Program-made: the position numbers and the translations under genes
Notes under the pieces: model-generated
What the model saw: only the letters and a program-made list of their open reading frames with translations
What the model was told of the DNA's origin: nothing
The model's database searches: none
From: Cryomorphaceae bacterium
GTDB taxonomy: Bacteria > Bacteroidota > Bacteroidia > Flavobacteriales > Flavobacteriaceae
DNA: 54,785 bases
Assembly (NCBI GenBank): GCA_003331265.1
Contig: QOPV01000007.1
Span: forward strand, 1-54,785
Direction: 5' to 3'
Part shown: one piece after another, positions 1 to 54,785 of the stretch
Layout of the letters: each line of letters opens with the position of its first letter
How positions within the stretch are numbered: the stretch's first letter is position 1

Positions 1-91
1 GCAAGGAGTCAGTAAGATGCTTTTTATTTCAAATACTCTCGCTCATTTAAAGCTCGTGATTCTAGCGTGGTTAGTGTGTTTTTTTTCGTGG

Positions 92-577
92 TTAATCCGT
101 GTTTAAAATTAGTTTAAAGGAGCTGGCTCCGCCACAGATATTCTGAATGGAAATAATATACATTCCTGAACTTAGCCCTGCTAGATTTAATTGTGTTGTT
201 CTTTGGTTTAGCATTTCGCTAAAAATGAGTTTCCCTAAAACATCATAAACCGAAAAGTTTAGCTCTACATCGTCCCAGTTATCAAAAGTGATATTTACCA
301 GGCCTTTAGAGGGGTTTGGGGAAGCTAAAATTTTAATGGTGCTATTTCTTTCACATGATGGTATAAAATATTGTTGAACTCCATGGTTTAAAGTGATCAC
401 ATCGCTGGACCAGGTATTGTATTGAGAGCTCATTTGTGAAACTAAAATCTGTCCAACACTGTAGCTAAAAGATCCTGAAAGAGATTTAGCATCTCCGCCG
501 GTTCCTACTACGTCCTGTTGAGAGAAACAGAAAGAGGTAATTAATAGCGCTAATATTTTTATGGTGTTATTTTTCAT
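92..577 (-). CDS. Small secreted protein with T9SS type A sorting domain
   Basis: This is a 161-residue secreted protein. Residues 1-19 form a signal peptide ending in CFSQ. Residues 22-72 are a short Gly/Ser-rich passenger (GTGGDAKSLSGS, SYSVGQ, HGVQQYF) of a kind common in flavobacterial T9SS cargo. Residues 82-161 are the C-terminal sorting domain, with the PNPSKG motif at 87-92, a YDVLGKL strand near 111-117 and LSSGMYIISI near 135-144. By family knowledge, the sorting domain sends the protein through the type IX system and is cleaved at the surface. The passenger's job is unknown. The gene stands alone at the window edge and overlaps the tail of a broken NTF2-like ORF just upstream. Its G+C is higher than that of the core genes. 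I am confident of the class, not of any function. Confidence 0.85.
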   Translation of the reverse strand: MKNNTIKILALLITSFCFSQQDVVGTGGDAKSLSGSFSYSVGQILVSQMSSQYNTWSSDVITLNHGVQQYFIPSCERNSTIKILASPNPSKGLVNITFDNWDDVELNFSVYDVLGKLIFSEMLNQRTTQLNLAGLSSGMYIISIQNICGGASSFKLILNTD

Positions 578-696
578 GGCTGCATGGCAAAGAAGAATGG
601 TGAAGATTTATTTTTAAACTGCCGTTTTTGTCCTGGATATAGCCAAAAGTGTATTCTACTTTCATACCAATCAGTATCTGTACCAAAATCTGCCAT
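567..696 (-). pseudogene. Truncated 3' end of an NTF2/SnoaL-like gene, probably frameshifted
   Basis: On the minus strand, 665-567 encodes 32 residues that include VEYTFGYIQDKNG followed by LKINLHHSSLP. This resembles the C-terminal strands of small NTF2-like (SnoaL/DUF4440-type) proteins. Only the last quarter of such a domain is present. The stretch just upstream (696-666) reads MADFGTDTDWYE in another frame, which could be the preceding strand after a frameshift. The stop lies inside the T9SS gene that starts at 577. I infer a decayed remnant. It could also be a chance resemblance, because the match rests on recalled family patterns and not on an alignment. Confidence 0.5.
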
Positions 697-765
697 ATTT
701 TTTTACAAGTTAAGTAATTCTTTTAACCTCATAGTAATTAACTTAATCAACTCTGTAACTATCGC

Positions 766-891
766 TTAATTATTGTCAAGCAATAATGTTCTAGCATAAG
801 TAGATACAGGTAGTCTTAATTTGTGAGCCTTATCTACTAATAATTGTTTGTCTTGTGGTAAAAGTTTTACCAATAATTGTTCTGTGTACAT
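766..891 (-). CDS. Mini ribbon-helix-helix (Arc/MobC-like) protein, 41 residues
   Basis: This ORF reads MYTEQLLVKLLPQDKQLLVD and then KAHKLRLPVSTYARTLLLDNN. It fits a minimal ribbon-helix-helix fold: a short strand (LVKLLP), helix A (QDKQLLVDKAHKL), a turn with the typical P-V-S-T-Y, and helix B (STYARTLLL). Such domains occur in CopG/Arc-type repressors, antitoxins and MobC relaxosome proteins. It is shorter than most family members but holds the whole motif. No toxin, relaxase or other partner lies beside it. The next ORF on this strand is the NTF2-like remnant, so it may be a leftover from a lost mobile element. A hairpin sits directly upstream at 908-930. Confidence 0.55.
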   Translation of the reverse strand: MYTEQLLVKLLPQDKQLLVDKAHKLRLPVSTYARTLLLDNN

Positions 892-907
892 TTTATTTTA
901 AATTAAT

Positions 908-935
908 AACCCAAACGAAAGGCTTGGGTTTTTTT
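908..935 (+). terminator. Hairpin with T tract
   Basis: AACCCAA (908-914) pairs perfectly with TTGGGTT (924-930) around a 9-nt loop, and the plus strand continues in T (to 935). As a plus-strand terminator it has no clear gene upstream. On the minus strand it would lie about 75 nt after the stop of the 77-residue gene (1007) and could end the tdh transcript, although the run of T there is interrupted. Confidence 0.55.
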
Positions 936-1006
936 GGGTTTATTTGTTTCTCCTGTAGAAGTTTATATCCATGTATTCTCATATAAAAACATAATTTTCA
1001 AATATC

Positions 1007-1240
1007 TTATTCTAATATTTTTCCTCTATTAGGTTTTAGTTTGTTTTTAATTTCATTAAGATCTCTTTTCTCAATAATAGCATATGCTAAAGAGTGCATG
1101 TCGTTTAAGTTTTCAGTGCCTGATTGAATTAGTATTTTCTTTTCAATTTTAAAATATTCCTTTAAATGTTTTTCGTGATGAATTGCAGTGTTTTTACCAT
1201 TTGGACCTCTAAAATCCCAAATGAGTTTTATTTTTTCCAT
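1007..1240 (-). CDS. Conserved hypothetical protein, 77 residues
   Basis: This is a soluble 77-residue protein starting MEKIKLIWDFRGPNG, followed by a His-rich stretch (TAIHHEKHLKEYF) and ending LKPNRGKILE. It has no signal peptide and no membrane segment. I recognise the WDFRGP-N-G, HHExHLKE and KPNRG pattern as a small protein conserved in Bacteroidota, but I know no function for it. It starts 14 nt after the stop of the threonine dehydrogenase gene on the same strand, so the two are probably co-transcribed. The layout (strand, His/Glu helix, strand, helix) resembles a small ferredoxin-like alpha/beta fold. That is a guess from residue pattern only. Confidence 0.75.
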   Translation of the reverse strand: MEKIKLIWDFRGPNGKNTAIHHEKHLKEYFKIEKKILIQSGTENLNDMHSLAYAIIEKRDLNEIKNKLKPNRGKILE

Positions 1241-1254
1241 ATCAAAAGTTAAAA

Positions 1255-2169
1255 TTAATTTAAGGTTTTATTTAAACTTTCTTTTAGTCCAAACTTTGGT
1301 TTCCAGCCCCAATCTCTAGTAGACAAAGAATCATCAATTGTTTTTGGCCAGGTATCAGCAATTTGTTGTCTAAAATCTGGTTCATAATGTACTTTAAATT
1401 CAAACCCGTTATTAGACATTTCATTTAATAATTGTTTTGGAGTTATACTAAATCCTGTAATATTGTAAGAACTAGATATCGATAAATCTTTACGACTTAC
1501 TGACATTAGTTTTACAGCAGAGTTAATAGCATCATCAATGTACATCATTGGTAGCTCGGTATTTTCACTCAAAAAACAAACGTAATCATTTCCTTTTTTA
1601 GCTGCATTAAGCATTTCTATAACATAATCAGTAGTACCTCCTCCAGGCACTGTTTTTGTAGAAATTATTCCTGGATACCTTAATGAACGAATATCCAATC
1701 CAAATTTATTGAAGTAGTATTCCATCAGCTTTTCACCAGCTAATTTAGTTATTCCATAAATTGTAGTTGGATTCATTAAGGGGTTTTGAGAAACAAAATT
1801 AAGGTTAGATTCTGTTCCAAAAATAGCTATAGAACTTGGCCAAAAAATTTTTTTAATTTTATTTTCAATAGAAATTTGTGCAATATTTTGAAAACTATTC
1901 ATATTTAATTTCCATGAGATAAAAGGATCTTTTTCTCCATTGGCTGAAAGAATAGCAACTAAATGGTATATAACATTTATATTATACTTTTTCACAAGCG
2001 AATCCATCTTATCTTTATCCAAAACGTTTGCTAATTCAAATTCACAGGAAAGTTTTTCTTTAGGATTTTTTATGTCGGTTGCTAAAACAAAAGAATTTAA
2101 TTTTTTGAAGTGATCAATAAACTCTATTCCAAGTTGACCTAAAGCTCCTGTAATTAATATTCTATCCAT
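1255..2169 (-). CDS. tdh: L-threonine 3-dehydrogenase, short-chain (SDR) type
   Basis: This 304-residue NAD-dependent epimerase/dehydratase-like enzyme would oxidise L-threonine to 2-amino-3-ketobutyrate. The NAD-binding G-x-x-G-x-x-G motif is GALGQLG at residues 8-14, and the catalytic Tyr-x-x-x-Lys is YGITK at 138-142, preceded by PSSIAIFG. Length and the SLRYPGIIS...PGGGTTDY segment match the SDR-type threonine dehydrogenases known from flavobacteria, not the zinc-dependent type. The gene is divergent from kbl across only 46 nt. Kbl takes the product of this enzyme, which strongly supports the call. The downstream 77-residue ORF shares its transcript. Confidence 0.9.
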   Translation of the reverse strand: MDRILITGALGQLGIEFIDHFKKLNSFVLATDIKNPKEKLSCEFELANVLDKDKMDSLVKKYNINVIYHLVAILSANGEKDPFISWKLNMNSFQNIAQISIENKIKKIFWPSSIAIFGTESNLNFVSQNPLMNPTTIYGITKLAGEKLMEYYFNKFGLDIRSLRYPGIISTKTVPGGGTTDYVIEMLNAAKKGNDYVCFLSENTELPMMYIDDAINSAVKLMSVSRKDLSISSSYNITGFSITPKQLLNEMSNNGFEFKVHYEPDFRQQIADTWPKTIDDSLSTRDWGWKPKFGLKESLNKTLN

Positions 2170-2215
2170 TTATTTGAAATAATAGTTTAATTTTAATTAA
2201 AATTAACTTATTTAA

Positions 2216-3406
2216 ATGAACGAATCTATAAAGAACAGACTTAATCAGGAATTAACAGATATTAAACAGTCTGGTCGTTATAAAAGTGAGAGAATAATTC
2301 ATTCAAAACAAAATTCTAATATTATAGTTAATGAGGGTGAAAATGTTTTAAATTTTTGTGCAAATAATTATTTAGGTTTAGCTTCAAATCCAATTGTTAT
2401 TGAAAAGGCAAAACAAACATTAGAAAGCCATGGTTTTGGAATGGCTTCAGTAAGATTTATATGCGGGACTCAAAATATTCATAAGACATTAGAAAATAAG
2501 ATCTCAAAATTTCTTGGTAAAGAAGATACTATTTTATATGCAGCCGCTTTTGATGCAAATGGAGGTTTGTTTGAGCCTTTATTTAATAATGAAGATGCTA
2601 TTATCAGTGATGCTCTAAATCATGCCTCAATAATTGATGGTATAAGATTATGTAAAGCTCAAAGATTTAGATATAAACACAATGATATGGTTGATTTAGA
2701 AATTCAACTTAAAAAAGCTTCTAATTGTAGAAATAGAATAATTGTAACTGATGGTGTTTTTTCTATGGATGGTACATTAGCTCAATTAGATAAAATTTGT
2801 GATTTAGCCAATAAGTATGATGCAATAGTTATGTCTGATGAATGTCATTCAACCGGATTTATTGGAAAGAATGGTAGAGGAGTTCACGAAGAATTAGGAG
2901 TTATTGAGAGTGTAGATATTATTACCGGAACTCTGGGTAAAGCATTAGGCGGAGCGTCTGGAGGATTTACTAGTGGTCCTAAAGAAGTGATTGAGATTTT
3001 AAGACAAAAGTCTAGACCATATTTATTTTCAAACACATTAGCACCATCAATTGTTGGAGCTTCTTTAGCAGTTATGGATATTCTCGAGTCTGATAATTCC
3101 TTTTTAAATAAATTAAAAAATAATACTAAAATCTTCAGAGAGGGAATGATAAAATTGGGCTTTGAAATTAAAACTGGAAATCATCCTATTGTTCCGGTAA
3201 TGTTGTATGATGATCATCTAGCTCAAAAAATGTCATCTGCTCTTCTTGAAATGGGTATTTATGTAATCGGATTCTTTTATCCAGTAGTGCCTAAAGGACA
3301 AGCAAGAATAAGGGTGCAACTGTCAGCCTCTCATTCAACAGAGCAAGTCAAACAGGCATTAAATGCTTTTAAAAAAGTAGGTAAAAAATTAGGAGTTATT
3401 AATTAG
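2216..3406 (+). CDS. kbl: Glycine C-acetyltransferase (2-amino-3-ketobutyrate CoA ligase)
   Basis: This 396-residue PLP enzyme of the alpha-oxoamine synthase family splits 2-amino-3-ketobutyrate with CoA into glycine and acetyl-CoA. Residue landmarks are NYLGLASNP near 51-59, [13 protein letters not shown] near 73-85, the PLP-contacting DECHSTGF at 208-215 and the Schiff-base lysine K242 in GTLGKALGG. Length matches the family. The likely substrate source is the divergent threonine dehydrogenase. Its stop codon overlaps that of the convergent DUF6029 gene (TAG 3404-3406, against the opposing TAA at 3403-3405), so no terminator separates them. Confidence 0.95.
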
Positions 3407-5061
3407 AACAAAGACGTTGTAATACTAAAACTTAAGCCAGTACTTTCAGGGACATATCTACATATTCCCCCTGTGCATACAAGCCCACCTCTTTGTCTTC
3501 CATAATTAATTGTATATCTATTTATCCCTTTACTATAGCTTCCTCCAAGATTATAGTAATGGACTTTTTTTTCCTCTGTTGGATTTTGATAATTATATAA
3601 ATCTGAAAAGTATACTGAGAATGCAGAGTTTAAATTATATTCAATTGCAAATGCTGACCAATTCTTTGTATCATCTTTTGTAGATAAATGTTGGAGTTCA
3701 AGTCTAATTGATTTTTTATCATTTATTTTATATGTGTTTTCCAAAACTACTATACTAGACTCAACTTCCCCTGTAGTTTCTTCTACAAATTTTTTGTTGT
3801 AAAACTGATTAACAAATAAAATAATATTATCAAATTTTGTAGACCATTTTTTTCTAATTTCTAAGCTTAGCTCCGAAAAATATTTTTCCCCAAAACCAAA
3901 TAAATCTACATCATAATTTTGATTTACATAATCATAATTACCATCTAAATTATTCCAGACAGAAGCATTAATTGATAGATTTGTCCCATATTTTCCTCCT
4001 AAAAAAGTTTCCTCTTCAATAAAATAATATAGATCTGCTTGCATACCAATTTCTCCAGCTTTTGTAAGATCTTTACTCTGAAATGACACATTTGGCTGAG
4101 CAGCATAAACATAAAGATTGGTAAGAGAATAATCATGTTGTTTTGTGAGTGCAGGTAAGTAGTTAACAATACTTTCGTTATAAACATTCCCAAAAGCTTC
4201 TCTTTCGGAAAAAAGAGACATATTTTCTAACCTTCTGAAAGTGAAATCAAGTCCAAAACCATTTTTAAAAAACCCAGAATTAAATAAAAAAGCGGATCCT
4301 TCTTTTATAAAATTATCAGAAAGAGACCCAAAAATAACTATTGGGTTCTTGGATTTGTTAACTAATTCAATGTTTGAATAAAAAGAATTGGAGGAGAAGT
4401 CGATCCTTCCAGATATTAAATTTGTCATTTCTGGATAAAAACTGCTTTTTGTTCTTTGGTCATTTCTTCCCACATAACTTAATCCCATCAAAAAAGTTGA
4501 ATTGTTTTTGGTGATTTTTGACAAGTCAAATTCTGAATCAAAACCAACAATATAACCTTTTGAATATTTGAATCCTTTTTTTTGATTTCCAATTAAAGCC
4601 GTAATATTTATTTCATCATTTATTCTGTATTTCGCATTCAAACCTCTTATTGAGTTGTTAATACCCAAATCTTTATCTTCCCAAGATCGTAGGATCATTC
4701 CACTTCCAAATTGCTCATAAAAATTTCCTGCAGAAATATTTAAGTCATCAATATTATAATCAATCTTAAATGTAGATAAACCTATTTCTTTAAAGTTCGG
4801 CGAATAATTTAAAAGAGGAGAAGGTGCATAAGATTCTATTTGAATTTCAAAATTCCAATTTCTTCCTAAATATGATTTTAAATTCAAATAATTATTTGAT
4901 CTAAATCTATCCTCTTGATTAAAATCTCCTGTCTTTGAATCATCTAGATAATATGCTGAATAAGATTCATATGAAGAGGAAAGGTTTTTAAATAACTGAG
5001 TATATGAAAAAGAAGTATTTAAAAGAAAGGATAATACCAGTATATTTTTTATTTTCTTCAT
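3403..5061 (-). CDS. DUF6029-type outer-membrane beta-barrel protein
   Basis: This 552-residue protein has a signal peptide (about residues 1-21) and then alternating amphipathic strands throughout, ending in an aromatic residue (TTSLF), as outer-membrane barrels do. Segments such as [23 protein letters not shown] match the DUF6029 family of Bacteroidota. No enzymatic motif is visible. It lies 11 nt after the TlpA gene on the same strand and faces the Omp28 gene across the divergent promoter region, a grouping that hints at an envelope redox or thiol-related role. That role is inferred from context only. A CTGGICR near the C-terminus gives two Cys, which might be disulphide-bonded. Confidence 0.8.
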
Positions 5062-5072
5062 AAAGACAAATG

Positions 5073-5573
5073 TTAATTTTTTGATTTAGAATTTTTAACA
5101 ATAAACTGGTAAAGATCATTTTCTTCTCCAGGTTTATAACCAATTCGTCTGTATATAATTTTGTTGCCATTAGTAACAATCGTGTGAGGAATACCGTTAA
5201 TATTCAAAGCTCTTTTTAAATCTTGATTTTCATCTAATAAGATTTTGAATCCCCATTTTTTTCCACTTATTAAAGGTCTTATTCTTCTTTTAGTTCTGGA
5301 GTCGTCAGTTGATATGGCAACTATTTTCACATTAGCTTCATCCCATTTTTCTATTTCTTTATGTATATCATCAAGTTCGTTGATACACGGAACACACCAT
5401 GTTGCCCAAAAGCTGTACACAGTCAACCCATTTTTATTGTAAATAGATCTTGAATTAACAGGTTTACCATCAAGAGTTTTTATGTTTACACTAGGTATAT
5501 TATTTTGAGAATAAGTGCTTTGTGTAGTTATTAAGAATAACACTATTAACAGTTTTATGTAATTAAATTTCAT
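5073..5573 (-). CDS. TlpA-family periplasmic thiol-disulphide oxidoreductase
   Basis: This is a 166-residue thioredoxin-fold protein with a signal peptide (about 1-22, ending TYSQ). The redox motif W-C-V-P-C is at residues 59-63 (Cys60, Cys63) inside YSFWATWCVPC, and the cis-proline loop is NGIPHTIV near 125-132. TlpA-type proteins reduce or oxidise thiols of exported proteins in the periplasm. The gene is first in a two-gene minus-strand unit with the DUF6029 barrel. It is divergent from an Omp28-type lipoprotein carrying a second CxxC thioredoxin fold, so the three probably act on the same clients. Confidence 0.92.
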   Translation of the reverse strand: MKFNYIKLLIVLFLITTQSTYSQNNIPSVNIKTLDGKPVNSRSIYNKNGLTVYSFWATWCVPCINELDDIHKEIEKWDEANVKIVAISTDDSRTKRRIRPLISGKKWGFKILLDENQDLKRALNINGIPHTIVTNGNKIIYRRIGYKPGEENDLYQFIVKNSKSKN

Positions 5574-5659
5574 TATTAATTAATTTATTAGTTAAAAATA
5601 ATGTTAATTTTACAATTAAATTAAATTAAATTATATTAGTATTATAATTATTTGATAAC

Positions 5660-6709
5660 ATGAATTTTAACACAAAACTTCTATTTTCTTTTATCGCTTC
5701 ATTTTTTATTTTTTCTTGTACATATGAAGGTGTGGGTGATGATAACAACTCAGGAAATGGTGGTGGTTCCCCTGACGATGTTAAGAGTATTAAGCTAACA
5801 ATATCATCCGAAAATGTTGAAGTTAATTCAGAGTTAACCTTTACAGTTTTAAGTGATAAAAATGATTTACTGACTTCAAGTTGTAAATTTTTTGTTAATG
5901 GTACAGAAATTTCTGGTAACAAATTTAAACCAGGTGAACCTGGGGATTATACAGTCTACGCAACATACAAAGCTTTAACAAGTTCAACCAAAACTTTTTC
6001 AGCTTCAGCACAGCCTGTTAAAAACTTTAAAACTAATGTTCTAATTGAAGATTTTACAGGAGCATGGTGTGGTTATTGTACAAGAGTAGCTTATAAATTA
6101 CAAGAACTAAAAAAGAAAACTTCTCAGATAGTTGTTGTTGCTGCTCATTATGGAGATGCATTGCAGTATTCAAAAATTAGTGAAATGACAAATGCTTTTG
6201 GTGTTTCATCTTACCCACATGCAAGGCTTAATAGGACAGCTAAATGGAACGAGACTGAGAGTGCAGTAACATCACTCTATGCTAATAGTTCAAAAGTAGG
6301 TGTTTTAATAGAATCTTCTATTGATGGCAGAACTCTTACTTTAAAAGTTAAAGCCAAATTTTCAGAAACCTATACTGATTTAAAGCTTGGTGTTTTTCTT
6401 CTTGAAAATGATTTATTACTTGATCAAGCAAATTATGGTGACTTTGGTTACGGTTCTGATAATCCGATAGTTAATTTTGAGCATGATGATGTTTTAAGAG
6501 TCGCTCTAACAAGTCCTTTGGGGGATAATATTTCTTCCGAATCTACAAAAGTTGGTTCGGTATTTGAAAAATCTTTTACTTACGAAATACCTAACTCATA
6601 TGATAAAGATAAAATGGATATAGTTGCTTTTATAACAGATAAAGATAAAATGTCTTTAAATGCAAGACATTCTGAAATTGGAAAGACTCAAGAATTTGAA
6701 GAGCTTTAA
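5660..6709 (+). CDS. Omp28-related lipoprotein with thioredoxin-like domain
   Basis: This 349-residue lipoprotein has a signal peptide with lipobox FIFSC (Cys20) and then a Gly/Asn/Asp-rich linker. An Ig-like segment spans about 40-117, and a thioredoxin-like domain carries the G-A-W-C-G-Y-C motif at 135-141 (Cys137, Cys140) with SSYPHARLN as the cis-Pro region. The C-terminal half is beta-rich. This order matches the Omp28-related family of Bacteroidota. It is probably anchored to the outer membrane. The CxxC suggests thiol exchange, but the family's exact reaction is not established to my knowledge. It is divergent from tlpA/DUF6029 (86-nt gap). Confidence 0.88.
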   Translation: MNFNTKLLFSFIASFFIFSCTYEGVGDDNNSGNGGGSPDDVKSIKLTISSENVEVNSELTFTVLSDKNDLLTSSCKFFVNGTEISGNKFKPGEPGDYTVYATYKALTSSTKTFSASAQPVKNFKTNVLIEDFTGAWCGYCTRVAYKLQELKKKTSQIVVVAAHYGDALQYSKISEMTNAFGVSSYPHARLNRTAKWNETESAVTSLYANSSKVGVLIESSIDGRTLTLKVKAKFSETYTDLKLGVFLLENDLLLDQANYGDFGYGSDNPIVNFEHDDVLRVALTSPLGDNISSESTKVGSVFEKSFTYEIPNSYDKDKMDIVAFITDKDKMSLNARHSEIGKTQEFEEL

Positions 6710-6715
6710 TAAAAA

Positions 6716-6865
6716 TTAATCCATACTATTTTTTGTCACATAATATCTCCATCCTAATAATGCAAGCTGTGCTTTGTTAGCCTTAATTGGATCTAATCTT
6801 TTTTTTGTTAAACTTGGTAACACCTTCTTATTAATTTTTGCAATAATTTTAAATAAAAATTTCAT
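6716..6865 (-). CDS. Conserved 49-residue basic protein (often annotated SsrA-binding-like)
   Basis: This is a small minus-strand ORF of 49 residues, MKFLFKIIAKINKKVLPSLT continuing KKRLDPIKANKAQLALLGWR and YYVTKNSMD. It is strongly basic with one hydrophobic patch (LALLGW). I recognise it as a short protein conserved in Flavobacteriia that databases often label SsrA-binding protein. It does not carry the SmpB fold, so I would not infer a tmRNA role. It lies in the 200-nt gap between the Omp28 gene and the antiporter. Its stop is 6 nt from the Omp28 stop. Codon use and conservation pattern make it more than a chance ORF. Confidence 0.72.
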   Translation of the reverse strand: MKFLFKIIAKINKKVLPSLTKKRLDPIKANKAQLALLGWRYYVTKNSMD

Positions 6866-6910
6866 TAGCAACCAATATACAATTCATGTGTTATATTTAC
6901 AACTTTAAAT

Positions 6911-7852
6911 ATGGACTTTAGTACCTTTGTTTTGTTGTTTTCCGGCTTGATTGTTTTGATAGTAGGAGGGAACTTACTTTTGAAATCAGCAGTTTCAATT
7001 TCATTGAAATTTAATATTCCTAAAATTTTAATTGGAATGACTATTGTTTCTTTAGCTACCTCAGCTCCAGAGTTAATTATAAGCTTAAAGTCTGCTTTAA
7101 TCGGATCTCCAGACCTAGCAATATCGAATGTTGTAGGATCTAATATTGCAAATATTGGTTTAGTTTTAGGACTAACTATTCTTTTTTCTCCGATTAAAAT
7201 TTCAAATAATATTTATAAAATAGATTGGCCTATAATGATGTTTTCTGCTTTGTGTTTTTTAATTACCATTTTGGATGGAATAATTAACATTTATGAAGGT
7301 GGTATTTTGGTTTGTTTTTTAGTAATTACTATCACTTTTTTAATAAAGCATCAAGAAAAATCTGAAGAAGATATTGATCTTGAAGTAAAACCGGAAGATT
7401 CTTTACTGAAGTCAACTATTCTTCTTTTTTTTGGAGGTGCTTTTCTTTATTTAGGCTCCGAATGGTTTATTTCAGGTGCAATAAATCTTGCTAGTTCTTT
7501 TGGTATTAGTGAAAGAATAATTGGAATTACATTAGTTTCTGTTGGAACAAGTATTCCGGAACTAGTTACTTCTTTGGTTGCTGTTTATAAAAAGGAAAAA
7601 GGAATATCATTGGGTAATTTATTAGGATCCAATATTTTTAATGTGTTTGCTGTTTTAGGAATAACTTCAATAGTAACTCCTCTTGTTGTTGGTGATTCGA
7701 ATATCATAAACTTTGATATATATGTCATGCTGTTTTTTGCTTTTATTATATTGCCTCTAATATTTGTTCCTAAAAAATTTATTTTAGGTAGAATTGAAGG
7801 AGTGTTTATGTTATCTTTTTATATTTTTTACGTTTATAATCTTTTTGTATAA
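6911..7852 (+). CDS. Calcium/sodium antiporter, CaCA (YrbG) family
   Basis: This 313-residue inner-membrane protein has about ten hydrophobic segments arranged as two repeats. Each half holds the alpha-repeat signature: ATSAPELIISLKS...VVGSNIANIGLVLG near residues 50-86, and GTSIPELVTSLVA...LLGSNIFNVFAVLG near 215-255. An acidic linker (EKSEEDIDLEVKPED) joins the halves. These features define the K-independent Na+/Ca2+ exchanger family. It is transcribed alone and followed directly by a strong bidirectional terminator shared with glutamine synthetase. Confidence 0.93.
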   Translation: MDFSTFVLLFSGLIVLIVGGNLLLKSAVSISLKFNIPKILIGMTIVSLATSAPELIISLKSALIGSPDLAISNVVGSNIANIGLVLGLTILFSPIKISNNIYKIDWPIMMFSALCFLITILDGIINIYEGGILVCFLVITITFLIKHQEKSEEDIDLEVKPEDSLLKSTILLFFGGAFLYLGSEWFISGAINLASSFGISERIIGITLVSVGTSIPELVTSLVAVYKKEKGISLGNLLGSNIFNVFAVLGITSIVTPLVVGDSNIINFDIYVMLFFAFIILPLIFVPKKFILGRIEGVFMLSFYIFYVYNLFV

Positions 7853-7854
7853 AA

Positions 7855-7880
7855 AAAGCACCTAAGGAATTAGGTGCTTT
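7855..7880. terminator. Bidirectional rho-independent terminator
   Basis: AAAGCACCTAA (7855-7865) pairs over all 11 positions with TTAGGTGCTTT (7870-7880) around a GGAA loop, with A and T runs on either side. It separates the convergent antiporter and glutamine synthetase genes. Confidence 0.9.
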
Positions 7881-7902
7881 AATAATTATTTATCTTTTTT
7901 AT

Positions 7903-8913
7903 TTAAATCTTAGCTGATTTCACAGTTTTAATTATTCTTCCAGCAATTTTATATGGATCACCATTAGAGGCAGGTCTTCTGTCTTCTAACCATCCTTTCC
8001 ATCCTTTTTCAACAGTTATAATAGGAATCCTAATTGATGCTCCTCTGTCAGAAACACCATAACTAAAATCATTGATAGAAGCAGTTTCATGTAAACCAGT
8101 AAGTCTTTGATCATTATCTTGTCCGTAAACATCAATATGTTCTTTAACTACAGATCTAAAAGATTCACAAACAGCTTCATAAGTTTCCTTAGAGGCACAA
8201 GTCCTAAGTAAGGTATTAGAGAAGTTTGCATGCATACCACTTCCGTTCCAATCCCCTTTGATTGGTTTAGGATGATAATCAATATAGTAATTGTATTTCT
8301 CTGTTAAACGATCTAATAAATAACGTGCAATCCATATTTCATCCCCTGCTTTTTTTGCTCCTTTAGCAAATAATTGAAATTCCCATTGACCACTAGCAAC
8401 TTCCTGATTGATTCCTTCAAAATTAAGACCAGCTTGAATACATTGATCAGCATGTTCCTCGACTAAATCGCGACCATGTGTGTTTTTACCTCCAACCGAG
8501 CAATAGTACATACCTTGTGGACCAGGATAACCCCCGATTGGGAACCCTAATGGTAATTGTGTATCGCAATCCATAATGAAATATTCTTGCTCAAAACCAA
8601 ACCAAAAATCATTATCATCATCATCAATTGAAGATCTACCATTTGATTCGTGTGGGGAGCCGTCAGCATTTAACACTTCTGTCATTACCAAGAATCCGTT
8701 AATTCTATCAGGGTCTGGATATATTGCTACTGGTTTTAACAAACAGTCTGAAGAACCTCCTTCGGCTTGCAAAGTAGAAGAACCATCAAATGACCATATT
8801 GGACAATCCTCTAATTTTCCACTAAAGTTTTCTATTACTTTAGTTTTACCTCTCATATTTTGGGTAGGCTTGTAACCGTCTAACCAAATATATTCTAATT
8901 TTGATTTGCTCAT
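7903..8913 (-). CDS. Glutamine synthetase, type II-like (beta-grasp)
   Basis: This 336-residue cytoplasmic enzyme makes glutamine from glutamate, ammonia and ATP. Landmarks are the N-terminal beta-grasp YIWLDGYKPTQNMRGK, then WSFDGSSTLQAEGGSSD, the metal-binding FGFEQEYFI, GPQGMYYCSVGG, the GDWNGSGMHANFS ATP/metal loop and the HETASINDFSYGVSDRG segment with SIRIP. Length and sequence are those of the short, eukaryote-like GSII form and not of the 470-residue GSI. No adenylylation loop is seen. It ends at the shared terminator (7855-7880). It probably uses ammonium brought in by the Amt encoded at 14762-16003. Confidence 0.93.
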   Translation of the reverse strand: MSKSKLEYIWLDGYKPTQNMRGKTKVIENFSGKLEDCPIWSFDGSSTLQAEGGSSDCLLKPVAIYPDPDRINGFLVMTEVLNADGSPHESNGRSSIDDDDNDFWFGFEQEYFIMDCDTQLPLGFPIGGYPGPQGMYYCSVGGKNTHGRDLVEEHADQCIQAGLNFEGINQEVASGQWEFQLFAKGAKKAGDEIWIARYLLDRLTEKYNYYIDYHPKPIKGDWNGSGMHANFSNTLLRTCASKETYEAVCESFRSVVKEHIDVYGQDNDQRLTGLHETASINDFSYGVSDRGASIRIPIITVEKGWKGWLEDRRPASNGDPYKIAGRIIKTVKSAKI

Positions 8914-9163
8914 TGTTTTAAAAAATTTTTTGATTTAAGCATATAAATTTAAAATATAATATTGATTTTTAGAACTTTAAGTATTTAAAACAGGCGATAT
9001 TTATTAACATTTATCAATTACATATTTTTTAATATATAAATATTTTTTTTTAATAATTTTTTGATTAAATAAATGAGTTTTTTATAATTTTTGAAATCTT
9101 TTTTTGAGATATTAATTTTAAATGTGTTTTTTAAAATAAATTTTTAATGCTAACCAATACTAT

Positions 9164-9171
9164 TATCTTTG
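9164..9171 (+). promoter_or_regulatory. -7 element TATCTTTG upstream of purM
   Basis: TATCTTTG matches the Bacteroidota -7 consensus TAnnTTTG and lies 11 nt before the ATG at 9183. No good -33 TTTG is seen at the usual spacing. It overlaps the first codons of a longer possible reading frame (ATG 9147), which argues that the real start is 9183. Confidence 0.5.
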
Positions 9172-9182
9172 TAATTATTATT

Positions 9183-10361
9183 ATGGGAACTAAATCTACT
9201 AATCGTTACATGCAAAGAGGCGTATCGTCCGATAAAACGGATGTTCATAATGCAATTAGAAATATTGATAAGGGTCTTTTTCCAAAAGCTTTTTGCAAGA
9301 TAGTTCCTGATACTTTAACCAATGACCCTAATTATTGTCTAGTTATGCATGCAGATGGAGCTGGAACAAAATCATCATTAGCCTATTTATATTGGAAAGA
9401 AACTGGGGATCTGTCGGTTTGGAAAGGAGTTGCACAAGATGCATTAGTTATGAATTTGGATGATTTATTGTGTGTAGGAGTTACTGATAATATTTTATTA
9501 TCCTCCACAATTGGGAGAAATAAAAATCTTATTGATGGTGAAGTTATTAAATCGATAATTGAAGGCACTGAAGAATTGATTGACGAGTTGTCAAGCTATG
9601 GAATTAATATTAAATCCACCGGGGGTGAAACAGCTGATGTTGGAGATTTGGTCAGAACAATTATAGTTGATTCTACCGTTTTGGCTAGGATAAAAAAGTC
9701 AGATTTAATTGATAATTCTAATATTTCACCTGGGGATGTCATAGTTGGCCTTTCATCTTTTGGACAATCTAGTTATGAAAATTCTTATAACGGAGGTATT
9801 GGTAGTAACGGTTTGACTTCTGCCAGACATGATTTATTTCATAAATATTTAATAAATAAATACCCCGAAAGTTTCGATCCTAATGTTCCAGAAGATTTAA
9901 TATACTCAGGATCATTAAAGATCACAGAACCAATTGATGGTTTAGATGTTGATGCCGGAAAATTAGTTCTTTCCCCCACAAGGACATATGCTCCAATTAT
10001 AAAAAAAGTTTTAGAAAAATTTAAATCTAATAAAATTCACGGAATGGTTCATTGTAGTGGAGGAGCACAAACAAAGATCCTTCACTTTATTGATGAGCTA
10101 CATATTATAAAAGATAATTTATTCCCTGTCCCACCATTATTTAAATTAATAAAAAAAGAATCTGGAACTTCTTGGAAAGAAATGTATAAGGTGTTTAATA
10201 TGGGCCACAGAATGGAATTGTATGTTTCAAAAGATTGTTCAGATGAAATAATAAATATCTCTAAATCATTTGGAGTAGAAGCTAAGATTATTGGTAGGGT
10301 TGAGGACAGTAACAAAAAAAAATTATCTATTATTTCTGAAAACGGTAGTTATTTCTACTAA
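9183..10361 (+). CDS. purM: Phosphoribosylformylglycinamidine cyclo-ligase (AIR synthetase)
   Basis: This enzyme closes the imidazole ring in purine synthesis, converting FGAM and ATP to AIR. I start it at the second Met (MGTKSTNRYMQRGVSS), giving 392 residues. The 12 extra residues from ATG 9147 are hydrophobic (TIIFVIII) and would cover a -7 promoter element. Landmarks are RGVSSDKTDVHNAI, the substrate loop MHADGAGTKSSLA, QDALVMNLDDLLC, GGETADVGD and SPTRTYAPI. The length (about 390, against 345 in E. coli) and these motifs are those of the Bacteroidota form. The gene runs toward prfA and pyrF on the same strand with short gaps. Confidence 0.9.
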   Translation: MGTKSTNRYMQRGVSSDKTDVHNAIRNIDKGLFPKAFCKIVPDTLTNDPNYCLVMHADGAGTKSSLAYLYWKETGDLSVWKGVAQDALVMNLDDLLCVGVTDNILLSSTIGRNKNLIDGEVIKSIIEGTEELIDELSSYGINIKSTGGETADVGDLVRTIIVDSTVLARIKKSDLIDNSNISPGDVIVGLSSFGQSSYENSYNGGIGSNGLTSARHDLFHKYLINKYPESFDPNVPEDLIYSGSLKITEPIDGLDVDAGKLVLSPTRTYAPIIKKVLEKFKSNKIHGMVHCSGGAQTKILHFIDELHIIKDNLFPVPPLFKLIKKESGTSWKEMYKVFNMGHRMELYVSKDCSDEIINISKSFGVEAKIIGRVEDSNKKKLSIISENGSYFY

Positions 10362-10412
10362 ATTATCCTTGAATAAAAATATCGTAAATTTGGTATATAA
10401 TATTTGTAATAA

Positions 10413-11492
10413 ATGTTAGATAAATTAAATATTGTTCAACAGAGGTTTAATGAGATATCAGATCTAATTATTCAACCAAATATAATTAGTGATCAAAAAC
10501 GATATATTAAATTAAACAAGGAGTATAAAGAGTTTGGTTTAATTGTAGAAAAGAAAAAACTATATGAAGAACTTCTTTCCAATATTAGTGAAGCTAAAGA
10601 AATTTGCAAAAATGAAGATGATAAAGAAATGATTGAAATGGCTTCATTGCAATTAATTGAATCTAAAGAAAAAATCACAAAATTAGAGGATGAAATCAAA
10701 TTTTTATTAATTCCAAAAGACCCTGATGATTCTAAAAATGTCGTTATAGAACTAAGAGCAGGAACTGGAGGAGATGAGGCAAGTATTTTTGCTGGAGACC
10801 TATTTAGAATGTATACAAAGTTTTGTGAGGGTAATAAGTGGAATGTTAGTTTAGTTGATTCCAGCCCAGGAACCTCAGGTGGTTATAAAGAAATTATTTT
10901 TGAGGTTTCTGGTAATGATGATATCTACGGTTTACTAAAATTCGAATCTGGTGTTCATCGTGTTCAAAGAGTGCCTCAAACTGAAACTCAAGGGAGAGTA
11001 CATACTTCAGCTGCAACTGTAATGGTTTTACCAGAGGCCGAAGAATTTGACGTAGAAGTTAACATGAATGATGTTAGGATAGACTACTTTTGTTCATCTG
11101 GACCAGGGGGACAATCAGTAAATACAACTTACTCTGCAGTCAGGTTGACACACACTCCGACAGGGATTGTTGCACAGTGCCAAGATCAAAAATCTCAACA
11201 TAAAAATAAAGATAAGGCTCTTAAAGTATTAAGATCGCGATTATATGAATTAGAATTGAGTAAAAAGCTTGAAGCAGATTCATTGAAAAGAAACTCAATG
11301 GTTTCTTCTGGAGATAGATCAGCTAAAATACGAACTTATAACTACCCACAAGGAAGAGTTACTGATCATAGAATTGGGTTAACTTTATATGATCTTCAGA
11401 ATATTATAAATGGAGATATTCAAAAAATAATTGATGAATTAAAACTGGTTCAAAATACTGAAATGCTTAAAAATTCAGAAGAAGTTTTTTAA
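10413..11492 (+). CDS. prfA: Peptide chain release factor 1
   Basis: This 359-residue class I release factor ends translation at UAA and UAG. The catalytic GGQ is at 232-234 (GPGGQSVNT), the codon-recognition P-x-T is PQT at 188-190 (RVPQTETQG), and domain I holds a long coiled helix (about 1-95). [14 protein letters not shown] near 118-130 is family-typical. It sits 51 nt after purM and 2 nt before pyrF, so prfA and pyrF are probably one transcript. Confidence 0.96.
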
Positions 11493-11494
11493 TT

Positions 11495-12319
11495 ATGGAT
11501 TTAAATAAATTAATTAATGAAATTAAAAACAAAAAATCTTTTTTATGTCTAGGATTAGATTCAGACCTTTCTAAAATTCCTGCATTTTTATTAAAAAATA
11601 ATGATCCAATTTTTAGCTTCAATAAAGCCTTAGTTGATTGTTTACATGAATTTATTGTAGCCATTAAAATTAATACTGCTTTCTACGAGGAAAACGGCTC
11701 ACAGGGTTGGTCTACATTAGAAAAGACTATAAATTATATAAACTTAAAATATCCAGATTTATTTACCATAGCTGATGCTAAAAGAGGGGATATTGGGAAT
11801 ACCTCCGATAAATATGCTAAAGCTTTTTTTAAAAATCTATCATTTGATTCTGTTACTGTTTCTCCATACATGGGTAGTGATTCAGTAGAACCGTTTTTAA
11901 AATATAAAAACAAACATACTATTTTGTTAGGTCTTACCTCTAATAATGGAAGTAAAGACTTTCAAATTTCCTCCTCTGATAGAAACAGTCTTTTTAGAAG
12001 AGTTTTGGAGAAATCTAAAAAATGGAAAGGTTCAGGTAATTTGATGTATGTTGTTGGTGCTACCAAATCAGACCATTTAAAAGAAATTAGATCAATTATT
12101 CCAGATAGTTTTTTATTAGTTCCAGGTTTTGGTGCTCAGGGTGGAGATTTAAAAGAAACTTTTGAAAATGGAGTTAATAAAAATATTGGTTTGTTAATTA
12201 ATTCATCAAGATCAATTATATATGCTGGAAATGGAGATGATTATTTAGATAAATCTTTACAAGTAGTAAAAGCTTATCAATTAGAAATGAATGATTTATT
12301 AAATTCTTTAGATGATTAG
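11495..12319 (+). CDS. pyrF: Orotidine 5'-phosphate decarboxylase
   Basis: This 274-residue TIM-barrel enzyme makes UMP from OMP, the last step of pyrimidine synthesis. The catalytic D-x-K-x-x-D is DAKRGD at 94-99 (Lys96). The N-terminal LCLGLDSDLSKIP and the C-terminal phosphate-binding PGFGAQGGD match the longer bacterial subgroup (about 270 residues) and not the 230-residue E. coli form. It follows prfA by 2 nt and overlaps the next gene by 8 nt. A second pyrimidine gene, pyrD, lies at 49483. Confidence 0.94.
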   Translation: MDLNKLINEIKNKKSFLCLGLDSDLSKIPAFLLKNNDPIFSFNKALVDCLHEFIVAIKINTAFYEENGSQGWSTLEKTINYINLKYPDLFTIADAKRGDIGNTSDKYAKAFFKNLSFDSVTVSPYMGSDSVEPFLKYKNKHTILLGLTSNNGSKDFQISSSDRNSLFRRVLEKSKKWKGSGNLMYVVGATKSDHLKEIRSIIPDSFLLVPGFGAQGGDLKETFENGVNKNIGLLINSSRSIIYAGNGDDYLDKSLQVVKAYQLEMNDLLNSLDD

Positions 12320-13097
12320 TTATAGTATTTATAAAAATACTAGTTCAGATCAATGGGTGACTTTTGTACATGGAGCAGGAGGAAGTTCTTCTATTTGGTT
12401 TAAACAGATTAGAGATTTCAAAAAGTATTTTAATATCCTTTTATTAGATCTTAGAGGCCATGGAAAATCAAATTTCAATATTAGTAATGCTTTTGAAAAA
12501 AAATATACATTTTCTTCAATTTCTGATGATATTATTCAAGTTTTAAGAAAAGAAAAAATTAAAAACTCACATTTTGTTGGAGTTTCTCTGGGAACAATTT
12601 TAATTAGACATATCGCTGAATTTTACCCAAAAATGGTAAAAAGTATGATAATGGGAGGGGCTATTATGAAATTAAATTTAAGATCAAGGTTTTTGATAAG
12701 AATAAGTTCTCTATTTAAATCTATAGTTCCCTACATATGGATTTATAAAATATTTGCTTTTATAATAATGCCTTATGAAAACCATAAAGAATCAAGAATT
12801 CTTTTTATAAATGAAGCAAGAAGGTTATATCAAAAAGAATTTTTAAGATGGTTCAAGCTTACATCAGAAATAAATCCAATATTAAAACTTTTTAGACAGG
12901 TTCAGCTATCGATTCCGACTCTTTATGTTATGGGTGCAGAAGATTATATGTTTTTAGAGTCTATAAAAGTACTGACTAAAGAACACAAGAATTCAAAGCT
13001 TTTAGTTGTTCCAGATTGTGGTCATGTAGTAAATGTTGAGAAACCTATATTTTTTAATAAACAGACAATTTCCTTTTTAAATTCTCTAAAAAAATAG
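12312..13097 (+). CDS. Alpha/beta hydrolase
   Basis: This 261-residue cytoplasmic protein has the alpha/beta hydrolase fold. The oxyanion loop is VHGAGGSSSIWF near 19-30, the nucleophile elbow G-V-S-L-G has Ser92, an Asp follows in YVMGAEDYMF, and the catalytic His is in CGHVVNVEKP near the end. A DLRGHGKS segment (46-53) is typical of esterase- or MenH-like members. The substrate cannot be told from sequence. Its start overlaps pyrF by 8 nt, so it is translated from the same message. It ends 3 nt from the convergent amidohydrolase. Confidence 0.85.
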   Translation: MISYSIYKNTSSDQWVTFVHGAGGSSSIWFKQIRDFKKYFNILLLDLRGHGKSNFNISNAFEKKYTFSSISDDIIQVLRKEKIKNSHFVGVSLGTILIRHIAEFYPKMVKSMIMGGAIMKLNLRSRFLIRISSLFKSIVPYIWIYKIFAFIIMPYENHKESRILFINEARRLYQKEFLRWFKLTSEINPILKLFRQVQLSIPTLYVMGAEDYMFLESIKVLTKEHKNSKLLVVPDCGHVVNVEKPIFFNKQTISFLNSLKK

Positions 13098-13100
13098 ACT

Positions 13101-14660
13101 TTATAAACCAGGCTGTTTTATTTCAAAACCTTCTTTTATTTTTGCGTCAGAAACCATTTCTTTTACATTTCTTAAAAGTTCTTTAGAATCATAAATAATT
13201 CCATCTTTAATGGTGTATTTAACACCTCCTACTCTTACAACTTCATTTTTTTGATTTAATTTAATTGCTCCAGTTCCATACAGAACTTTTAAGTTTTCTA
13301 ATGGATTTTCTTCAATTATTACAAAATCAGCTAGTTTTCCTATTTCAACAGATCCAATTATGTTTTGGGCACCTAAAGCTTCAGCACCATTTAAAGTTGC
13401 AGCTTTGATTACTTCTAAGGGGTGAAAACCAGCTTCTCTTAAAAGTTCTAATTCTCTTATATAAGCAAAACCATATAGTTGATAAATGAATCCTGAATCA
13501 GAACCAGTTGTAATCCTTCCTCCTCTATTTTTATATTCATTAATAAATGTCATCCAAAGTTTATAATTATTTTTCCATTCAACTTCTTGTTCGGTTCCCC
13601 AATAATGCCAATATGATCCATGAGATATTTTACTTGGTTCATAAAATTTCCACAGAGATGGTAAAGTATAATCTTCATGCCATTCTGCTCTCCTAGCTCG
13701 GTGTAAATCACGACTAGCCTCGTATATATTAAAGGTTGGATCAATTGTAAAGTCTAAATCTATTAATTCATTCATTACATTATTCCAATGATCCGAATAT
13801 GGTTTGGCAGCTTGTCGCCATAGTTTTCCTGCTTCTTCAAAACGATGCTGTTCATTCTGATAATTATAATTTGGAGGATAGTTTTGTATCGTTCTATCTG
13901 AAAAAAGTGCTTCAGGAAGTCCATACCAATGTTCCATACTAGTTAAGCCTGCTCTAGCCGAATGTAATACATTCCATCTTGCAACATTTAATTGAGCATG
14001 ATGACATGCAGACCTTAGTCCTAATTTTTTATTTTCATCCAATGCTGCTTTCATTATTTCAGGTGATGCTCCAAAAAACTTAATCCCATCCGCTCCTTTT
14101 TTCGCATTATCTCTAACCCACTCTCTAGCTTCATTGGGTGTGTTTATATTACTTCCGGATCCAAAACCAGTATAAGAAAAAATTCTTGGAGCTATAATGG
14201 AGTTTTTATTACTTTTATTTTTAAGATTTAGAGTGAATTCAGGTCCTCTTCCACTAGGCTCTCTTATAGTTGTAATTCCGTGGGCAAGCCATAACTTAAA
14301 AACATAGTCTGGTTCTGCACCTTGAGATTTACCACCTATATGACCATGCATATCGATAAAACCAGGTAAAAGATACATGCCATTACAGTCAATTTCTTTT
14401 CCATTTTTTTCTAAAACAGGACCATTCCTTCTTTTAGTTATTCCTGGATAACCAACGGTTTGAATTTTAGTAATCACATTATTTCTAACCTCAATATCAA
14501 CAGGTCCAATAGGGGGGGATCCATTTCCGTTTATCAAAGTAACACCTCTTATAATTAATTGTTCAAAAGGTCCTTGACTTATTTCTTGAGAATTTATGTA
14601 AAAAAACTGCATTATGAAAAAAAATATACATAGCAGTTTTGGAAAAAATATTTTTTTCAT
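13101..14660 (-). CDS. Secreted metal-dependent amidohydrolase
   Basis: This 519-residue protein has a signal peptide (about 1-25, YINSQ) and the composite-domain amidohydrolase layout. The metal-binding H-x-H is in GFIDMHGHIGG near 98-108, a candidate bridging lysine is in GADGIKFFG, the histidines are in ACHHAQL and SMEHWYGL, and the aspartate is in TTGSDSGF. The C-terminal ALGAQNIIGSVEIGKLADFVIIEENPL closes the beta-sandwich, as in imidazolonepropionase- and dipeptidase-like relatives. The substrate is unknown, with peptides or cyclic amides the usual range. The enzyme is probably periplasmic. It is monocistronic, isolated from amt by a terminator at 14708-14738. Confidence 0.85.
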   Translation of the reverse strand: MKKIFFPKLLCIFFFIMQFFYINSQEISQGPFEQLIIRGVTLINGNGSPPIGPVDIEVRNNVITKIQTVGYPGITKRRNGPVLEKNGKEIDCNGMYLLPGFIDMHGHIGGKSQGAEPDYVFKLWLAHGITTIREPSGRGPEFTLNLKNKSNKNSIIAPRIFSYTGFGSGSNINTPNEAREWVRDNAKKGADGIKFFGASPEIMKAALDENKKLGLRSACHHAQLNVARWNVLHSARAGLTSMEHWYGLPEALFSDRTIQNYPPNYNYQNEQHRFEEAGKLWRQAAKPYSDHWNNVMNELIDLDFTIDPTFNIYEASRDLHRARRAEWHEDYTLPSLWKFYEPSKISHGSYWHYWGTEQEVEWKNNYKLWMTFINEYKNRGGRITTGSDSGFIYQLYGFAYIRELELLREAGFHPLEVIKAATLNGAEALGAQNIIGSVEIGKLADFVIIEENPLENLKVLYGTGAIKLNQKNEVVRVGGVKYTIKDGIIYDSKELLRNVKEMVSDAKIKEGFEIKQPGL

Positions 14661-14707
14661 AAAACTTATTTTATTTATGAAAATAGTTATAATTATTCAT
14701 TAAAAGA

Positions 14708-14738
14708 AAAAGCCCGATTCATTACAAATCGAGCTTTT
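14708..14738. terminator. Terminator between amt and the amidohydrolase
   Basis: AAAAGC-C-CGATT (14708-14719) pairs with AATCG-A-GCTTTT (14727-14738), 11 pairs with one C/A mismatch, around a 7-nt loop. Read on the minus strand it ends in a T run and lies about 25 nt after the amt stop, closing the porin-PII-amt operon. Confidence 0.82.
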
Positions 14739-14761
14739 AAAACCAACACAACAATTACTTT

Positions 14762-16003
14762 TTAATTTATAGAGAAGTCCCCATAAGCTCTTGTTCCATG
14801 TTCTGCAATATCAAGTCCATCTTCCTCTTCTTTTTCATCTACTCTTAAGCCTGTGATTGATTTTACAATTAAAGTAATTATAGTACCACCCACAACACAG
14901 AAAACTCCAGCAATAAAAACACATGCCGCTTGAACCATAAACTGGTCAAATCCTGCCATTTCTCCAAAAATACCAACGGCTAGGGTTCCCCAAATTCCAC
15001 AAAATAAATGAACAGGAATTGCCCCCACAGGATCATCTAACTTACATTTATCTAAAATTGCTACACCTGCAACAACTATAGGTCCAGCAATGGCTCCTAT
15101 TAATATAGCTGACATTGGAAGCATTTGATCTGCACCTGCTGTTATTCCAACAAGTCCTCCTAATACTCCGTTCATAAACATAGTCAAGTCTAGATTATTA
15201 TAAGCTATTTTTGATGTTAAAGCTGCAGAAATTCCACCTGCGGCTGCTGCTAAGCATGTGGTGACTAATGTTAACGAGGTTAAAGCTGGATCAGCTGAAA
15301 GTACTGAACCTCCATTGAATCCAAACCAACCTAACCATAAGATTAGAACTCCAGCGGCAGAGAGGGGAATATTTGATCCAGTTATTGCTAAAGGCTTACC
15401 ATCAGAATCAAACTTTCCTTTTCTAGCTCCTAGAAAGTAAATTACAACAAGTGCACCCCATCCACCTACAGAATGTACGAGAGTAGAACCTGCAAAATCA
15501 TAAAAACCTAAATCTTCAGAAATAAATGTGCTAAAGAATCCACCTCCCCATTGCCATGATCCAACAATTGGGTAAACTATAGATACATATAAAAAGGCAA
15601 TAAGCATAAAGGCTGAAATTTTAATTCTCTCAGCGACAGCTCCAGAGATTATAGTAGCTGCAGTTGCTGCAAACATTCCTTGGAAAAGAAAGTCAGTCCA
15701 ATATGTGTAACCTCCGTCAGCATAGGTTAATTGATCGTAATCAACACCGGGGTCTAAACCTGGTCCTGCAAATCCTAGAATACCGTCAATAATTCCAAAT
15801 TCACCTGGATACATAATATTAAATCCGAAACCACAATAGACAAGTAGTCCCATTGTTATTACAAAGAAATTTTTAAATAAAATATTTATAGTATTTTTTT
15901 GTCTAGTTAAGCCAATTTCAAGAAATGAAAAGCCTAAGTGCATAAAAAATACAAGTGCTGTACAGATCATCATCCATACGTTGTTTGATGTTAATAATTC
16001 CAT
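14762..16003 (-). CDS. amt: Ammonium transporter
   Basis: This 413-residue inner-membrane Amt/Rh-family channel has about 11 membrane segments. Landmarks are FMHLGFSFLEIGLTRQKN near the N-terminus, the signature stretch around DFAGSTLVHSVGGWGALV (first pore His), LWLGWFGFNGGS and the second pore His in AIPVHLFCGIWGTLAVG. The cytoplasmic tail ends in an acidic segment (EKEEEDGLDIAEHG). It starts 7 nt after the PII gene, the standard Amt-PII pairing in which PII binds the channel and closes it when nitrogen is plentiful. Glutamine synthetase at 7903 would use the ammonium. Confidence 0.95.
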   Translation of the reverse strand: MELLTSNNVWMMICTALVFFMHLGFSFLEIGLTRQKNTINILFKNFFVITMGLLVYCGFGFNIMYPGEFGIIDGILGFAGPGLDPGVDYDQLTYADGGYTYWTDFLFQGMFAATAATIISGAVAERIKISAFMLIAFLYVSIVYPIVGSWQWGGGFFSTFISEDLGFYDFAGSTLVHSVGGWGALVVIYFLGARKGKFDSDGKPLAITGSNIPLSAAGVLILWLGWFGFNGGSVLSADPALTSLTLVTTCLAAAAGGISAALTSKIAYNNLDLTMFMNGVLGGLVGITAGADQMLPMSAILIGAIAGPIVVAGVAILDKCKLDDPVGAIPVHLFCGIWGTLAVGIFGEMAGFDQFMVQAACVFIAGVFCVVGGTIITLIVKSITGLRVDEKEEEDGLDIAEHGTRAYGDFSIN

Positions 16004-16010
16004 AATAATA

Positions 16011-16349
16011 TTAATTTAATGATGTTTTACCAGTTTCTTTTGTTCTAATCCTATATGCTTTTTCAGCTGGAAATACAAATATTTTTCCATCACCAACCTC
16101 ACCGCTGTAAGCAGATTCAAGAATGGCATTTATCGTTTTTTCAACAAATTCGTCTGAAATGACAATAGAAAGATATCTTCGTTGTATATCAGCTGTGCTG
16201 TAAGTAACTCCTCTGTAAACCTGACCTTGTTTTTCGTTTCCGACTCCAGTAACATCCCAGTAGGTAAAGAAATTGACATCTACAGCATGTAGAGCCTCTT
16301 TGACACTCGAAAATTTTGATTTTCGAATAATTGCTTCAATTTTTTTCAT
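16011..16349 (-). CDS. Nitrogen regulatory protein PII
   Basis: This 112-residue PII protein starts MKKIEAIIRKSKFSSVKEAL. Its T-loop segment GNEKQGQVYRGVTY (37-50) places Tyr45 and Tyr50 like Tyr46 and Tyr51 of E. coli GlnB, so the uridylylated residue is conserved. I see no GlnD in the window, and modification is unproven here. Residues 77-92 (ESAYSGEVGDGKIFVF) form the ATP-binding B-loop, and YRIRTKETG the C-loop. The gene is encoded between a porin and amt in one operon, so its main partner is probably the channel (GlnK role). Confidence 0.93.
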   Translation of the reverse strand: MKKIEAIIRKSKFSSVKEALHAVDVNFFTYWDVTGVGNEKQGQVYRGVTYSTADIQRRYLSIVISDEFVEKTINAILESAYSGEVGDGKIFVFPAEKAYRIRTKETGKTSLN

Positions 16350-16369
16350 AATATATTTTTAAATGTTAA

Positions 16370-17056
16370 TTAAAAGCTCATTCCAAAAACTAAGAATGCT
16401 GCTTCACTATCAGGGTTGTAAATAAATGATCCAGAAAGCGGTAAAGAATATTCTTCAGTTATTTTTATGTCTTTTGATCCACCAAAAGATAAATTAACTA
16501 GTCCACTATCTCCACCAGCGTAGAAAGGAGTACTTGCATCTTTATCAGCTCCGAAACCAATTCCAATATCTACCGCTCCTGCTGAAAAACCAGCTTCAAC
16601 ATATAAGGCCTCGGCTTCTGTGAAATACCCTACTGTTAATCCTATTGGACCTAGATCGGCAGAACCAGAGATCTCCATAAAATCACTATCAAACAAACCA
16701 GGAGTAGCTGCACCCAAAGCATCAACATAAAGCCCACTGTTACTTGGGAATGAATAATTAGTTACAGTTAAAGCTAATGGTCCAAAGTCATAAGACACCC
16801 ATAAATCAAGTTCATTTCCACCGCCACTTGCAGTTGTTGGAAAGCTTCCCCAAACACCTCCAGTAAGTGATCCTGAACCAAGCTCCATCCATGGTTGAAT
16901 GTGAGCTCCAGAACCAAACTGTGTTCCTCTCCAGACATATGAACTTACCAAATCAGCTCCAAAATCTTGAGCTTGTAAGTTGGAAGTGTTGAGCGTGGTG
17001 AACACCATTGCTAGGATAAATGAAATACTAAAGATTTCTTTTTTGAATTTTTTCAT
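16370..17056 (-). CDS. Outer-membrane porin-like protein (TorF/Gcw_chp type)
   Basis: This 228-residue protein has a signal peptide (about 1-29, NLQAQ) and the start DFGADLVSSYVWRGTQFG typical of the Gcw_chp/TorF putative porins. Short beta strands with Gly and aromatic residues follow, with a final Phe (VFGMSF). Length suggests a barrel of about 10-12 strands. It is the first gene of the porin-PII-amt operon, so its likely role is to let ammonium or small nitrogen compounds cross the outer membrane. That role is inferred from operon position. Surface loops rich in Asp, Ser and Gly look unspecific. Confidence 0.8.
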   Translation of the reverse strand: MKKFKKEIFSISFILAMVFTTLNTSNLQAQDFGADLVSSYVWRGTQFGSGAHIQPWMELGSGSLTGGVWGSFPTTASGGGNELDLWVSYDFGPLALTVTNYSFPSNSGLYVDALGAATPGLFDSDFMEISGSADLGPIGLTVGYFTEAEALYVEAGFSAGAVDIGIGFGADKDASTPFYAGGDSGLVNLSFGGSKDIKITEEYSLPLSGSFIYNPDSEAAFLVFGMSF

Positions 17057-17260
17057 AATTTTTTAATTTTAATTAGTTAATGTTAATTTTTATTTAATAA
17101 TTCGCATCAAATTTAAATAAATGATAAATTAATCTCATTATAAAAATGATATTAACTAACATTATTATGAATTTAATAATTTAGAAACATTAAATTTTTG
17201 GCTTTAAAAAAAAAGAGGGGTTAAAATTATTAATTTACACTATCTGAAAAAATTCAAATT

Positions 17261-17626
17261 TTATTTTGAGAAGTATAATCCTAGAAAAACAGCTCCTAAT
17301 CCTAAAAAAAGAGATAAAAAAGTATAGAACAAAAACTGAGTAAAATCCCCAGCTTTTATCATTGAAATATTTTCGTAAGCAAAAGTAGAAAACGTAGTTA
17401 AACCTCCACAAAATCCTGTAGCTAGAAGTAGAGTTTGAGGAGAATTAAGATGATCGTTTTTTATTGCATAACCCAAAATTATTCCTAAAATAAAACATCC
17501 AATTATATTTGATAACAAAGTAGGGTGAGGAAATTTTGAGATGTTTTGAAAGGGTATCTGAGATAATAGAAATCTAAATCCACTTCCTAATCCTCCACCT
17601 ATAAATACTAATAAAAATTGCTTCAT
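17261..17626 (-). CDS. crcB: Fluoride-specific ion channel
   Basis: This 121-residue membrane protein has four hydrophobic helices. Family markers are GGGLGSGFRFLLSQ near residues 10-23, the pore asparagine in LLSNIIGCFILG near 38-49 and GFCGGLTTFSTFAYE near 72-86, with the phenylalanine/threonine track of Fluc channels. It exports toxic fluoride as a dimer. Its start overlaps the stop of a 62-residue membrane protein by 4 nt. I saw no crcB fluoride riboswitch in the upstream sequence. Confidence 0.94.
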   Translation of the reverse strand: MKQFLLVFIGGGLGSGFRFLLSQIPFQNISKFPHPTLLSNIIGCFILGIILGYAIKNDHLNSPQTLLLATGFCGGLTTFSTFAYENISMIKAGDFTQFLFYTFLSLFLGLGAVFLGLYFSK

Positions 17627-17811
17627 GAAACACTAATTTTTTTTAATATTACCAAAACAGCAATGAAAATAATGAAACCTACCAATACCCATTTTATGCC
17701 TTTATAAGATCCATTAAGTTTTTTTAAATCTTTTTTATAACTAATGGATACAATAATTATAAAAAATATAAAAAATATTAGTCCAAAAAGTAATTGACCA
17801 TTGCTAAACAT
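17623..17811 (-). CDS. Small two-helix membrane protein, unknown
   Basis: This 62-residue protein has two predicted membrane helices (about 5-23 and 42-58) joined by a basic segment, YKKDLKKLNGSYKGIK. No signal peptide or enzymatic residue is seen. Its last codons overlap crcB by 4 nt (ATGA-type coupling), so the two are translated together. I recall similar small proteins beside crcB in flavobacteria but know no function. It could aid channel assembly, or simply share the transcript. Confidence 0.72.
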   Translation of the reverse strand: MFSNGQLLFGLIFFIFFIIIVSISYKKDLKKLNGSYKGIKWVLVGFIIFIAVLVILKKISVS

Positions 17812-17850
17812 ATTTGATTATTTTAGTTCAAAAATAATATTTAATTATAT

Positions 17851-18234
17851 ATGAAGCATCAATTAGATTGTGTTAAAAAATTTCATGAAGTATATAAACT
17901 AAATTATATGCATAGTCCAACTGCCAATTTAGATAAAGATAAAATTAAATTAAGATTCAATTTAATGGCTGAAGAAAATCAGGAATATTTTGAGGCAGCC
18001 AATAATAATGATTTAGTTGAAGTGGCTGATGCGTTAGGGGATATGTTATATATCCTATGTGGTACAATTATTGAGCACGGAATGCATGATAAAATTGAAG
18101 ATATTTTTAATGAAATTCAGAAAAGCAATATGAGTAAGTTAGACAAGAGAGGACAACCTATATATAGAGAAGACGGTAAAGTAATGAAAGGCCCTAATTA
18201 TTTTAAACCAAATATTTCTAAAATAATAGGTTAA
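17851..18234 (+). CDS. MazG-like nucleoside triphosphate pyrophosphohydrolase
   Basis: This 127-residue all-alpha NTP-PPase-like protein is cytosolic. The metal-binding signature is present: the first acidic pair is in MAEENQEYFEA (EExxE) near residues 39-49, and the second is in EVADALGDMLYIL near 58-70 (ExxD). KLDKRGQPIYREDGKVMKGPNYFKP at the C-terminus is typical of the phage- and bacterium-shared subgroup that cleaves non-canonical or modified dNTPs. The substrate is uncertain. The 3' end overlaps the convergent ilvE by 4 nt. Confidence 0.85.
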   Translation: MKHQLDCVKKFHEVYKLNYMHSPTANLDKDKIKLRFNLMAEENQEYFEAANNNDLVEVADALGDMLYILCGTIIEHGMHDKIEDIFNEIQKSNMSKLDKRGQPIYREDGKVMKGPNYFKPNISKIIG

Positions 18235-19274
18235 ACTTCAAATCTCCAACCATAACAATCATTAGAAATATTATATTGAATATCATTAAGTTTCTTTTTA
18301 AAATATGATGCAAAAGAATCATCAGTTTTGGGAAGGTCATATATTTTATTTTTGTACCCAAAACCCACAATAGGTAAAACTACAACTGCGGTTCCACTTC
18401 CGAAAATTTCTTTCAATTCTCCTTTTTTTGAAGCATTAATTATTTCATCGACTTTTATTGGTCTTACTTCAACATCAATTTCTTCTTTATTCGCAATTTC
18501 AATCAAACTTTTTCTTGTTATACCATCTAAAATGCTATCACTTGTTGGAGCAGTTAACAACTTATTTCCAATTCTAAAAAATAAATTCATTGTTCCTGCC
18601 TCCTCTATATATTCATGATTATTGGAATCTGTCCAGATAATTTGTTGAAACCCTTGTTCCCTAGATAATTTTGTAGGATAAAATTGAGCAGCATAATTTC
18701 CTGCAGCCTTGGCATATCCAACGCCACCTTTTGCAGCTCTACTAAACGAATTTTCAAATTTCACTTTAACATCTCCTGAATAATAAGATTTTGCAGGCGC
18801 ACAGATTATCATAAACTTATATTCATCTGCTTCAGTGGCATTAATGCTTGGTTCATCGGCAAAAATAAATGGTCTTATATATAGTGAATTACCTAACCCT
18901 GGCTTAACCCAATCTTTATCTAAATTAATTAATATTTTTAGGGCATCGATAAATAGTTTTTCACTAATACAAGGCATTGCTAATCTTTCAGATGATTTAA
19001 CAATTCTTTTGTAATTATCTTTTGGTCTAAATAACCATATTTTGTTTTTTTTATCTTTAAATGCTTTCATCCCCTCAAAGCAAGCTTGTCCGTAATGAAA
19101 TACTCTTGCAGATGGACTTATTCGGATTGGTTGGTATGGTTTTATTTCAGCATTTGTCCATTCCCCGTTTTTATAGGAGCAAGAAAACATATGATCACTA
19201 AAAACTGAGCCAAAGTTTAAATTTTTAAAATCAACATTTGAAATATTGGATTTTATTACTTTTTTAATTTTCAT
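18231..19274 (-). CDS. ilvE: Branched-chain amino acid aminotransferase
   Basis: This 347-residue fold-type IV PLP enzyme transfers amino groups between Val, Leu or Ile and 2-oxoglutarate. RVFHYGQACFEGMKAF (58-72) lies by the active site, and the PLP lysine is K189 in GGVGYAKAAGNYA. EEAGTMNLFF and SILDGITRKS bind the cofactor phosphate. The long N-terminal form (about 350 residues) matches the Bacteroidota and eukaryote-like subgroup. The gene is divergent from the TIGR01777 epimerase across 60 nt. Confidence 0.93.
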   Translation of the reverse strand: MKIKKVIKSNISNVDFKNLNFGSVFSDHMFSCSYKNGEWTNAEIKPYQPIRISPSARVFHYGQACFEGMKAFKDKKNKIWLFRPKDNYKRIVKSSERLAMPCISEKLFIDALKILINLDKDWVKPGLGNSLYIRPFIFADEPSINATEADEYKFMIICAPAKSYYSGDVKVKFENSFSRAAKGGVGYAKAAGNYAAQFYPTKLSREQGFQQIIWTDSNNHEYIEEAGTMNLFFRIGNKLLTAPTSDSILDGITRKSLIEIANKEEIDVEVRPIKVDEIINASKKGELKEIFGSGTAVVVLPIVGFGYKNKIYDLPKTDDSFASYFKKKLNDIQYNISNDCYGWRFEV

Positions 19275-19284
19275 ACTAAATCAA

Positions 19285-19315
19285 TTGTTATTAGTAAAAT
19301 TACAAATTAACTTTG
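19285..19315 (+). promoter_or_regulatory. Bacteroidota-type promoter for the TIGR01777 gene
   Basis: TTG at 19285-19287 is followed after 20 nt by TAACTTTG (19308-19315), matching the TTG/TAnnTTTG consensus used by the Bacteroidota primary sigma factor. The -7 box ends 19 nt before the ATG at 19335. Confidence 0.6.
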
Positions 19316-19334
19316 ATCCAAAATAAAAATTAAC

Positions 19335-20237
19335 ATGAGATTTTTAGTTACAGGTGCAACAGGTTTAATTGGAAGAAAAATCACTTCAATTTTAATTAAA
19401 AGAGGAGATCAAGTAAATGCACTAACGACTAATAAAAAAAATATTAGTAATTCTAGTGAAATAGATTTTTATTTTTGGAATCCTGAATTATGTATTATTG
19501 ATGAAAAATGTTTTAAAGATGTAGATGTTGTAATTAACCTTGCTGGTTCTCCAATTGCTCAATTATGGACAAAAAAAGCAAAAAAATCTATTTTAGAAAG
19601 CAGATTGAAATCAGTCAAACTATTGGAAAGATTATTGCTAAAAAATAATAAAATAAAATATTTCGTTTGTGCTTCTGCAATAGGTATTTATCCATCCAAT
19701 ATGGATATTGAATTTAATGAAGAGTCAAAATATATTTCAAATTCTTTTTTAGGAAATGTTGTAAATAAATGGGAAGAAAGCTGTCAAAATATAGAAAACC
19801 ATAATATCAAAGTTTTAAAACTTAGAATAGGATTAGTACTATCAATGGAAAGCGGATTATTAAAACCCATAGCTATTTCAACAAAGTATTTTCTTGGTTG
19901 TTGGTTTGGAATGGGAAATAATTATTATTCATGGATTCATATTGATGATATTGCACAATCAATTATTTTTTTAATTGATAACAATAAAAGAGGGATTTAT
20001 AATTTAGTTTCTCCAAACCCAATAAAAAGTAAAACCTTTGTTTTAGAGATTGCAAATATTTTTAAATCAAAAGTAATCCTTCCAAGTATCCCTTATAGAA
20101 TCGTTAAATTTTTCTCAGGAAATATGTCAGAATTATTAATATTTAACCAAAAAGTTAGTTCTGAAAAACTGATTTTAGAGGGCTTTAAATTCAAGTTTCC
20201 TGATTTAAGATTAGCACTCAAAAATTTGTTAAAATAA
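19335..20237 (+). CDS. TIGR01777-family NAD(P)-dependent epimerase
   Basis: This 300-residue extended SDR protein of the YfcH/SulA-like group has the nucleotide-binding motif GATGLIG at 7-13. DVVINLAGSPIAQLWTKKAK near 63-84 is the group's hallmark, and CASAIGIYP (about 112-120) replaces the usual Ser-Tyr-Lys region. The C-terminal DUF1731-like segment includes YRIVKFFSGNMSELL and ends SSEKLILEGFKFKFPDL. The substrate is unknown for the whole family. It is probably monocistronic, followed by the sigma-54-like site in front of grpE. Confidence 0.88.
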   Translation: MRFLVTGATGLIGRKITSILIKRGDQVNALTTNKKNISNSSEIDFYFWNPELCIIDEKCFKDVDVVINLAGSPIAQLWTKKAKKSILESRLKSVKLLERLLLKNNKIKYFVCASAIGIYPSNMDIEFNEESKYISNSFLGNVVNKWEESCQNIENHNIKVLKLRIGLVLSMESGLLKPIAISTKYFLGCWFGMGNNYYSWIHIDDIAQSIIFLIDNNKRGIYNLVSPNPIKSKTFVLEIANIFKSKVILPSIPYRIVKFFSGNMSELLIFNQKVSSEKLILEGFKFKFPDLRLALKNLLK

Positions 20238-20267
20238 TTTGATGACATTTTGACAAAATTTGAAAAA

Positions 20268-20283
20268 TGGCAGTACTTTTGCC
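20268..20283 (+). promoter_or_regulatory. Sigma-54-type -24/-12 promoter upstream of grpE
   Basis: TGGCAGTACTTTTGCC has GG (20269-20270) and GC (20281-20282) separated by exactly 10 nt, fitting the TGGCA-N7-TTGC sigma-54 pattern, 23 nt before the grpE ATG. A TGACA-ttt-TGACA direct repeat lies just upstream (about 20243-20255). The same bases also form a 9-bp inverted repeat, so a terminator reading is possible. An activator of the right class is encoded at 22827. Confidence 0.6.
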
Positions 20284-20305
20284 ATTTTAATTTTAAAATA
20301 AATAT

Positions 20306-20806
20306 ATGGGTAATTCAAAACCAAAGTCAAAAAGTAATAAAAAACCTACTTTGAAATCTCAAATAGAAGAATTAAATATTTCTTTTAAAGAAGAGCAAGA
20401 TAAATTTTTAAGACTTTTTGCTGAGTTTGAAAATTATAAAAAAAGAACTTCTAAGGAAAGGTTAGAATTATATAAAACAGCATCTCAAGAACTAATGACT
20501 GCTTTATTGCCTGTAATGGATGATATGGATAGGGCTTCATTGGAGTTTACTAAATCCAAAGAAAAGAGTTTAGTTGAGGGTTTTTCACTAATTAAGAATA
20601 AATTTTCAGAGACATTAAAATCTCAGGGTTTAATTATAATCCAAGTGAACAAAGGAGATGAATTCGATCCTGAAATTCACGAAGCAATTACACAGATTCC
20701 TGCTGAAGATAAAAAGATGATAGGAAGAATTATTGATGTTATCGAATTTGGATATAAATTAGGAGAAAAAATCATACGATATCCAAAAGTTGTTGTAGGT
20801 AAATAA
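20306..20806 (+). CDS. grpE: Nucleotide exchange factor GrpE
   Basis: This 166-residue co-chaperone releases ADP from DnaK. A lysine-rich head (1-20) leads into a long coiled helix (about 20-75) with LRLFAEFENYKKRTSKER, the GrpE signature. The C-terminal beta domain has DEFDPEIHEAITQIP and ends YKLGEKIIRYPKVVVGK. It is slightly short compared with the E. coli protein (197). It is first in a grpE-dnaJ unit with a 10-nt gap, and a sigma-54-like element precedes it. No dnaK is present in the window. Confidence 0.95.
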   Translation: MGNSKPKSKSNKKPTLKSQIEELNISFKEEQDKFLRLFAEFENYKKRTSKERLELYKTASQELMTALLPVMDDMDRASLEFTKSKEKSLVEGFSLIKNKFSETLKSQGLIIIQVNKGDEFDPEIHEAITQIPAEDKKMIGRIIDVIEFGYKLGEKIIRYPKVVVGK

Positions 20807-20816
20807 AATTAAAATC

Positions 20817-21923
20817 ATGAAGGAAGATTATTATGAAATTTTAGGAGTTAGTAAATCTGCTTCAGCCGGTGACATAAAGAAAGCTTACAGAAAAATGGCT
20901 ATTAAATATCACCCCGATAAAAATCCTGGTGATTCAACTGCTGAAGATAATTTTAAAAAAGCTGCCGAAGCTTATGAGGTTTTAGGTAATCAAGATAAAA
21001 GATCAAAATATGATCAATTTGGTCACTCTGCATTTGATGGTAATGGTGGGTTTGGAGGTGGAGGAATGAATATGGATGACATATTCAGTCAATTTGGTGA
21101 TATATTTGGAGGAGCTTTTAGTGGTTTTGGTGGATTTGGAGGATCTAGCCAAGGAAGATCCAAAGGCAGTAACCTAAGAATTAGAGTTTCCTTAGATCTT
21201 AAAGAGATTGTACTAGGAGTTGAGAAAAAAATTAAAGTTAAAAGAAAAATTAAAGCACAAGGAGTCACCTACAAAACTTGCCCTAATTGCAATGGATCAG
21301 GTCAGGTTACCAGAATTACAAATACTATTTTAGGAAGAATGCAATCTGCAAGTACATGTCCAACATGTAATGGATCAGGTCAAGTAGTTTCTAATAGACC
21401 TTCAAATTCCGATTCCAATGGTTTAATTTCATCCGAAGAGACAGTACTTGTAAAAATTCCTGCTGGAGTTGAGGACGGGATGCAATTAAAAGTAAGTGGA
21501 AAGGGAAATGAATCTGCAGGAAATGGAATTCCAGGTGATTTGATAGTATTGATTCAAGAAAATGAACACCCAAATTTAAAAAGAGAAGGTAATAATTTAC
21601 ATTACGATTTATACATAAGTATTTCTGATGCTGTTTTAGGAGTTTCTAAAGAAATAGAAACTGTAACAGGAAATGTAAGAATTAAATTGGAGTCAGGTAT
21701 TCAGTCAGGAAAAATTTTAAGACTTCGCGGTAAAGGGCTTTCCAGCATAAATTCTTATAGCTCGGGCGATTTATTAGTACATATTAATGTTTGGACTCCA
21801 AAAACATTAAATAAAGAGCAAAAAATATTTTTCGAGGAAATGAAAAATAATGACAATTTTATTCCTTCACCTGAAAAAGGAGATAAATCATTTTTTGAAA
21901 AAGTAAAAGATATGTTTTCTTAA
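20817..21923 (+). CDS. dnaJ: Chaperone DnaJ with a reduced zinc-finger region
   Basis: This 368-residue J-domain co-chaperone of DnaK has a J domain at 1-70 with HPD at 32-34 and a Gly/Phe-rich linker at about 75-110. Only two CxxCxGxG repeats follow, CPNCNGSG (155-162) and CPTCNGSG (181-188), where most DnaJ proteins have four. The C-terminal substrate domains (about 205-350) are intact, with VKIPAGVEDGMQLKVSGKG and DLYISISDAVLG. Loss of repeats 1 and 4 looks lineage-typical for Flavobacteriia from memory and leaves one possible zinc site. It is co-transcribed with grpE. Confidence 0.94.
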   Translation: MKEDYYEILGVSKSASAGDIKKAYRKMAIKYHPDKNPGDSTAEDNFKKAAEAYEVLGNQDKRSKYDQFGHSAFDGNGGFGGGGMNMDDIFSQFGDIFGGAFSGFGGFGGSSQGRSKGSNLRIRVSLDLKEIVLGVEKKIKVKRKIKAQGVTYKTCPNCNGSGQVTRITNTILGRMQSASTCPTCNGSGQVVSNRPSNSDSNGLISSEETVLVKIPAGVEDGMQLKVSGKGNESAGNGIPGDLIVLIQENEHPNLKREGNNLHYDLYISISDAVLGVSKEIETVTGNVRIKLESGIQSGKILRLRGKGLSSINSYSSGDLLVHINVWTPKTLNKEQKIFFEEMKNNDNFIPSPEKGDKSFFEKVKDMFS

Positions 21924-21999
21924 TTTCTTTACTTACAATTAATAATAAACCCTTTTATTTTTTACCTTCAATTTGATTATATTTAATTAATATTTTCAT

Positions 22000-22821
22000 A
22001 TGAAAAAATTTATAGATTTTATTAACAAGGAGTTTTTTATTACCGATAATATTAAATTTTCAATTGTTACTATTCTGTTGGTTTCTTTAATTTTTATTAC
22101 AACTTACCTTTTATTGAAAATTACTAAGAAAATTGCCACTAAAAAATTAGATGAGGAGCGAAAGTTAAAATTTAAATCCGTTTTTACTTTTCTAAACTAT
22201 TTTGTATATATAATAGTTGCATTAATTACATTTCAAAATTTTGGAATAAATTTAACTGGAATTTTTGCTGCATCAGCTGCATTATTGGTTGGTATTGGAT
22301 TAGCTCTTCAAACATTTTTCCAAGATATAATTTCTGGAATATTGATTTTAGCAGATCAAACTGTGCATGTTGGAGATATAATTGAAATTGATGGTAAGGT
22401 GGGTAGGGTAGAAAATATTAAAATCAGAACTACCAGAGCTGTAACATTTGACAATAAGGTATTAATTATTCCTAATCACAAATATTTAACCTCTACTTTA
22501 TTTAATTGGACTGAAAATGGAACTGTTTTAAGAGGGTGTGTTTCAATTGGTGTGTCTTATGATTCAGATGTTGAGAATATAAAAGATATTCTTTTGGAAA
22601 TAGCTAATTCACATCCACATTTAATAAAAAACCCACCTCCGAAGGTAATATTTAAAAACTTTGGAGATAGTGCATTAGAGTTTGATTTAATATTTACTTA
22701 TAATAATGGATTTAGAGTTAATTTAATAGAAAGTGACATTAGATTTTTAGTTCATAAAAAGTTTAAAGAAAATAACATTGAAATTCCATTTCCTCAAAGA
22801 GTGGTTCATTTAGAGAAGTAA
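22000..22821 (+). CDS. Small-conductance mechanosensitive channel (MscS family)
   Basis: This 273-residue membrane protein opens under osmotic downshock. Two outer helices (about 20-40 and 62-82) precede the pore helix with FAASAALLVGIGLALQTFFQDIISG near 87-111. The beta domain has the signature VHVGDIIEIDGKVGRVENIKIRTT, cut here into VHVGDIIEIDG and VGRVENIKIRTT, near 122-145, and PNHKYLTSTLFNW. The C-terminal alpha/beta domain ends ENNIEIPFPQRVVHL. It lies 5 nt before the sigma-54 activator gene, suggesting one transcript. Confidence 0.93.
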   Translation: MKKFIDFINKEFFITDNIKFSIVTILLVSLIFITTYLLLKITKKIATKKLDEERKLKFKSVFTFLNYFVYIIVALITFQNFGINLTGIFAASAALLVGIGLALQTFFQDIISGILILADQTVHVGDIIEIDGKVGRVENIKIRTTRAVTFDNKVLIIPNHKYLTSTLFNWTENGTVLRGCVSIGVSYDSDVENIKDILLEIANSHPHLIKNPPPKVIFKNFGDSALEFDLIFTYNNGFRVNLIESDIRFLVHKKFKENNIEIPFPQRVVHLEK

Positions 22822-22826
22822 TTTTT

Positions 22827-23993
22827 ATGTCAAAAATTTTAATAATAGAAGATGAAGAGTCTATAAGACGAGTTTTAAAGAAAGTTTTAATTGATGAAAA
22901 TCAATCTTTTAAAATTATAGAGGCTTGCGATGGCGTCCAAGCTATTGATATGGTAAAATCAAACAAGTTGGATTTGATTTTATGCGATATTAAAATGCCA
23001 AAAAAAGATGGAATTGAAGTACTTCGATTCTTAATGAGCGATTATCCTGAAATTCCTGTTATTATGATTTCTGGTCATGGGGATTTAGAGACAGCTGTAG
23101 AATCTATGAGGTTAGGTGCTTTTGATTATATCTCAAAGCCCCCTGACCTAAATAGATTATTGAATTCTGTTAGAGCAGCTCTAAAAAATAATATTTTTAG
23201 AAAAAAAAATCAATCTTCCTCAAAAAGATCAAAAGATTTTAAAATTATAGGTGAATCAATTAGTATAAAAAAAATAAATAGGATTATTGAAAAAGTTGCT
23301 AAAACAAATGCTAAAGTTTTAATTCTTGGTCCAAATGGATCTGGAAAAGAATTAGTAGCTAATCAAATACATTTGAATAGTTCAAGATTTCAAGGGGCTT
23401 TTATTGAAGTTAATTGCGCTGCAATTCCCTCTGAATTAATTGAAAGTGAATTATTTGGACATATTAAAGGAGCATTTACTTCTGCTGTAAAAGATAAAGT
23501 TGGAAAATTTGAGGCAGCTAATGGTGGGACAATTTTTCTTGATGAAATAGGAGATATGAGTTTATCAGCTCAATCTAAAGTTTTAAGAGCTTTACAAGAA
23601 CATAAAATACAAAGAGTTGGAAGTGAAAAAGATTTAATTGTTGATGTTAGAGTTATTGCAGCAACTAATAAGAATTTAAAAGATGAAATTATTAAAAATA
23701 ATTTCAGAGAAGATTTGTTCCATAGACTAGCTGTTATTGAAATTAAGGTTCCATCCTTGAACGAGAGGATATCAGACATTCCAATATTAGTGGACCATTT
23801 TTTAAAATTAATTTCGGTTGAAAACAATAATGAATTAAAAAAAATAGAATCTAATGCTGTAAAAAAACTCAAAAATTTTAATTGGACTGGAAATGTTAGG
23901 GAGTTACGAAATGTAATTGAAAGATTATTAATTCTAAGTGAAAATTCAATTATTACAATAGATGATGTAATAAATTACTCAGGTAAAAAATAA
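22827..23993 (+). CDS. Sigma-54-dependent response regulator lacking a DNA-binding domain
   Basis: This 388-residue NtrC-like activator has a receiver domain at 1-120 with phospho-acceptor Asp54 (LCDIKMP) and SGHGD plus a Lys104 switch region. An AAA+ domain follows at about 138-370, with Walker A GPNGSGKE (168-175), the sigma-54 contact loop GAFTSA (215-220, for the usual GAFTGA), Walker B near [13 protein letters not shown] and [14 protein letters not shown] at the end. It stops after the AAA+ C-terminal helices, with no Fis-type helix-turn-helix. It may act without binding DNA. A sigma-54-like site precedes grpE 2.5 kb upstream. The kinase is not in the window. Confidence 0.92.
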
Positions 23994-23996
23994 ATT

Positions 23997-25373
23997 ATGA
24001 AAAGATATTTCACATTATTAATGTTAATAGGTTTTCTAAGCGTTTATTCACAGGATGATAAAGACATGATAAAAAAATTTTTTGATAACTCCATGTCCTC
24101 AAGTGTTAGTTATGAATTATTAGACCATCTTTCTAATGAAATTGGAGGAAGGTTATCTGGCTCTTTGAATGCTGAGAGAGCAGTTGAATGGGGTAGAAAA
24201 GAATTAATAAAAGTTGGGTTTGATAAAGTTTGGCTACAAGATGTCATGGTTCCTAAATGGGTTAGGGGTCCAAAAGAATTTGCTTTAATTGAAACACAAC
24301 CTGGAACAACATTTAATGTTGACGTTTGTGCTTTAGGGGGTTCTGTTGCAACTCCATCAGTTGGCATTAAATCAAACGTAATTGAAGTTTATGATTTTGA
24401 TGAACTTAAGATACTTGGAAAAGAAAAAATAGATGGTAAAATTGTGTTTTTTAATAGACCAATGCAACCAAATTTAATAAATACATTTCAAGCTTATGGC
24501 GAAGCTGTTAGTATGAGGGTTAATGGAGCAGCTGAGGCTGTTAAATATGGTGCAATTGGAGTAATAATAAGATCAATGAGTCTTAGATTAGATGATTTTC
24601 CTCATACTGGTGTTATGAGTTATGGAAATTTACCTCCAAGTAAAAGAATTCCAGCTGCAGCAATAAGTACAAATGCTGCAGAAAAACTTAGTAATCTTCT
24701 CAAAATAAATCCTGATTTAAAATTTCTTCTAAGACAACAGTGTAAACAATTCAAGGATGTTAAATCTCATAATGTAATAGCAGAAATAAAAGGATCAACT
24801 TATCCCAACGAAATTATTTTAGTTGGAGGTCATTTAGATTCGTGGGACTTAGGAGATGGCTCACATGATGATGGTGCGGGAATTGTTCAATCAATAGATG
24901 TTTTAAATATATTGAATAAATCAGGATACAAGCCTAAAAGAACTATTAGAGTAGTATTATTTATGAATGAAGAAAATGGGCTCCGTGGAGCTATTAAATA
25001 TGCGGAAGTATCAAAAAATAATTCTTTAAATCATATTTTTGCTTTAGAATCTGATGCAGGCGGTTTCACTCCATTAGGATTCTCTTTCACCTCAAATGAA
25101 GAAAATTTTTCAAAAATATCAGAATGGAAAAACCTATTTGATCCATATTTAATACAAACTTTTGTTATGGGAGGAAGTGGAGCTGATATTAGTTTATTAG
25201 AAAAATCTAATAATGTATTGGCAGGGTTAAGGCCTGATTCTCAAAGGTATTTTGATTATCATCATGCTGCTAATGATACTTTTGATGCTATTAATAAACG
25301 AGAGTTAGAATTAGGTGCGTTTGCTATGACATCACTTATTTATTTATTTGATAAATATGGAATTAATAATTAG
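23997..25373 (+). CDS. Secreted M28-family zinc aminopeptidase/carboxypeptidase
   Basis: This 458-residue exported peptidase has a signal peptide (about 1-18, SVYSQ). A PA-like insert lies near 130-210. The M28 catalytic core is at about 275-458: the first zinc His and Asp are in VGGHLDSWDLG, the bridging Asp in SHDDGAGIVQS, the general-base Glu pair in FMNEENGLRGA, a further Asp in ALESDAGG and the last His in YHHAANDTFD. The layout is closest to carboxypeptidase Q-like members. It starts 3 nt after the activator gene and ends 3 nt before the PAP2 gene, so it may be expressed from the same message. Confidence 0.92.
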   Translation: MKRYFTLLMLIGFLSVYSQDDKDMIKKFFDNSMSSSVSYELLDHLSNEIGGRLSGSLNAERAVEWGRKELIKVGFDKVWLQDVMVPKWVRGPKEFALIETQPGTTFNVDVCALGGSVATPSVGIKSNVIEVYDFDELKILGKEKIDGKIVFFNRPMQPNLINTFQAYGEAVSMRVNGAAEAVKYGAIGVIIRSMSLRLDDFPHTGVMSYGNLPPSKRIPAAAISTNAAEKLSNLLKINPDLKFLLRQQCKQFKDVKSHNVIAEIKGSTYPNEIILVGGHLDSWDLGDGSHDDGAGIVQSIDVLNILNKSGYKPKRTIRVVLFMNEENGLRGAIKYAEVSKNNSLNHIFALESDAGGFTPLGFSFTSNEENFSKISEWKNLFDPYLIQTFVMGGSGADISLLEKSNNVLAGLRPDSQRYFDYHHAANDTFDAINKRELELGAFAMTSLIYLFDKYGINN

Positions 25374-25376
25374 AAT

Positions 25377-25940
25377 TTGGAAACTTTAATTGAATTAGAT
25401 AAAGCTCTTTTTGTTTATTTGAATTCTTTAGGTAGTGAAAACTATGATTTAATTTGGTTATTTATTACAGATAAAAAATCTTCCATTCCATTATATTTAA
25501 TATTAATATACTTTTTATGTAAAAAATTCTTACTTAAAGATTTATTTAAATATTTATTTATTACCCTATTATTGATATTATTTACAGATCAGATTAGTGG
25601 ATTTTTTAAAGATTATTTTGAAAGACTTAGGCCTTGTCATGATCAAGAAATTAATTCTTATATAAGAATAGTTAAGCAAGGTTGTGGAGGGTTATTTGGT
25701 TTTTTCTCGTCACATGCAGCAAACTCTTTTGGTTTAGCCACTTTTTTTTATTTAACACTTAAAAATTATTCTAACTTATTTAAATACCTTTTTTTATGGG
25801 CCTTGATAGTCTCTTACAGTAGAATATATGTTGGTGTTCATTTTCCTATTGATATAATATCTGGAATTTATTTTGGAATTTTTTCGGGCTATATATTTTC
25901 TTTAATCTTTTTAAAAAAAAACATTTTTAATGTTTTATAG
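25377..25940 (+). CDS. PAP2-family membrane phosphatase
   Basis: This 187-residue integral-membrane protein has about six helices. The three PAP2 motifs are present with changes: KDYFERLRP (motif 1, about 80-88), SSHAANSFG (motif 2, for the usual PSGH) and SRIYVGVHFPIDIISG (motif 3, Arg and His kept). Members dephosphorylate lipid phosphates such as undecaprenyl pyrophosphate or phosphatidylglycerol phosphate. The substrate is unresolved. The start is TTG at 25377. No in-frame ATG lies nearby, and MExLIELDK is the expected N-terminus. It overlaps the next gene by 11 nt. Confidence 0.88.
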   Translation: METLIELDKALFVYLNSLGSENYDLIWLFITDKKSSIPLYLILIYFLCKKFLLKDLFKYLFITLLLILFTDQISGFFKDYFERLRPCHDQEINSYIRIVKQGCGGLFGFFSSHAANSFGLATFFYLTLKNYSNLFKYLFLWALIVSYSRIYVGVHFPIDIISGIYFGIFSGYIFSLIFLKKNIFNVL

Positions 25941-27834
25941 AATACAAGAATATAAAATACTTTTTTTTAGGGTTTTCCTTGCATATTTGTTTTATTCTTT
26001 AGCTAGGGTTCTTTTTTATTTTTATAATAAAAATATTATTATTATTGACAGTTTCAGTGAATTTTTCAATTTATTTCTAATCGGCTTAACTTTTGATACA
26101 TCAGCTATTTTATATGTCAACTCATTATTTATATTAATTTCTTTAATTCCAATAAAAAACAACTCAAGGCCAATCTTTCAAAAAGGAATGTTTGTTTTAT
26201 ATTTTTCAACAAACATTACTGCTTATGTTACAAACTACGTTGATTTTATCTACTACAAATTTTCTCAGTCAAGATTGACAACAACAGTTTTTGATCTACT
26301 AGAAAATGAGACTAATAAATTGGATTTAATGAGTTCATTTATTGTTGATTATTGGCATGTATTTTTAATTTTTATCATTTCGGTTGTTTTATGGATTTAT
26401 TTATATAATTCAATAACTTTTAAATCCAACCAAAGTCCTAAAAATTTTAAATATTATGGTTTTTCATTGTTTTGGTCTCTTATAATAATTTTTATATCAA
26501 TTGTAGGAATGAGAGGAGGTCTTGGAAACGCAACAAGACCTATTAATATGGTTGATGCCCACAGGTTTGTAAAAAAAGGTATTCACGCAGACTTTGTTTT
26601 AAATTCACCTTTCTGTTTAATTAGGACTTATAAAAAAAATTATTTTAAGAAAAAAAATTTTTTAATTGATTCGGAAATTAATTCTATACTTAATCCTAGA
26701 AAAAAATTAAATGATTCTATTTATTCCAAACCTAATGTAGTACTAATCATAATGGAAAGTTTTGGAAGAGAATATATAGGAGCTTTCAATAAAAATAATG
26801 AGATAAAAAACTATGTTAGTTATACCCCTTTTCTAGATTCTCTTGCAAATAAAAGTTTAATTTTTACAAATGCTTTTTCAAATGGCAGACAATCCATTGA
26901 AGCTTTACCTTCAATTTTAGCAAGTTTACCTTCGTTTAAAGTACCCTTTACTTCTTCTCCTTATGCCAATCAGGAAATACAATCTTTAGTCTCTGTATTT
27001 AATGAATTAGACTATTCTACCTCATTTTTTCATGGTGCTCCTAATGGATCTATGGGTTTTTTAGGTTTGTCTAATATTTTAGGATTTGATAATTATTTTG
27101 GTAAGAATGAATTTAATGATAACTCCTTGTATGATGGTTACTGGGGAATTTGGGATGAACCTTTTTTAGGGTTTATGAAAGACGAATTAGATAAATTTAA
27201 AGAACCTTTTTTTTCAACATTCTTCAGTTTAACTTCTCATGAACCATTTAAAGTTCCTAAAGAGTATAAGGATGTTTTTCCGAAGGGTGAGGTAGACATG
27301 CACCAAGTCATTGGTTATTCAGATAATGCATTAAGAACTTTTTTTAATTCTTCAAAAAGTGAACCTTGGTTTAAAAACACACTTTTTATAATTACTGCTG
27401 ATCATTGTAATCAATTTTGGTATCCATTTTACCGAGAACCAATTAATAGGTTTGCTATACCAATAATTTTTTATCATCCTAACAACTCTTTCAGGGGGGA
27501 GAATTCTGAGCTTTCACAACAATTGGATATATTTCCCTCAATTATAGATTTAGTTGGCTATAATAAGCATATTAATTCATGGGGAAGAAGTCTTTTTTCA
27601 AATAAGTCTGATCAACCTTTTTCAATTCACTTTTCAGGAACTGTTTATCATTTTTCTATGAACGAATATAACTTGGTTTTTGATGGTGAAAAAGTGATAG
27701 GTGTTTATAATGTAAAAGATTATGCATTAAGTAATAATATAATGAGTGATGTTGATTATTCAATAGAAGAAAGATATCTTAAAGCTTTTTATCAAGATTA
27801 CATGAACAGAATAATAGAGGGTAAATTGGATTAA
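25930..27834 (+). CDS. LTA synthase-like membrane sulfatase family protein
   Basis: This 634-residue protein has five N-terminal membrane helices (within about 1-200) and a large periplasmic alkaline phosphatase-fold domain (about 265-600). Metal and catalytic landmarks are LIIMESFGREYIGAF (metal Glu), FSNGRQSIEALPSILAS (Ser where LtaS uses Thr), ITADHCNQF (Asp-His) and HFSGTVYHFS. In Gram-positives these enzymes polymerise lipoteichoic acid. In Bacteroidota they are present without LTA and probably transfer phosphoglycerol or phosphoethanolamine to glycans or lipids, which is inference. It is coupled with the PAP2 gene by an 11-nt overlap and ends 2 nt from the convergent msrA. Confidence 0.88.
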   Translation: MFYRIQEYKILFFRVFLAYLFYSLARVLFYFYNKNIIIIDSFSEFFNLFLIGLTFDTSAILYVNSLFILISLIPIKNNSRPIFQKGMFVLYFSTNITAYVTNYVDFIYYKFSQSRLTTTVFDLLENETNKLDLMSSFIVDYWHVFLIFIISVVLWIYLYNSITFKSNQSPKNFKYYGFSLFWSLIIIFISIVGMRGGLGNATRPINMVDAHRFVKKGIHADFVLNSPFCLIRTYKKNYFKKKNFLIDSEINSILNPRKKLNDSIYSKPNVVLIIMESFGREYIGAFNKNNEIKNYVSYTPFLDSLANKSLIFTNAFSNGRQSIEALPSILASLPSFKVPFTSSPYANQEIQSLVSVFNELDYSTSFFHGAPNGSMGFLGLSNILGFDNYFGKNEFNDNSLYDGYWGIWDEPFLGFMKDELDKFKEPFFSTFFSLTSHEPFKVPKEYKDVFPKGEVDMHQVIGYSDNALRTFFNSSKSEPWFKNTLFIITADHCNQFWYPFYREPINRFAIPIIFYHPNNSFRGENSELSQQLDIFPSIIDLVGYNKHINSWGRSLFSNKSDQPFSIHFSGTVYHFSMNEYNLVFDGEKVIGVYNVKDYALSNNIMSDVDYSIEERYLKAFYQDYMNRIIEGKLD

Positions 27835-27836
27835 AT

Positions 27837-28436
27837 TTACTTTAAAACATCTTTAAAATCCATTTTAAATTTATTTATTCTAGGAGCTGAAACTCTCATA
27901 ATATATAAATCATATGGATTTTTTTTCTTGTAATCTTGATGATAATCTTCAGCAATGTAGAATTTTTTAAATGGTTCAATTTCAGTGGTAATTTTGTTAT
28001 AGGTTCTGTTTTTTAAAAGAATTTTTATTTCATTTTCTATTATTTGTTTTTCATTTTCTGAATTAAAAAATGCAATTGATCTATATTGAGTTCCAACATC
28101 AGGTCCTTGTCTGTTCAAGGTTGAAGGATCGTGTGATCCAAAAAAAACCTGAACCAAAGTTTGAAAATTTATTATTTTGGAATCATAAATCACTTCAATA
28201 GTTTCAGCATGACCAGTTTTGCCACTCATCACTTGACTATAGCTAGGATCCTCTATGTTTCCCCCGGAATATCCAGAGTTGACTTCAACAACTCCTTTTA
28301 AATTTTCATATATACTTTCAACACACCAAAAACATCCTGAGGCAAAATAAGCCTTTGACAATTCTTGTTTTTCTGAATGTATATTTTCAATATTGAAAGA
28401 AATTAATAATAAGAAAATAAAAAATTTATTTAACAT
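27837..28436 (-). CDS. msrA: Exported peptide methionine sulfoxide reductase A
   Basis: This 199-residue enzyme reduces methionine-S-sulfoxide in proteins. The catalytic Cys35 is in ASGCFWCVE, and the family stretches GYSGG, GKTGHAETIEV and FFGSHDPSTLNRQGPDVGTQYRS follow; AEDYHQDY lies near the C-terminus. A hydrophobic N-terminus (1-20) looks like a signal peptide, so it probably repairs envelope proteins, fitting the thiol-redox genes at 5073-6709. Only a few C-terminal residues follow the catalytic domain, so resolving-Cys use is unclear. The start overlaps the glycosyltransferase stop by 7 nt. Confidence 0.94.
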   Translation of the reverse strand: MLNKFFIFLLLISFNIENIHSEKQELSKAYFASGCFWCVESIYENLKGVVEVNSGYSGGNIEDPSYSQVMSGKTGHAETIEVIYDSKIINFQTLVQVFFGSHDPSTLNRQGPDVGTQYRSIAFFNSENEKQIIENEIKILLKNRTYNKITTEIEPFKKFYIAEDYHQDYKKKNPYDLYIMRVSAPRINKFKMDFKDVLK

Positions 28437-29548
28437 AATTTAGAACTTAAAATTAGAGAAGTAAAATTAGTCCAAGTTAATTCTTTCTTTTTAATTTTTA
28501 TTTCCTTTTTTATTGAATTTAAATCAGAATTTAATGCTATTAAAATTTTATTTGACAATTCTTTTGAATCAGGCTTACTCAAAAAACCATCCTTATCATC
28601 AATAATAAATTCAGAAAGACCCCCAACATCGGAAGATACAATTGGTATTTCAAATTGAATGGCTAATGAAGCAATTCCACTTTGTGATGCATTTTTATAA
28701 GGAAGTATTACTAGTTCAGATGAACAAAACCAATATTTAATTTCATCTTGATTAACAAACTTATTAATAAAAGAAACTGATTTTTCTAATTTATATTTAT
28801 AAACTAAATCATGGTATTTTTTTAGTGGTTCGTAATTTTCACCAACAATTAAAAGTTTAACATCACTATTTTTTTTTATTATTTCAATCATTGATTTTAA
28901 TAAAATATCAAGACCTTTATATTCTCTAATTAATCCAAAAAAAAGTAAATATCTAATATTGTTTTCTAAGCCTATTTTTTTTTTTGCAATATACTTTTCA
29001 ATAGGATTTCCAAATTTTTCAGGGACAGGATGAAATAATGAAACCCCTTTTTGGAAAGGTGAAATTTTTATTATTTCTTCTTTAATATTTTTAGAAAAAG
29101 TAACATATTCATTAATACTTTTCAAGTATTTTTTAAATAAAGTTTTTTGAAAGATACTTTTTTCATGGGGATATGCATTATGAATAAGTCCAATTTTTTT
29201 TATTTTATTATTAATAATATTGTTTATTACTAATAGACATGGTGCTAAAAACGCAGTCCAATAACAACTAATCACTAAATCAGGATTTAAATCATTAATT
29301 ACTTTAGATGTATTTATCCAATTAAACGGGTTTATTGAGTTTATTATTCTACTAGATCTTACGTTTTGCTTCAAATTATTTTTATGAAACTGAGTTTTTC
29401 CAGGAAATAAAAAGCTGGGGTATTGTAATTTAAATGTAATTACATCGACTTTATGTCCAGTTTTAATTAATGACTCACATAGTTCTTGGTTCGTATCCGA
29501 AATACCTCCTCGATATGGAAAAAATGGACCTATTAAAACTATATTCAT
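28430..29548 (-). CDS. Glycosyltransferase family 4 (GT-B)
   Basis: This 372-residue GT-B enzyme has the N-terminal acceptor domain GPFFPYRGGISDTNQEL and a C-terminal nucleotide-sugar domain with the E-x7-E motif region LVILPYKNASQSGIASLAIQ...VGGLSEFI. Donor and acceptor are unknown. Likely products are surface polysaccharide or glycolipid sugars. It has no signal peptide and works at the cytoplasmic face. The gene sits 9 nt after secA and overlaps msrA by 7 nt in one minus-strand run. That is physical clustering with no obvious shared pathway. Confidence 0.86.
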   Translation of the reverse strand: MNIVLIGPFFPYRGGISDTNQELCESLIKTGHKVDVITFKLQYPSFLFPGKTQFHKNNLKQNVRSSRIINSINPFNWINTSKVINDLNPDLVISCYWTAFLAPCLLVINNIINNKIKKIGLIHNAYPHEKSIFQKTLFKKYLKSINEYVTFSKNIKEEIIKISPFQKGVSLFHPVPEKFGNPIEKYIAKKKIGLENNIRYLLFFGLIREYKGLDILLKSMIEIIKKNSDVKLLIVGENYEPLKKYHDLVYKYKLEKSVSFINKFVNQDEIKYWFCSSELVILPYKNASQSGIASLAIQFEIPIVSSDVGGLSEFIIDDKDGFLSKPDSKELSNKILIALNSDLNSIKKEIKIKKKELTWTNFTSLILSSKLC

Positions 29549-29557
29549 CCCTTTTGT

Positions 29558-32500
29558 TTAATCATTCACCAATATCCAATCTCCATTTTTTAAATGATTT
29601 TCTGCTACTTTATATTTCAAAGTTTTCTGTTCACCATTAGAAATGTTTTTAATAGTAACTTTTTCATTTCTTCCTATTTTTTTAACTTCTCTTATTACGG
29701 TTTCAATTTGTTGATTTCTTGATGATGCGTTTTGTCCTGCTCTTTTATTTATTGACGCTAGTTCGTCACTATTTAACACCTCTTCTTTGGAAATGTTGAA
29801 TTTTTGTTTTCTTCTTTGCTTTCTATCTTCTATTATTTCGGATGGATCTTTTGAGGGAAGTTCACCTTTAAATAAAAACGAAATTATTTCTTTATTTATT
29901 TCGTTAAGGGAAGTTTTAAATAATTCATAGGCTTCGAATTTATAAATAACTAATGGATCTTTTTGTTCATGAACTGCTAATTGTACAGATTGCTTTAATT
30001 CATCCATTTTTCTTAAATGATTTTTCCAAGATTCGTCAATAATAGCTAGGGATATATTTTTTTCAAAATCATTTATTAAAGTTTCACCTTTTGATTCGTA
30101 GGCAGATTTAAGGTCTGTAACAACATTTAAGGTTTTTTTGCCATCAGTAAAAGGAACCACAATTCTTTCAAAATTATTTGACGGATTTTCATACACATTT
30201 TTGATCACAGGAAATACTTTTTCAGCACTTATTTTCATTTTTGAATTGTAGTGATTGTAAGCACTTTTATAAGTCTTATATACTATTTCTTCAGACTCTC
30301 CATTTTCAAACTCGGCTTCGCTAAATTGAGAACTTAAGGAAAAATATCTAATAATATCAAATTCATAATCCTTATAGCTATTGGACAATTTATTATTATT
30401 CACAATTATTTCGGTTGTATCATAAATCATAGTAGCGATATCTACTTTTAATCTATCACCCTCTAGAGCGTGTTTTCTTCTTTTATAAATATTTTCTCTT
30501 TGAACATTCATTACATCATCATATTCTAATAATCTTTTTCTAATTCCAAAATTATTTTCTTCAACTTTTCTTTGAGCTCTTTCAATTGTTTTGGTCATCA
30601 TAGAATGTTGAATTACCTCTCCTTCTTCTAAGCCCATTTTATCCATCATTTTAGCAACTCTATCAGATCCAAACAACCTCATTAAGTTGTCTTCTAAAGA
30701 CACATAAAATTGAGAACTTCCAGGATCCCCTTGTCTTCCAGATCTCCCTCTTAGTTGCCTATCAACCCTTCTAGAGTCATGTCTTTCGGTACCTACAATT
30801 GCTAAACCTCCATTAGACTTAACAATTTCATTAATTTTAATATCTGTACCCCTTCCAGCCATGTTAGTGGCAATTGTCACGATTCCTGCGTTACCTGCCT
30901 CAGTAACAATATCTGCTTCTTTTTTATGAAGTTTAGCATTTAAAACATTATGTTTAATTTTTTTAATTGTTAACATTCTTGCTAATAATTCAGAAATTTC
31001 AACGGAAGTTGTTCCAATTAAAACAGGCCTTCCTTCATCGGATATTTTAGTTACATGTTCAATTACTGCATTATATTTTTCCCGTTTAGTTTTATAAATC
31101 AAATCATTTTCATCTTTTCTTGAAATTGGTCTGTTTGTAGGAATCTCTATAACATCTAATTTGTAAATATCCCAGAATTCACCAGCTTCAGTTATTGCTG
31201 TTCCAGTCATTCCAGAAAGTTTCTTGTACATCCTGAAATAATTTTGAAGAGTAACAGAAGCGAAAGTTTGAGTTGCATCTTCAATTTTTACATTTTCCTT
31301 AGCTTCAATAGCCTGATGGAGACCGTCTGAATAACGTCTCCCATCCATTATTCTACCGGTCTGTTCATCAACAATTTTCACTTTATTATCCATTATTACA
31401 TATTCTGTATCCTTTTCAAATAAAGTATAGGCTTTTAATAATTGATTTATTGTATGTATTCTTTCACTTTTTATTCCGAAATCATTATATATTTTTTCCT
31501 TTTCCTCAACTTCTTTATCTATATCTAAATTTTGATTTTCAATTTCAGCTATCTCAGTTGATAAATCTGGAAGAATGAAAAAATTTGAATCTTGGTTTTC
31601 AGCTGATAAACTATCAATACCTTTGTCTGTCAATTCTATTTGATTATTTTTTTCATCAATAACAAAGAAAAGATCAATATCAACTTTTGGCATTTCTCTA
31701 TTATTATCTTGCATATAAAAATTTTCAGTTTTTTGTAATAACTGTTTTACACCTTCTTCACTCAAAAATTTAATTAAAGCAGAATTTTTAGGTAGTCCCC
31801 TAAAAACTTGTAATAGATAAAATCCTCCATCATCTTTGTTTCCCTCTAAAATTAGTTTTTTAGCTTTAGAAAGAACTTGTGTAATTAATTGTTTTTGTTT
31901 TTGAACAATGGAATTTATTTTTGGTTTCAGTTCATTAAATTCATGAATGTCTCCCTTTGGAACAGGTCCTGAAATTATTAGTGGTGTTCTAGCATCATCA
32001 ATTAACACTGAGTCTACTTCATCTACTATTGCATAGTTATGTTTTTTTTGAACTAAATCTGAGGATTTGTGAGCCATATTATCTCTCAAATAATCAAAGC
32101 CAAACTCATTATTTGTTCCATATGTAATATCTGATTCATAGGCTTTTTTTCTTCCTTCAGAATTTGGACTGTAGTGATCAATACAATCTATGGTAAGTCC
32201 GTGAAACTCAAATATTGGTGCCATCCAAGCACTATCTCTTTTAGCTAGATAATCATTCACTGTAACAAGATGGACACCATTTCCAGTCAAAGCATTTAAA
32301 TAAACTGGAAGAGTTGCAACAAGCGTTTTCCCTTCACCTGTCTGCATCTCCGCAATTTTTCCACGATGAAGAGCAATTCCTCCAATTAATTGCACGTCAT
32401 AATGTACCATATCCCAAGTAACTTCTTTTCCTGCGGCATCCCACCTGTTTGACCATATTGAATTTGGACCTTCGATTGAAACATATTGTTTCAATTTTGA

Positions 32501-32920
32501 GAAATGCATATCGGAGTCAGTAGATTTTACAGAGAGGGTAGAGTTTTCTTTAAACCTTTTAGCTGTCTCTTTGACAACAGCAAAAGCCTCTGGTAAAATT
32601 TCATTTAACTTTTCTTCAACTTTTAATTCAGAAGATTCATTTATTTTATCAATTTCTTGATAAAGTTTCTCTTTTTCATCAATATTTTCAGAGGAATTTA
32701 TTTTAGATTTTACATTTTCTATTGCATTATTAAATGGTTGTCTAACTGCTGCAATTTGTTTTTTAAATTCAATTGTCTTATTTCTAAGTTCATTATGATT
32801 TAGCGAAATCAACTCAGATTCATAACTTAAAATATCCTTAACTATAGATTCGACTTCTTTTAAATCTTTTTTTGATTTGTCTCCAACAAAAATATTTAAT
32901 AAAGAATTTATAAAGCTCAT
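29558..32920 (-). CDS. secA: Preprotein translocase ATPase SecA
   Basis: This 1120-residue motor pushes unfolded preproteins through SecYEG. Walker A is in EMQTGEGKTLVATLP near 190, DEAD-box-like VDEVDSVLIDDARTPLIISG follows, and the preprotein cross-linking domain, helicase core (TNMAGRGTDIKI, QLRGRSGRQGDPG) and helical scaffold are all present. It is longer than E. coli SecA (901) because of Bacteroidota-type insertions (about 335-480). The usual C-terminal Cys-rich zinc finger is absent. The protein instead ends KIGRNEKVTIKN...WILVND with no cysteines. An upstream terminator (32958-32977) separates it from the DUF2795 gene. Confidence 0.97.
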   Translation of the reverse strand: MSFINSLLNIFVGDKSKKDLKEVESIVKDILSYESELISLNHNELRNKTIEFKKQIAAVRQPFNNAIENVKSKINSSENIDEKEKLYQEIDKINESSELKVEEKLNEILPEAFAVVKETAKRFKENSTLSVKSTDSDMHFSKLKQYVSIEGPNSIWSNRWDAAGKEVTWDMVHYDVQLIGGIALHRGKIAEMQTGEGKTLVATLPVYLNALTGNGVHLVTVNDYLAKRDSAWMAPIFEFHGLTIDCIDHYSPNSEGRKKAYESDITYGTNNEFGFDYLRDNMAHKSSDLVQKKHNYAIVDEVDSVLIDDARTPLIISGPVPKGDIHEFNELKPKINSIVQKQKQLITQVLSKAKKLILEGNKDDGGFYLLQVFRGLPKNSALIKFLSEEGVKQLLQKTENFYMQDNNREMPKVDIDLFFVIDEKNNQIELTDKGIDSLSAENQDSNFFILPDLSTEIAEIENQNLDIDKEVEEKEKIYNDFGIKSERIHTINQLLKAYTLFEKDTEYVIMDNKVKIVDEQTGRIMDGRRYSDGLHQAIEAKENVKIEDATQTFASVTLQNYFRMYKKLSGMTGTAITEAGEFWDIYKLDVIEIPTNRPISRKDENDLIYKTKREKYNAVIEHVTKISDEGRPVLIGTTSVEISELLARMLTIKKIKHNVLNAKLHKKEADIVTEAGNAGIVTIATNMAGRGTDIKINEIVKSNGGLAIVGTERHDSRRVDRQLRGRSGRQGDPGSSQFYVSLEDNLMRLFGSDRVAKMMDKMGLEEGEVIQHSMMTKTIERAQRKVEENNFGIRKRLLEYDDVMNVQRENIYKRRKHALEGDRLKVDIATMIYDTTEIIVNNNKLSNSYKDYEFDIIRYFSLSSQFSEAEFENGESEEIVYKTYKSAYNHYNSKMKISAEKVFPVIKNVYENPSNNFERIVVPFTDGKKTLNVVTDLKSAYESKGETLINDFEKNISLAIIDESWKNHLRKMDELKQSVQLAVHEQKDPLVIYKFEAYELFKTSLNEINKEIISFLFKGELPSKDPSEIIEDRKQRRKQKFNISKEEVLNSDELASINKRAGQNASSRNQQIETVIREVKKIGRNEKVTIKNISNGEQKTLKYKVAENHLKNGDWILVND

Positions 32921-32957
32921 TAGAATTGTTTGATTAATATCAAATTTAAGTAAAAAA

Positions 32958-32977
32958 AAAGCCTCCTAAGAGACTTT
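32958..32977 (-). terminator. Rho-independent terminator after the DUF2795 gene
   Basis: On the minus strand AAAGTCTC pairs with GAGGCTTT (8 bp, one G-T) around TTAG, followed by a run of T. It lies 20 nt after the stop of the 74-residue gene and before secA, so secA needs its own promoter downstream of it. Confidence 0.85.
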
Positions 32978-32996
32978 GTTAAAGTTTTTAACTGAA

Positions 32997-33221
32997 CTAA
33001 TACTCATCTTCATTCCACAAGTAATCTTCATCAGTAGGGTAGTCAGGCCAAATTTCTAAAATAGATTCATACACATCACCTTCCTCTTCCTCTATTTCTT
33101 GTAAATTCTCAACAACTTCAAGCGGAGCACCTGTTCTTATTGAAAAATCAATTAATTCATCTTTGTTTGCAGGCCATGGTGCATCACTTAAATAAGAGGC
33201 TAATTCTAATGTCCAGTACAT
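32997..33221 (-). CDS. DUF2795-family small acidic protein
   Basis: This 74-residue, very acidic protein reads MYWTLELASYLSDAPWPANK and ends YPTDEDYLWNEDEY. The helix-helix layout (TLELASYLSDAPWP, KDELIDFSIRTGAP, VENLQEIEEEEGD) is the DUF2795 domain. No function is known. It is commonly found beside secA in Bacteroidota. Here it lies 68 nt after lnt and is closed by its own terminator, so it may be expressed separately from secA. Confidence 0.85.
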   Translation of the reverse strand: MYWTLELASYLSDAPWPANKDELIDFSIRTGAPLEVVENLQEIEEEEGDVYESILEIWPDYPTDEDYLWNEDEY

Positions 33222-33289
33222 AATTATTAATTATAAATATTTGCAAAAATAATTTTTTAATCCAATCATGCAATATTTTAACTAAAAAT

Positions 33290-34864
33290 TTAATATTTTT
33301 TTTTCTTGCTAAATGAAAATAGTAAAATTATAATGAAAAAAAACAAAGAAAAACGATAAATAATATCGCCGTACTTCACGTAAAAAGTTATATGATTAGA
33401 TAGGCCTATGTTTCCATTTAGGGTCCCTCTTTTATTGTATTCAAGCTTTTTAATTATTTCTCCTTTTTTATTTATGATGGCAGATGATCCAGTATTTGCA
33501 CTTCTAGCTATACTTCTTCTTGTTTCTATAGATCTTATTTTAGCATAACTTAAGTGTTGTTTATAGCCTTGTGATTCGCTCCACCAGCCGTCATTAGTAA
33601 TTATTGCTAAGAATTGCGCTCCATTTCTAACGTATTGTGTCACGTATTCTCCATAAACGGATTCATAGCATATTATAGGAGCTACTTTAGTACCATTATT
33701 CAATTTAAAGATTTCTCTTTTATCTTGTGTTGCTCTAGTACTTACGGTTCCTCCAAGGTTCAATAGAGTATTTCCTAACAAAGGTTCTAAAATATTTTTG
33801 TAAGGCATGTTTTCTACCCCTACAACTAATTTTGATTTATGATAAATTTGTGGTTTTTGATTGCTGGACATTAAAAAACTACTATTGTAAACATCAATCC
33901 AAACACTATCCTTAATTAAATTTGAAGATTTGGTTTTGTTTTTTGAAGAATAATAAAGTTTATAAAACTGAATTCCTGATAATAAATTTGGATTGTTTTT
34001 TTTATTTAAATAGTCTTTTAATATAATTAAAAATGGATTTTCTTCAAATTTATTAATGGGATAACCTGGGCTTTCTGAAAAATATGTCTCTGGTGCAATA
34101 ATTATTTCAAATGAATCATTGTTTGAATTAACTAATTTTTTAAAATCTTCAATAATTGATATGTTAGTTTTCCCATACTTTTCTTTGTAGGGGTCAATAT
34201 TTGGCTGTATTATTGAAGCTTTTATATAATTATCACTTTCATTTTGATTATTAAAAATTAACATTGATATTAATACAGGAATTGACAATGATAAAATAGA
34301 ATAGGACAAGAATTTATTATCAATTTTATGATTTTCTTTCCATAACTGGAATAATATAAAAAAAAGATAATTTACAATTAATACCCAAAGTGTTCCTCCG
34401 AAAACCCCTGTATATTCATACCATTGAATCCATAATATTTTTTCAGAAAAAACATTTCCAAGATTAAGCCAAGGCCATGAAAAATCCCAGTTTAAATGAA
34501 ATTTTTCAAAAACTATCCATGCAGACAGCCAATAAATAACACTTAATTTATTTGTTAATTTTCTAGAGACAAAACTGTAACTGGTAAAAACAGTAGCCAT
34601 TAGTAAGCTGTTTACAATGATTGCAAATGACATTCCAAAAAAAGTAGAGTAAACCAACCACCAAGTAGCTATAGAATTCCATATGAAAAACGATAAATAA
34701 GAAAATAAAAATATTTTAATTAATGATTCTTTTCTTATAATTTTTTCTAAAAATAATAATGGAACAAAACTTATAAAAATTAGAATAGTAAATCCATAGG
34801 TTGGCCACGATAGGCCAAGTAATAAACCTGACAAAATACTATATAAAAATTGTTTTTTTTTCAA
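33290..34864 (-). CDS. lnt: Apolipoprotein N-acyltransferase
   Basis: This 524-residue inner-membrane enzyme adds the third acyl chain to lipoproteins. An N-terminal multi-helix membrane region (1-205) is followed by a nitrilase-like periplasmic domain with the complete catalytic triad: Glu259 (APETYFS), Lys345 (YHKSKLVVGVE) and Cys399 (PIICYESVYGE). A C-terminal membrane anchor ends at KKKKY. The stop is 68 nt before DUF2795. Lipoprotein clients in this window include the Omp28 and DUF1573 proteins. Confidence 0.95.
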   Translation of the reverse strand: MKKKQFLYSILSGLLLGLSWPTYGFTILIFISFVPLLFLEKIIRKESLIKIFLFSYLSFFIWNSIATWWLVYSTFFGMSFAIIVNSLLMATVFTSYSFVSRKLTNKLSVIYWLSAWIVFEKFHLNWDFSWPWLNLGNVFSEKILWIQWYEYTGVFGGTLWVLIVNYLFFILFQLWKENHKIDNKFLSYSILSLSIPVLISMLIFNNQNESDNYIKASIIQPNIDPYKEKYGKTNISIIEDFKKLVNSNNDSFEIIIAPETYFSESPGYPINKFEENPFLIILKDYLNKKNNPNLLSGIQFYKLYYSSKNKTKSSNLIKDSVWIDVYNSSFLMSSNQKPQIYHKSKLVVGVENMPYKNILEPLLGNTLLNLGGTVSTRATQDKREIFKLNNGTKVAPIICYESVYGEYVTQYVRNGAQFLAIITNDGWWSESQGYKQHLSYAKIRSIETRRSIARSANTGSSAIINKKGEIIKKLEYNKRGTLNGNIGLSNHITFYVKYGDIIYRFSLFFFIIILLFSFSKKKKY

Positions 34865-34965
34865 ATTATTAATTAATTAATTAAACAAACCAAGTTATAA
34901 AAAATAAAAAAAACATATTAATAAGTCTAATTTAATTTTATTATTATAAATTGTAATTTTAAAGA

Positions 34966-35679
34966 ATGAAGTTACTTTCTTTTATACCAAATACCCTTAC
35001 GTTTTTAAATCTTTTTTTTGGATGCATTGCGGTTTTTTATGGATTTAACGGAGATCTAAAATCTTTAGCAATCTTTGTTTTACTTGGAATGTTATGTGAT
35101 TTTTTTGATGGATTTTTTGCCAGATTACTAAATGTTAAATCACAACTAGGAGTACAACTAGACTCTTTATCAGATCTTGTAACATTTGGATTGTCATCTT
35201 CAGTGGTTATTTTTATTCTATTGTCAAAGTCTTTATATGTAATCGAAAGTGATATAGATTCTCCCATTAGATTAATTCCTTACTTATCTTTTTTAATTAC
35301 AATTGCTTCTTCCTATAGGTTGGCTAAGTTTAATTTAGATAGTAATGATTCATATTTTAAGGGATTACCAACACCAGCTAATGCTCTTTTAATTGTTTTT
35401 TTACCTTTTATGCTAGAAAATCAGTTTTTAAATCATTTTTATTATTTGTTAGAGAACACATTCTTTTTGATATTTATATTATTAATATCATCTTACCTTC
35501 TTATTTCTGATATTGAAATACCATCTTTAAAAATCAAAAGATTTTTTTCTAAAAAAAATAAATTTTTATATCTTTTTTTGATTATTTCAACTAGTTTACT
35601 GATTGGATTTAAATTAGCAGCTTTCCCAATAATTATAGTAGTTTATGTGTTTTTGGGTTTATTAAGAATTAAATTCTAA
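34966..35679 (+). CDS. pssA: CDP-diacylglycerol-serine O-phosphatidyltransferase
   Basis: This 237-residue CDP-alcohol phosphatidyltransferase has about eight helices. The family motif D-G-x2-A-R-x8-G-x3-D-x3-D is complete in CDFFDGFFARLLNV...GVQLDSLSDLVTFG (about 44-71). FIPNTLTFLNLFFGC at the N-terminus and YRLAKFN (about 112-118) point to the serine-transferring subgroup. It makes phosphatidylserine, the precursor of phosphatidylethanolamine. Its 3' end overlaps the convergent lptB by 18 nt, the longest such overlap in the window. Confidence 0.88.
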   Translation: MKLLSFIPNTLTFLNLFFGCIAVFYGFNGDLKSLAIFVLLGMLCDFFDGFFARLLNVKSQLGVQLDSLSDLVTFGLSSSVVIFILLSKSLYVIESDIDSPIRLIPYLSFLITIASSYRLAKFNLDSNDSYFKGLPTPANALLIVFLPFMLENQFLNHFYYLLENTFFLIFILLISSYLLISDIEIPSLKIKRFFSKKNKFLYLFLIISTSLLIGFKLAAFPIIIVVYVFLGLLRIKF

Positions 35680-36408
35680 ATTTTTTTTCCTAAACTCAAA
35701 ATTTTGACCCAAATAAAGTTTTCTAACCATTTCATCTTTTGCAAGATCTTCTGGTTTTCCTGCTTTTAAAATGTTTCCCTCAAACATTAAATATGTTCTA
35801 TCAGTTATAGCTAAAGTTTCTTGAACATTATGGTCAGTTATTAATATTCCAATATTTTTCTTTTTTAAGTGTGAAACAATTTTTTGAATATCTTCAACAG
35901 CAATAGGGTCAACTCCAGCAAAAGGTTCGTCTAATAGAACAAATTTTGGATCAGTAGCTAAAGCTCTGGCAATTTCTGTTCTTCTTCTTTCACCACCAGA
36001 GAGAAGATCTCCTCTGTTTTTTCTAATTTTTTGTAAACCAAACTCTTCAATTAAATTTTCCATTTTATTTAATTGTTCTTCTTTAGATAAGCTAGTAAGT
36101 TCCAAAACAGCTTTAATATTTTCTTCTACTGAAAGTTTCCTGAAAACAGAGGGTTCTTGTGCTAAATATCCAATTCCTTTTTGGGCTCTTAAATACATCG
36201 GAAAAGTAGTGATATTATATTCATCAATTGAAATAGTACCACTTTCAGGTTTTATTAAACCTACTATCATATAAAATGAAGTAGTTTTTCCTGCACCATT
36301 TGGACCTAATAAACCAACTATTTCACCTTGATTTACTTCAATAGAGATATCATTGACAACTTTCCTTCCTTTATATGATTTAAATATGTTGTTCGCTTTT
36401 AATTTCAT
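35662..36408 (-). CDS. lptB: LPS export ABC transporter ATP-binding protein
   Basis: This 248-residue ATPase drives lipopolysaccharide extraction by LptFG. Walker A is GPNGAGKTTSF (about 35-45), the Q-loop YLAQEPSVF, the ABC signature LLSGGERRRTEIAR, Walker B KFVLLDEPFAGVDP and the His switch ITDHNV. FRKLSVEENIKAVLE is typical of LptB. It is last in the kdsD-tatC-lptB unit (2 nt after tatC). KdsD makes a Kdo precursor, so two of the three genes serve LPS. Confidence 0.95.
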   Translation of the reverse strand: MKLKANNIFKSYKGRKVVNDISIEVNQGEIVGLLGPNGAGKTTSFYMIVGLIKPESGTISIDEYNITTFPMYLRAQKGIGYLAQEPSVFRKLSVEENIKAVLELTSLSKEEQLNKMENLIEEFGLQKIRKNRGDLLSGGERRRTEIARALATDPKFVLLDEPFAGVDPIAVEDIQKIVSHLKKKNIGILITDHNVQETLAITDRTYLMFEGNILKAGKPEDLAKDEMVRKLYLGQNFEFRKKNLEFNS

Positions 36409-36409
36409 T

Positions 36410-37225
36410 TTAACTCTTATTTTTTTTCTCTTTTCTTAGTACGAATTTAGAAATATAAATACTTATTTGATACAATATAACTATTGGTATTGCAACTATT
36501 ATTTGACTTGCAATATCAGGGGGGGTTATTATTGCTGAAAGTACTAAAACTATAACTAAAGCAAACTTTCTGTACTTCACCATTATTTCCGGGGTTACTA
36601 GTCCCACTTTGGTTAGAAAGTATATTATTATAGGTAATTCAAAAATCAACCCAGATGCTATTACAGATGCTCTTATTAACCCTACATAGCTGTCTAAATC
36701 AAAATCATTAAAAATTTCTGTACTGACACTGTAAGACCCTAAAAAGTTTATGGATAATGGTGTCACTATATAATATCCAAATAAGACTCCTAAAAAAAAT
36801 AAAATTGATGAAATAAAAATGAAACCTCTAGCATTTTTTTTCTCATTGTTGTATAGTCCAGGGCTAATGAAACTCCAAAATTGATATATAACATATGGAA
36901 ATGCAAGTATAAAGCCAGCGGTAATAGACATCCATATATGAGCTGAAAATTGGCCTGACATTGTTCTGCTTTGAATTCTAAAGGGCATTTCACTAATACA
37001 AAAACTTTCGTCTAAACCAATATTTTTAGATATTTTGCATAATAATTCATATGTAAAAAAATCTATATTTTTTGGTCCAAAAAGAACCTGATTAAATATA
37101 AAATCTTTTGCTATAAAAGCTATGCTTGCAGCAATTAGAACTGCAAATACAGATCTAATTAAATGCCACCTTAAATCCTCAAGATGATCAAGAAAAGACA
37201 TTTCATCAATCTTTGAATTTTTCAT
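36410..37225 (-). CDS. tatC: Twin-arginine translocase subunit TatC
   Basis: This 271-residue membrane protein has six helices and is the signal-recognition core of the Tat system for folded proteins. MSFLDHLEDLRWHLIRSV near the N-terminus carries the conserved Glu that reads the twin-arginine signal. PLSINFLGSY, FELPIIIYFLTKVGLVTPE and ALVIVLVLSAIITPPD are also family-typical. The loop between helices 1 and 2 is extended, as in Bacteroidota. It overlaps kdsD by 1 nt and precedes lptB. TatA/E genes are elsewhere. Confidence 0.95.
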   Translation of the reverse strand: MKNSKIDEMSFLDHLEDLRWHLIRSVFAVLIAASIAFIAKDFIFNQVLFGPKNIDFFTYELLCKISKNIGLDESFCISEMPFRIQSRTMSGQFSAHIWMSITAGFILAFPYVIYQFWSFISPGLYNNEKKNARGFIFISSILFFLGVLFGYYIVTPLSINFLGSYSVSTEIFNDFDLDSYVGLIRASVIASGLIFELPIIIYFLTKVGLVTPEIMVKYRKFALVIVLVLSAIITPPDIASQIIVAIPIVILYQISIYISKFVLRKEKKNKS

Positions 37226-38190
37226 TAGGAAATACCTTCGTTTAAAATATTGTGGAGGTGAATAATACCCAAGTAATTATTTTTATCCTCAACTATTAGT
37301 TGGGTTATTTTATTTTTATTCATTAATTTTAATGCTTCTGAAGCTAGAATTTCTGAATTTATTTTTTTCGGAGATGAACTCATTAAATCTGATGCTTTTA
37401 CCGATTTTGAATCACTGTTTTTAGAAAAAAACCTCCTCAGATCTCCGTCAGTTATTATTCCAACAGCCAAACCATTTTTTAAAACAGCTGTTGCTCCTAA
37501 CATTTTTTTTGAGATTTCATCTACAATATTTTTAAAACTTTCATCGAAATCAACTTCTGGTTTTAGATTTTTGCTCAATAAATCTTTAACCCTTAAATGA
37601 AGTTTTTTTCCCAAGGAGCCACCTGGATGAAATTTAGCGAAATCATTTTCTTTAAACCCCTTCATTTCGGAAAGACATATTGCCAAAGCGTCGCCGATTA
37701 CAAGTTGTGCAGTTGTACTAGTAGTAGGAGCTAAATTATTAGGGCAAGCTTCTTTTTTAATAAAGCTATTAAGAAAAAAGTCACAATTATTAACTAAAAA
37801 AGAATTTTTTTCCGATGATATAGCTACAAGTTTAATTCCTGTGTTCTTTAAAAATGGTAAAAGATCTTTGATTTCACTTGTATTTCCACTCTTTGAAATC
37901 AATACAACAACATCATTGTCTTGAATTATTCCTAAATCTCCATGAACAGCTTCAGCAGCATGCATGAAAATTGAAGGAGTACCAGTTGAATTTAAGGTAG
38001 CAACTATTTTCATTCCTATTATTGCACTCTTGCCAATACCACTTACTATAACTCTTCCTTTGATAGAATGTATAAACTCAACAGTATTTTTAAAATCTTC
38101 ATTTATAAAATTTGTTAATTGTAGAATAGACTGACCTTGATTGTTTATACTGTTTTTGGCAGTTTTAATTATGTCAAATTTTGAATCCAA
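37225..38190 (-). CDS. kdsD: Arabinose-5-phosphate isomerase (KpsF/GutQ family)
   Basis: This 321-residue SIS-domain sugar isomerase turns ribulose-5-phosphate into arabinose-5-phosphate for Kdo synthesis. The SIS domain (about 30-190) has VSGIGKSAIIGMKIVATLNSTGTPSIFMHAAEAVHGDLG, here recognised by SGIGKS, STGTPS and the active-site AVHGDLG, plus LISKSGNTSEI. Two CBS motifs follow (about 205-321). It is first in kdsD-tatC-lptB and divergent from recQ. A -7 box (TACCTTTG) lies 42 nt upstream. Confidence 0.92.
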   Translation of the reverse strand: MDSKFDIIKTAKNSINNQGQSILQLTNFINEDFKNTVEFIHSIKGRVIVSGIGKSAIIGMKIVATLNSTGTPSIFMHAAEAVHGDLGIIQDNDVVVLISKSGNTSEIKDLLPFLKNTGIKLVAISSEKNSFLVNNCDFFLNSFIKKEACPNNLAPTTSTTAQLVIGDALAICLSEMKGFKENDFAKFHPGGSLGKKLHLRVKDLLSKNLKPEVDFDESFKNIVDEISKKMLGATAVLKNGLAVGIITDGDLRRFFSKNSDSKSVKASDLMSSSPKKINSEILASEALKLMNKNKITQLIVEDKNNYLGIIHLHNILNEGIS

Positions 38191-38231
38191 AATAGTTTTT
38201 TTAATAATCTTTAAATGGTATATTTAAAAGA

Positions 38232-38239
38232 CAAAGGTA
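38232..38239 (-). promoter_or_regulatory. -7 element for kdsD-tatC-lptB
   Basis: The minus strand reads TACCTTTG, an exact TAnnTTTG box, with TCTG (one change from TTTG) 19 nt upstream at 38259-38262. It lies in the 74-nt divergent gap between kdsD and recQ. Confidence 0.5.
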
Positions 38240-38264
38240 CAAAATACCTTTTTAAAGACAGAAA

Positions 38265-40460
38265 ATGAAGTTAGATTTAGATTTAGAAAAAGAATTAAAA
38301 TTTTTATTTGGTTTTTCCAAATTTAAAGGGGAGCAAAAACAAATAATTCTAAATATCCTAAATAAAAAAAGTGCAATGGTTATTATGCCAACTGGCGCTG
38401 GTAAATCATTGTGTTTTCAGCTTCCAGCTCTGCTTTCTGAGGGCACAGCATTAGTTGTTTCTCCTCTTATTGCTTTAATGAAAAATCAAGTTGATGTTAT
38501 CAGGGGAATATCCTCAAATGATGGAATTGCTCATGTTCTAAATTCTTCTTTAAATAATACTCAAATTCAAAATGTTAAAAATGATATTTCCTCAGGAATT
38601 ACAAAGTTATTGTATGTCGCTCCAGAATCATTGGCAAAAAAAAGTTATATTGAGTTTTTAAGCAAATCAAAAATTTCTTTTTTAGCTGTTGATGAAGCTC
38701 ATTGTATATCTGAATGGGGTCATGATTTTAGACCAGAATACAGAAATTTAAATACTATTATAAAAAAAATTAAAAAAGATATTCCAATAATAGCATTAAC
38801 AGCAACGGCAACCCCAAAAGTAAAAGACGATATTATTAAAAATTTAGGCATAAATAAAGCCAAATTATTCAATGCATCTTTTAATAGACCTAATCTTTTT
38901 TACGAAGTACGTAAAAAAACTAGTGAAATTAATAAGGAGATTATTTTTTTTATAAAAAAAAGAGAAAACAAATCAGGTATTATATATTGTTTATCGAGGA
39001 AGAGTGTTAATGAATTATCAGAATTTCTTCAAGTAAATGGGGTTAACGCACTTCCTTATCATGCTGGTCTAGAGCCTAAAGTTAGGGTTAAGAATCAGGA
39101 CATGTTTCTCATGGAAGAATGTGATGTTATTGTTGCTACAATTGCTTTTGGGATGGGTATTGACAAACCTGATGTTAGATTTGTTATCCATTATGATATT
39201 CCTAAAAGTTTAGAAAGTTATTATCAGGAAACTGGAAGAGCTGGTCGGGACGGAGGTGAAGGACATTGTTTAGCCTTCTATTCTTACAAGGATATTGAAA
39301 AATTAGAAAAATTTATGTCTGGAAAACCATTAGCTGAGCAGGAACAAAATTATACTCTTTTAGATGAAATGGCTGCATATTCAGAAACATCTATGTCTAG
39401 AAGAAAGTTTTTGCTTAATTATTTTGGAGAGGAGTACGATGAAATTAATGGAGAGGGAGCTAATATGGATGATAATATGAGAACACCAAAAGCTAAAATC
39501 AAAGTTAACAATCAGGTTTTAACTTTAATAAATTTAATTGTTGAAACTAAAGAACAATATAGAATAAAAGAATTAGTAGGGTGTTTAGTTGGAAATGAAA
39601 CCAATCTCTTAAGATCTCATAACATTAAACAAAATAAGTTTTTTGGAATTGGTAAAGATCATGAAGATGTTTTTTGGAATTCATTAATTAGACATATGCT
39701 TGTTAATGGGATGTTATCAAAGGTAATTGAGTCTTATGGAATTATAAAATTAAATGAAAGTTCAATGAATTATTTAATTAATCCAAAGGATTTTTACATT
39801 ACAGAAAATCATAATTATTCTGAATCAAATAATTTATTAAAACAATCTAATTCTTCAAAAAAAAGCATATTTGATAAAGTTTTATTTTCAATTTTGATTG
39901 CAGAAAGAAAAAAAATGGCAAAGTCAAAAGGAATTCCACCATATGCTATTTTTCAAGAATCATCTATTGAGGAAATGGCTATCAAATACCCAGTTTCTAT
40001 TAATGAATTAAAGAATATTATTGGAGTAGGTGAAGGAAAAGCTATTAAATTTGGAGGATCTTTTGTGATTTTAATAAATGAATATGTAGAAGAAAATAAT
40101 ATTGTGAGACCAGATGATTTAATAGTTAAAACTACTGGGATCAACTCAGCTTTAAAATTATTTATTATTCAGAGTATAGATAGGAAACTTCAGCCAATTG
40201 ATATTGCAGACTCAAAAGGAATTGAATTAGCTGATCTTATAAAAGAACTTGAAACAATAGTATTTTCAGGTACTAAATTGAATATTAATTATATGATTGA
40301 TGAAATTTTTGATGAAGATCAGCAAGAAGAGTTATATGATTATTTTATAGATTCGGAGTCTGACGATATAAATATTGCAATTGATGAATTTGATGGAGAT
40401 TATGAAGAATTAGATCTTAAATTGTATCGAATAAAATTTATTAATGATGTTTCTAATTAA
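38265..40460 (+). CDS. recQ: ATP-dependent DNA helicase RecQ
   Basis: This 731-residue 3'-5' helicase has Walker A MPTGAGKS (41-48), the DEAH box at 143-146 ([15 protein letters not shown]), [10 protein letters not shown], the motif IV-VI region with [16 protein letters not shown] and [11 protein letters not shown] (321-331). An RQC winged helix follows and an HRDC domain at about 535-610 ([16 protein letters not shown]). The C-terminus carries a further acidic extension ([16 protein letters not shown]). The four zinc cysteines of E. coli RecQ are missing: the segment at 378-404 reads [16 protein letters not shown] and then [10 protein letters not shown]. Confidence 0.95.
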
Positions 40461-40533
40461 ATCTAATTTCTTTCAAATTTAAAACCTTTAACCTATATTG
40501 CGCCTTTTTTAAAATCAATCCTAATTAAAGTTT

Positions 40534-41457
40534 ATGAACGAAGGTATATATGCGAAAATCAACACTAATATTGGCGATATAATAATATTATTACACTACA
40601 AATTAACACCAGGTACAGTTGCTAATTTTGTAGGTTTGTGTGATGGTGAAATTGATAATACTTTTAGATCAAAAAATAAATCTTTTTATGATGGTCTAAA
40701 TTTTCACAGAGTTATACCAGACTTCATGGTTCAAGCAGGTTGTCCACAAGGTACTGGAATGGGTGATCCAGGCTATAAATTTGATGATGAATTCCATCCT
40801 GATTTAAAACATAATAAAGCCGGTATTCTATCAATGGCAAATTCAGGTAAAGCAACTAATGGAAGCCAATTCTTTATTACTCATGTTCCTACAGATTGGT
40901 TAGATAATAAACATACTGTTTTTGGAGAAGTTGTTGAGGGACAGGAAATTGTAAATCAAATCAAGCAGGAGGATGTTATGAACTCAATTAAAATTTTAAG
41001 ATTTGGAAAAGAAGCCAAAGAATGGAATGCTGTTGATAATTTTAATGAATTTAAAAAAAAGAAGCAAAAACAATTAGAAAAATTAATTTCTAAAGAAAAT
41101 CAGATTATTGAAGAAATTTCTAAAGGATTTAAAGAAACAAAATCTGGACTTAAATATAAGATATTAGATAATGGTAATGGAGAAAAACCTATTTCTGGAG
41201 ATTTAGTAAAAGTTCATTACAAAGGGCAATTATTGGATCAAACTGTATTTGACTCCTCATATAAAAGAAATCAACCAATTGAATTTCAAGTTGGAATTGG
41301 TCAGGTAATTTCTGGTTGGGATGAAGGAATATTATTACTAAATAGGGGAGATAAGGCTAGATTTATAATCCCTTCAGATTTGGCTTATGGAGAAAATGGT
41401 GCAGGGGGAGTAATACCTCCAAATGCTACTTTAATATTTGAATTAGAACTGATTTAA
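40534..41457 (+). CDS. Cyclophilin-FKBP fusion prolyl isomerase
   Basis: This 307-residue protein fuses two unrelated prolyl-isomerase domains. The cyclophilin domain (about 1-160) has FHRVIPDFMVQAGCPQGTG and SMANSGKATNGSQFFI. A charged coiled linker (about 165-195, KKKKQKQLEKLISKE) leads to the FKBP domain (about 203-307) with VKVHYKGQLLDQTVFDSSY, VISGWDEGILLL and PSDLAYGENGAGGVIPPNATLIFE. It has no signal peptide, so it is probably cytosolic. The order matches the dual-family immunophilin (CFBP) class known from Flavobacterium. It overlaps the convergent redoxin gene by 4 nt. Confidence 0.94.
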   Translation: MNEGIYAKINTNIGDIIILLHYKLTPGTVANFVGLCDGEIDNTFRSKNKSFYDGLNFHRVIPDFMVQAGCPQGTGMGDPGYKFDDEFHPDLKHNKAGILSMANSGKATNGSQFFITHVPTDWLDNKHTVFGEVVEGQEIVNQIKQEDVMNSIKILRFGKEAKEWNAVDNFNEFKKKKQKQLEKLISKENQIIEEISKGFKETKSGLKYKILDNGNGEKPISGDLVKVHYKGQLLDQTVFDSSYKRNQPIEFQVGIGQVISGWDEGILLLNRGDKARFIIPSDLAYGENGAGGVIPPNATLIFELELI

Positions 41458-42011
41458 TTGATCCATTTAATATTACATCCTATACTTGGTTTTTGATTGA
41501 TAGTTATTTTTTTTGAAGATAAAATACAATTGAAAACATATCTTATATCACTTCCATTTACTGGTAAATTATTTCCAGGTCTCGAATCATCTAATTGTCC
41601 TCTGTAAACTAATTGTTTTTTTTCATCAAAAATATAAAAATCTGGAGTACATGCTGCATCATAATCTTTAGCAACTTCTTGAGTTTTATCATATAAATAG
41701 GGAAATATATATTTTTCTTTTTCTACAGTTTCACTCATTTTTTCAGGTGAATCTTCAGGATATTTTGACACATCATTACTTGAGATAGCTATAAATGAAA
41801 TTCCTTTATTTTGATATTCATTTGCAATTTTCACAATTTCTTTGTTAACATGAATAACAAAAGGACAATGATTACATATAAACATTATAAGTGTACATTT
41901 TTTACCAAAAATATTTTTTGATTTTAATATTTGTTTTGAGTTTGTATCGTAAAGTTCAAAAGAAGGTGCTTTAAATCCTATTGGAACCATATTTGAAGGA
42001 GTTCTTGCCAT
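41454..42011 (-). CDS. Thioredoxin-family (AhpC/TSA-like) redoxin
   Basis: This 185-residue cytosolic thioredoxin-fold protein has the motif C-N-H-C-P in FICNHCPFVIHVNKE (about 46-60), the YDAACTPDFYIFD cis-Pro region and the final VNGSDIRYV...PSIGCNIKW. This is a widespread peroxiredoxin-like family. The electron donor and peroxide or thiol substrate are unknown. The conserved Cys in PSIGCNIKW could resolve the active-site Cys. It is monocistronic, overlapping the prolyl isomerase 3' end and divergent from the fatty acid hydroxylase gene. Confidence 0.85.
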   Translation of the reverse strand: MARTPSNMVPIGFKAPSFELYDTNSKQILKSKNIFGKKCTLIMFICNHCPFVIHVNKEIVKIANEYQNKGISFIAISSNDVSKYPEDSPEKMSETVEKEKYIFPYLYDKTQEVAKDYDAACTPDFYIFDEKKQLVYRGQLDDSRPGNNLPVNGSDIRYVFNCILSSKKITINQKPSIGCNIKWIN

Positions 42012-42073
42012 TTTTTTATATTTTTCTCAAATTTAAATTGAATTTTCCATAAATTACCTATTATTAAAAATTT

Positions 42074-42898
42074 ATGATTGATATTATTTATTTTTTTGAA
42101 AACATTTCCTCACTTCACAGATCAATAATTTTAATTGGAGGTATTACCTTTTTCTGGTCTATTGAATCAATAATTCCTCTGTTTAAGTTTAATTATAAAA
42201 AACTCAAACATGCAATTCCTAATTTATTTTTTACTTTAACTACAATTGTTGTTAATTTTTCTCTTGCCTTTTTATTATTAACTTCGGCAGATTGGGTGAC
42301 TGCTAATAATTTTGGTATTTTGAATTACTTTGAAATTCCTTTCTTAATTAATGTATTGTTAGGAGTTTTTTTGTTGGATTTGATTGGGGCTTATTTGCCT
42401 CACTATATTCAGCACAAAGTTAAGTTTTTATGGAGAATTCATTTGGTACATCATTCTGATCATAACGTTGATACAACAACAGCTAATAGACACCATCCAT
42501 TAGAAAGTATAATTCGATTTGCTTTCACTTTATTGGGAGTTTTAATACTGGGAACATCAATTGGTGTGGTCTTTTTATATCAATCTATTTCATTAATTTT
42601 ATCACAGTTTAATCATGCTAATATTAAACTCCCATTAAATCTTGATAATGTTTTAAGTTTTATAATAGTATCACCTGATATGCACAAAGTTCATCACCAT
42701 TATGTTATGCCGTATACTGATTCTAATTATGGAAATATATTTTCTTTTTGGGATAGACTTTTCGGTACCCATATGAGTCTAGAACCCTCCAAAATTATTT
42801 ACGGAGTTGACACCTTTTTTAATAAAGAAGAAAATCAAAAAATAAACAGTTTGCTTTATAGACCTTTTGAAAAACCAAAATCGAAATCTAAAAAATAA
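42074..42898 (+). CDS. Sterol desaturase/fatty acid hydroxylase-family di-iron membrane protein
   Basis: This 274-residue membrane enzyme has about four helices and the eight-histidine di-iron pattern: HYIQH (about 113-117), the HLVHHSDHN motif (about 127-135), NRHHPLE and DMHKVHHHYVMPYTD near 215-229. Family members hydroxylate or desaturate lipids using O2. In Bacteroidota they act on acyl chains, carotenoid-like or sphingolipid-like compounds. The substrate here is not determinable. It ends 1 nt from the convergent M14 peptidase. Confidence 0.86.
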   Translation: MIDIIYFFENISSLHRSIILIGGITFFWSIESIIPLFKFNYKKLKHAIPNLFFTLTTIVVNFSLAFLLLTSADWVTANNFGILNYFEIPFLINVLLGVFLLDLIGAYLPHYIQHKVKFLWRIHLVHHSDHNVDTTTANRHHPLESIIRFAFTLLGVLILGTSIGVVFLYQSISLILSQFNHANIKLPLNLDNVLSFIIVSPDMHKVHHHYVMPYTDSNYGNIFSFWDRLFGTHMSLEPSKIIYGVDTFFNKEENQKINSLLYRPFEKPKSKSKK

Positions 42899-42899
42899 T

Positions 42900-45410
42900 T
42901 TACATTAATTTAGAAAAGAATATCGCATTCATCATTAGCTTGTTGGTTCCATACCAAAAGGCTCTAAAATTTGTATTGTCTGTGAAAACAGTTACTTTTC
43001 CTTTCTTCAAATTATAAACTGCAAATGGTCTAGAGTTTTTTATAGATTTTAAATTTTCTTTTGAAATATAACCGCTAATGAGTGGACTCTCCGAATATTT
43101 TATAGGATTGTTGTATCCAATCGAATCATTTTTGATGTAAATATTTGTATTTCTAAAAATAGATAGTCTATTGTCATAACCATAACTAATTGGGTGAGAT
43201 TTATCTAAGTCCACATTGAAAATAGCACCGCTAGTTAATTGAGACCCAAAATGATTGTTTATGTCTTTGAATTTCAAACCTTTAGTGGAGGCTTTATTTT
43301 GATTTAATTGAAGTTTGATAAAATCATTTTTTATTAGCCAATTTATTGAGTTTCTAAATCCAATAATATTTCCACCATTTTCAACCCATTTTTTTAATTT
43401 TTCAGTTTTTTTAATATCAAAATCATACCTGCCATTAACCATAATAATTGTACTATATTTTGACAGATTGTAATTTAAGAGATTAGATTTTTTGATTTTA
43501 GTAATTGGCATTTTATATCTAGTATCTAATAAATGCCAAATTTCTCCAGCATCATAACTATTTACTCCATCTCCAACTATTAATGCAACATTCGGCTTGG
43601 ATACGTTAATAAAATCATTACTTCCAAAGTCAATACCTTTGGTGTAGCTCGAATTATATCCATAAAAATTAATTCCACTTTCTTCACTTAAGAATTCCAG
43701 TTTTTTATTAATTTCTAAAGCATTTAAATTTTGATTTGAAAGAGAAATTAATAATGTCCCATAATCAAAGTTTTTCGAACCTATAGAAAACGGTTGAGTT
43801 CCAACTTTCACTCTTATTCCTGATTTGAGTAATTCAAACAATATTTTTGGGGAGTAATAGTCATCCCAAGAAAATAAATAAGCATAATTATTCTTATTTA
43901 TAACACTGCCATTTGGCTTCTTGTAAATTAAATTTTCTGTTACCTTTTTTGTTGAGTAGTTAGTGTAATCTAAATTGAAAGAATGTAAAAAGGACCAGGC
44001 AGAAACATCATAGAAAAGGCTGTCTTTAAATTTTGTTCTTTTTTCAAACATTGCCTCTATTAATCTTATTTTATTTTGATTTTTTGGTATTAAAATTGAA
44101 TTTTCAGCTTTGTAGGATACGTTATTAACTACGACATCTTTTGATAATTTTTTCGTTAAAATTTTATGTTTTTTTAAAATTTTATAAAACTCAAATAGTT
44201 TAGATTTGTCTCTTTTGTCAGTAATTAAATAGTATTTATTTTTTAGACTTAAAGCCTCTTTTTTGGAGTTTTTAAAAAAATCATATTGATAAGAAAGTAT
44301 AGAGTCTTTCATTTTGATAGACGCCTCTAAAGTTGAAAGTGATACAGTTAATTGATTTTTGATAGTAAAAGGAAATGACAATGGACCATTTACACTTTCT
44401 TGTAAATGCCCCCTTGAACTACCTTGTTCAAATAAAATGCCAATACTGCCATTAATATCTGGAAATGTTGATCCTTTTCCATAATAAAAATCATCATAAT
44501 CCTCTTCACTGTAAAATAATGATCCAATTTCGCTAAGATTTTTTGCATGAAATTTTCCAATTTCCTCAGTCAAAATTTGATTTTTTTTAGGCGTTAAAGG
44601 ATTTACTCTTGAGGGAATTCCTGGTTGATAAAAAAAAGTAGAATTAGTTCCCATTTCATGATGATCAGTTAAAATATTTGGTGACCAATTGTGAAAAGTT
44701 TTTATTCTTACTTCAGATTCTGGTAATTGGACAGGTAGCCAATCACGGTTCATATCAAACCAATAATGATTAGTTCTTCCTCTCGGCCAATTTTCATCAA
44801 ATTCACGATCATTACTATCTGGGTTTAGGATTTCACCTTTATTTGTATTTGCCCAATGAGCAAATCTTTGTAATCCATCGGGATTCATTGAAGGATCCAA
44901 CAAAATAATACTTTTGTCAAGCGAATTCAAAAGTTCTTTGTTGTTTGATGCAGCAAGATGGTAAGCATAAAGCATAGCAGCATTACTTCCACTAGGTTCG
45001 TTACCGTGTATAGAGTAACCTTGATAAATTACAATAGGCATTTCACTAAAATCATCAATAATTTTCGTTGAATTTAAACTTAGATGCTCCTTTCTAATAG
45101 ATTCTAGATTTTGATGATTTTTTTTTGATGTAATAATTAAAAGAATCAATGGTCTTCCCTCGTATGTCTCCCCTCTGTTAATTAATGTAATTCTGTCAGA
45201 AGAATTAGCTAAAGCAAACATGTATTGAACTAAACGATCATGACTTATATGCGAAGATCCTATTTCTTTATTTCCTAAAGTGAAATTGCTAGGTTTGGGA
45301 ATATTTTGGTTATATGTATCATGATTTTTTAAAAAATAATTTAAATCATAATTTGTTTGAGAAAATGATATTAAACTAATAAGTAGCAGTAAATAGTTTA
45401 ATAGTTTCAT
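42900..45410 (-). CDS. Secreted M14-family zinc carboxypeptidase
   Basis: This 836-residue exported metallopeptidase has a signal peptide (about 1-18, SFSQ). The M14 zinc motif HGNE is at 135-138 (His135, Glu138) in GYSIHGNEPSG, and a later His is in LTDHHEMGTNSTFFYQPG. The C-terminal half (about 590-836) resembles a glutamine amidotransferase-like domain (VALIVGDGVNSYDAGEIWHLLD, WVENGGNIIGFRNS), as in other Bacteroidota M14 proteins of this size. It probably trims peptides in the periplasm or outside. It is followed upstream by the DUF3276 gene on the same strand (13-nt gap). Confidence 0.92.
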   Translation of the reverse strand: MKLLNYLLLLISLISFSQTNYDLNYFLKNHDTYNQNIPKPSNFTLGNKEIGSSHISHDRLVQYMFALANSSDRITLINRGETYEGRPLILLIITSKKNHQNLESIRKEHLSLNSTKIIDDFSEMPIVIYQGYSIHGNEPSGSNAAMLYAYHLAASNNKELLNSLDKSIILLDPSMNPDGLQRFAHWANTNKGEILNPDSNDREFDENWPRGRTNHYWFDMNRDWLPVQLPESEVRIKTFHNWSPNILTDHHEMGTNSTFFYQPGIPSRVNPLTPKKNQILTEEIGKFHAKNLSEIGSLFYSEEDYDDFYYGKGSTFPDINGSIGILFEQGSSRGHLQESVNGPLSFPFTIKNQLTVSLSTLEASIKMKDSILSYQYDFFKNSKKEALSLKNKYYLITDKRDKSKLFEFYKILKKHKILTKKLSKDVVVNNVSYKAENSILIPKNQNKIRLIEAMFEKRTKFKDSLFYDVSAWSFLHSFNLDYTNYSTKKVTENLIYKKPNGSVINKNNYAYLFSWDDYYSPKILFELLKSGIRVKVGTQPFSIGSKNFDYGTLLISLSNQNLNALEINKKLEFLSEESGINFYGYNSSYTKGIDFGSNDFINVSKPNVALIVGDGVNSYDAGEIWHLLDTRYKMPITKIKKSNLLNYNLSKYSTIIMVNGRYDFDIKKTEKLKKWVENGGNIIGFRNSINWLIKNDFIKLQLNQNKASTKGLKFKDINNHFGSQLTSGAIFNVDLDKSHPISYGYDNRLSIFRNTNIYIKNDSIGYNNPIKYSESPLISGYISKENLKSIKNSRPFAVYNLKKGKVTVFTDNTNFRAFWYGTNKLMMNAIFFSKLM

Positions 45411-45423
45411 AAAAAATTAAATA

Positions 45424-45804
45424 TTATATGTCGTCAAAATCGACATCTGTAAAATTTTCTTTAGATTCCGTATTGTCTTCGTTTGATTTTGTTTTGTGGT
45501 CTTCTTTTACAAAATCTTTCTGATGTCTTTCACTGATTACTTCTAAACCTTTTTCATCAATAATATATTTTGTCATTTCTTTAAGAAGTTCATTAAACCC
45601 TTCAAAATCTTCTTTATATAAATATATCTTATGTTTCTTGAAATAAAAACTACCATCTTCATTGGTAAATTTTTTGCTTTCGGAAATGGTTAAATAGTAA
45701 TCACCAGCTTTGGTAGACCTAACGTCGAAAAAGTAAGTTCTTCTTCCGGCTCTAAGAATTTTTGAGTAAATATCTTCAGCCTCATTATATTTTCTTTCTT
45801 CCAT
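45424..45804 (-). CDS. DUF3276 (PUR-like) nucleic acid-binding protein
   Basis: This 126-residue protein has an N-terminal PUR-type repeat (about 8-88): ILRAGRRTYFFDVRSTKAGDYYLTISESKK followed by a helix; the recognisable parts are RAGRRTYFFDVR and YYLTISESK. The C-terminal tail is acidic (about 90-126, ending DVDFDDI). The family is the Bacteroidota/Borrelia relative of Pur-alpha and binds single-stranded DNA or RNA. The target is unknown. It lies between the ABC exporter and the M14 peptidase on the minus strand. Confidence 0.9.
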   Translation of the reverse strand: MEERKYNEAEDIYSKILRAGRRTYFFDVRSTKAGDYYLTISESKKFTNEDGSFYFKKHKIYLYKEDFEGFNELLKEMTKYIIDEKGLEVISERHQKDFVKEDHKTKSNEDNTESKENFTDVDFDDI

Positions 45805-45869
45805 CTTATTATTAGTTTAATATCCAAAAATGAAGAAAAAAAATAAACTCACCAAATAAATAATTTCTT

Positions 45870-47612
45870 TTATTTGCTTTGTTTCAGTTGAGTCTTAGAG
45901 TAGTATCCATTATTTTTAATCAAATCCTTATGAGAGCCGTGTTCTAAAACTTTACCATTTTCCAGAACTAAAATTTTATCACAGTTTTTGGCAGAAGAAA
46001 TTCTATGTGTAGCCATAATTAATGTTATGTCTTCACTAATTTTATTTATGTTTGATAGTATTTTTTCCTCTGTCTCAGTGTCAACAGCGGAAAGACTGTC
46101 ATCCATTATTAGTATTTTGGGTTTTTTAATTATAGCTCTTGCAATAGCTAATCTTTGTTTTTGACCTCCTGATAAATTAACACCCCGTTCACCAAGTAAT
46201 GTTTCATATCCATTTTTAAAAAAATCTATATCATTTGATAAACAAGCATTTATAGCTGCATTTTCAACCTCATTTTTAGACGCCTTCTCTTTTCCAAACT
46301 TAATATTTCTTTCAATAGTTTCTGAAAATAAAAAAGTTGATTGAGGAACATATCCAATTGAATTTCTTAATTCCTCAATATTTATATCTTGAATATTATG
46401 ATTGTCAATCAAAATGCTACCGTTATTTGGGTCATATATTCTGCAAATTAGTTCGAGAAGCGTAGTTTTTCCTGAACCTATATCACCCATAATTGCTAAT
46501 GACTTTCCTTTTTCAATAGAGAATGAAATATTTTTACAAGCTTTTATTTTTGTTTCAGGATAAATAAAGTCAATATTTTTAAATTCAATTTTACCATAAA
46601 TATTTGTTTTATTTTCTGAATTATTAATTATTGAAGATTTAGTGTTTAAGAATTCATTAATTCTTTTTTGGGATGCTTCAGCTTGTTGAACAATTGAAGT
46701 TACCCAACCAACTGTAGCAACAGGCCATGTTAACATGTTCACATAAATAATAAACTCAGCTAATACACCTAATTCAATTTCATTGTTCATATATTGTCGT
46801 CCTCCAATAAATACTACTAAAATGTTACTGATACCAATTAATAAAATCATTAATGGAAAAAACCAAGCTTGAATTTTCACTAAAGACATGTTTTTTTCTC
46901 TGCTATTATCTGCTAATTTATTTAATTGTTTATTTATGTTTTCTTCTACAGTATATGTTTTGATTATTTTTACACCACTAAATGATTCTTGAGTATATGT
47001 GGTAAGTTTTGATAAATATTCTTGAACTATTTTACTTTTAAGATTGATAATAATACTTATTTTATAAATTATAAAAGAAAGAATTGGGAGTGGAATTAAT
47101 GTATACATGGTAAGCTCTGGAGCCACACTAATCATGTAAGATATAACTATTGTAAATAAAGAGATAGTATTTATTGTGTACATAATAGCAGGACCTATAT
47201 ACATTCTTACTTTACTTACATCTTCACTTATTCTGTTCATCAGATCCCCAGTCCTGGTATTTTTGTAAAAATCAAAGCTAAGAGATTGGTATTTTTTATA
47301 AATTTCATTTTTTAAGTCAAACTCAATAAATCTCGAAACGTTAATAAGCATTTGTCTCATTATAAAGGTAAAAACACCAGCTATGATAGCTGAACCAACA
47401 ATCATTAAAATGTTGATTATTAGTTTTTCTTTAACAATCTCTAATTCTATGGATGATGAGAAAAGATAATTTTCTATAATTGTTATTGAATTTCCAATTA
47501 AATTTGGGGCAACTAATGCAAATATTCTAGCAATAATTGTAATAAATATTCCCGTAATTATTTTTACTTTATATTTAAGTAAATACTTATTTAAGTGTTT
47601 TAATTCAACCAT
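45870..47612 (-). CDS. ABC exporter, fused permease and ATPase
   Basis: This 580-residue half-transporter has a six-helix type I membrane domain (about 15-310) and an ATPase domain (about 338-575) with Walker A GDIGSGKTTLLE, the signature LSGGQKQRLAIARA, Walker B ILIMDDSLSAVD and the switch ATHRISS. It works as a homodimer or with a partner not seen here. The layout resembles MdlB/MsbA-like multidrug or lipid exporters. The substrate is unknown. A TATATTTG -7 box sits 16 nt upstream of its ATG, and it is divergent from nusB. Confidence 0.9.
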   Translation of the reverse strand: MVELKHLNKYLLKYKVKIITGIFITIIARIFALVAPNLIGNSITIIENYLFSSSIELEIVKEKLIINILMIVGSAIIAGVFTFIMRQMLINVSRFIEFDLKNEIYKKYQSLSFDFYKNTRTGDLMNRISEDVSKVRMYIGPAIMYTINTISLFTIVISYMISVAPELTMYTLIPLPILSFIIYKISIIINLKSKIVQEYLSKLTTYTQESFSGVKIIKTYTVEENINKQLNKLADNSREKNMSLVKIQAWFFPLMILLIGISNILVVFIGGRQYMNNEIELGVLAEFIIYVNMLTWPVATVGWVTSIVQQAEASQKRINEFLNTKSSIINNSENKTNIYGKIEFKNIDFIYPETKIKACKNISFSIEKGKSLAIMGDIGSGKTTLLELICRIYDPNNGSILIDNHNIQDINIEELRNSIGYVPQSTFLFSETIERNIKFGKEKASKNEVENAAINACLSNDIDFFKNGYETLLGERGVNLSGGQKQRLAIARAIIKKPKILIMDDSLSAVDTETEEKILSNINKISEDITLIMATHRISSAKNCDKILVLENGKVLEHGSHKDLIKNNGYYSKTQLKQSK

Positions 47613-47627
47613 TGATAATTAAAGATT

Positions 47628-47635
47628 CAAATATA
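47628..47635 (-). promoter_or_regulatory. -7 element for the ABC exporter gene
   Basis: The minus strand reads TATATTTG, an exact TAnnTTTG box, ending 15 nt before the ATG at 47612. No clear -33 TTTG is visible at the standard distance. Confidence 0.48.
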
Positions 47636-47726
47636 CATTATTGAGGTTTTAATTCTTTATTGAATTCATGCCTTTTTATAAAAAATAAATTTATTTTTAC
47701 AGATTATTTATTAAAGTTCTTTTAAA

Positions 47727-48668
47727 ATGTTAAATAGACGTCAATTGAGGTTAAAAGTTATGGAAGTTATTTACGCTTTTGATAAGTCAATTGAAAAAGA
47801 TATAGATTTTCAGTTAAATTATTTTTTAAACTCCAATAAAAATTTTTATCGTTTGTATATAACTGTTTTTTCAGTTTTTCATAGTTTATACAGTTATTCC
47901 AATAGTCTAAATTCACAAAACTCAAAAAAATTTTTAATCAATAAATCTGATAAATTCTCTTTAAAACTTTCAAACAATTTATTTTTAAAAAAAATTTTTC
48001 ATGATAAGGTGTTAACATATCAAATAGACCATTTAAAAATTGATGTATTCGATACTCATCCTGAATATTTGACTTCTTTATGGAAAAAAATAATTTCAAG
48101 TGAATTGTTTTTGAATTATTTAAACATGGAAAAACCTTCATTTGAGGATGATAAATTACTGATATTAAGTTTATTTAAAAAAATCATTGTTTTAGATGAT
48201 AAACTCTATGAGTTTTATGAGGACTCAGAAATATCATGGATAAATGATCTACCATTAGTTAATAGTCTAGTTTTAAATGCTTTGAAAAAAATACAAAAGT
48301 TATCTCGAAAATCTACTTTAAATGATAAGATTTACAAAAACAAAGAAGACGCTGAGTTTGGTGTTAAATTAATTCAAGAAGTAATTTCAAATAAAGTCAT
48401 GTTAAAAGCGGAGATAGATAAGTTAACGTCAAATTGGGATAATGAAAGAATCGCACAAATAGATTTGATTTTATTACAAATGTGTTTAGCAGAATTTTTA
48501 TTTTTTGAATCTATTCCAGTTAAGGTTTCTATTAACGAATACCTAGAACTGGCAAAGGAATATTCGAGTCCAAAAAGTAATGTTTTTATTAATGGAGTTA
48601 TGGATGCTGTTTCTAAGCAATTAACTAAAGATGGAAGGATAAATAAAAACCGAAGAGGTTTACAATAA
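47727..48668 (+). CDS. nusB: Transcription antitermination factor NusB, long form
   Basis: This 313-residue protein starts MLNRRQLRLKVMEVIYAFDK, the NusB N-terminus. An inserted helical region of about 160 residues of unknown role follows, and the remaining NusB helices lie at about 205-305 (DNERIAQIDLILLQMCLAEFLFF, then VKVSINEYLELAKEYSSP and FINGVMDAV). E. coli NusB has only 139 residues. The long form is usual in Bacteroidota. NusB with S10 binds boxA RNA of rRNA operons. A boxA-like GTTCATTGA lies in the rRNA leader at 54515. The next gene (DUF1573) starts 36 nt downstream. Confidence 0.93.
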   Translation: MLNRRQLRLKVMEVIYAFDKSIEKDIDFQLNYFLNSNKNFYRLYITVFSVFHSLYSYSNSLNSQNSKKFLINKSDKFSLKLSNNLFLKKIFHDKVLTYQIDHLKIDVFDTHPEYLTSLWKKIISSELFLNYLNMEKPSFEDDKLLILSLFKKIIVLDDKLYEFYEDSEISWINDLPLVNSLVLNALKKIQKLSRKSTLNDKIYKNKEDAEFGVKLIQEVISNKVMLKAEIDKLTSNWDNERIAQIDLILLQMCLAEFLFFESIPVKVSINEYLELAKEYSSPKSNVFINGVMDAVSKQLTKDGRINKNRRGLQ

Positions 48669-48703
48669 TTCACTATTTTTGTTTGAATATAAATATTTTA
48701 ACT

Positions 48704-49177
48704 ATGAATAATTTATCTGCTAAATCAACTATTATTTCTTTTTTAATTCCTTTTTTCATCGCTTTCACAATAACTTCTTGTGATACTGCTCCATCAAAAA
48801 AAATTAAAGCTGAAAATGTGGAGTCGTCGAAAGAAAGAATTAATTCTGTTCTTGAATATCCAAATATTGAATTTGATAAAACAAATCACGATTTTGGTGA
48901 AATTAAAGATGGGGATATTGTTGAAACTGTTTTTACATTTACTAACTCAGGAGACTCTGATTTAAAAATACTTAATGCCTCAGGAAGCTGTGGTTGTACA
49001 GTCCCAGAATATCCAAGAGATACGCCAATAAAACCAGGTGAGTCCAGTACTATAAAAGTTAAATTTGATTCTTCAAATAAGCCAGGAATGCAAAGAAAAA
49101 CAGTAACTCTTGTGACTAACACTTCAAAAGGGAAAGAGTTGTTGAACATTAAAGCATTTGTTTTACCAAAAAACTAG
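48704..49177 (+). CDS. DUF1573-domain lipoprotein
   Basis: From the ATG at 48704 this is a 157-residue lipoprotein. A longer frame from 48683 is possible, but a TATTTTTG -7 box (48674-48681) sits directly before it, favouring the later start. The lipobox ITSC places the lipidated Cys at about 26. The DUF1573 domain (about 52-155) has FDKTNHDFGEIKDG, VFTFTNSGDSDL, NASGSCGCTVPEYP and VKFDSSNKPGMQRKTVT, an Ig-like ASH fold. The function is unknown. It is set between nusB and yajC, a common Bacteroidota order. Confidence 0.85.
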   Translation: MNNLSAKSTIISFLIPFFIAFTITSCDTAPSKKIKAENVESSKERINSVLEYPNIEFDKTNHDFGEIKDGDIVETVFTFTNSGDSDLKILNASGSCGCTVPEYPRDTPIKPGESSTIKVKFDSSNKPGMQRKTVTLVTNTSKGKELLNIKAFVLPKN

Positions 49178-49182
49178 TAAAC

Positions 49183-49461
49183 ATGGACAGTTCTTTCAAT
49201 TCAATGCCCTTAATTTTAATGCTAATAGGTTTTTTCTTTTTAATGATTTACCCTCAAATGAGACGACAAAAAAAGGAAAAGAAGTTTTTATCAGCATTAA
49301 AAGTTGGAACACGAGTAGTTACTAAAAGTGGGCTCCATGGAAAAATAGTAGAAATTAAAGACGGAAGCGAAACATGTGTAATAGAAACAATGGCTGGCAA
49401 AATTAGATATGAAATTTCTGCAATTTCTTTGGAAATGAGTAATAAGTTGACCAAAAAGTAG
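49183..49461 (+). CDS. yajC: Preprotein translocase accessory subunit YajC
   Basis: This 92-residue protein has one N-terminal membrane helix (about 9-25, LILMLIGFFFLMIYPQ) and then MRRQKKEKKFLSALKVGTRVVTKSGLHGKIVEI, recognised by QMRRQKKEKKFL and GTRVVTKSGLHGKI. It associates with SecDF-YidC at the inner membrane. It lies 5 nt after the DUF1573 gene and 21 nt before pyrD, so all three are probably co-transcribed. Confidence 0.94.
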   Translation: MDSSFNSMPLILMLIGFFFLMIYPQMRRQKKEKKFLSALKVGTRVVTKSGLHGKIVEIKDGSETCVIETMAGKIRYEISAISLEMSNKLTKK

Positions 49462-49482
49462 TGAGTAATTTTATTTAACTAC

Positions 49483-50517
49483 ATGTATAAAAAACTGTTA
49501 AGACCCATTCTTTTTAATATTGATCCGGAAAAAACTCATGATCTAATATTTTTTTTAACAGGTTTAATTTTTAAAATTCCTTTATCTCACTTTCTAATTT
49601 CAAAGTTTTTTTGTTTAAAAAGCCCGAGCCTTGAAACAGAATTATTTGGAATAAAGTTCCCAAACCCTGTTGGACTGGCTGCAGGTTTTGATAAAAATGC
49701 AAAGCTATACAAAGAGTTTTCATCTTTTGGCTTCGGTTTTATTGAAATAGGTACAGTAACCCCTAAACCTCAGGATGGAAACCCAAAAAAAAGATTGTTC
49801 AGGTTAACTCAAGATGAAGCAATAATTAATAGGATGGGTTTTAATAATATTGGGGTTGACAGGGTTGTAGATAGATTGAAATCGAACAAAAATGTCGTAA
49901 TTGGAGGAAATATTGGAAAAAACAAGAAAACTTTGATGAGCGATGTTATACAGGATTATTTGATTTCTTTTGAAAAATTATTTCCCTACGTTGATTATTT
50001 TGCTGTAAATGTAAGTTCACCAAACACAGAAAATCTAAGAGATTTACAACACAAGAAAACCTTAAAAACCCTATTATTAGCTATTCAACAAAAAAATAAT
50101 TCATATCATAAAAAAAAACCAGTTTTATTAAAAATTGCACCTGATTTATCAAACTCTGAACTTTTAGATATAATTGATGTAGTAAAAGAAACTTCGGTTG
50201 ATGGAATTATAGCAACTAACACTACACTTGCGAGAGAAAATTTAAATTCCTCAAAATTTCTTACTGAGCAAAGCGGTGGTTTAAGTGGAAAACCAATTTC
50301 TAACAAGTCCAATGAAGTCATAAAGTTTTTGCACGAAAAAAGTAATGGTTCCATTCCTATAATTGGGGTTGGTGGAATTATGAACCCTAAAGATGCTGTC
50401 GATAAGCTAAGGGCAGGTGCAAGTTTAATTCAACTATATTCAGGATTTGTTTATAGTGGTCCAAGTATTGTTAAGCAAATAAATAAATCAATATCAGATT
50501 ATAGATTGAATAGGTAG
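49483..50517 (+). CDS. pyrD: Dihydroorotate dehydrogenase (quinone), class 2
   Basis: This 344-residue membrane-associated FMN enzyme oxidises dihydroorotate using quinone. The N-terminal amphipathic segment ([21 protein letters not shown]) is the class 2 membrane anchor. Landmarks are [34 protein letters not shown], the catalytic Ser in [39 protein letters not shown] and [19 protein letters not shown]. It follows yajC by 21 nt and precedes acs by 35 nt. pyrF (11495) is the only other pyrimidine gene here. Confidence 0.95.
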
Positions 50518-50552
50518 ATGTTTTTTTTTATATTTAAATTAAAATATTCACT

Positions 50553-52451
50553 TTGAAAAACATTGACAACTACGTTCCTAAAACATTAGAAGATTACAAT
50601 AGACTATATTCTGAAAGCGTTATCAACCCTGAAACTTTTTGGGAAAAAATTGCTGAAACTTTTTTATGGAAAAAAAAATGGAATAATGTTCTTTCTTTTG
50701 ATTTTAATAAACCAGAATTTAAGTGGTTTGAAGGAGCTAGCCTTAATATAACAGAGAATTGTTTAGATAGACATTTAGCTTATATTCCTGAACAAACGGC
50801 GATTTTATTTGAGCCTAATGATCCAAATCAAAAATCTGAAAAAATTAGTTACAGGGAATTACACAGGCGAGTTTGTGTTTTTGCTAATGTTTTGAAAAGT
50901 AAAAACATAAGAAAAGGAGACAGAGTATGTATTTATATGCCAATGGTTCCTGAATTAACTGTTGCTGTTTTAGCTTGTGCAAGAATTGGTGCAGTTCACT
51001 CTGTGGTATTTGCTGGTTTTTCATCAACTGCACTCGCTGCAAGAATTAACGACTCAGAATGCAAAGTTTTATTAACAGCTGATGGTAGTTTTAGAGGCTC
51101 TAAGGTTATTGATTTAAAATCAATAGTTGATGAAGCTTTATTGAAATGTGACTCGATTAAATCTACTATTGTATTAAAAAGAATTGCAAGTGATGTAAAG
51201 ATGAACAATAATGAAACTTGGTGGCATAATGAAATTGAAGATGTATCTGATTATTGTGAAGCTGAAGAAATGGATTCTGAGGATATGTTATTTATATTAT
51301 ACACATCTGGTTCTACTGGAAAGCCAAAAGGAATGGTTCATTCATGTGGTGGATATATGATTTACTCATCTTATACTTTTTTAAATGTATTTCAGTACAA
51401 AACAAATGATATTTATTGGTGCACAGCTGATATTGGTTGGATTACTGGTCATAGTTATATTGTTTATGGTCCATTATTAGCTGGTGCAACTTCTGTAATG
51501 TTTGAAGGTGTTCCTTCGTATCCAGATTATTCTAGATTTTGGAACATAGTAGAAAAACATAAAATAACTCATTTTTATACTGCACCAACCGCCATTAGGG
51601 CATTGGCAAAACATCCTATTTCATTAGTTAAAAGTAATGATCTTTCATCTTTAAAAGTTCTTGGTACAGTTGGTGAGCCAATAAATGAGGAGGCTTGGAA
51701 CTGGTACAATAAAAATATAGGTAAGTCAAAATGTCCAATTGTGGATACATGGTGGCAAACTGAAACAGGAGGAATAATGCTTACTTCTCTTGCTGGAGTC
51801 ACCAATGATAAGCCTACATATGCTACTAAGCCAATGATTGGGATTCAACCTGTTTTATTAGACAAAGGTGGAAAAGAGATTAAAGAAAAAGAAAAAGAAG
51901 GAATTTTAGCTATTAAATATCCCTGGCCATCTATAGCTAGAACTATTTATGGAAATCACGACAGATATAAGAATGTGTATTTTACAGCTTATCCAGGTTA
52001 TTATTTCCCCGGCGATGGAGCTCTTACGGATAGTGAAGGTAATTATAGAATAACAGGGAGAGTTGATGATGTAGTTATTGTTTCAGGACATAATTTAGGA
52101 ACAGCACCAATTGAGGACGCTATAAATTTACATGAAAATGTTGTTGAAAGTGCAGTTGTGGGTTATCCGCATGATATAAAAGGTAACGCACTTAGAGCTT
52201 TTGTGATTTTATTGGATGAAAACAGTAATATTGATATGAAAAAAGAAATAAAAGAACAGATTTCAAAAACAATTGGTCCAATAGCAAAACCAGAAATTAT
52301 TCAGATTGTTCCAGGTTTACCAAAGACAAGAAGTGGTAAAATAATGAGAAGAATTTTAAGGAAAATTGCATCGGGAGAAAAAGAAAATTTTGGCGATATT
52401 TCTACTTTGTTGAATCCTGAAATTGTAAAGCAAATATTAATTAAATCTTAA
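50553..52451 (+). CDS. acs: Acetyl-CoA synthetase
   Basis: This 632-residue acyl-adenylate-forming enzyme makes acetyl-CoA from acetate. FDFNKPEFKWFEGASLNITENC and FILYTSGSTGKPKGMVHS (P-loop), YWCTADIGWITGHSYIVYGPL, DTWWQTETGG, YFPGDGA and the acetylation-site region LPKTRSGKIMRRILRK are all present. The sequence lacks about 15-20 N-terminal residues compared with E. coli Acs, as usual in the lineage. The start is TTG at 50553. A stop lies in frame shortly upstream, and no ATG fits the expected N-terminus. It would also use acetate, complementing the acetyl-CoA from Kbl. Confidence 0.94.
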   Translation: MKNIDNYVPKTLEDYNRLYSESVINPETFWEKIAETFLWKKKWNNVLSFDFNKPEFKWFEGASLNITENCLDRHLAYIPEQTAILFEPNDPNQKSEKISYRELHRRVCVFANVLKSKNIRKGDRVCIYMPMVPELTVAVLACARIGAVHSVVFAGFSSTALAARINDSECKVLLTADGSFRGSKVIDLKSIVDEALLKCDSIKSTIVLKRIASDVKMNNNETWWHNEIEDVSDYCEAEEMDSEDMLFILYTSGSTGKPKGMVHSCGGYMIYSSYTFLNVFQYKTNDIYWCTADIGWITGHSYIVYGPLLAGATSVMFEGVPSYPDYSRFWNIVEKHKITHFYTAPTAIRALAKHPISLVKSNDLSSLKVLGTVGEPINEEAWNWYNKNIGKSKCPIVDTWWQTETGGIMLTSLAGVTNDKPTYATKPMIGIQPVLLDKGGKEIKEKEKEGILAIKYPWPSIARTIYGNHDRYKNVYFTAYPGYYFPGDGALTDSEGNYRITGRVDDVVIVSGHNLGTAPIEDAINLHENVVESAVVGYPHDIKGNALRAFVILLDENSNIDMKKEIKEQISKTIGPIAKPEIIQIVPGLPKTRSGKIMRRILRKIASGEKENFGDISTLLNPEIVKQILIKS

Positions 52452-52624
52452 TAGAATCTTAATTTTTCAATCAGTTTTGGTCATTAAGAAAATTAAATCA
52501 AAATAGCATAAACCCGCAGTCAATTAACATATATAATACAGTAAAGTTTGTTGCAATAACATATAAATTGTTAAAATTAGCCAGGCCTAAGCCAAATGCA
52601 GCAACCAAAAATTAATATATTTTT
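52452..52624. other. Intergenic stretch between acs and the M42 gene, unexplained
   Basis: These 173 nt hold no clear gene. On the minus strand a short open stretch (about 52613-52503) reads FLVAAFGLGLANFNNLYVIA then TNFTVLYMLIDCGFMLF and stops. It has no start codon and looks like a hydrophobic protein fragment. It may be the tail of a decayed membrane-protein or ketosynthase-like gene, or chance. GC is locally higher near 52580-52610. No terminator hairpin is seen. Confidence 0.3.
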
Positions 52625-53713
52625 TTATTTAAAGTAACTAAAGTTTTCACCCGCTTTGATAGTTAGAAGGGTCTCGTATATAAGTTTAATAACATTTTCA
52701 ACATCATCTTTTTGAACCATTTCAACAGTTGTATGCATATATCTCAATGGTAGTGATATTAGAGCAGAGGCAACCCCACCATTGCTATAGGCAAATGCAT
52801 CAGTATCTGTACCTGTACTCCTTGACGATGCATGTCTTTGAAAAGGGATTTTGTTTTTTTTAGCAGTTTCTATAATTCTTTCTCTTAATTTATTTTGTAT
52901 TGCTGGCGCGTATGAAATAACGGGACCCGCACCCATGGTGTTATCTCCTTGGGCTTTTTTGTTTATCATTGGAGTTGAGGTGTCATGACATACATCAGTA
53001 ACAATAGCTAGATTAGGCTGAATTCTTTGAGTAATCATTTCAGCCCCTCTTAGTCCAATTTCTTCTTGAACAGAATTAGTGATATAAAGTCCAAATGGTA
53101 ATTTCTTTTTATTTTCATTTAATAGTCTAGCTACCTCAGCAATCATAAAACCTCCAGCTCTATTATCAATTGCTCTACAAACAAACTTATCTTTATTTAA
53201 AACATGAAATTTATCCGGATAAGTAATTACACATCCGACATGAACACCCATTTTTTCAACTTCTTTTTTATTTTTTGCGCCAATATCAATAAATATTGTG
53301 TCCATTGAAGGTTGTTCTTCTTTTCCGGGCTTTCTAGTATGAATTGCTGGCCAACCAAAAACACCTTTAACAATTCCTTTTTTTGTATGGATGTCAACCC
53401 ATTTTGATGGAGCTACCTGGTGGTCACTCCCACCATTTCTTATAACATAAATAAGTCCGTTTTCAGTAATATAATTAACATACCAAGAAATTTCGTCTGA
53501 ATGCCCTTCAATAACAACTTTGAATTTTGCATCCGGATTAATTACACCAACTGCAGTCCCATAAGTATCTGTTATGAATTCATCAACATAAGGTTTTAAA
53601 TAATCCATCCATATTTTTTGACCTTCCCATTCATAACCAGTGGGAGAGGGGTTGTTCAAATATTTTTCAAGGAATTTTAATGATTTGTTGTTAAGAATTT
53701 TTTTTAAGGACAT
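52625..53713 (-). CDS. M42-family metallopeptidase (glutamyl/leucyl aminopeptidase-like)
   Basis: This 362-residue cytosolic peptidase is started at the ATG at 53713 (MSLKKILNNKS). A TTG two codons further upstream is the only alternative. The metal ligands fit M42: first His-Asp in VIEGHSDEISW, central Asp in VCRAIDNRAGGFM, catalytic Glu pair in SVQEEIGLRGAEM, Asp in VTDVCHD and last His in LRYMHTTVEMVQ. SPTGYEWEGQ near the N-terminus is typical. M42 enzymes form 12-mers that trim peptides. It is divergent from the DUF4294 gene. Confidence 0.93.
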   Translation of the reverse strand: MSLKKILNNKSLKFLEKYLNNPSPTGYEWEGQKIWMDYLKPYVDEFITDTYGTAVGVINPDAKFKVVIEGHSDEISWYVNYITENGLIYVIRNGGSDHQVAPSKWVDIHTKKGIVKGVFGWPAIHTRKPGKEEQPSMDTIFIDIGAKNKKEVEKMGVHVGCVITYPDKFHVLNKDKFVCRAIDNRAGGFMIAEVARLLNENKKKLPFGLYITNSVQEEIGLRGAEMITQRIQPNLAIVTDVCHDTSTPMINKKAQGDNTMGAGPVISYAPAIQNKLRERIIETAKKNKIPFQRHASSRSTGTDTDAFAYSNGGVASALISLPLRYMHTTVEMVQKDDVENVIKLIYETLLTIKAGENFSYFK

Positions 53714-53774
53714 GTTCAAATATTTTAAATCAAAAATACATAATTAGTTAATTATAATGGTGTAATTTTAAAAA

Positions 53775-54383
53775 ATGAAAAATTTTTTTTTTCTTCTAAC
53801 TTTTCTATATACTACATTATCATTATCTCAAGACATTGATGTTTTAATAATGGTAGAGGGAGATTCTATTGCTACCAAATCAATTGATTTAAAAGAAATA
53901 ACGGTATATCCACCTTTAGACTTTTTAAGTATTGATGATAAAATTAAATATTATACCGTAAAGAGAAAAACATTGAAAGTATACCCTTATGCATTATTAG
54001 CATCAGAAAGATTACAAAAATTAAACAGTAGGCTTCCTTTAATTAAAACCAGATCTCAAAAAAAGAAATATACTAAAATTGTAGAAAGATTTATTGAAAA
54101 AGAATTTTCTAATGAGTTAAAGAAATTAACTAGAACCGAAGGTCAAATACTTGTTAAATTAGTTTATAGAGAAACTGGCGAAACTGTATTTGATTTAGTT
54201 AAAAGGTTAAGAAACGGACTTAGAGCTTTCTCTTACAACTCATTAGGAAAGCTTTTTGATATTTCAATAAAAACAGGATACGATCCTCAAAAAATTGAGG
54301 AAGACGCTATCATCGAAGATGTTTTAAAAAGAGCTTATGCTGATAAGTCAATAAAATTATCTTTAAAAGACATTGAAAATTAA
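53775..54383 (+). CDS. DUF4294-domain exported protein
   Basis: This 202-residue protein has a signal peptide (about 1-18, LSLSQ). A DUF4294 domain follows: SIDLKEITVYPPLDF, the helical YYTVKRKTLKVYPYALLASERLQKL, recognised by VKRKTLKVYPYA, and RTEGQILVKLVYRETGETVFDLVKRLRNGLRAF. It is charged and helical, with no catalytic motif. The family is restricted to Bacteroidota and has no known function. It is commonly divergent from an M42 peptidase, as here (61-nt gap). Confidence 0.85.
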   Translation: MKNFFFLLTFLYTTLSLSQDIDVLIMVEGDSIATKSIDLKEITVYPPLDFLSIDDKIKYYTVKRKTLKVYPYALLASERLQKLNSRLPLIKTRSQKKKYTKIVERFIEKEFSNELKKLTRTEGQILVKLVYRETGETVFDLVKRLRNGLRAFSYNSLGKLFDISIKTGYDPQKIEEDAIIEDVLKRAYADKSIKLSLKDIEN

Positions 54384-54405
54384 TTTTTTTTAAGTATATT
54401 ATAAG

Positions 54406-54417
54406 AGGAAATTTCCT
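54406..54417. repeat. 12-bp perfect palindrome upstream of the rRNA promoter
   Basis: AGGAAATTTCCT is a perfect 12-bp palindrome, 36 nt upstream of the -33 element of the rRNA promoter. It could be an operator for a dimeric regulator or the weak end of the DUF4294 transcript. No function is known. Confidence 0.35.
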
Positions 54418-54453
54418 TGCCAAAATAAATAAAATTTTTTTTTATAATTAAAG

Positions 54454-54484
54454 TTTGTGAGATTGAAAAAGCAGTGTATATTTG
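54454..54484 (+). promoter_or_regulatory. rRNA operon promoter, consensus Bacteroidota type
   Basis: TTTG (54454-54457), a 19-nt spacer and TATATTTG (54477-54484) match the TTTG-N19-TAnnTTTG consensus exactly. The predicted start is a few nt after 54484, giving a leader of about 145 nt before mature 16S rRNA. Confidence 0.88.
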
Positions 54485-54489
54485 CACTC

Positions 54490-54636
54490 GCATTACAAAA
54501 GTAGTAATCATAAAGTTCATTGAAAATATTGAGATAGACAGCGTAAAATTATGTTTACATAATTTATGAATTAAGTAAAACCATTTTGAGTTCAATTCCA
54601 AATCAAATTCAAGTTGTTAAAATTATTTAAAGTTTT
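54490..54636 (+). other. 16S rRNA leader with boxA-like element and hairpin
   Basis: The leader holds GTTCATTGA (54515-54523), close to the boxA core of rRNA antitermination sites and a plausible NusB target, and an AAATTATG/CATAATTT hairpin (54546-54553 with 54558-54565) around a 4-nt loop. The rest is AT-rich. The extents of the leader and of processing are inferred. Confidence 0.6.
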
Positions 54637-54785
54637 ACAATGAAGAGTTTGATCCTGGCTCAGGATGAACGCTAGCGGCAGGCCTTATACATGCAAGTCG
54701 AACGGTAACATTGGTGCTTGCACCAGATGACGAGTGGCGCACGGGTGCGTAACGCGTATGCAACCTACCTTTTACTAGAGTATAG
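54637..54785 (+). rRNA. 16S ribosomal RNA, 5' end (partial)
   Basis: TGAAGAGTTTGATCCTGGCT begins at 54641 and matches E. coli 16S from about position 5, so the mature 5' end is near 54637. The universal helices follow (AACGCTAGCGGCAGGC, TGCAAGTCGAACGG, GACGAGTGGCGCACGGGTG). The variable V1 loop and GCAACCTACCTTTTACTAGAG are Flavobacteriia-like. The gene runs off the window. Confidence 0.98.

Follow-up and report, generated by a model that had tools for sequence, protein, structure and literature searches.

A probable sigma-54 promoter and a conserved TGWCA box pair in front of grpE-dnaJ and other chaperone genes of Bacteroidota

Sigma-54 promoters and chaperone genes

Classic sigma-54 promoters, namely those of the NtrC and PspF type, combine a -24/-12 core with an upstream dyad site and an activator carrying a Fis-type helix-turn-helix (HTH). 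Sigma-54 requires an activator, the enhancer sites usually lying at 80–150 bp, and sigma-54 activators that have no DNA-binding domain also exist. With respect to Bacteroidota, we know of no explanation of how the chaperone genes are switched on, and a literature search, conducted mostly at the level of title listings, yielded no paper on an activator or an upstream site for their chaperone promoters.

The involvement of sigma-54 itself has been described. Transcription starts were mapped in Flavobacterium psychrophilum, and a -24/-12 motif (SM4) was found, the genes listed under it including grpE-dnaJ, groES-groEL, dnaK, lon, htpG, clpB, and genes for surface proteins (Guerin et al., 2021; PMC9723704). 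In the accessible text of that study, mutagenesis of SM4 concerned one gliding operon, the activators were left open, with three PF00158 proteins named as possible candidates, and the conditions given were blood agar, osmotic pressure, plasma, and fresh water, heat not being named (PMC9723704). Furthermore, a survey published in 2025 reported that, in Flavobacteriia, Bacteroidia, and Cytophagia, the sigma-54 targets obtained by computation are enriched in GroES, GrpE, DnaJ, and DnaK, and stated that the promoter specificity of the activators was not available for all of its organisms; the terms "UAS" and "upstream activat" do not occur in its main text (PMC12316311).

The locus described here has the same gene and the same -24/-12 type as SM4 of F. 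psychrophilum, for which the accessible text gives neither an upstream activator site nor a named activator of the chaperone promoters (PMC9723704). Sigma-54 control of grpE is thus already published, although its trigger at chaperone genes was not found in the literature searched; the additions made here are a box pair upstream of the promoter, the spacing of that pair, and a candidate activator.

The grpE-dnaJ promoter region

The DNA analysed, referred to below as the window, is a stretch of 54,785 nucleotides from a Cryomorphaceae bacterium, whose genome assembly (G000) comprises 1.53 Mb in 43 contigs and is 80% complete. The features of the locus are collected in Table 1. Between the stop codon of an epimerase-family gene (20237) and the grpE start codon, the forward strand carries, in this order, the box pair TGACATTTTGACA, 12 bases, TGGCA, 6 bases, TTGC, and 23 bases. 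A first-pass annotation of the same DNA had recognized the TGGCA/TTGC motif, TGGCAGTACTTTTGC (20268–20282), but had given its gap as 7 nt where there are 6. Its other readings of the letters were borne out: GG (20269–20270) and GC (20281–20282) are exactly 10 nt apart, 23 nt separate GC from the ATG (20306), two copies of TGACA stand just upstream (20243–20247 and 20251–20255), and a 9-bp inverted repeat is present, with the arms AAAATGGCA (20264–20272) and TGCCATTTT (20280–20288).

Table 1. Features of the grpE-dnaJ locus, with positions counted from the first letter of the window.
Feature	Position	Strand	Remarks
Preceding gene, epimerase family (DUF1731)	19335–20237	+	PF01370, PF08338
Box pair TGACA-TTT-TGACA (TGACATTTTGACA)	20243–20255	+	Proposed activator-binding site (enhancer) at -51 to -39, counted from the predicted start
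9-bp inverted repeat around the promoter	20264–20288	+	Full stem not conserved
TGGCA, putative sigma-54 -24 element	20268–20272	+	In 117/117 family grpE regions
TACTTTTG, overlapping match to sigma-A -7 box TAnnTTTG	20274–20281	+	102/117 grpE, 0/28 dnaK
TTGC, putative -12 element	20279–20282	+	GG-GC spacing 10; TTG 117/117, GC 98/117
Expected sigma-54 start, 12 nt past the C of GC	20294	+	Predicted from spacing; 12-nt leader
grpE	20306–20806	+	PF01025, E 1.8e-41
dnaJ	20817–21923	+	PF00226, PF01556, PF00684
EBP-A, receiver and AAA+ sigma-54 activator	22827–23993	+	PF00072, PF00158, PF25601; no HTH; GAFTSA

Counts within the window say little by themselves. TGGCA-N6-TTGC was found once against 0.18 expected, as was TGWCA-N3-TGWCA, and one is also present in 15 and 16 of 100 shuffled sequences, respectively; a generic promoter scan, with 22 sites against 21.7 expected, was uninformative. 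Across the source genome, TGGCA-N6-TTG has 47 matches (34 inside open frames of 90 or more codons, the other 13 outside) against 12 for the reversed pattern, a weak control and no proof of excess, since the reversal creates CG, which is rare in such genomes. Each half-motif alone is therefore mildly surprising, and it is conservation that argues for both being real.

For this comparison, 120 genomes of the family were sampled; 117 of them yielded a grpE gene, and the upstream region was taken from each of these; within 420 bases upstream, sites of the form TGGC-N8-TG were considered and the one with the best boxes was kept. The alignment of grpE upstream regions, which the first-pass annotation had proposed as a way of telling a promoter from a terminator, came out on the side of the promoter: every one of the 117 regions has TGGCA and TTG separated by 6 nt, the nine-pair stem forms in 1, and GC at -12 is kept in only 98. 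The longer pattern TTGACA-N12-TGGCA-N6-TTG occurs once per genome in 79 of the 120 family genomes, and, by comparison of the listings by eye, its matches sit at grpE save for two (G079:C20 and G047:C67). With the reversed pattern as control, 6 matches were obtained, and a single genome (G025) accounts for them all. In the genomes of named species, mostly Flavobacteriaceae, the two-box pattern was found in at least 118 stretches. Among the 80 of these that were listed, 72 precede grpE as judged by tblastn and one more does so by a cut-off start (L170), 5 precede dnaK as judged by eye, and 2 end too early to tell. Upstream of dnaK, TGGCA-N6-TTG was present in 28 of 28 genomes.

The inverted repeat had led the first-pass annotation to offer a competing reading, a terminator for the gene upstream; this would be an intrinsic one, with the repeat as its transcript hairpin. 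The arms are indeed perfect in the window, and the inner five pairs are able to form in 62 of the 117 relatives. Compensating changes that keep only the stem, which that annotation had named as the observation favoring a terminator, are absent from these five pairs, with zero both-sides changes among 117; each of the outer four pairs forms in 35–44 regions with 6–22 both-sides changes, about what chance gives for AT-rich flanks. Furthermore, the fold is no better than that of shuffled sequences (32 of 200 at least as good, z -1.0), a terminator scan found no such site at the inverted repeat, and no conserved stem leads into a run of T. With all nine pairs in a single region of 117 and TGGCA-N6-TTG in every one, what is conserved is the linear promoter; the terminator reading, against which conservation, folding, and scan all speak, was rejected as very improbable.

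A different question is posed by the bases between the two elements. Across the grpE regions they are conserved far beyond what sigma-54 requires; GTACT among them, the GCCA of the inner 3′ arm, and TACTTTTG with the G and C next to it are all kept more than it calls for. TACTTTTG is a perfect match to the -7 box of the Bacteroidota housekeeping promoter that the first-pass annotation had not mentioned; the conservation of GTACT possibly reflects such an overlapping sigma-A box. The housekeeping consensus is TTTG at -33 and TAnnTTTG at -7, which TTTG-N21-TACTTTTG at 20249–20281 fits (PMC7366714, accessible part). Sigma-A might therefore read TTG(ACA) together with TACTTTTG, the likeness to sigma-54 being accidental, or the two sites might overlap, with sigma-A providing a basal level. 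TAnnTTTG is kept in 102 of the 117 grpE regions, the octamer being at chance level in the window as a whole (110 found, 104 expected). However, TGGCA is invariant although nothing in a sigma-A promoter calls for it, the 15 regions without TAnnTTTG still keep TGGCA-N6-TTG, none of the 28 dnaK promoters, which share the boxes, contains TAnnTTTG, and it was to the sigma-54 motif that the grpE-dnaJ start of F. psychrophilum was attributed (PMC9723704, accessible part). We regard the sigma-A alternative as improbable; in its pure form it is not the best reading, given the invariance of TGGCA and the dnaK promoters, and TACTTTTG as a second, basal promoter within a dual arrangement is a possible addition to the sigma-54 reading.

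The element upstream of grpE is thus very probably the sigma-54 (-24/-12) promoter of a grpE-dnaJ operon. The source genome encodes one RpoN of 480 aa with PF00309, PF04963, and PF04552; rpoN was found in 120 of 120 family genomes, so that no rpoN-free relative is available for comparison. Together with the conservation of the core and the start mapped in F. psychrophilum (PMC9723704, accessible part), this upholds the proposal of the first-pass annotation that the co-chaperones are driven by sigma-54, and the comparison across genomes supports the view that such control is not limited to the lineage of the source organism.

The box pair and its distance from the promoter

Searched for in 12 genomes, TGWCA-N3-TGWCA-N12-TGGC had 19 matches, which come from 11 of the genomes and all precede grpE (11), dnaK (7), or htpG (1). 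Extended to TGGCA, the pattern was also looked for in 247 genomes of the class, 51 of which have it, with 55 matches in all. The reversed patterns gave zero matches in both scans, which is again a weak control, as the reversal makes the rare CG. Thirty of the 55 class loci were examined, with genes named by sequence reading and Pfam in agreement for the 9 proteins scanned: 29 precede proteostasis genes, namely grpE (10), htpG (8), thioredoxin (trxA; 5), dnaK (3), lon (2), and groES (1), and the 30th (L464) shows no gene before the locus ends, approximately 280 bases further on. The five occurrences before thioredoxin (L435–L438 and L440) come from one genus of the class. At groES, a TGTCA or TGACA box stands 10–13 bp before TGGCA in 26 of 28 genomes.

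Within the source genome, 11 sigma-54-like sites were inspected with 110 bp of upstream sequence, including 10 of the 13 sites outside open frames; the other three, one in L261 and two in L308, have no gene ahead. Boxes were present only at grpE, dnaK, and groES, and no TGWCA box was found within 110 bp of the sites at lon, four sites before secreted-looking starts, and three unassigned sites. The four sites in question (L247, L259, L303, and L320) precede genes whose products have secreted- or lipoprotein-like starts. The lon site (L251) lies about 104 bp before the start codon; in two other genomes of the class, lon does have boxes.

The distance of the pair from the -24 box is nearly fixed. 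Pairs scoring at least 9 of 10 were accepted and, where there were several, the one nearest 12 bp was chosen. At grpE (117 genomes), the distance is 12 bp in 108 cases, 13 bp in 6, 11 bp in 1, and 54 bp in 1, with no pair in 1; at dnaK (28 genomes), it is 12 bp in 22 and 13 bp in 3, followed by single values of 33, 44, and 54 bp. The 27 genomes with a -24 box before groES (no such site was found in G023) have perfect pairs, TGGCA being allowed as a half, at 32–34 bp in 13 cases, at 42 bp in 1, and at 45 bp in 1. No perfect groES pair occurs elsewhere within 100 bp, and 12 of the 27 have none at all, nine of these 12 showing a near-pair at 12–13 bp. The pairs farther out are displaced from the 12-bp position by about 2, 3, and 4 helical turns (21, 31.5, and 42 bp), a displacement by one turn being seen at none of the three genes. 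The probability of the far pairs lying so near to multiples of 10.5 bp from 12 is 6e-5 under uniform spacing, a figure that comes from a rough, post hoc test on seven values in related genomes. Most of the groES pairs at 32–34 bp lie inside a hairpin-like repeat, so that their position may be held by the hairpin. By eye, this repeat is followed by T in L378, L383, L384, L387, L389, L392, L394, L396, L397, L399, and L404, and may serve the preceding gene as a terminator.

A spacing of this kind suits a protein whose position around the helix is fixed with respect to the polymerase, and far pairs near whole turns are as expected of a DNA-bound activator facing it. The boxes are probably an activator (enhancer) site, as judged from their position, spacing, and gene specificity. 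Against this stands their location at -51 to -39, much nearer than the usual 80–150 bp, and the close, almost rigid 12-bp spacing is what a repressor or another polymerase-touching regulator, distinct from an enhancer-binding protein, would also show. One reduced genome of the class (G144, 0.49 Mb) gives a mixed picture: its grpE keeps TGTCA-N3-TGTCA (L521, 9067–9079), a pair that occurs nowhere else in the part covered (370 of 490 kb), and the TGGCA there is gone, as a separate factor at the boxes would allow. No rpoN, dnaK, groES, or htpG was found in those 370 kb; lon has, by eye, TGGTA-N6-TTG, and there is one strong activator gene, which is EBP-B-like (see below). Either the boxes work without sigma-54 in G144, or the promoter is decaying. 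However, pairs at about 2, 3, and 4 turns are in keeping with an activator whose working distance varies, transcription by sigma-54 depends on an activator, and the boxed promoters of the source genome are those of grpE, dnaK, and groES. A separate factor at the boxes is accordingly considered unlikely, and the enhancer reading is retained.

Candidate activators and a proposed mechanism

Two genes with strong PF00158 matches, EBP-A and EBP-B, are present in the assembled part of the source genome. EBP-A contains the AAA+ sigma-54 interaction domain (PF00158, E 3.3e-67) and was the activator to which the first-pass annotation had linked the promoter. Its proximity to grpE is a recurrent feature: in 16 of the 18 genomes compared, the exceptions being G023 and G113, the strand that carries grpE also has, 2.5–7 kb further downstream, a strong PF00158 gene of 387–403 codons. 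As a natural binder of the TGACA boxes, though, EBP-A fares less well: Pfam recognized no C-terminal DNA-binding domain, the protein ending after the AAA+ lid, and its loop reads GAFTSA in place of GAFTGA. Because activators without a DNA-binding domain exist, this absence lowers the fit of EBP-A to the boxes more than its membership in the family. GAFTSA was seen in 15 of 15 members read, EBP-A included, whereas GAFTGA was called invariant and essential in the 2025 survey (PMC12316311, accessible part). EBP-A could activate grpE-dnaJ from solution or with a DNA-binding partner, as its place downstream of grpE would suggest; with neither an HTH nor GAFTGA, and with the boxes left unexplained, we consider this doubtful.

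EBP-B, a protein of 415 aa encoded on another contig (C28, L329), is an AAA+ activator with GAFTGA, without a receiver domain, and with a C-terminal Fis-type HTH (HTH_8, PF02954, E 1.2e-13). The source genome thus holds a sigma-54 activator that has both the canonical loop and a DNA-binding domain. Of 18 genomes, 17 (all but G023) have a strong PF00158 gene upstream of groES, at a distance of approximately 2.3–3.3 kb. The six of these groES-linked activators that were read (G000, G046, G040, G014, G055, and G032) all have the same Fis-type end, ERTLYRK, and the others were assigned to EBP-B by place. Of the 247 class genomes, 245 contain a match to EBP-B at E ≤ 1e-60, a few weak ones being possibly paralogues; with EBP-B nearly universal, co-occurrence with the element cannot discriminate. 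Against EBP-B stands one genome (G219) that has the element before trxA and a weak best match to EBP-B (2.3e-65). EBP-B alone among the strong activator genes of the assembled part has a known binding domain, and it is on this ground proposed for the boxed promoters; we give it somewhat better than even chances of being the protein that binds the boxes. The reading as a whole, namely a sigma-54 promoter with a TGWCA-N3-TGWCA enhancer and EBP-B as the likeliest binder, is quite probable.

On this reading, RNA polymerase with sigma-54 would wait at TGGCA-N6-TTGC as a closed complex, and an enhancer-binding ATPase docked at the boxes would open the complex when protein folding fails. The docking protein would most likely be EBP-B, encoded near groES. 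The same arrangement would serve dnaK, groES, and htpG, as well as lon and thioredoxin in other families of the class, with the box pair and promoter forming a cis-element common to the genes of a sigma-54 heat-shock regulon. More speculatively, EBP-A may rather serve the box-less sigma-54 promoters, or act from solution. Beyond the sequence, conservation, spacing, gene specificity, and synteny observed, we infer for the source organism both the use of sigma-54 and a heat signal. A bolder version can be offered tentatively, and we consider it possible though less likely than not: a heat-shock circuit common to the class, in which EBP-B, bound to the boxes in one helical register, opens grpE-dnaJ, dnaK, groESL, htpG, lon, and trxA, is itself sensorless, being held by chaperones and freed when these are busy, and in which EBP-A serves the box-less promoters of surface-protein genes.

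With a conserved box pair and a candidate protein linked to groES, the trigger of chaperone expression becomes an answerable question. The proposed system would share with sigma-32 and HrcA/CIRCE heat-shock control the same target genes, and would differ from it in the sigma factor and the signals. With the classic NtrC and PspF type, it would share the -24/-12 core, the dyad upstream site, and the activator with a Fis-type HTH, EBP-B resembling PspF in having no receiver domain. Unlike in that type, the upstream site would abut the polymerase, at -51 to -39 and a near-fixed spacing, and the output would be chaperones. If true, this would be an unusual use of sigma-54, in which an enhancer site set against the polymerase and a receiver-less activator serve a general stress response.
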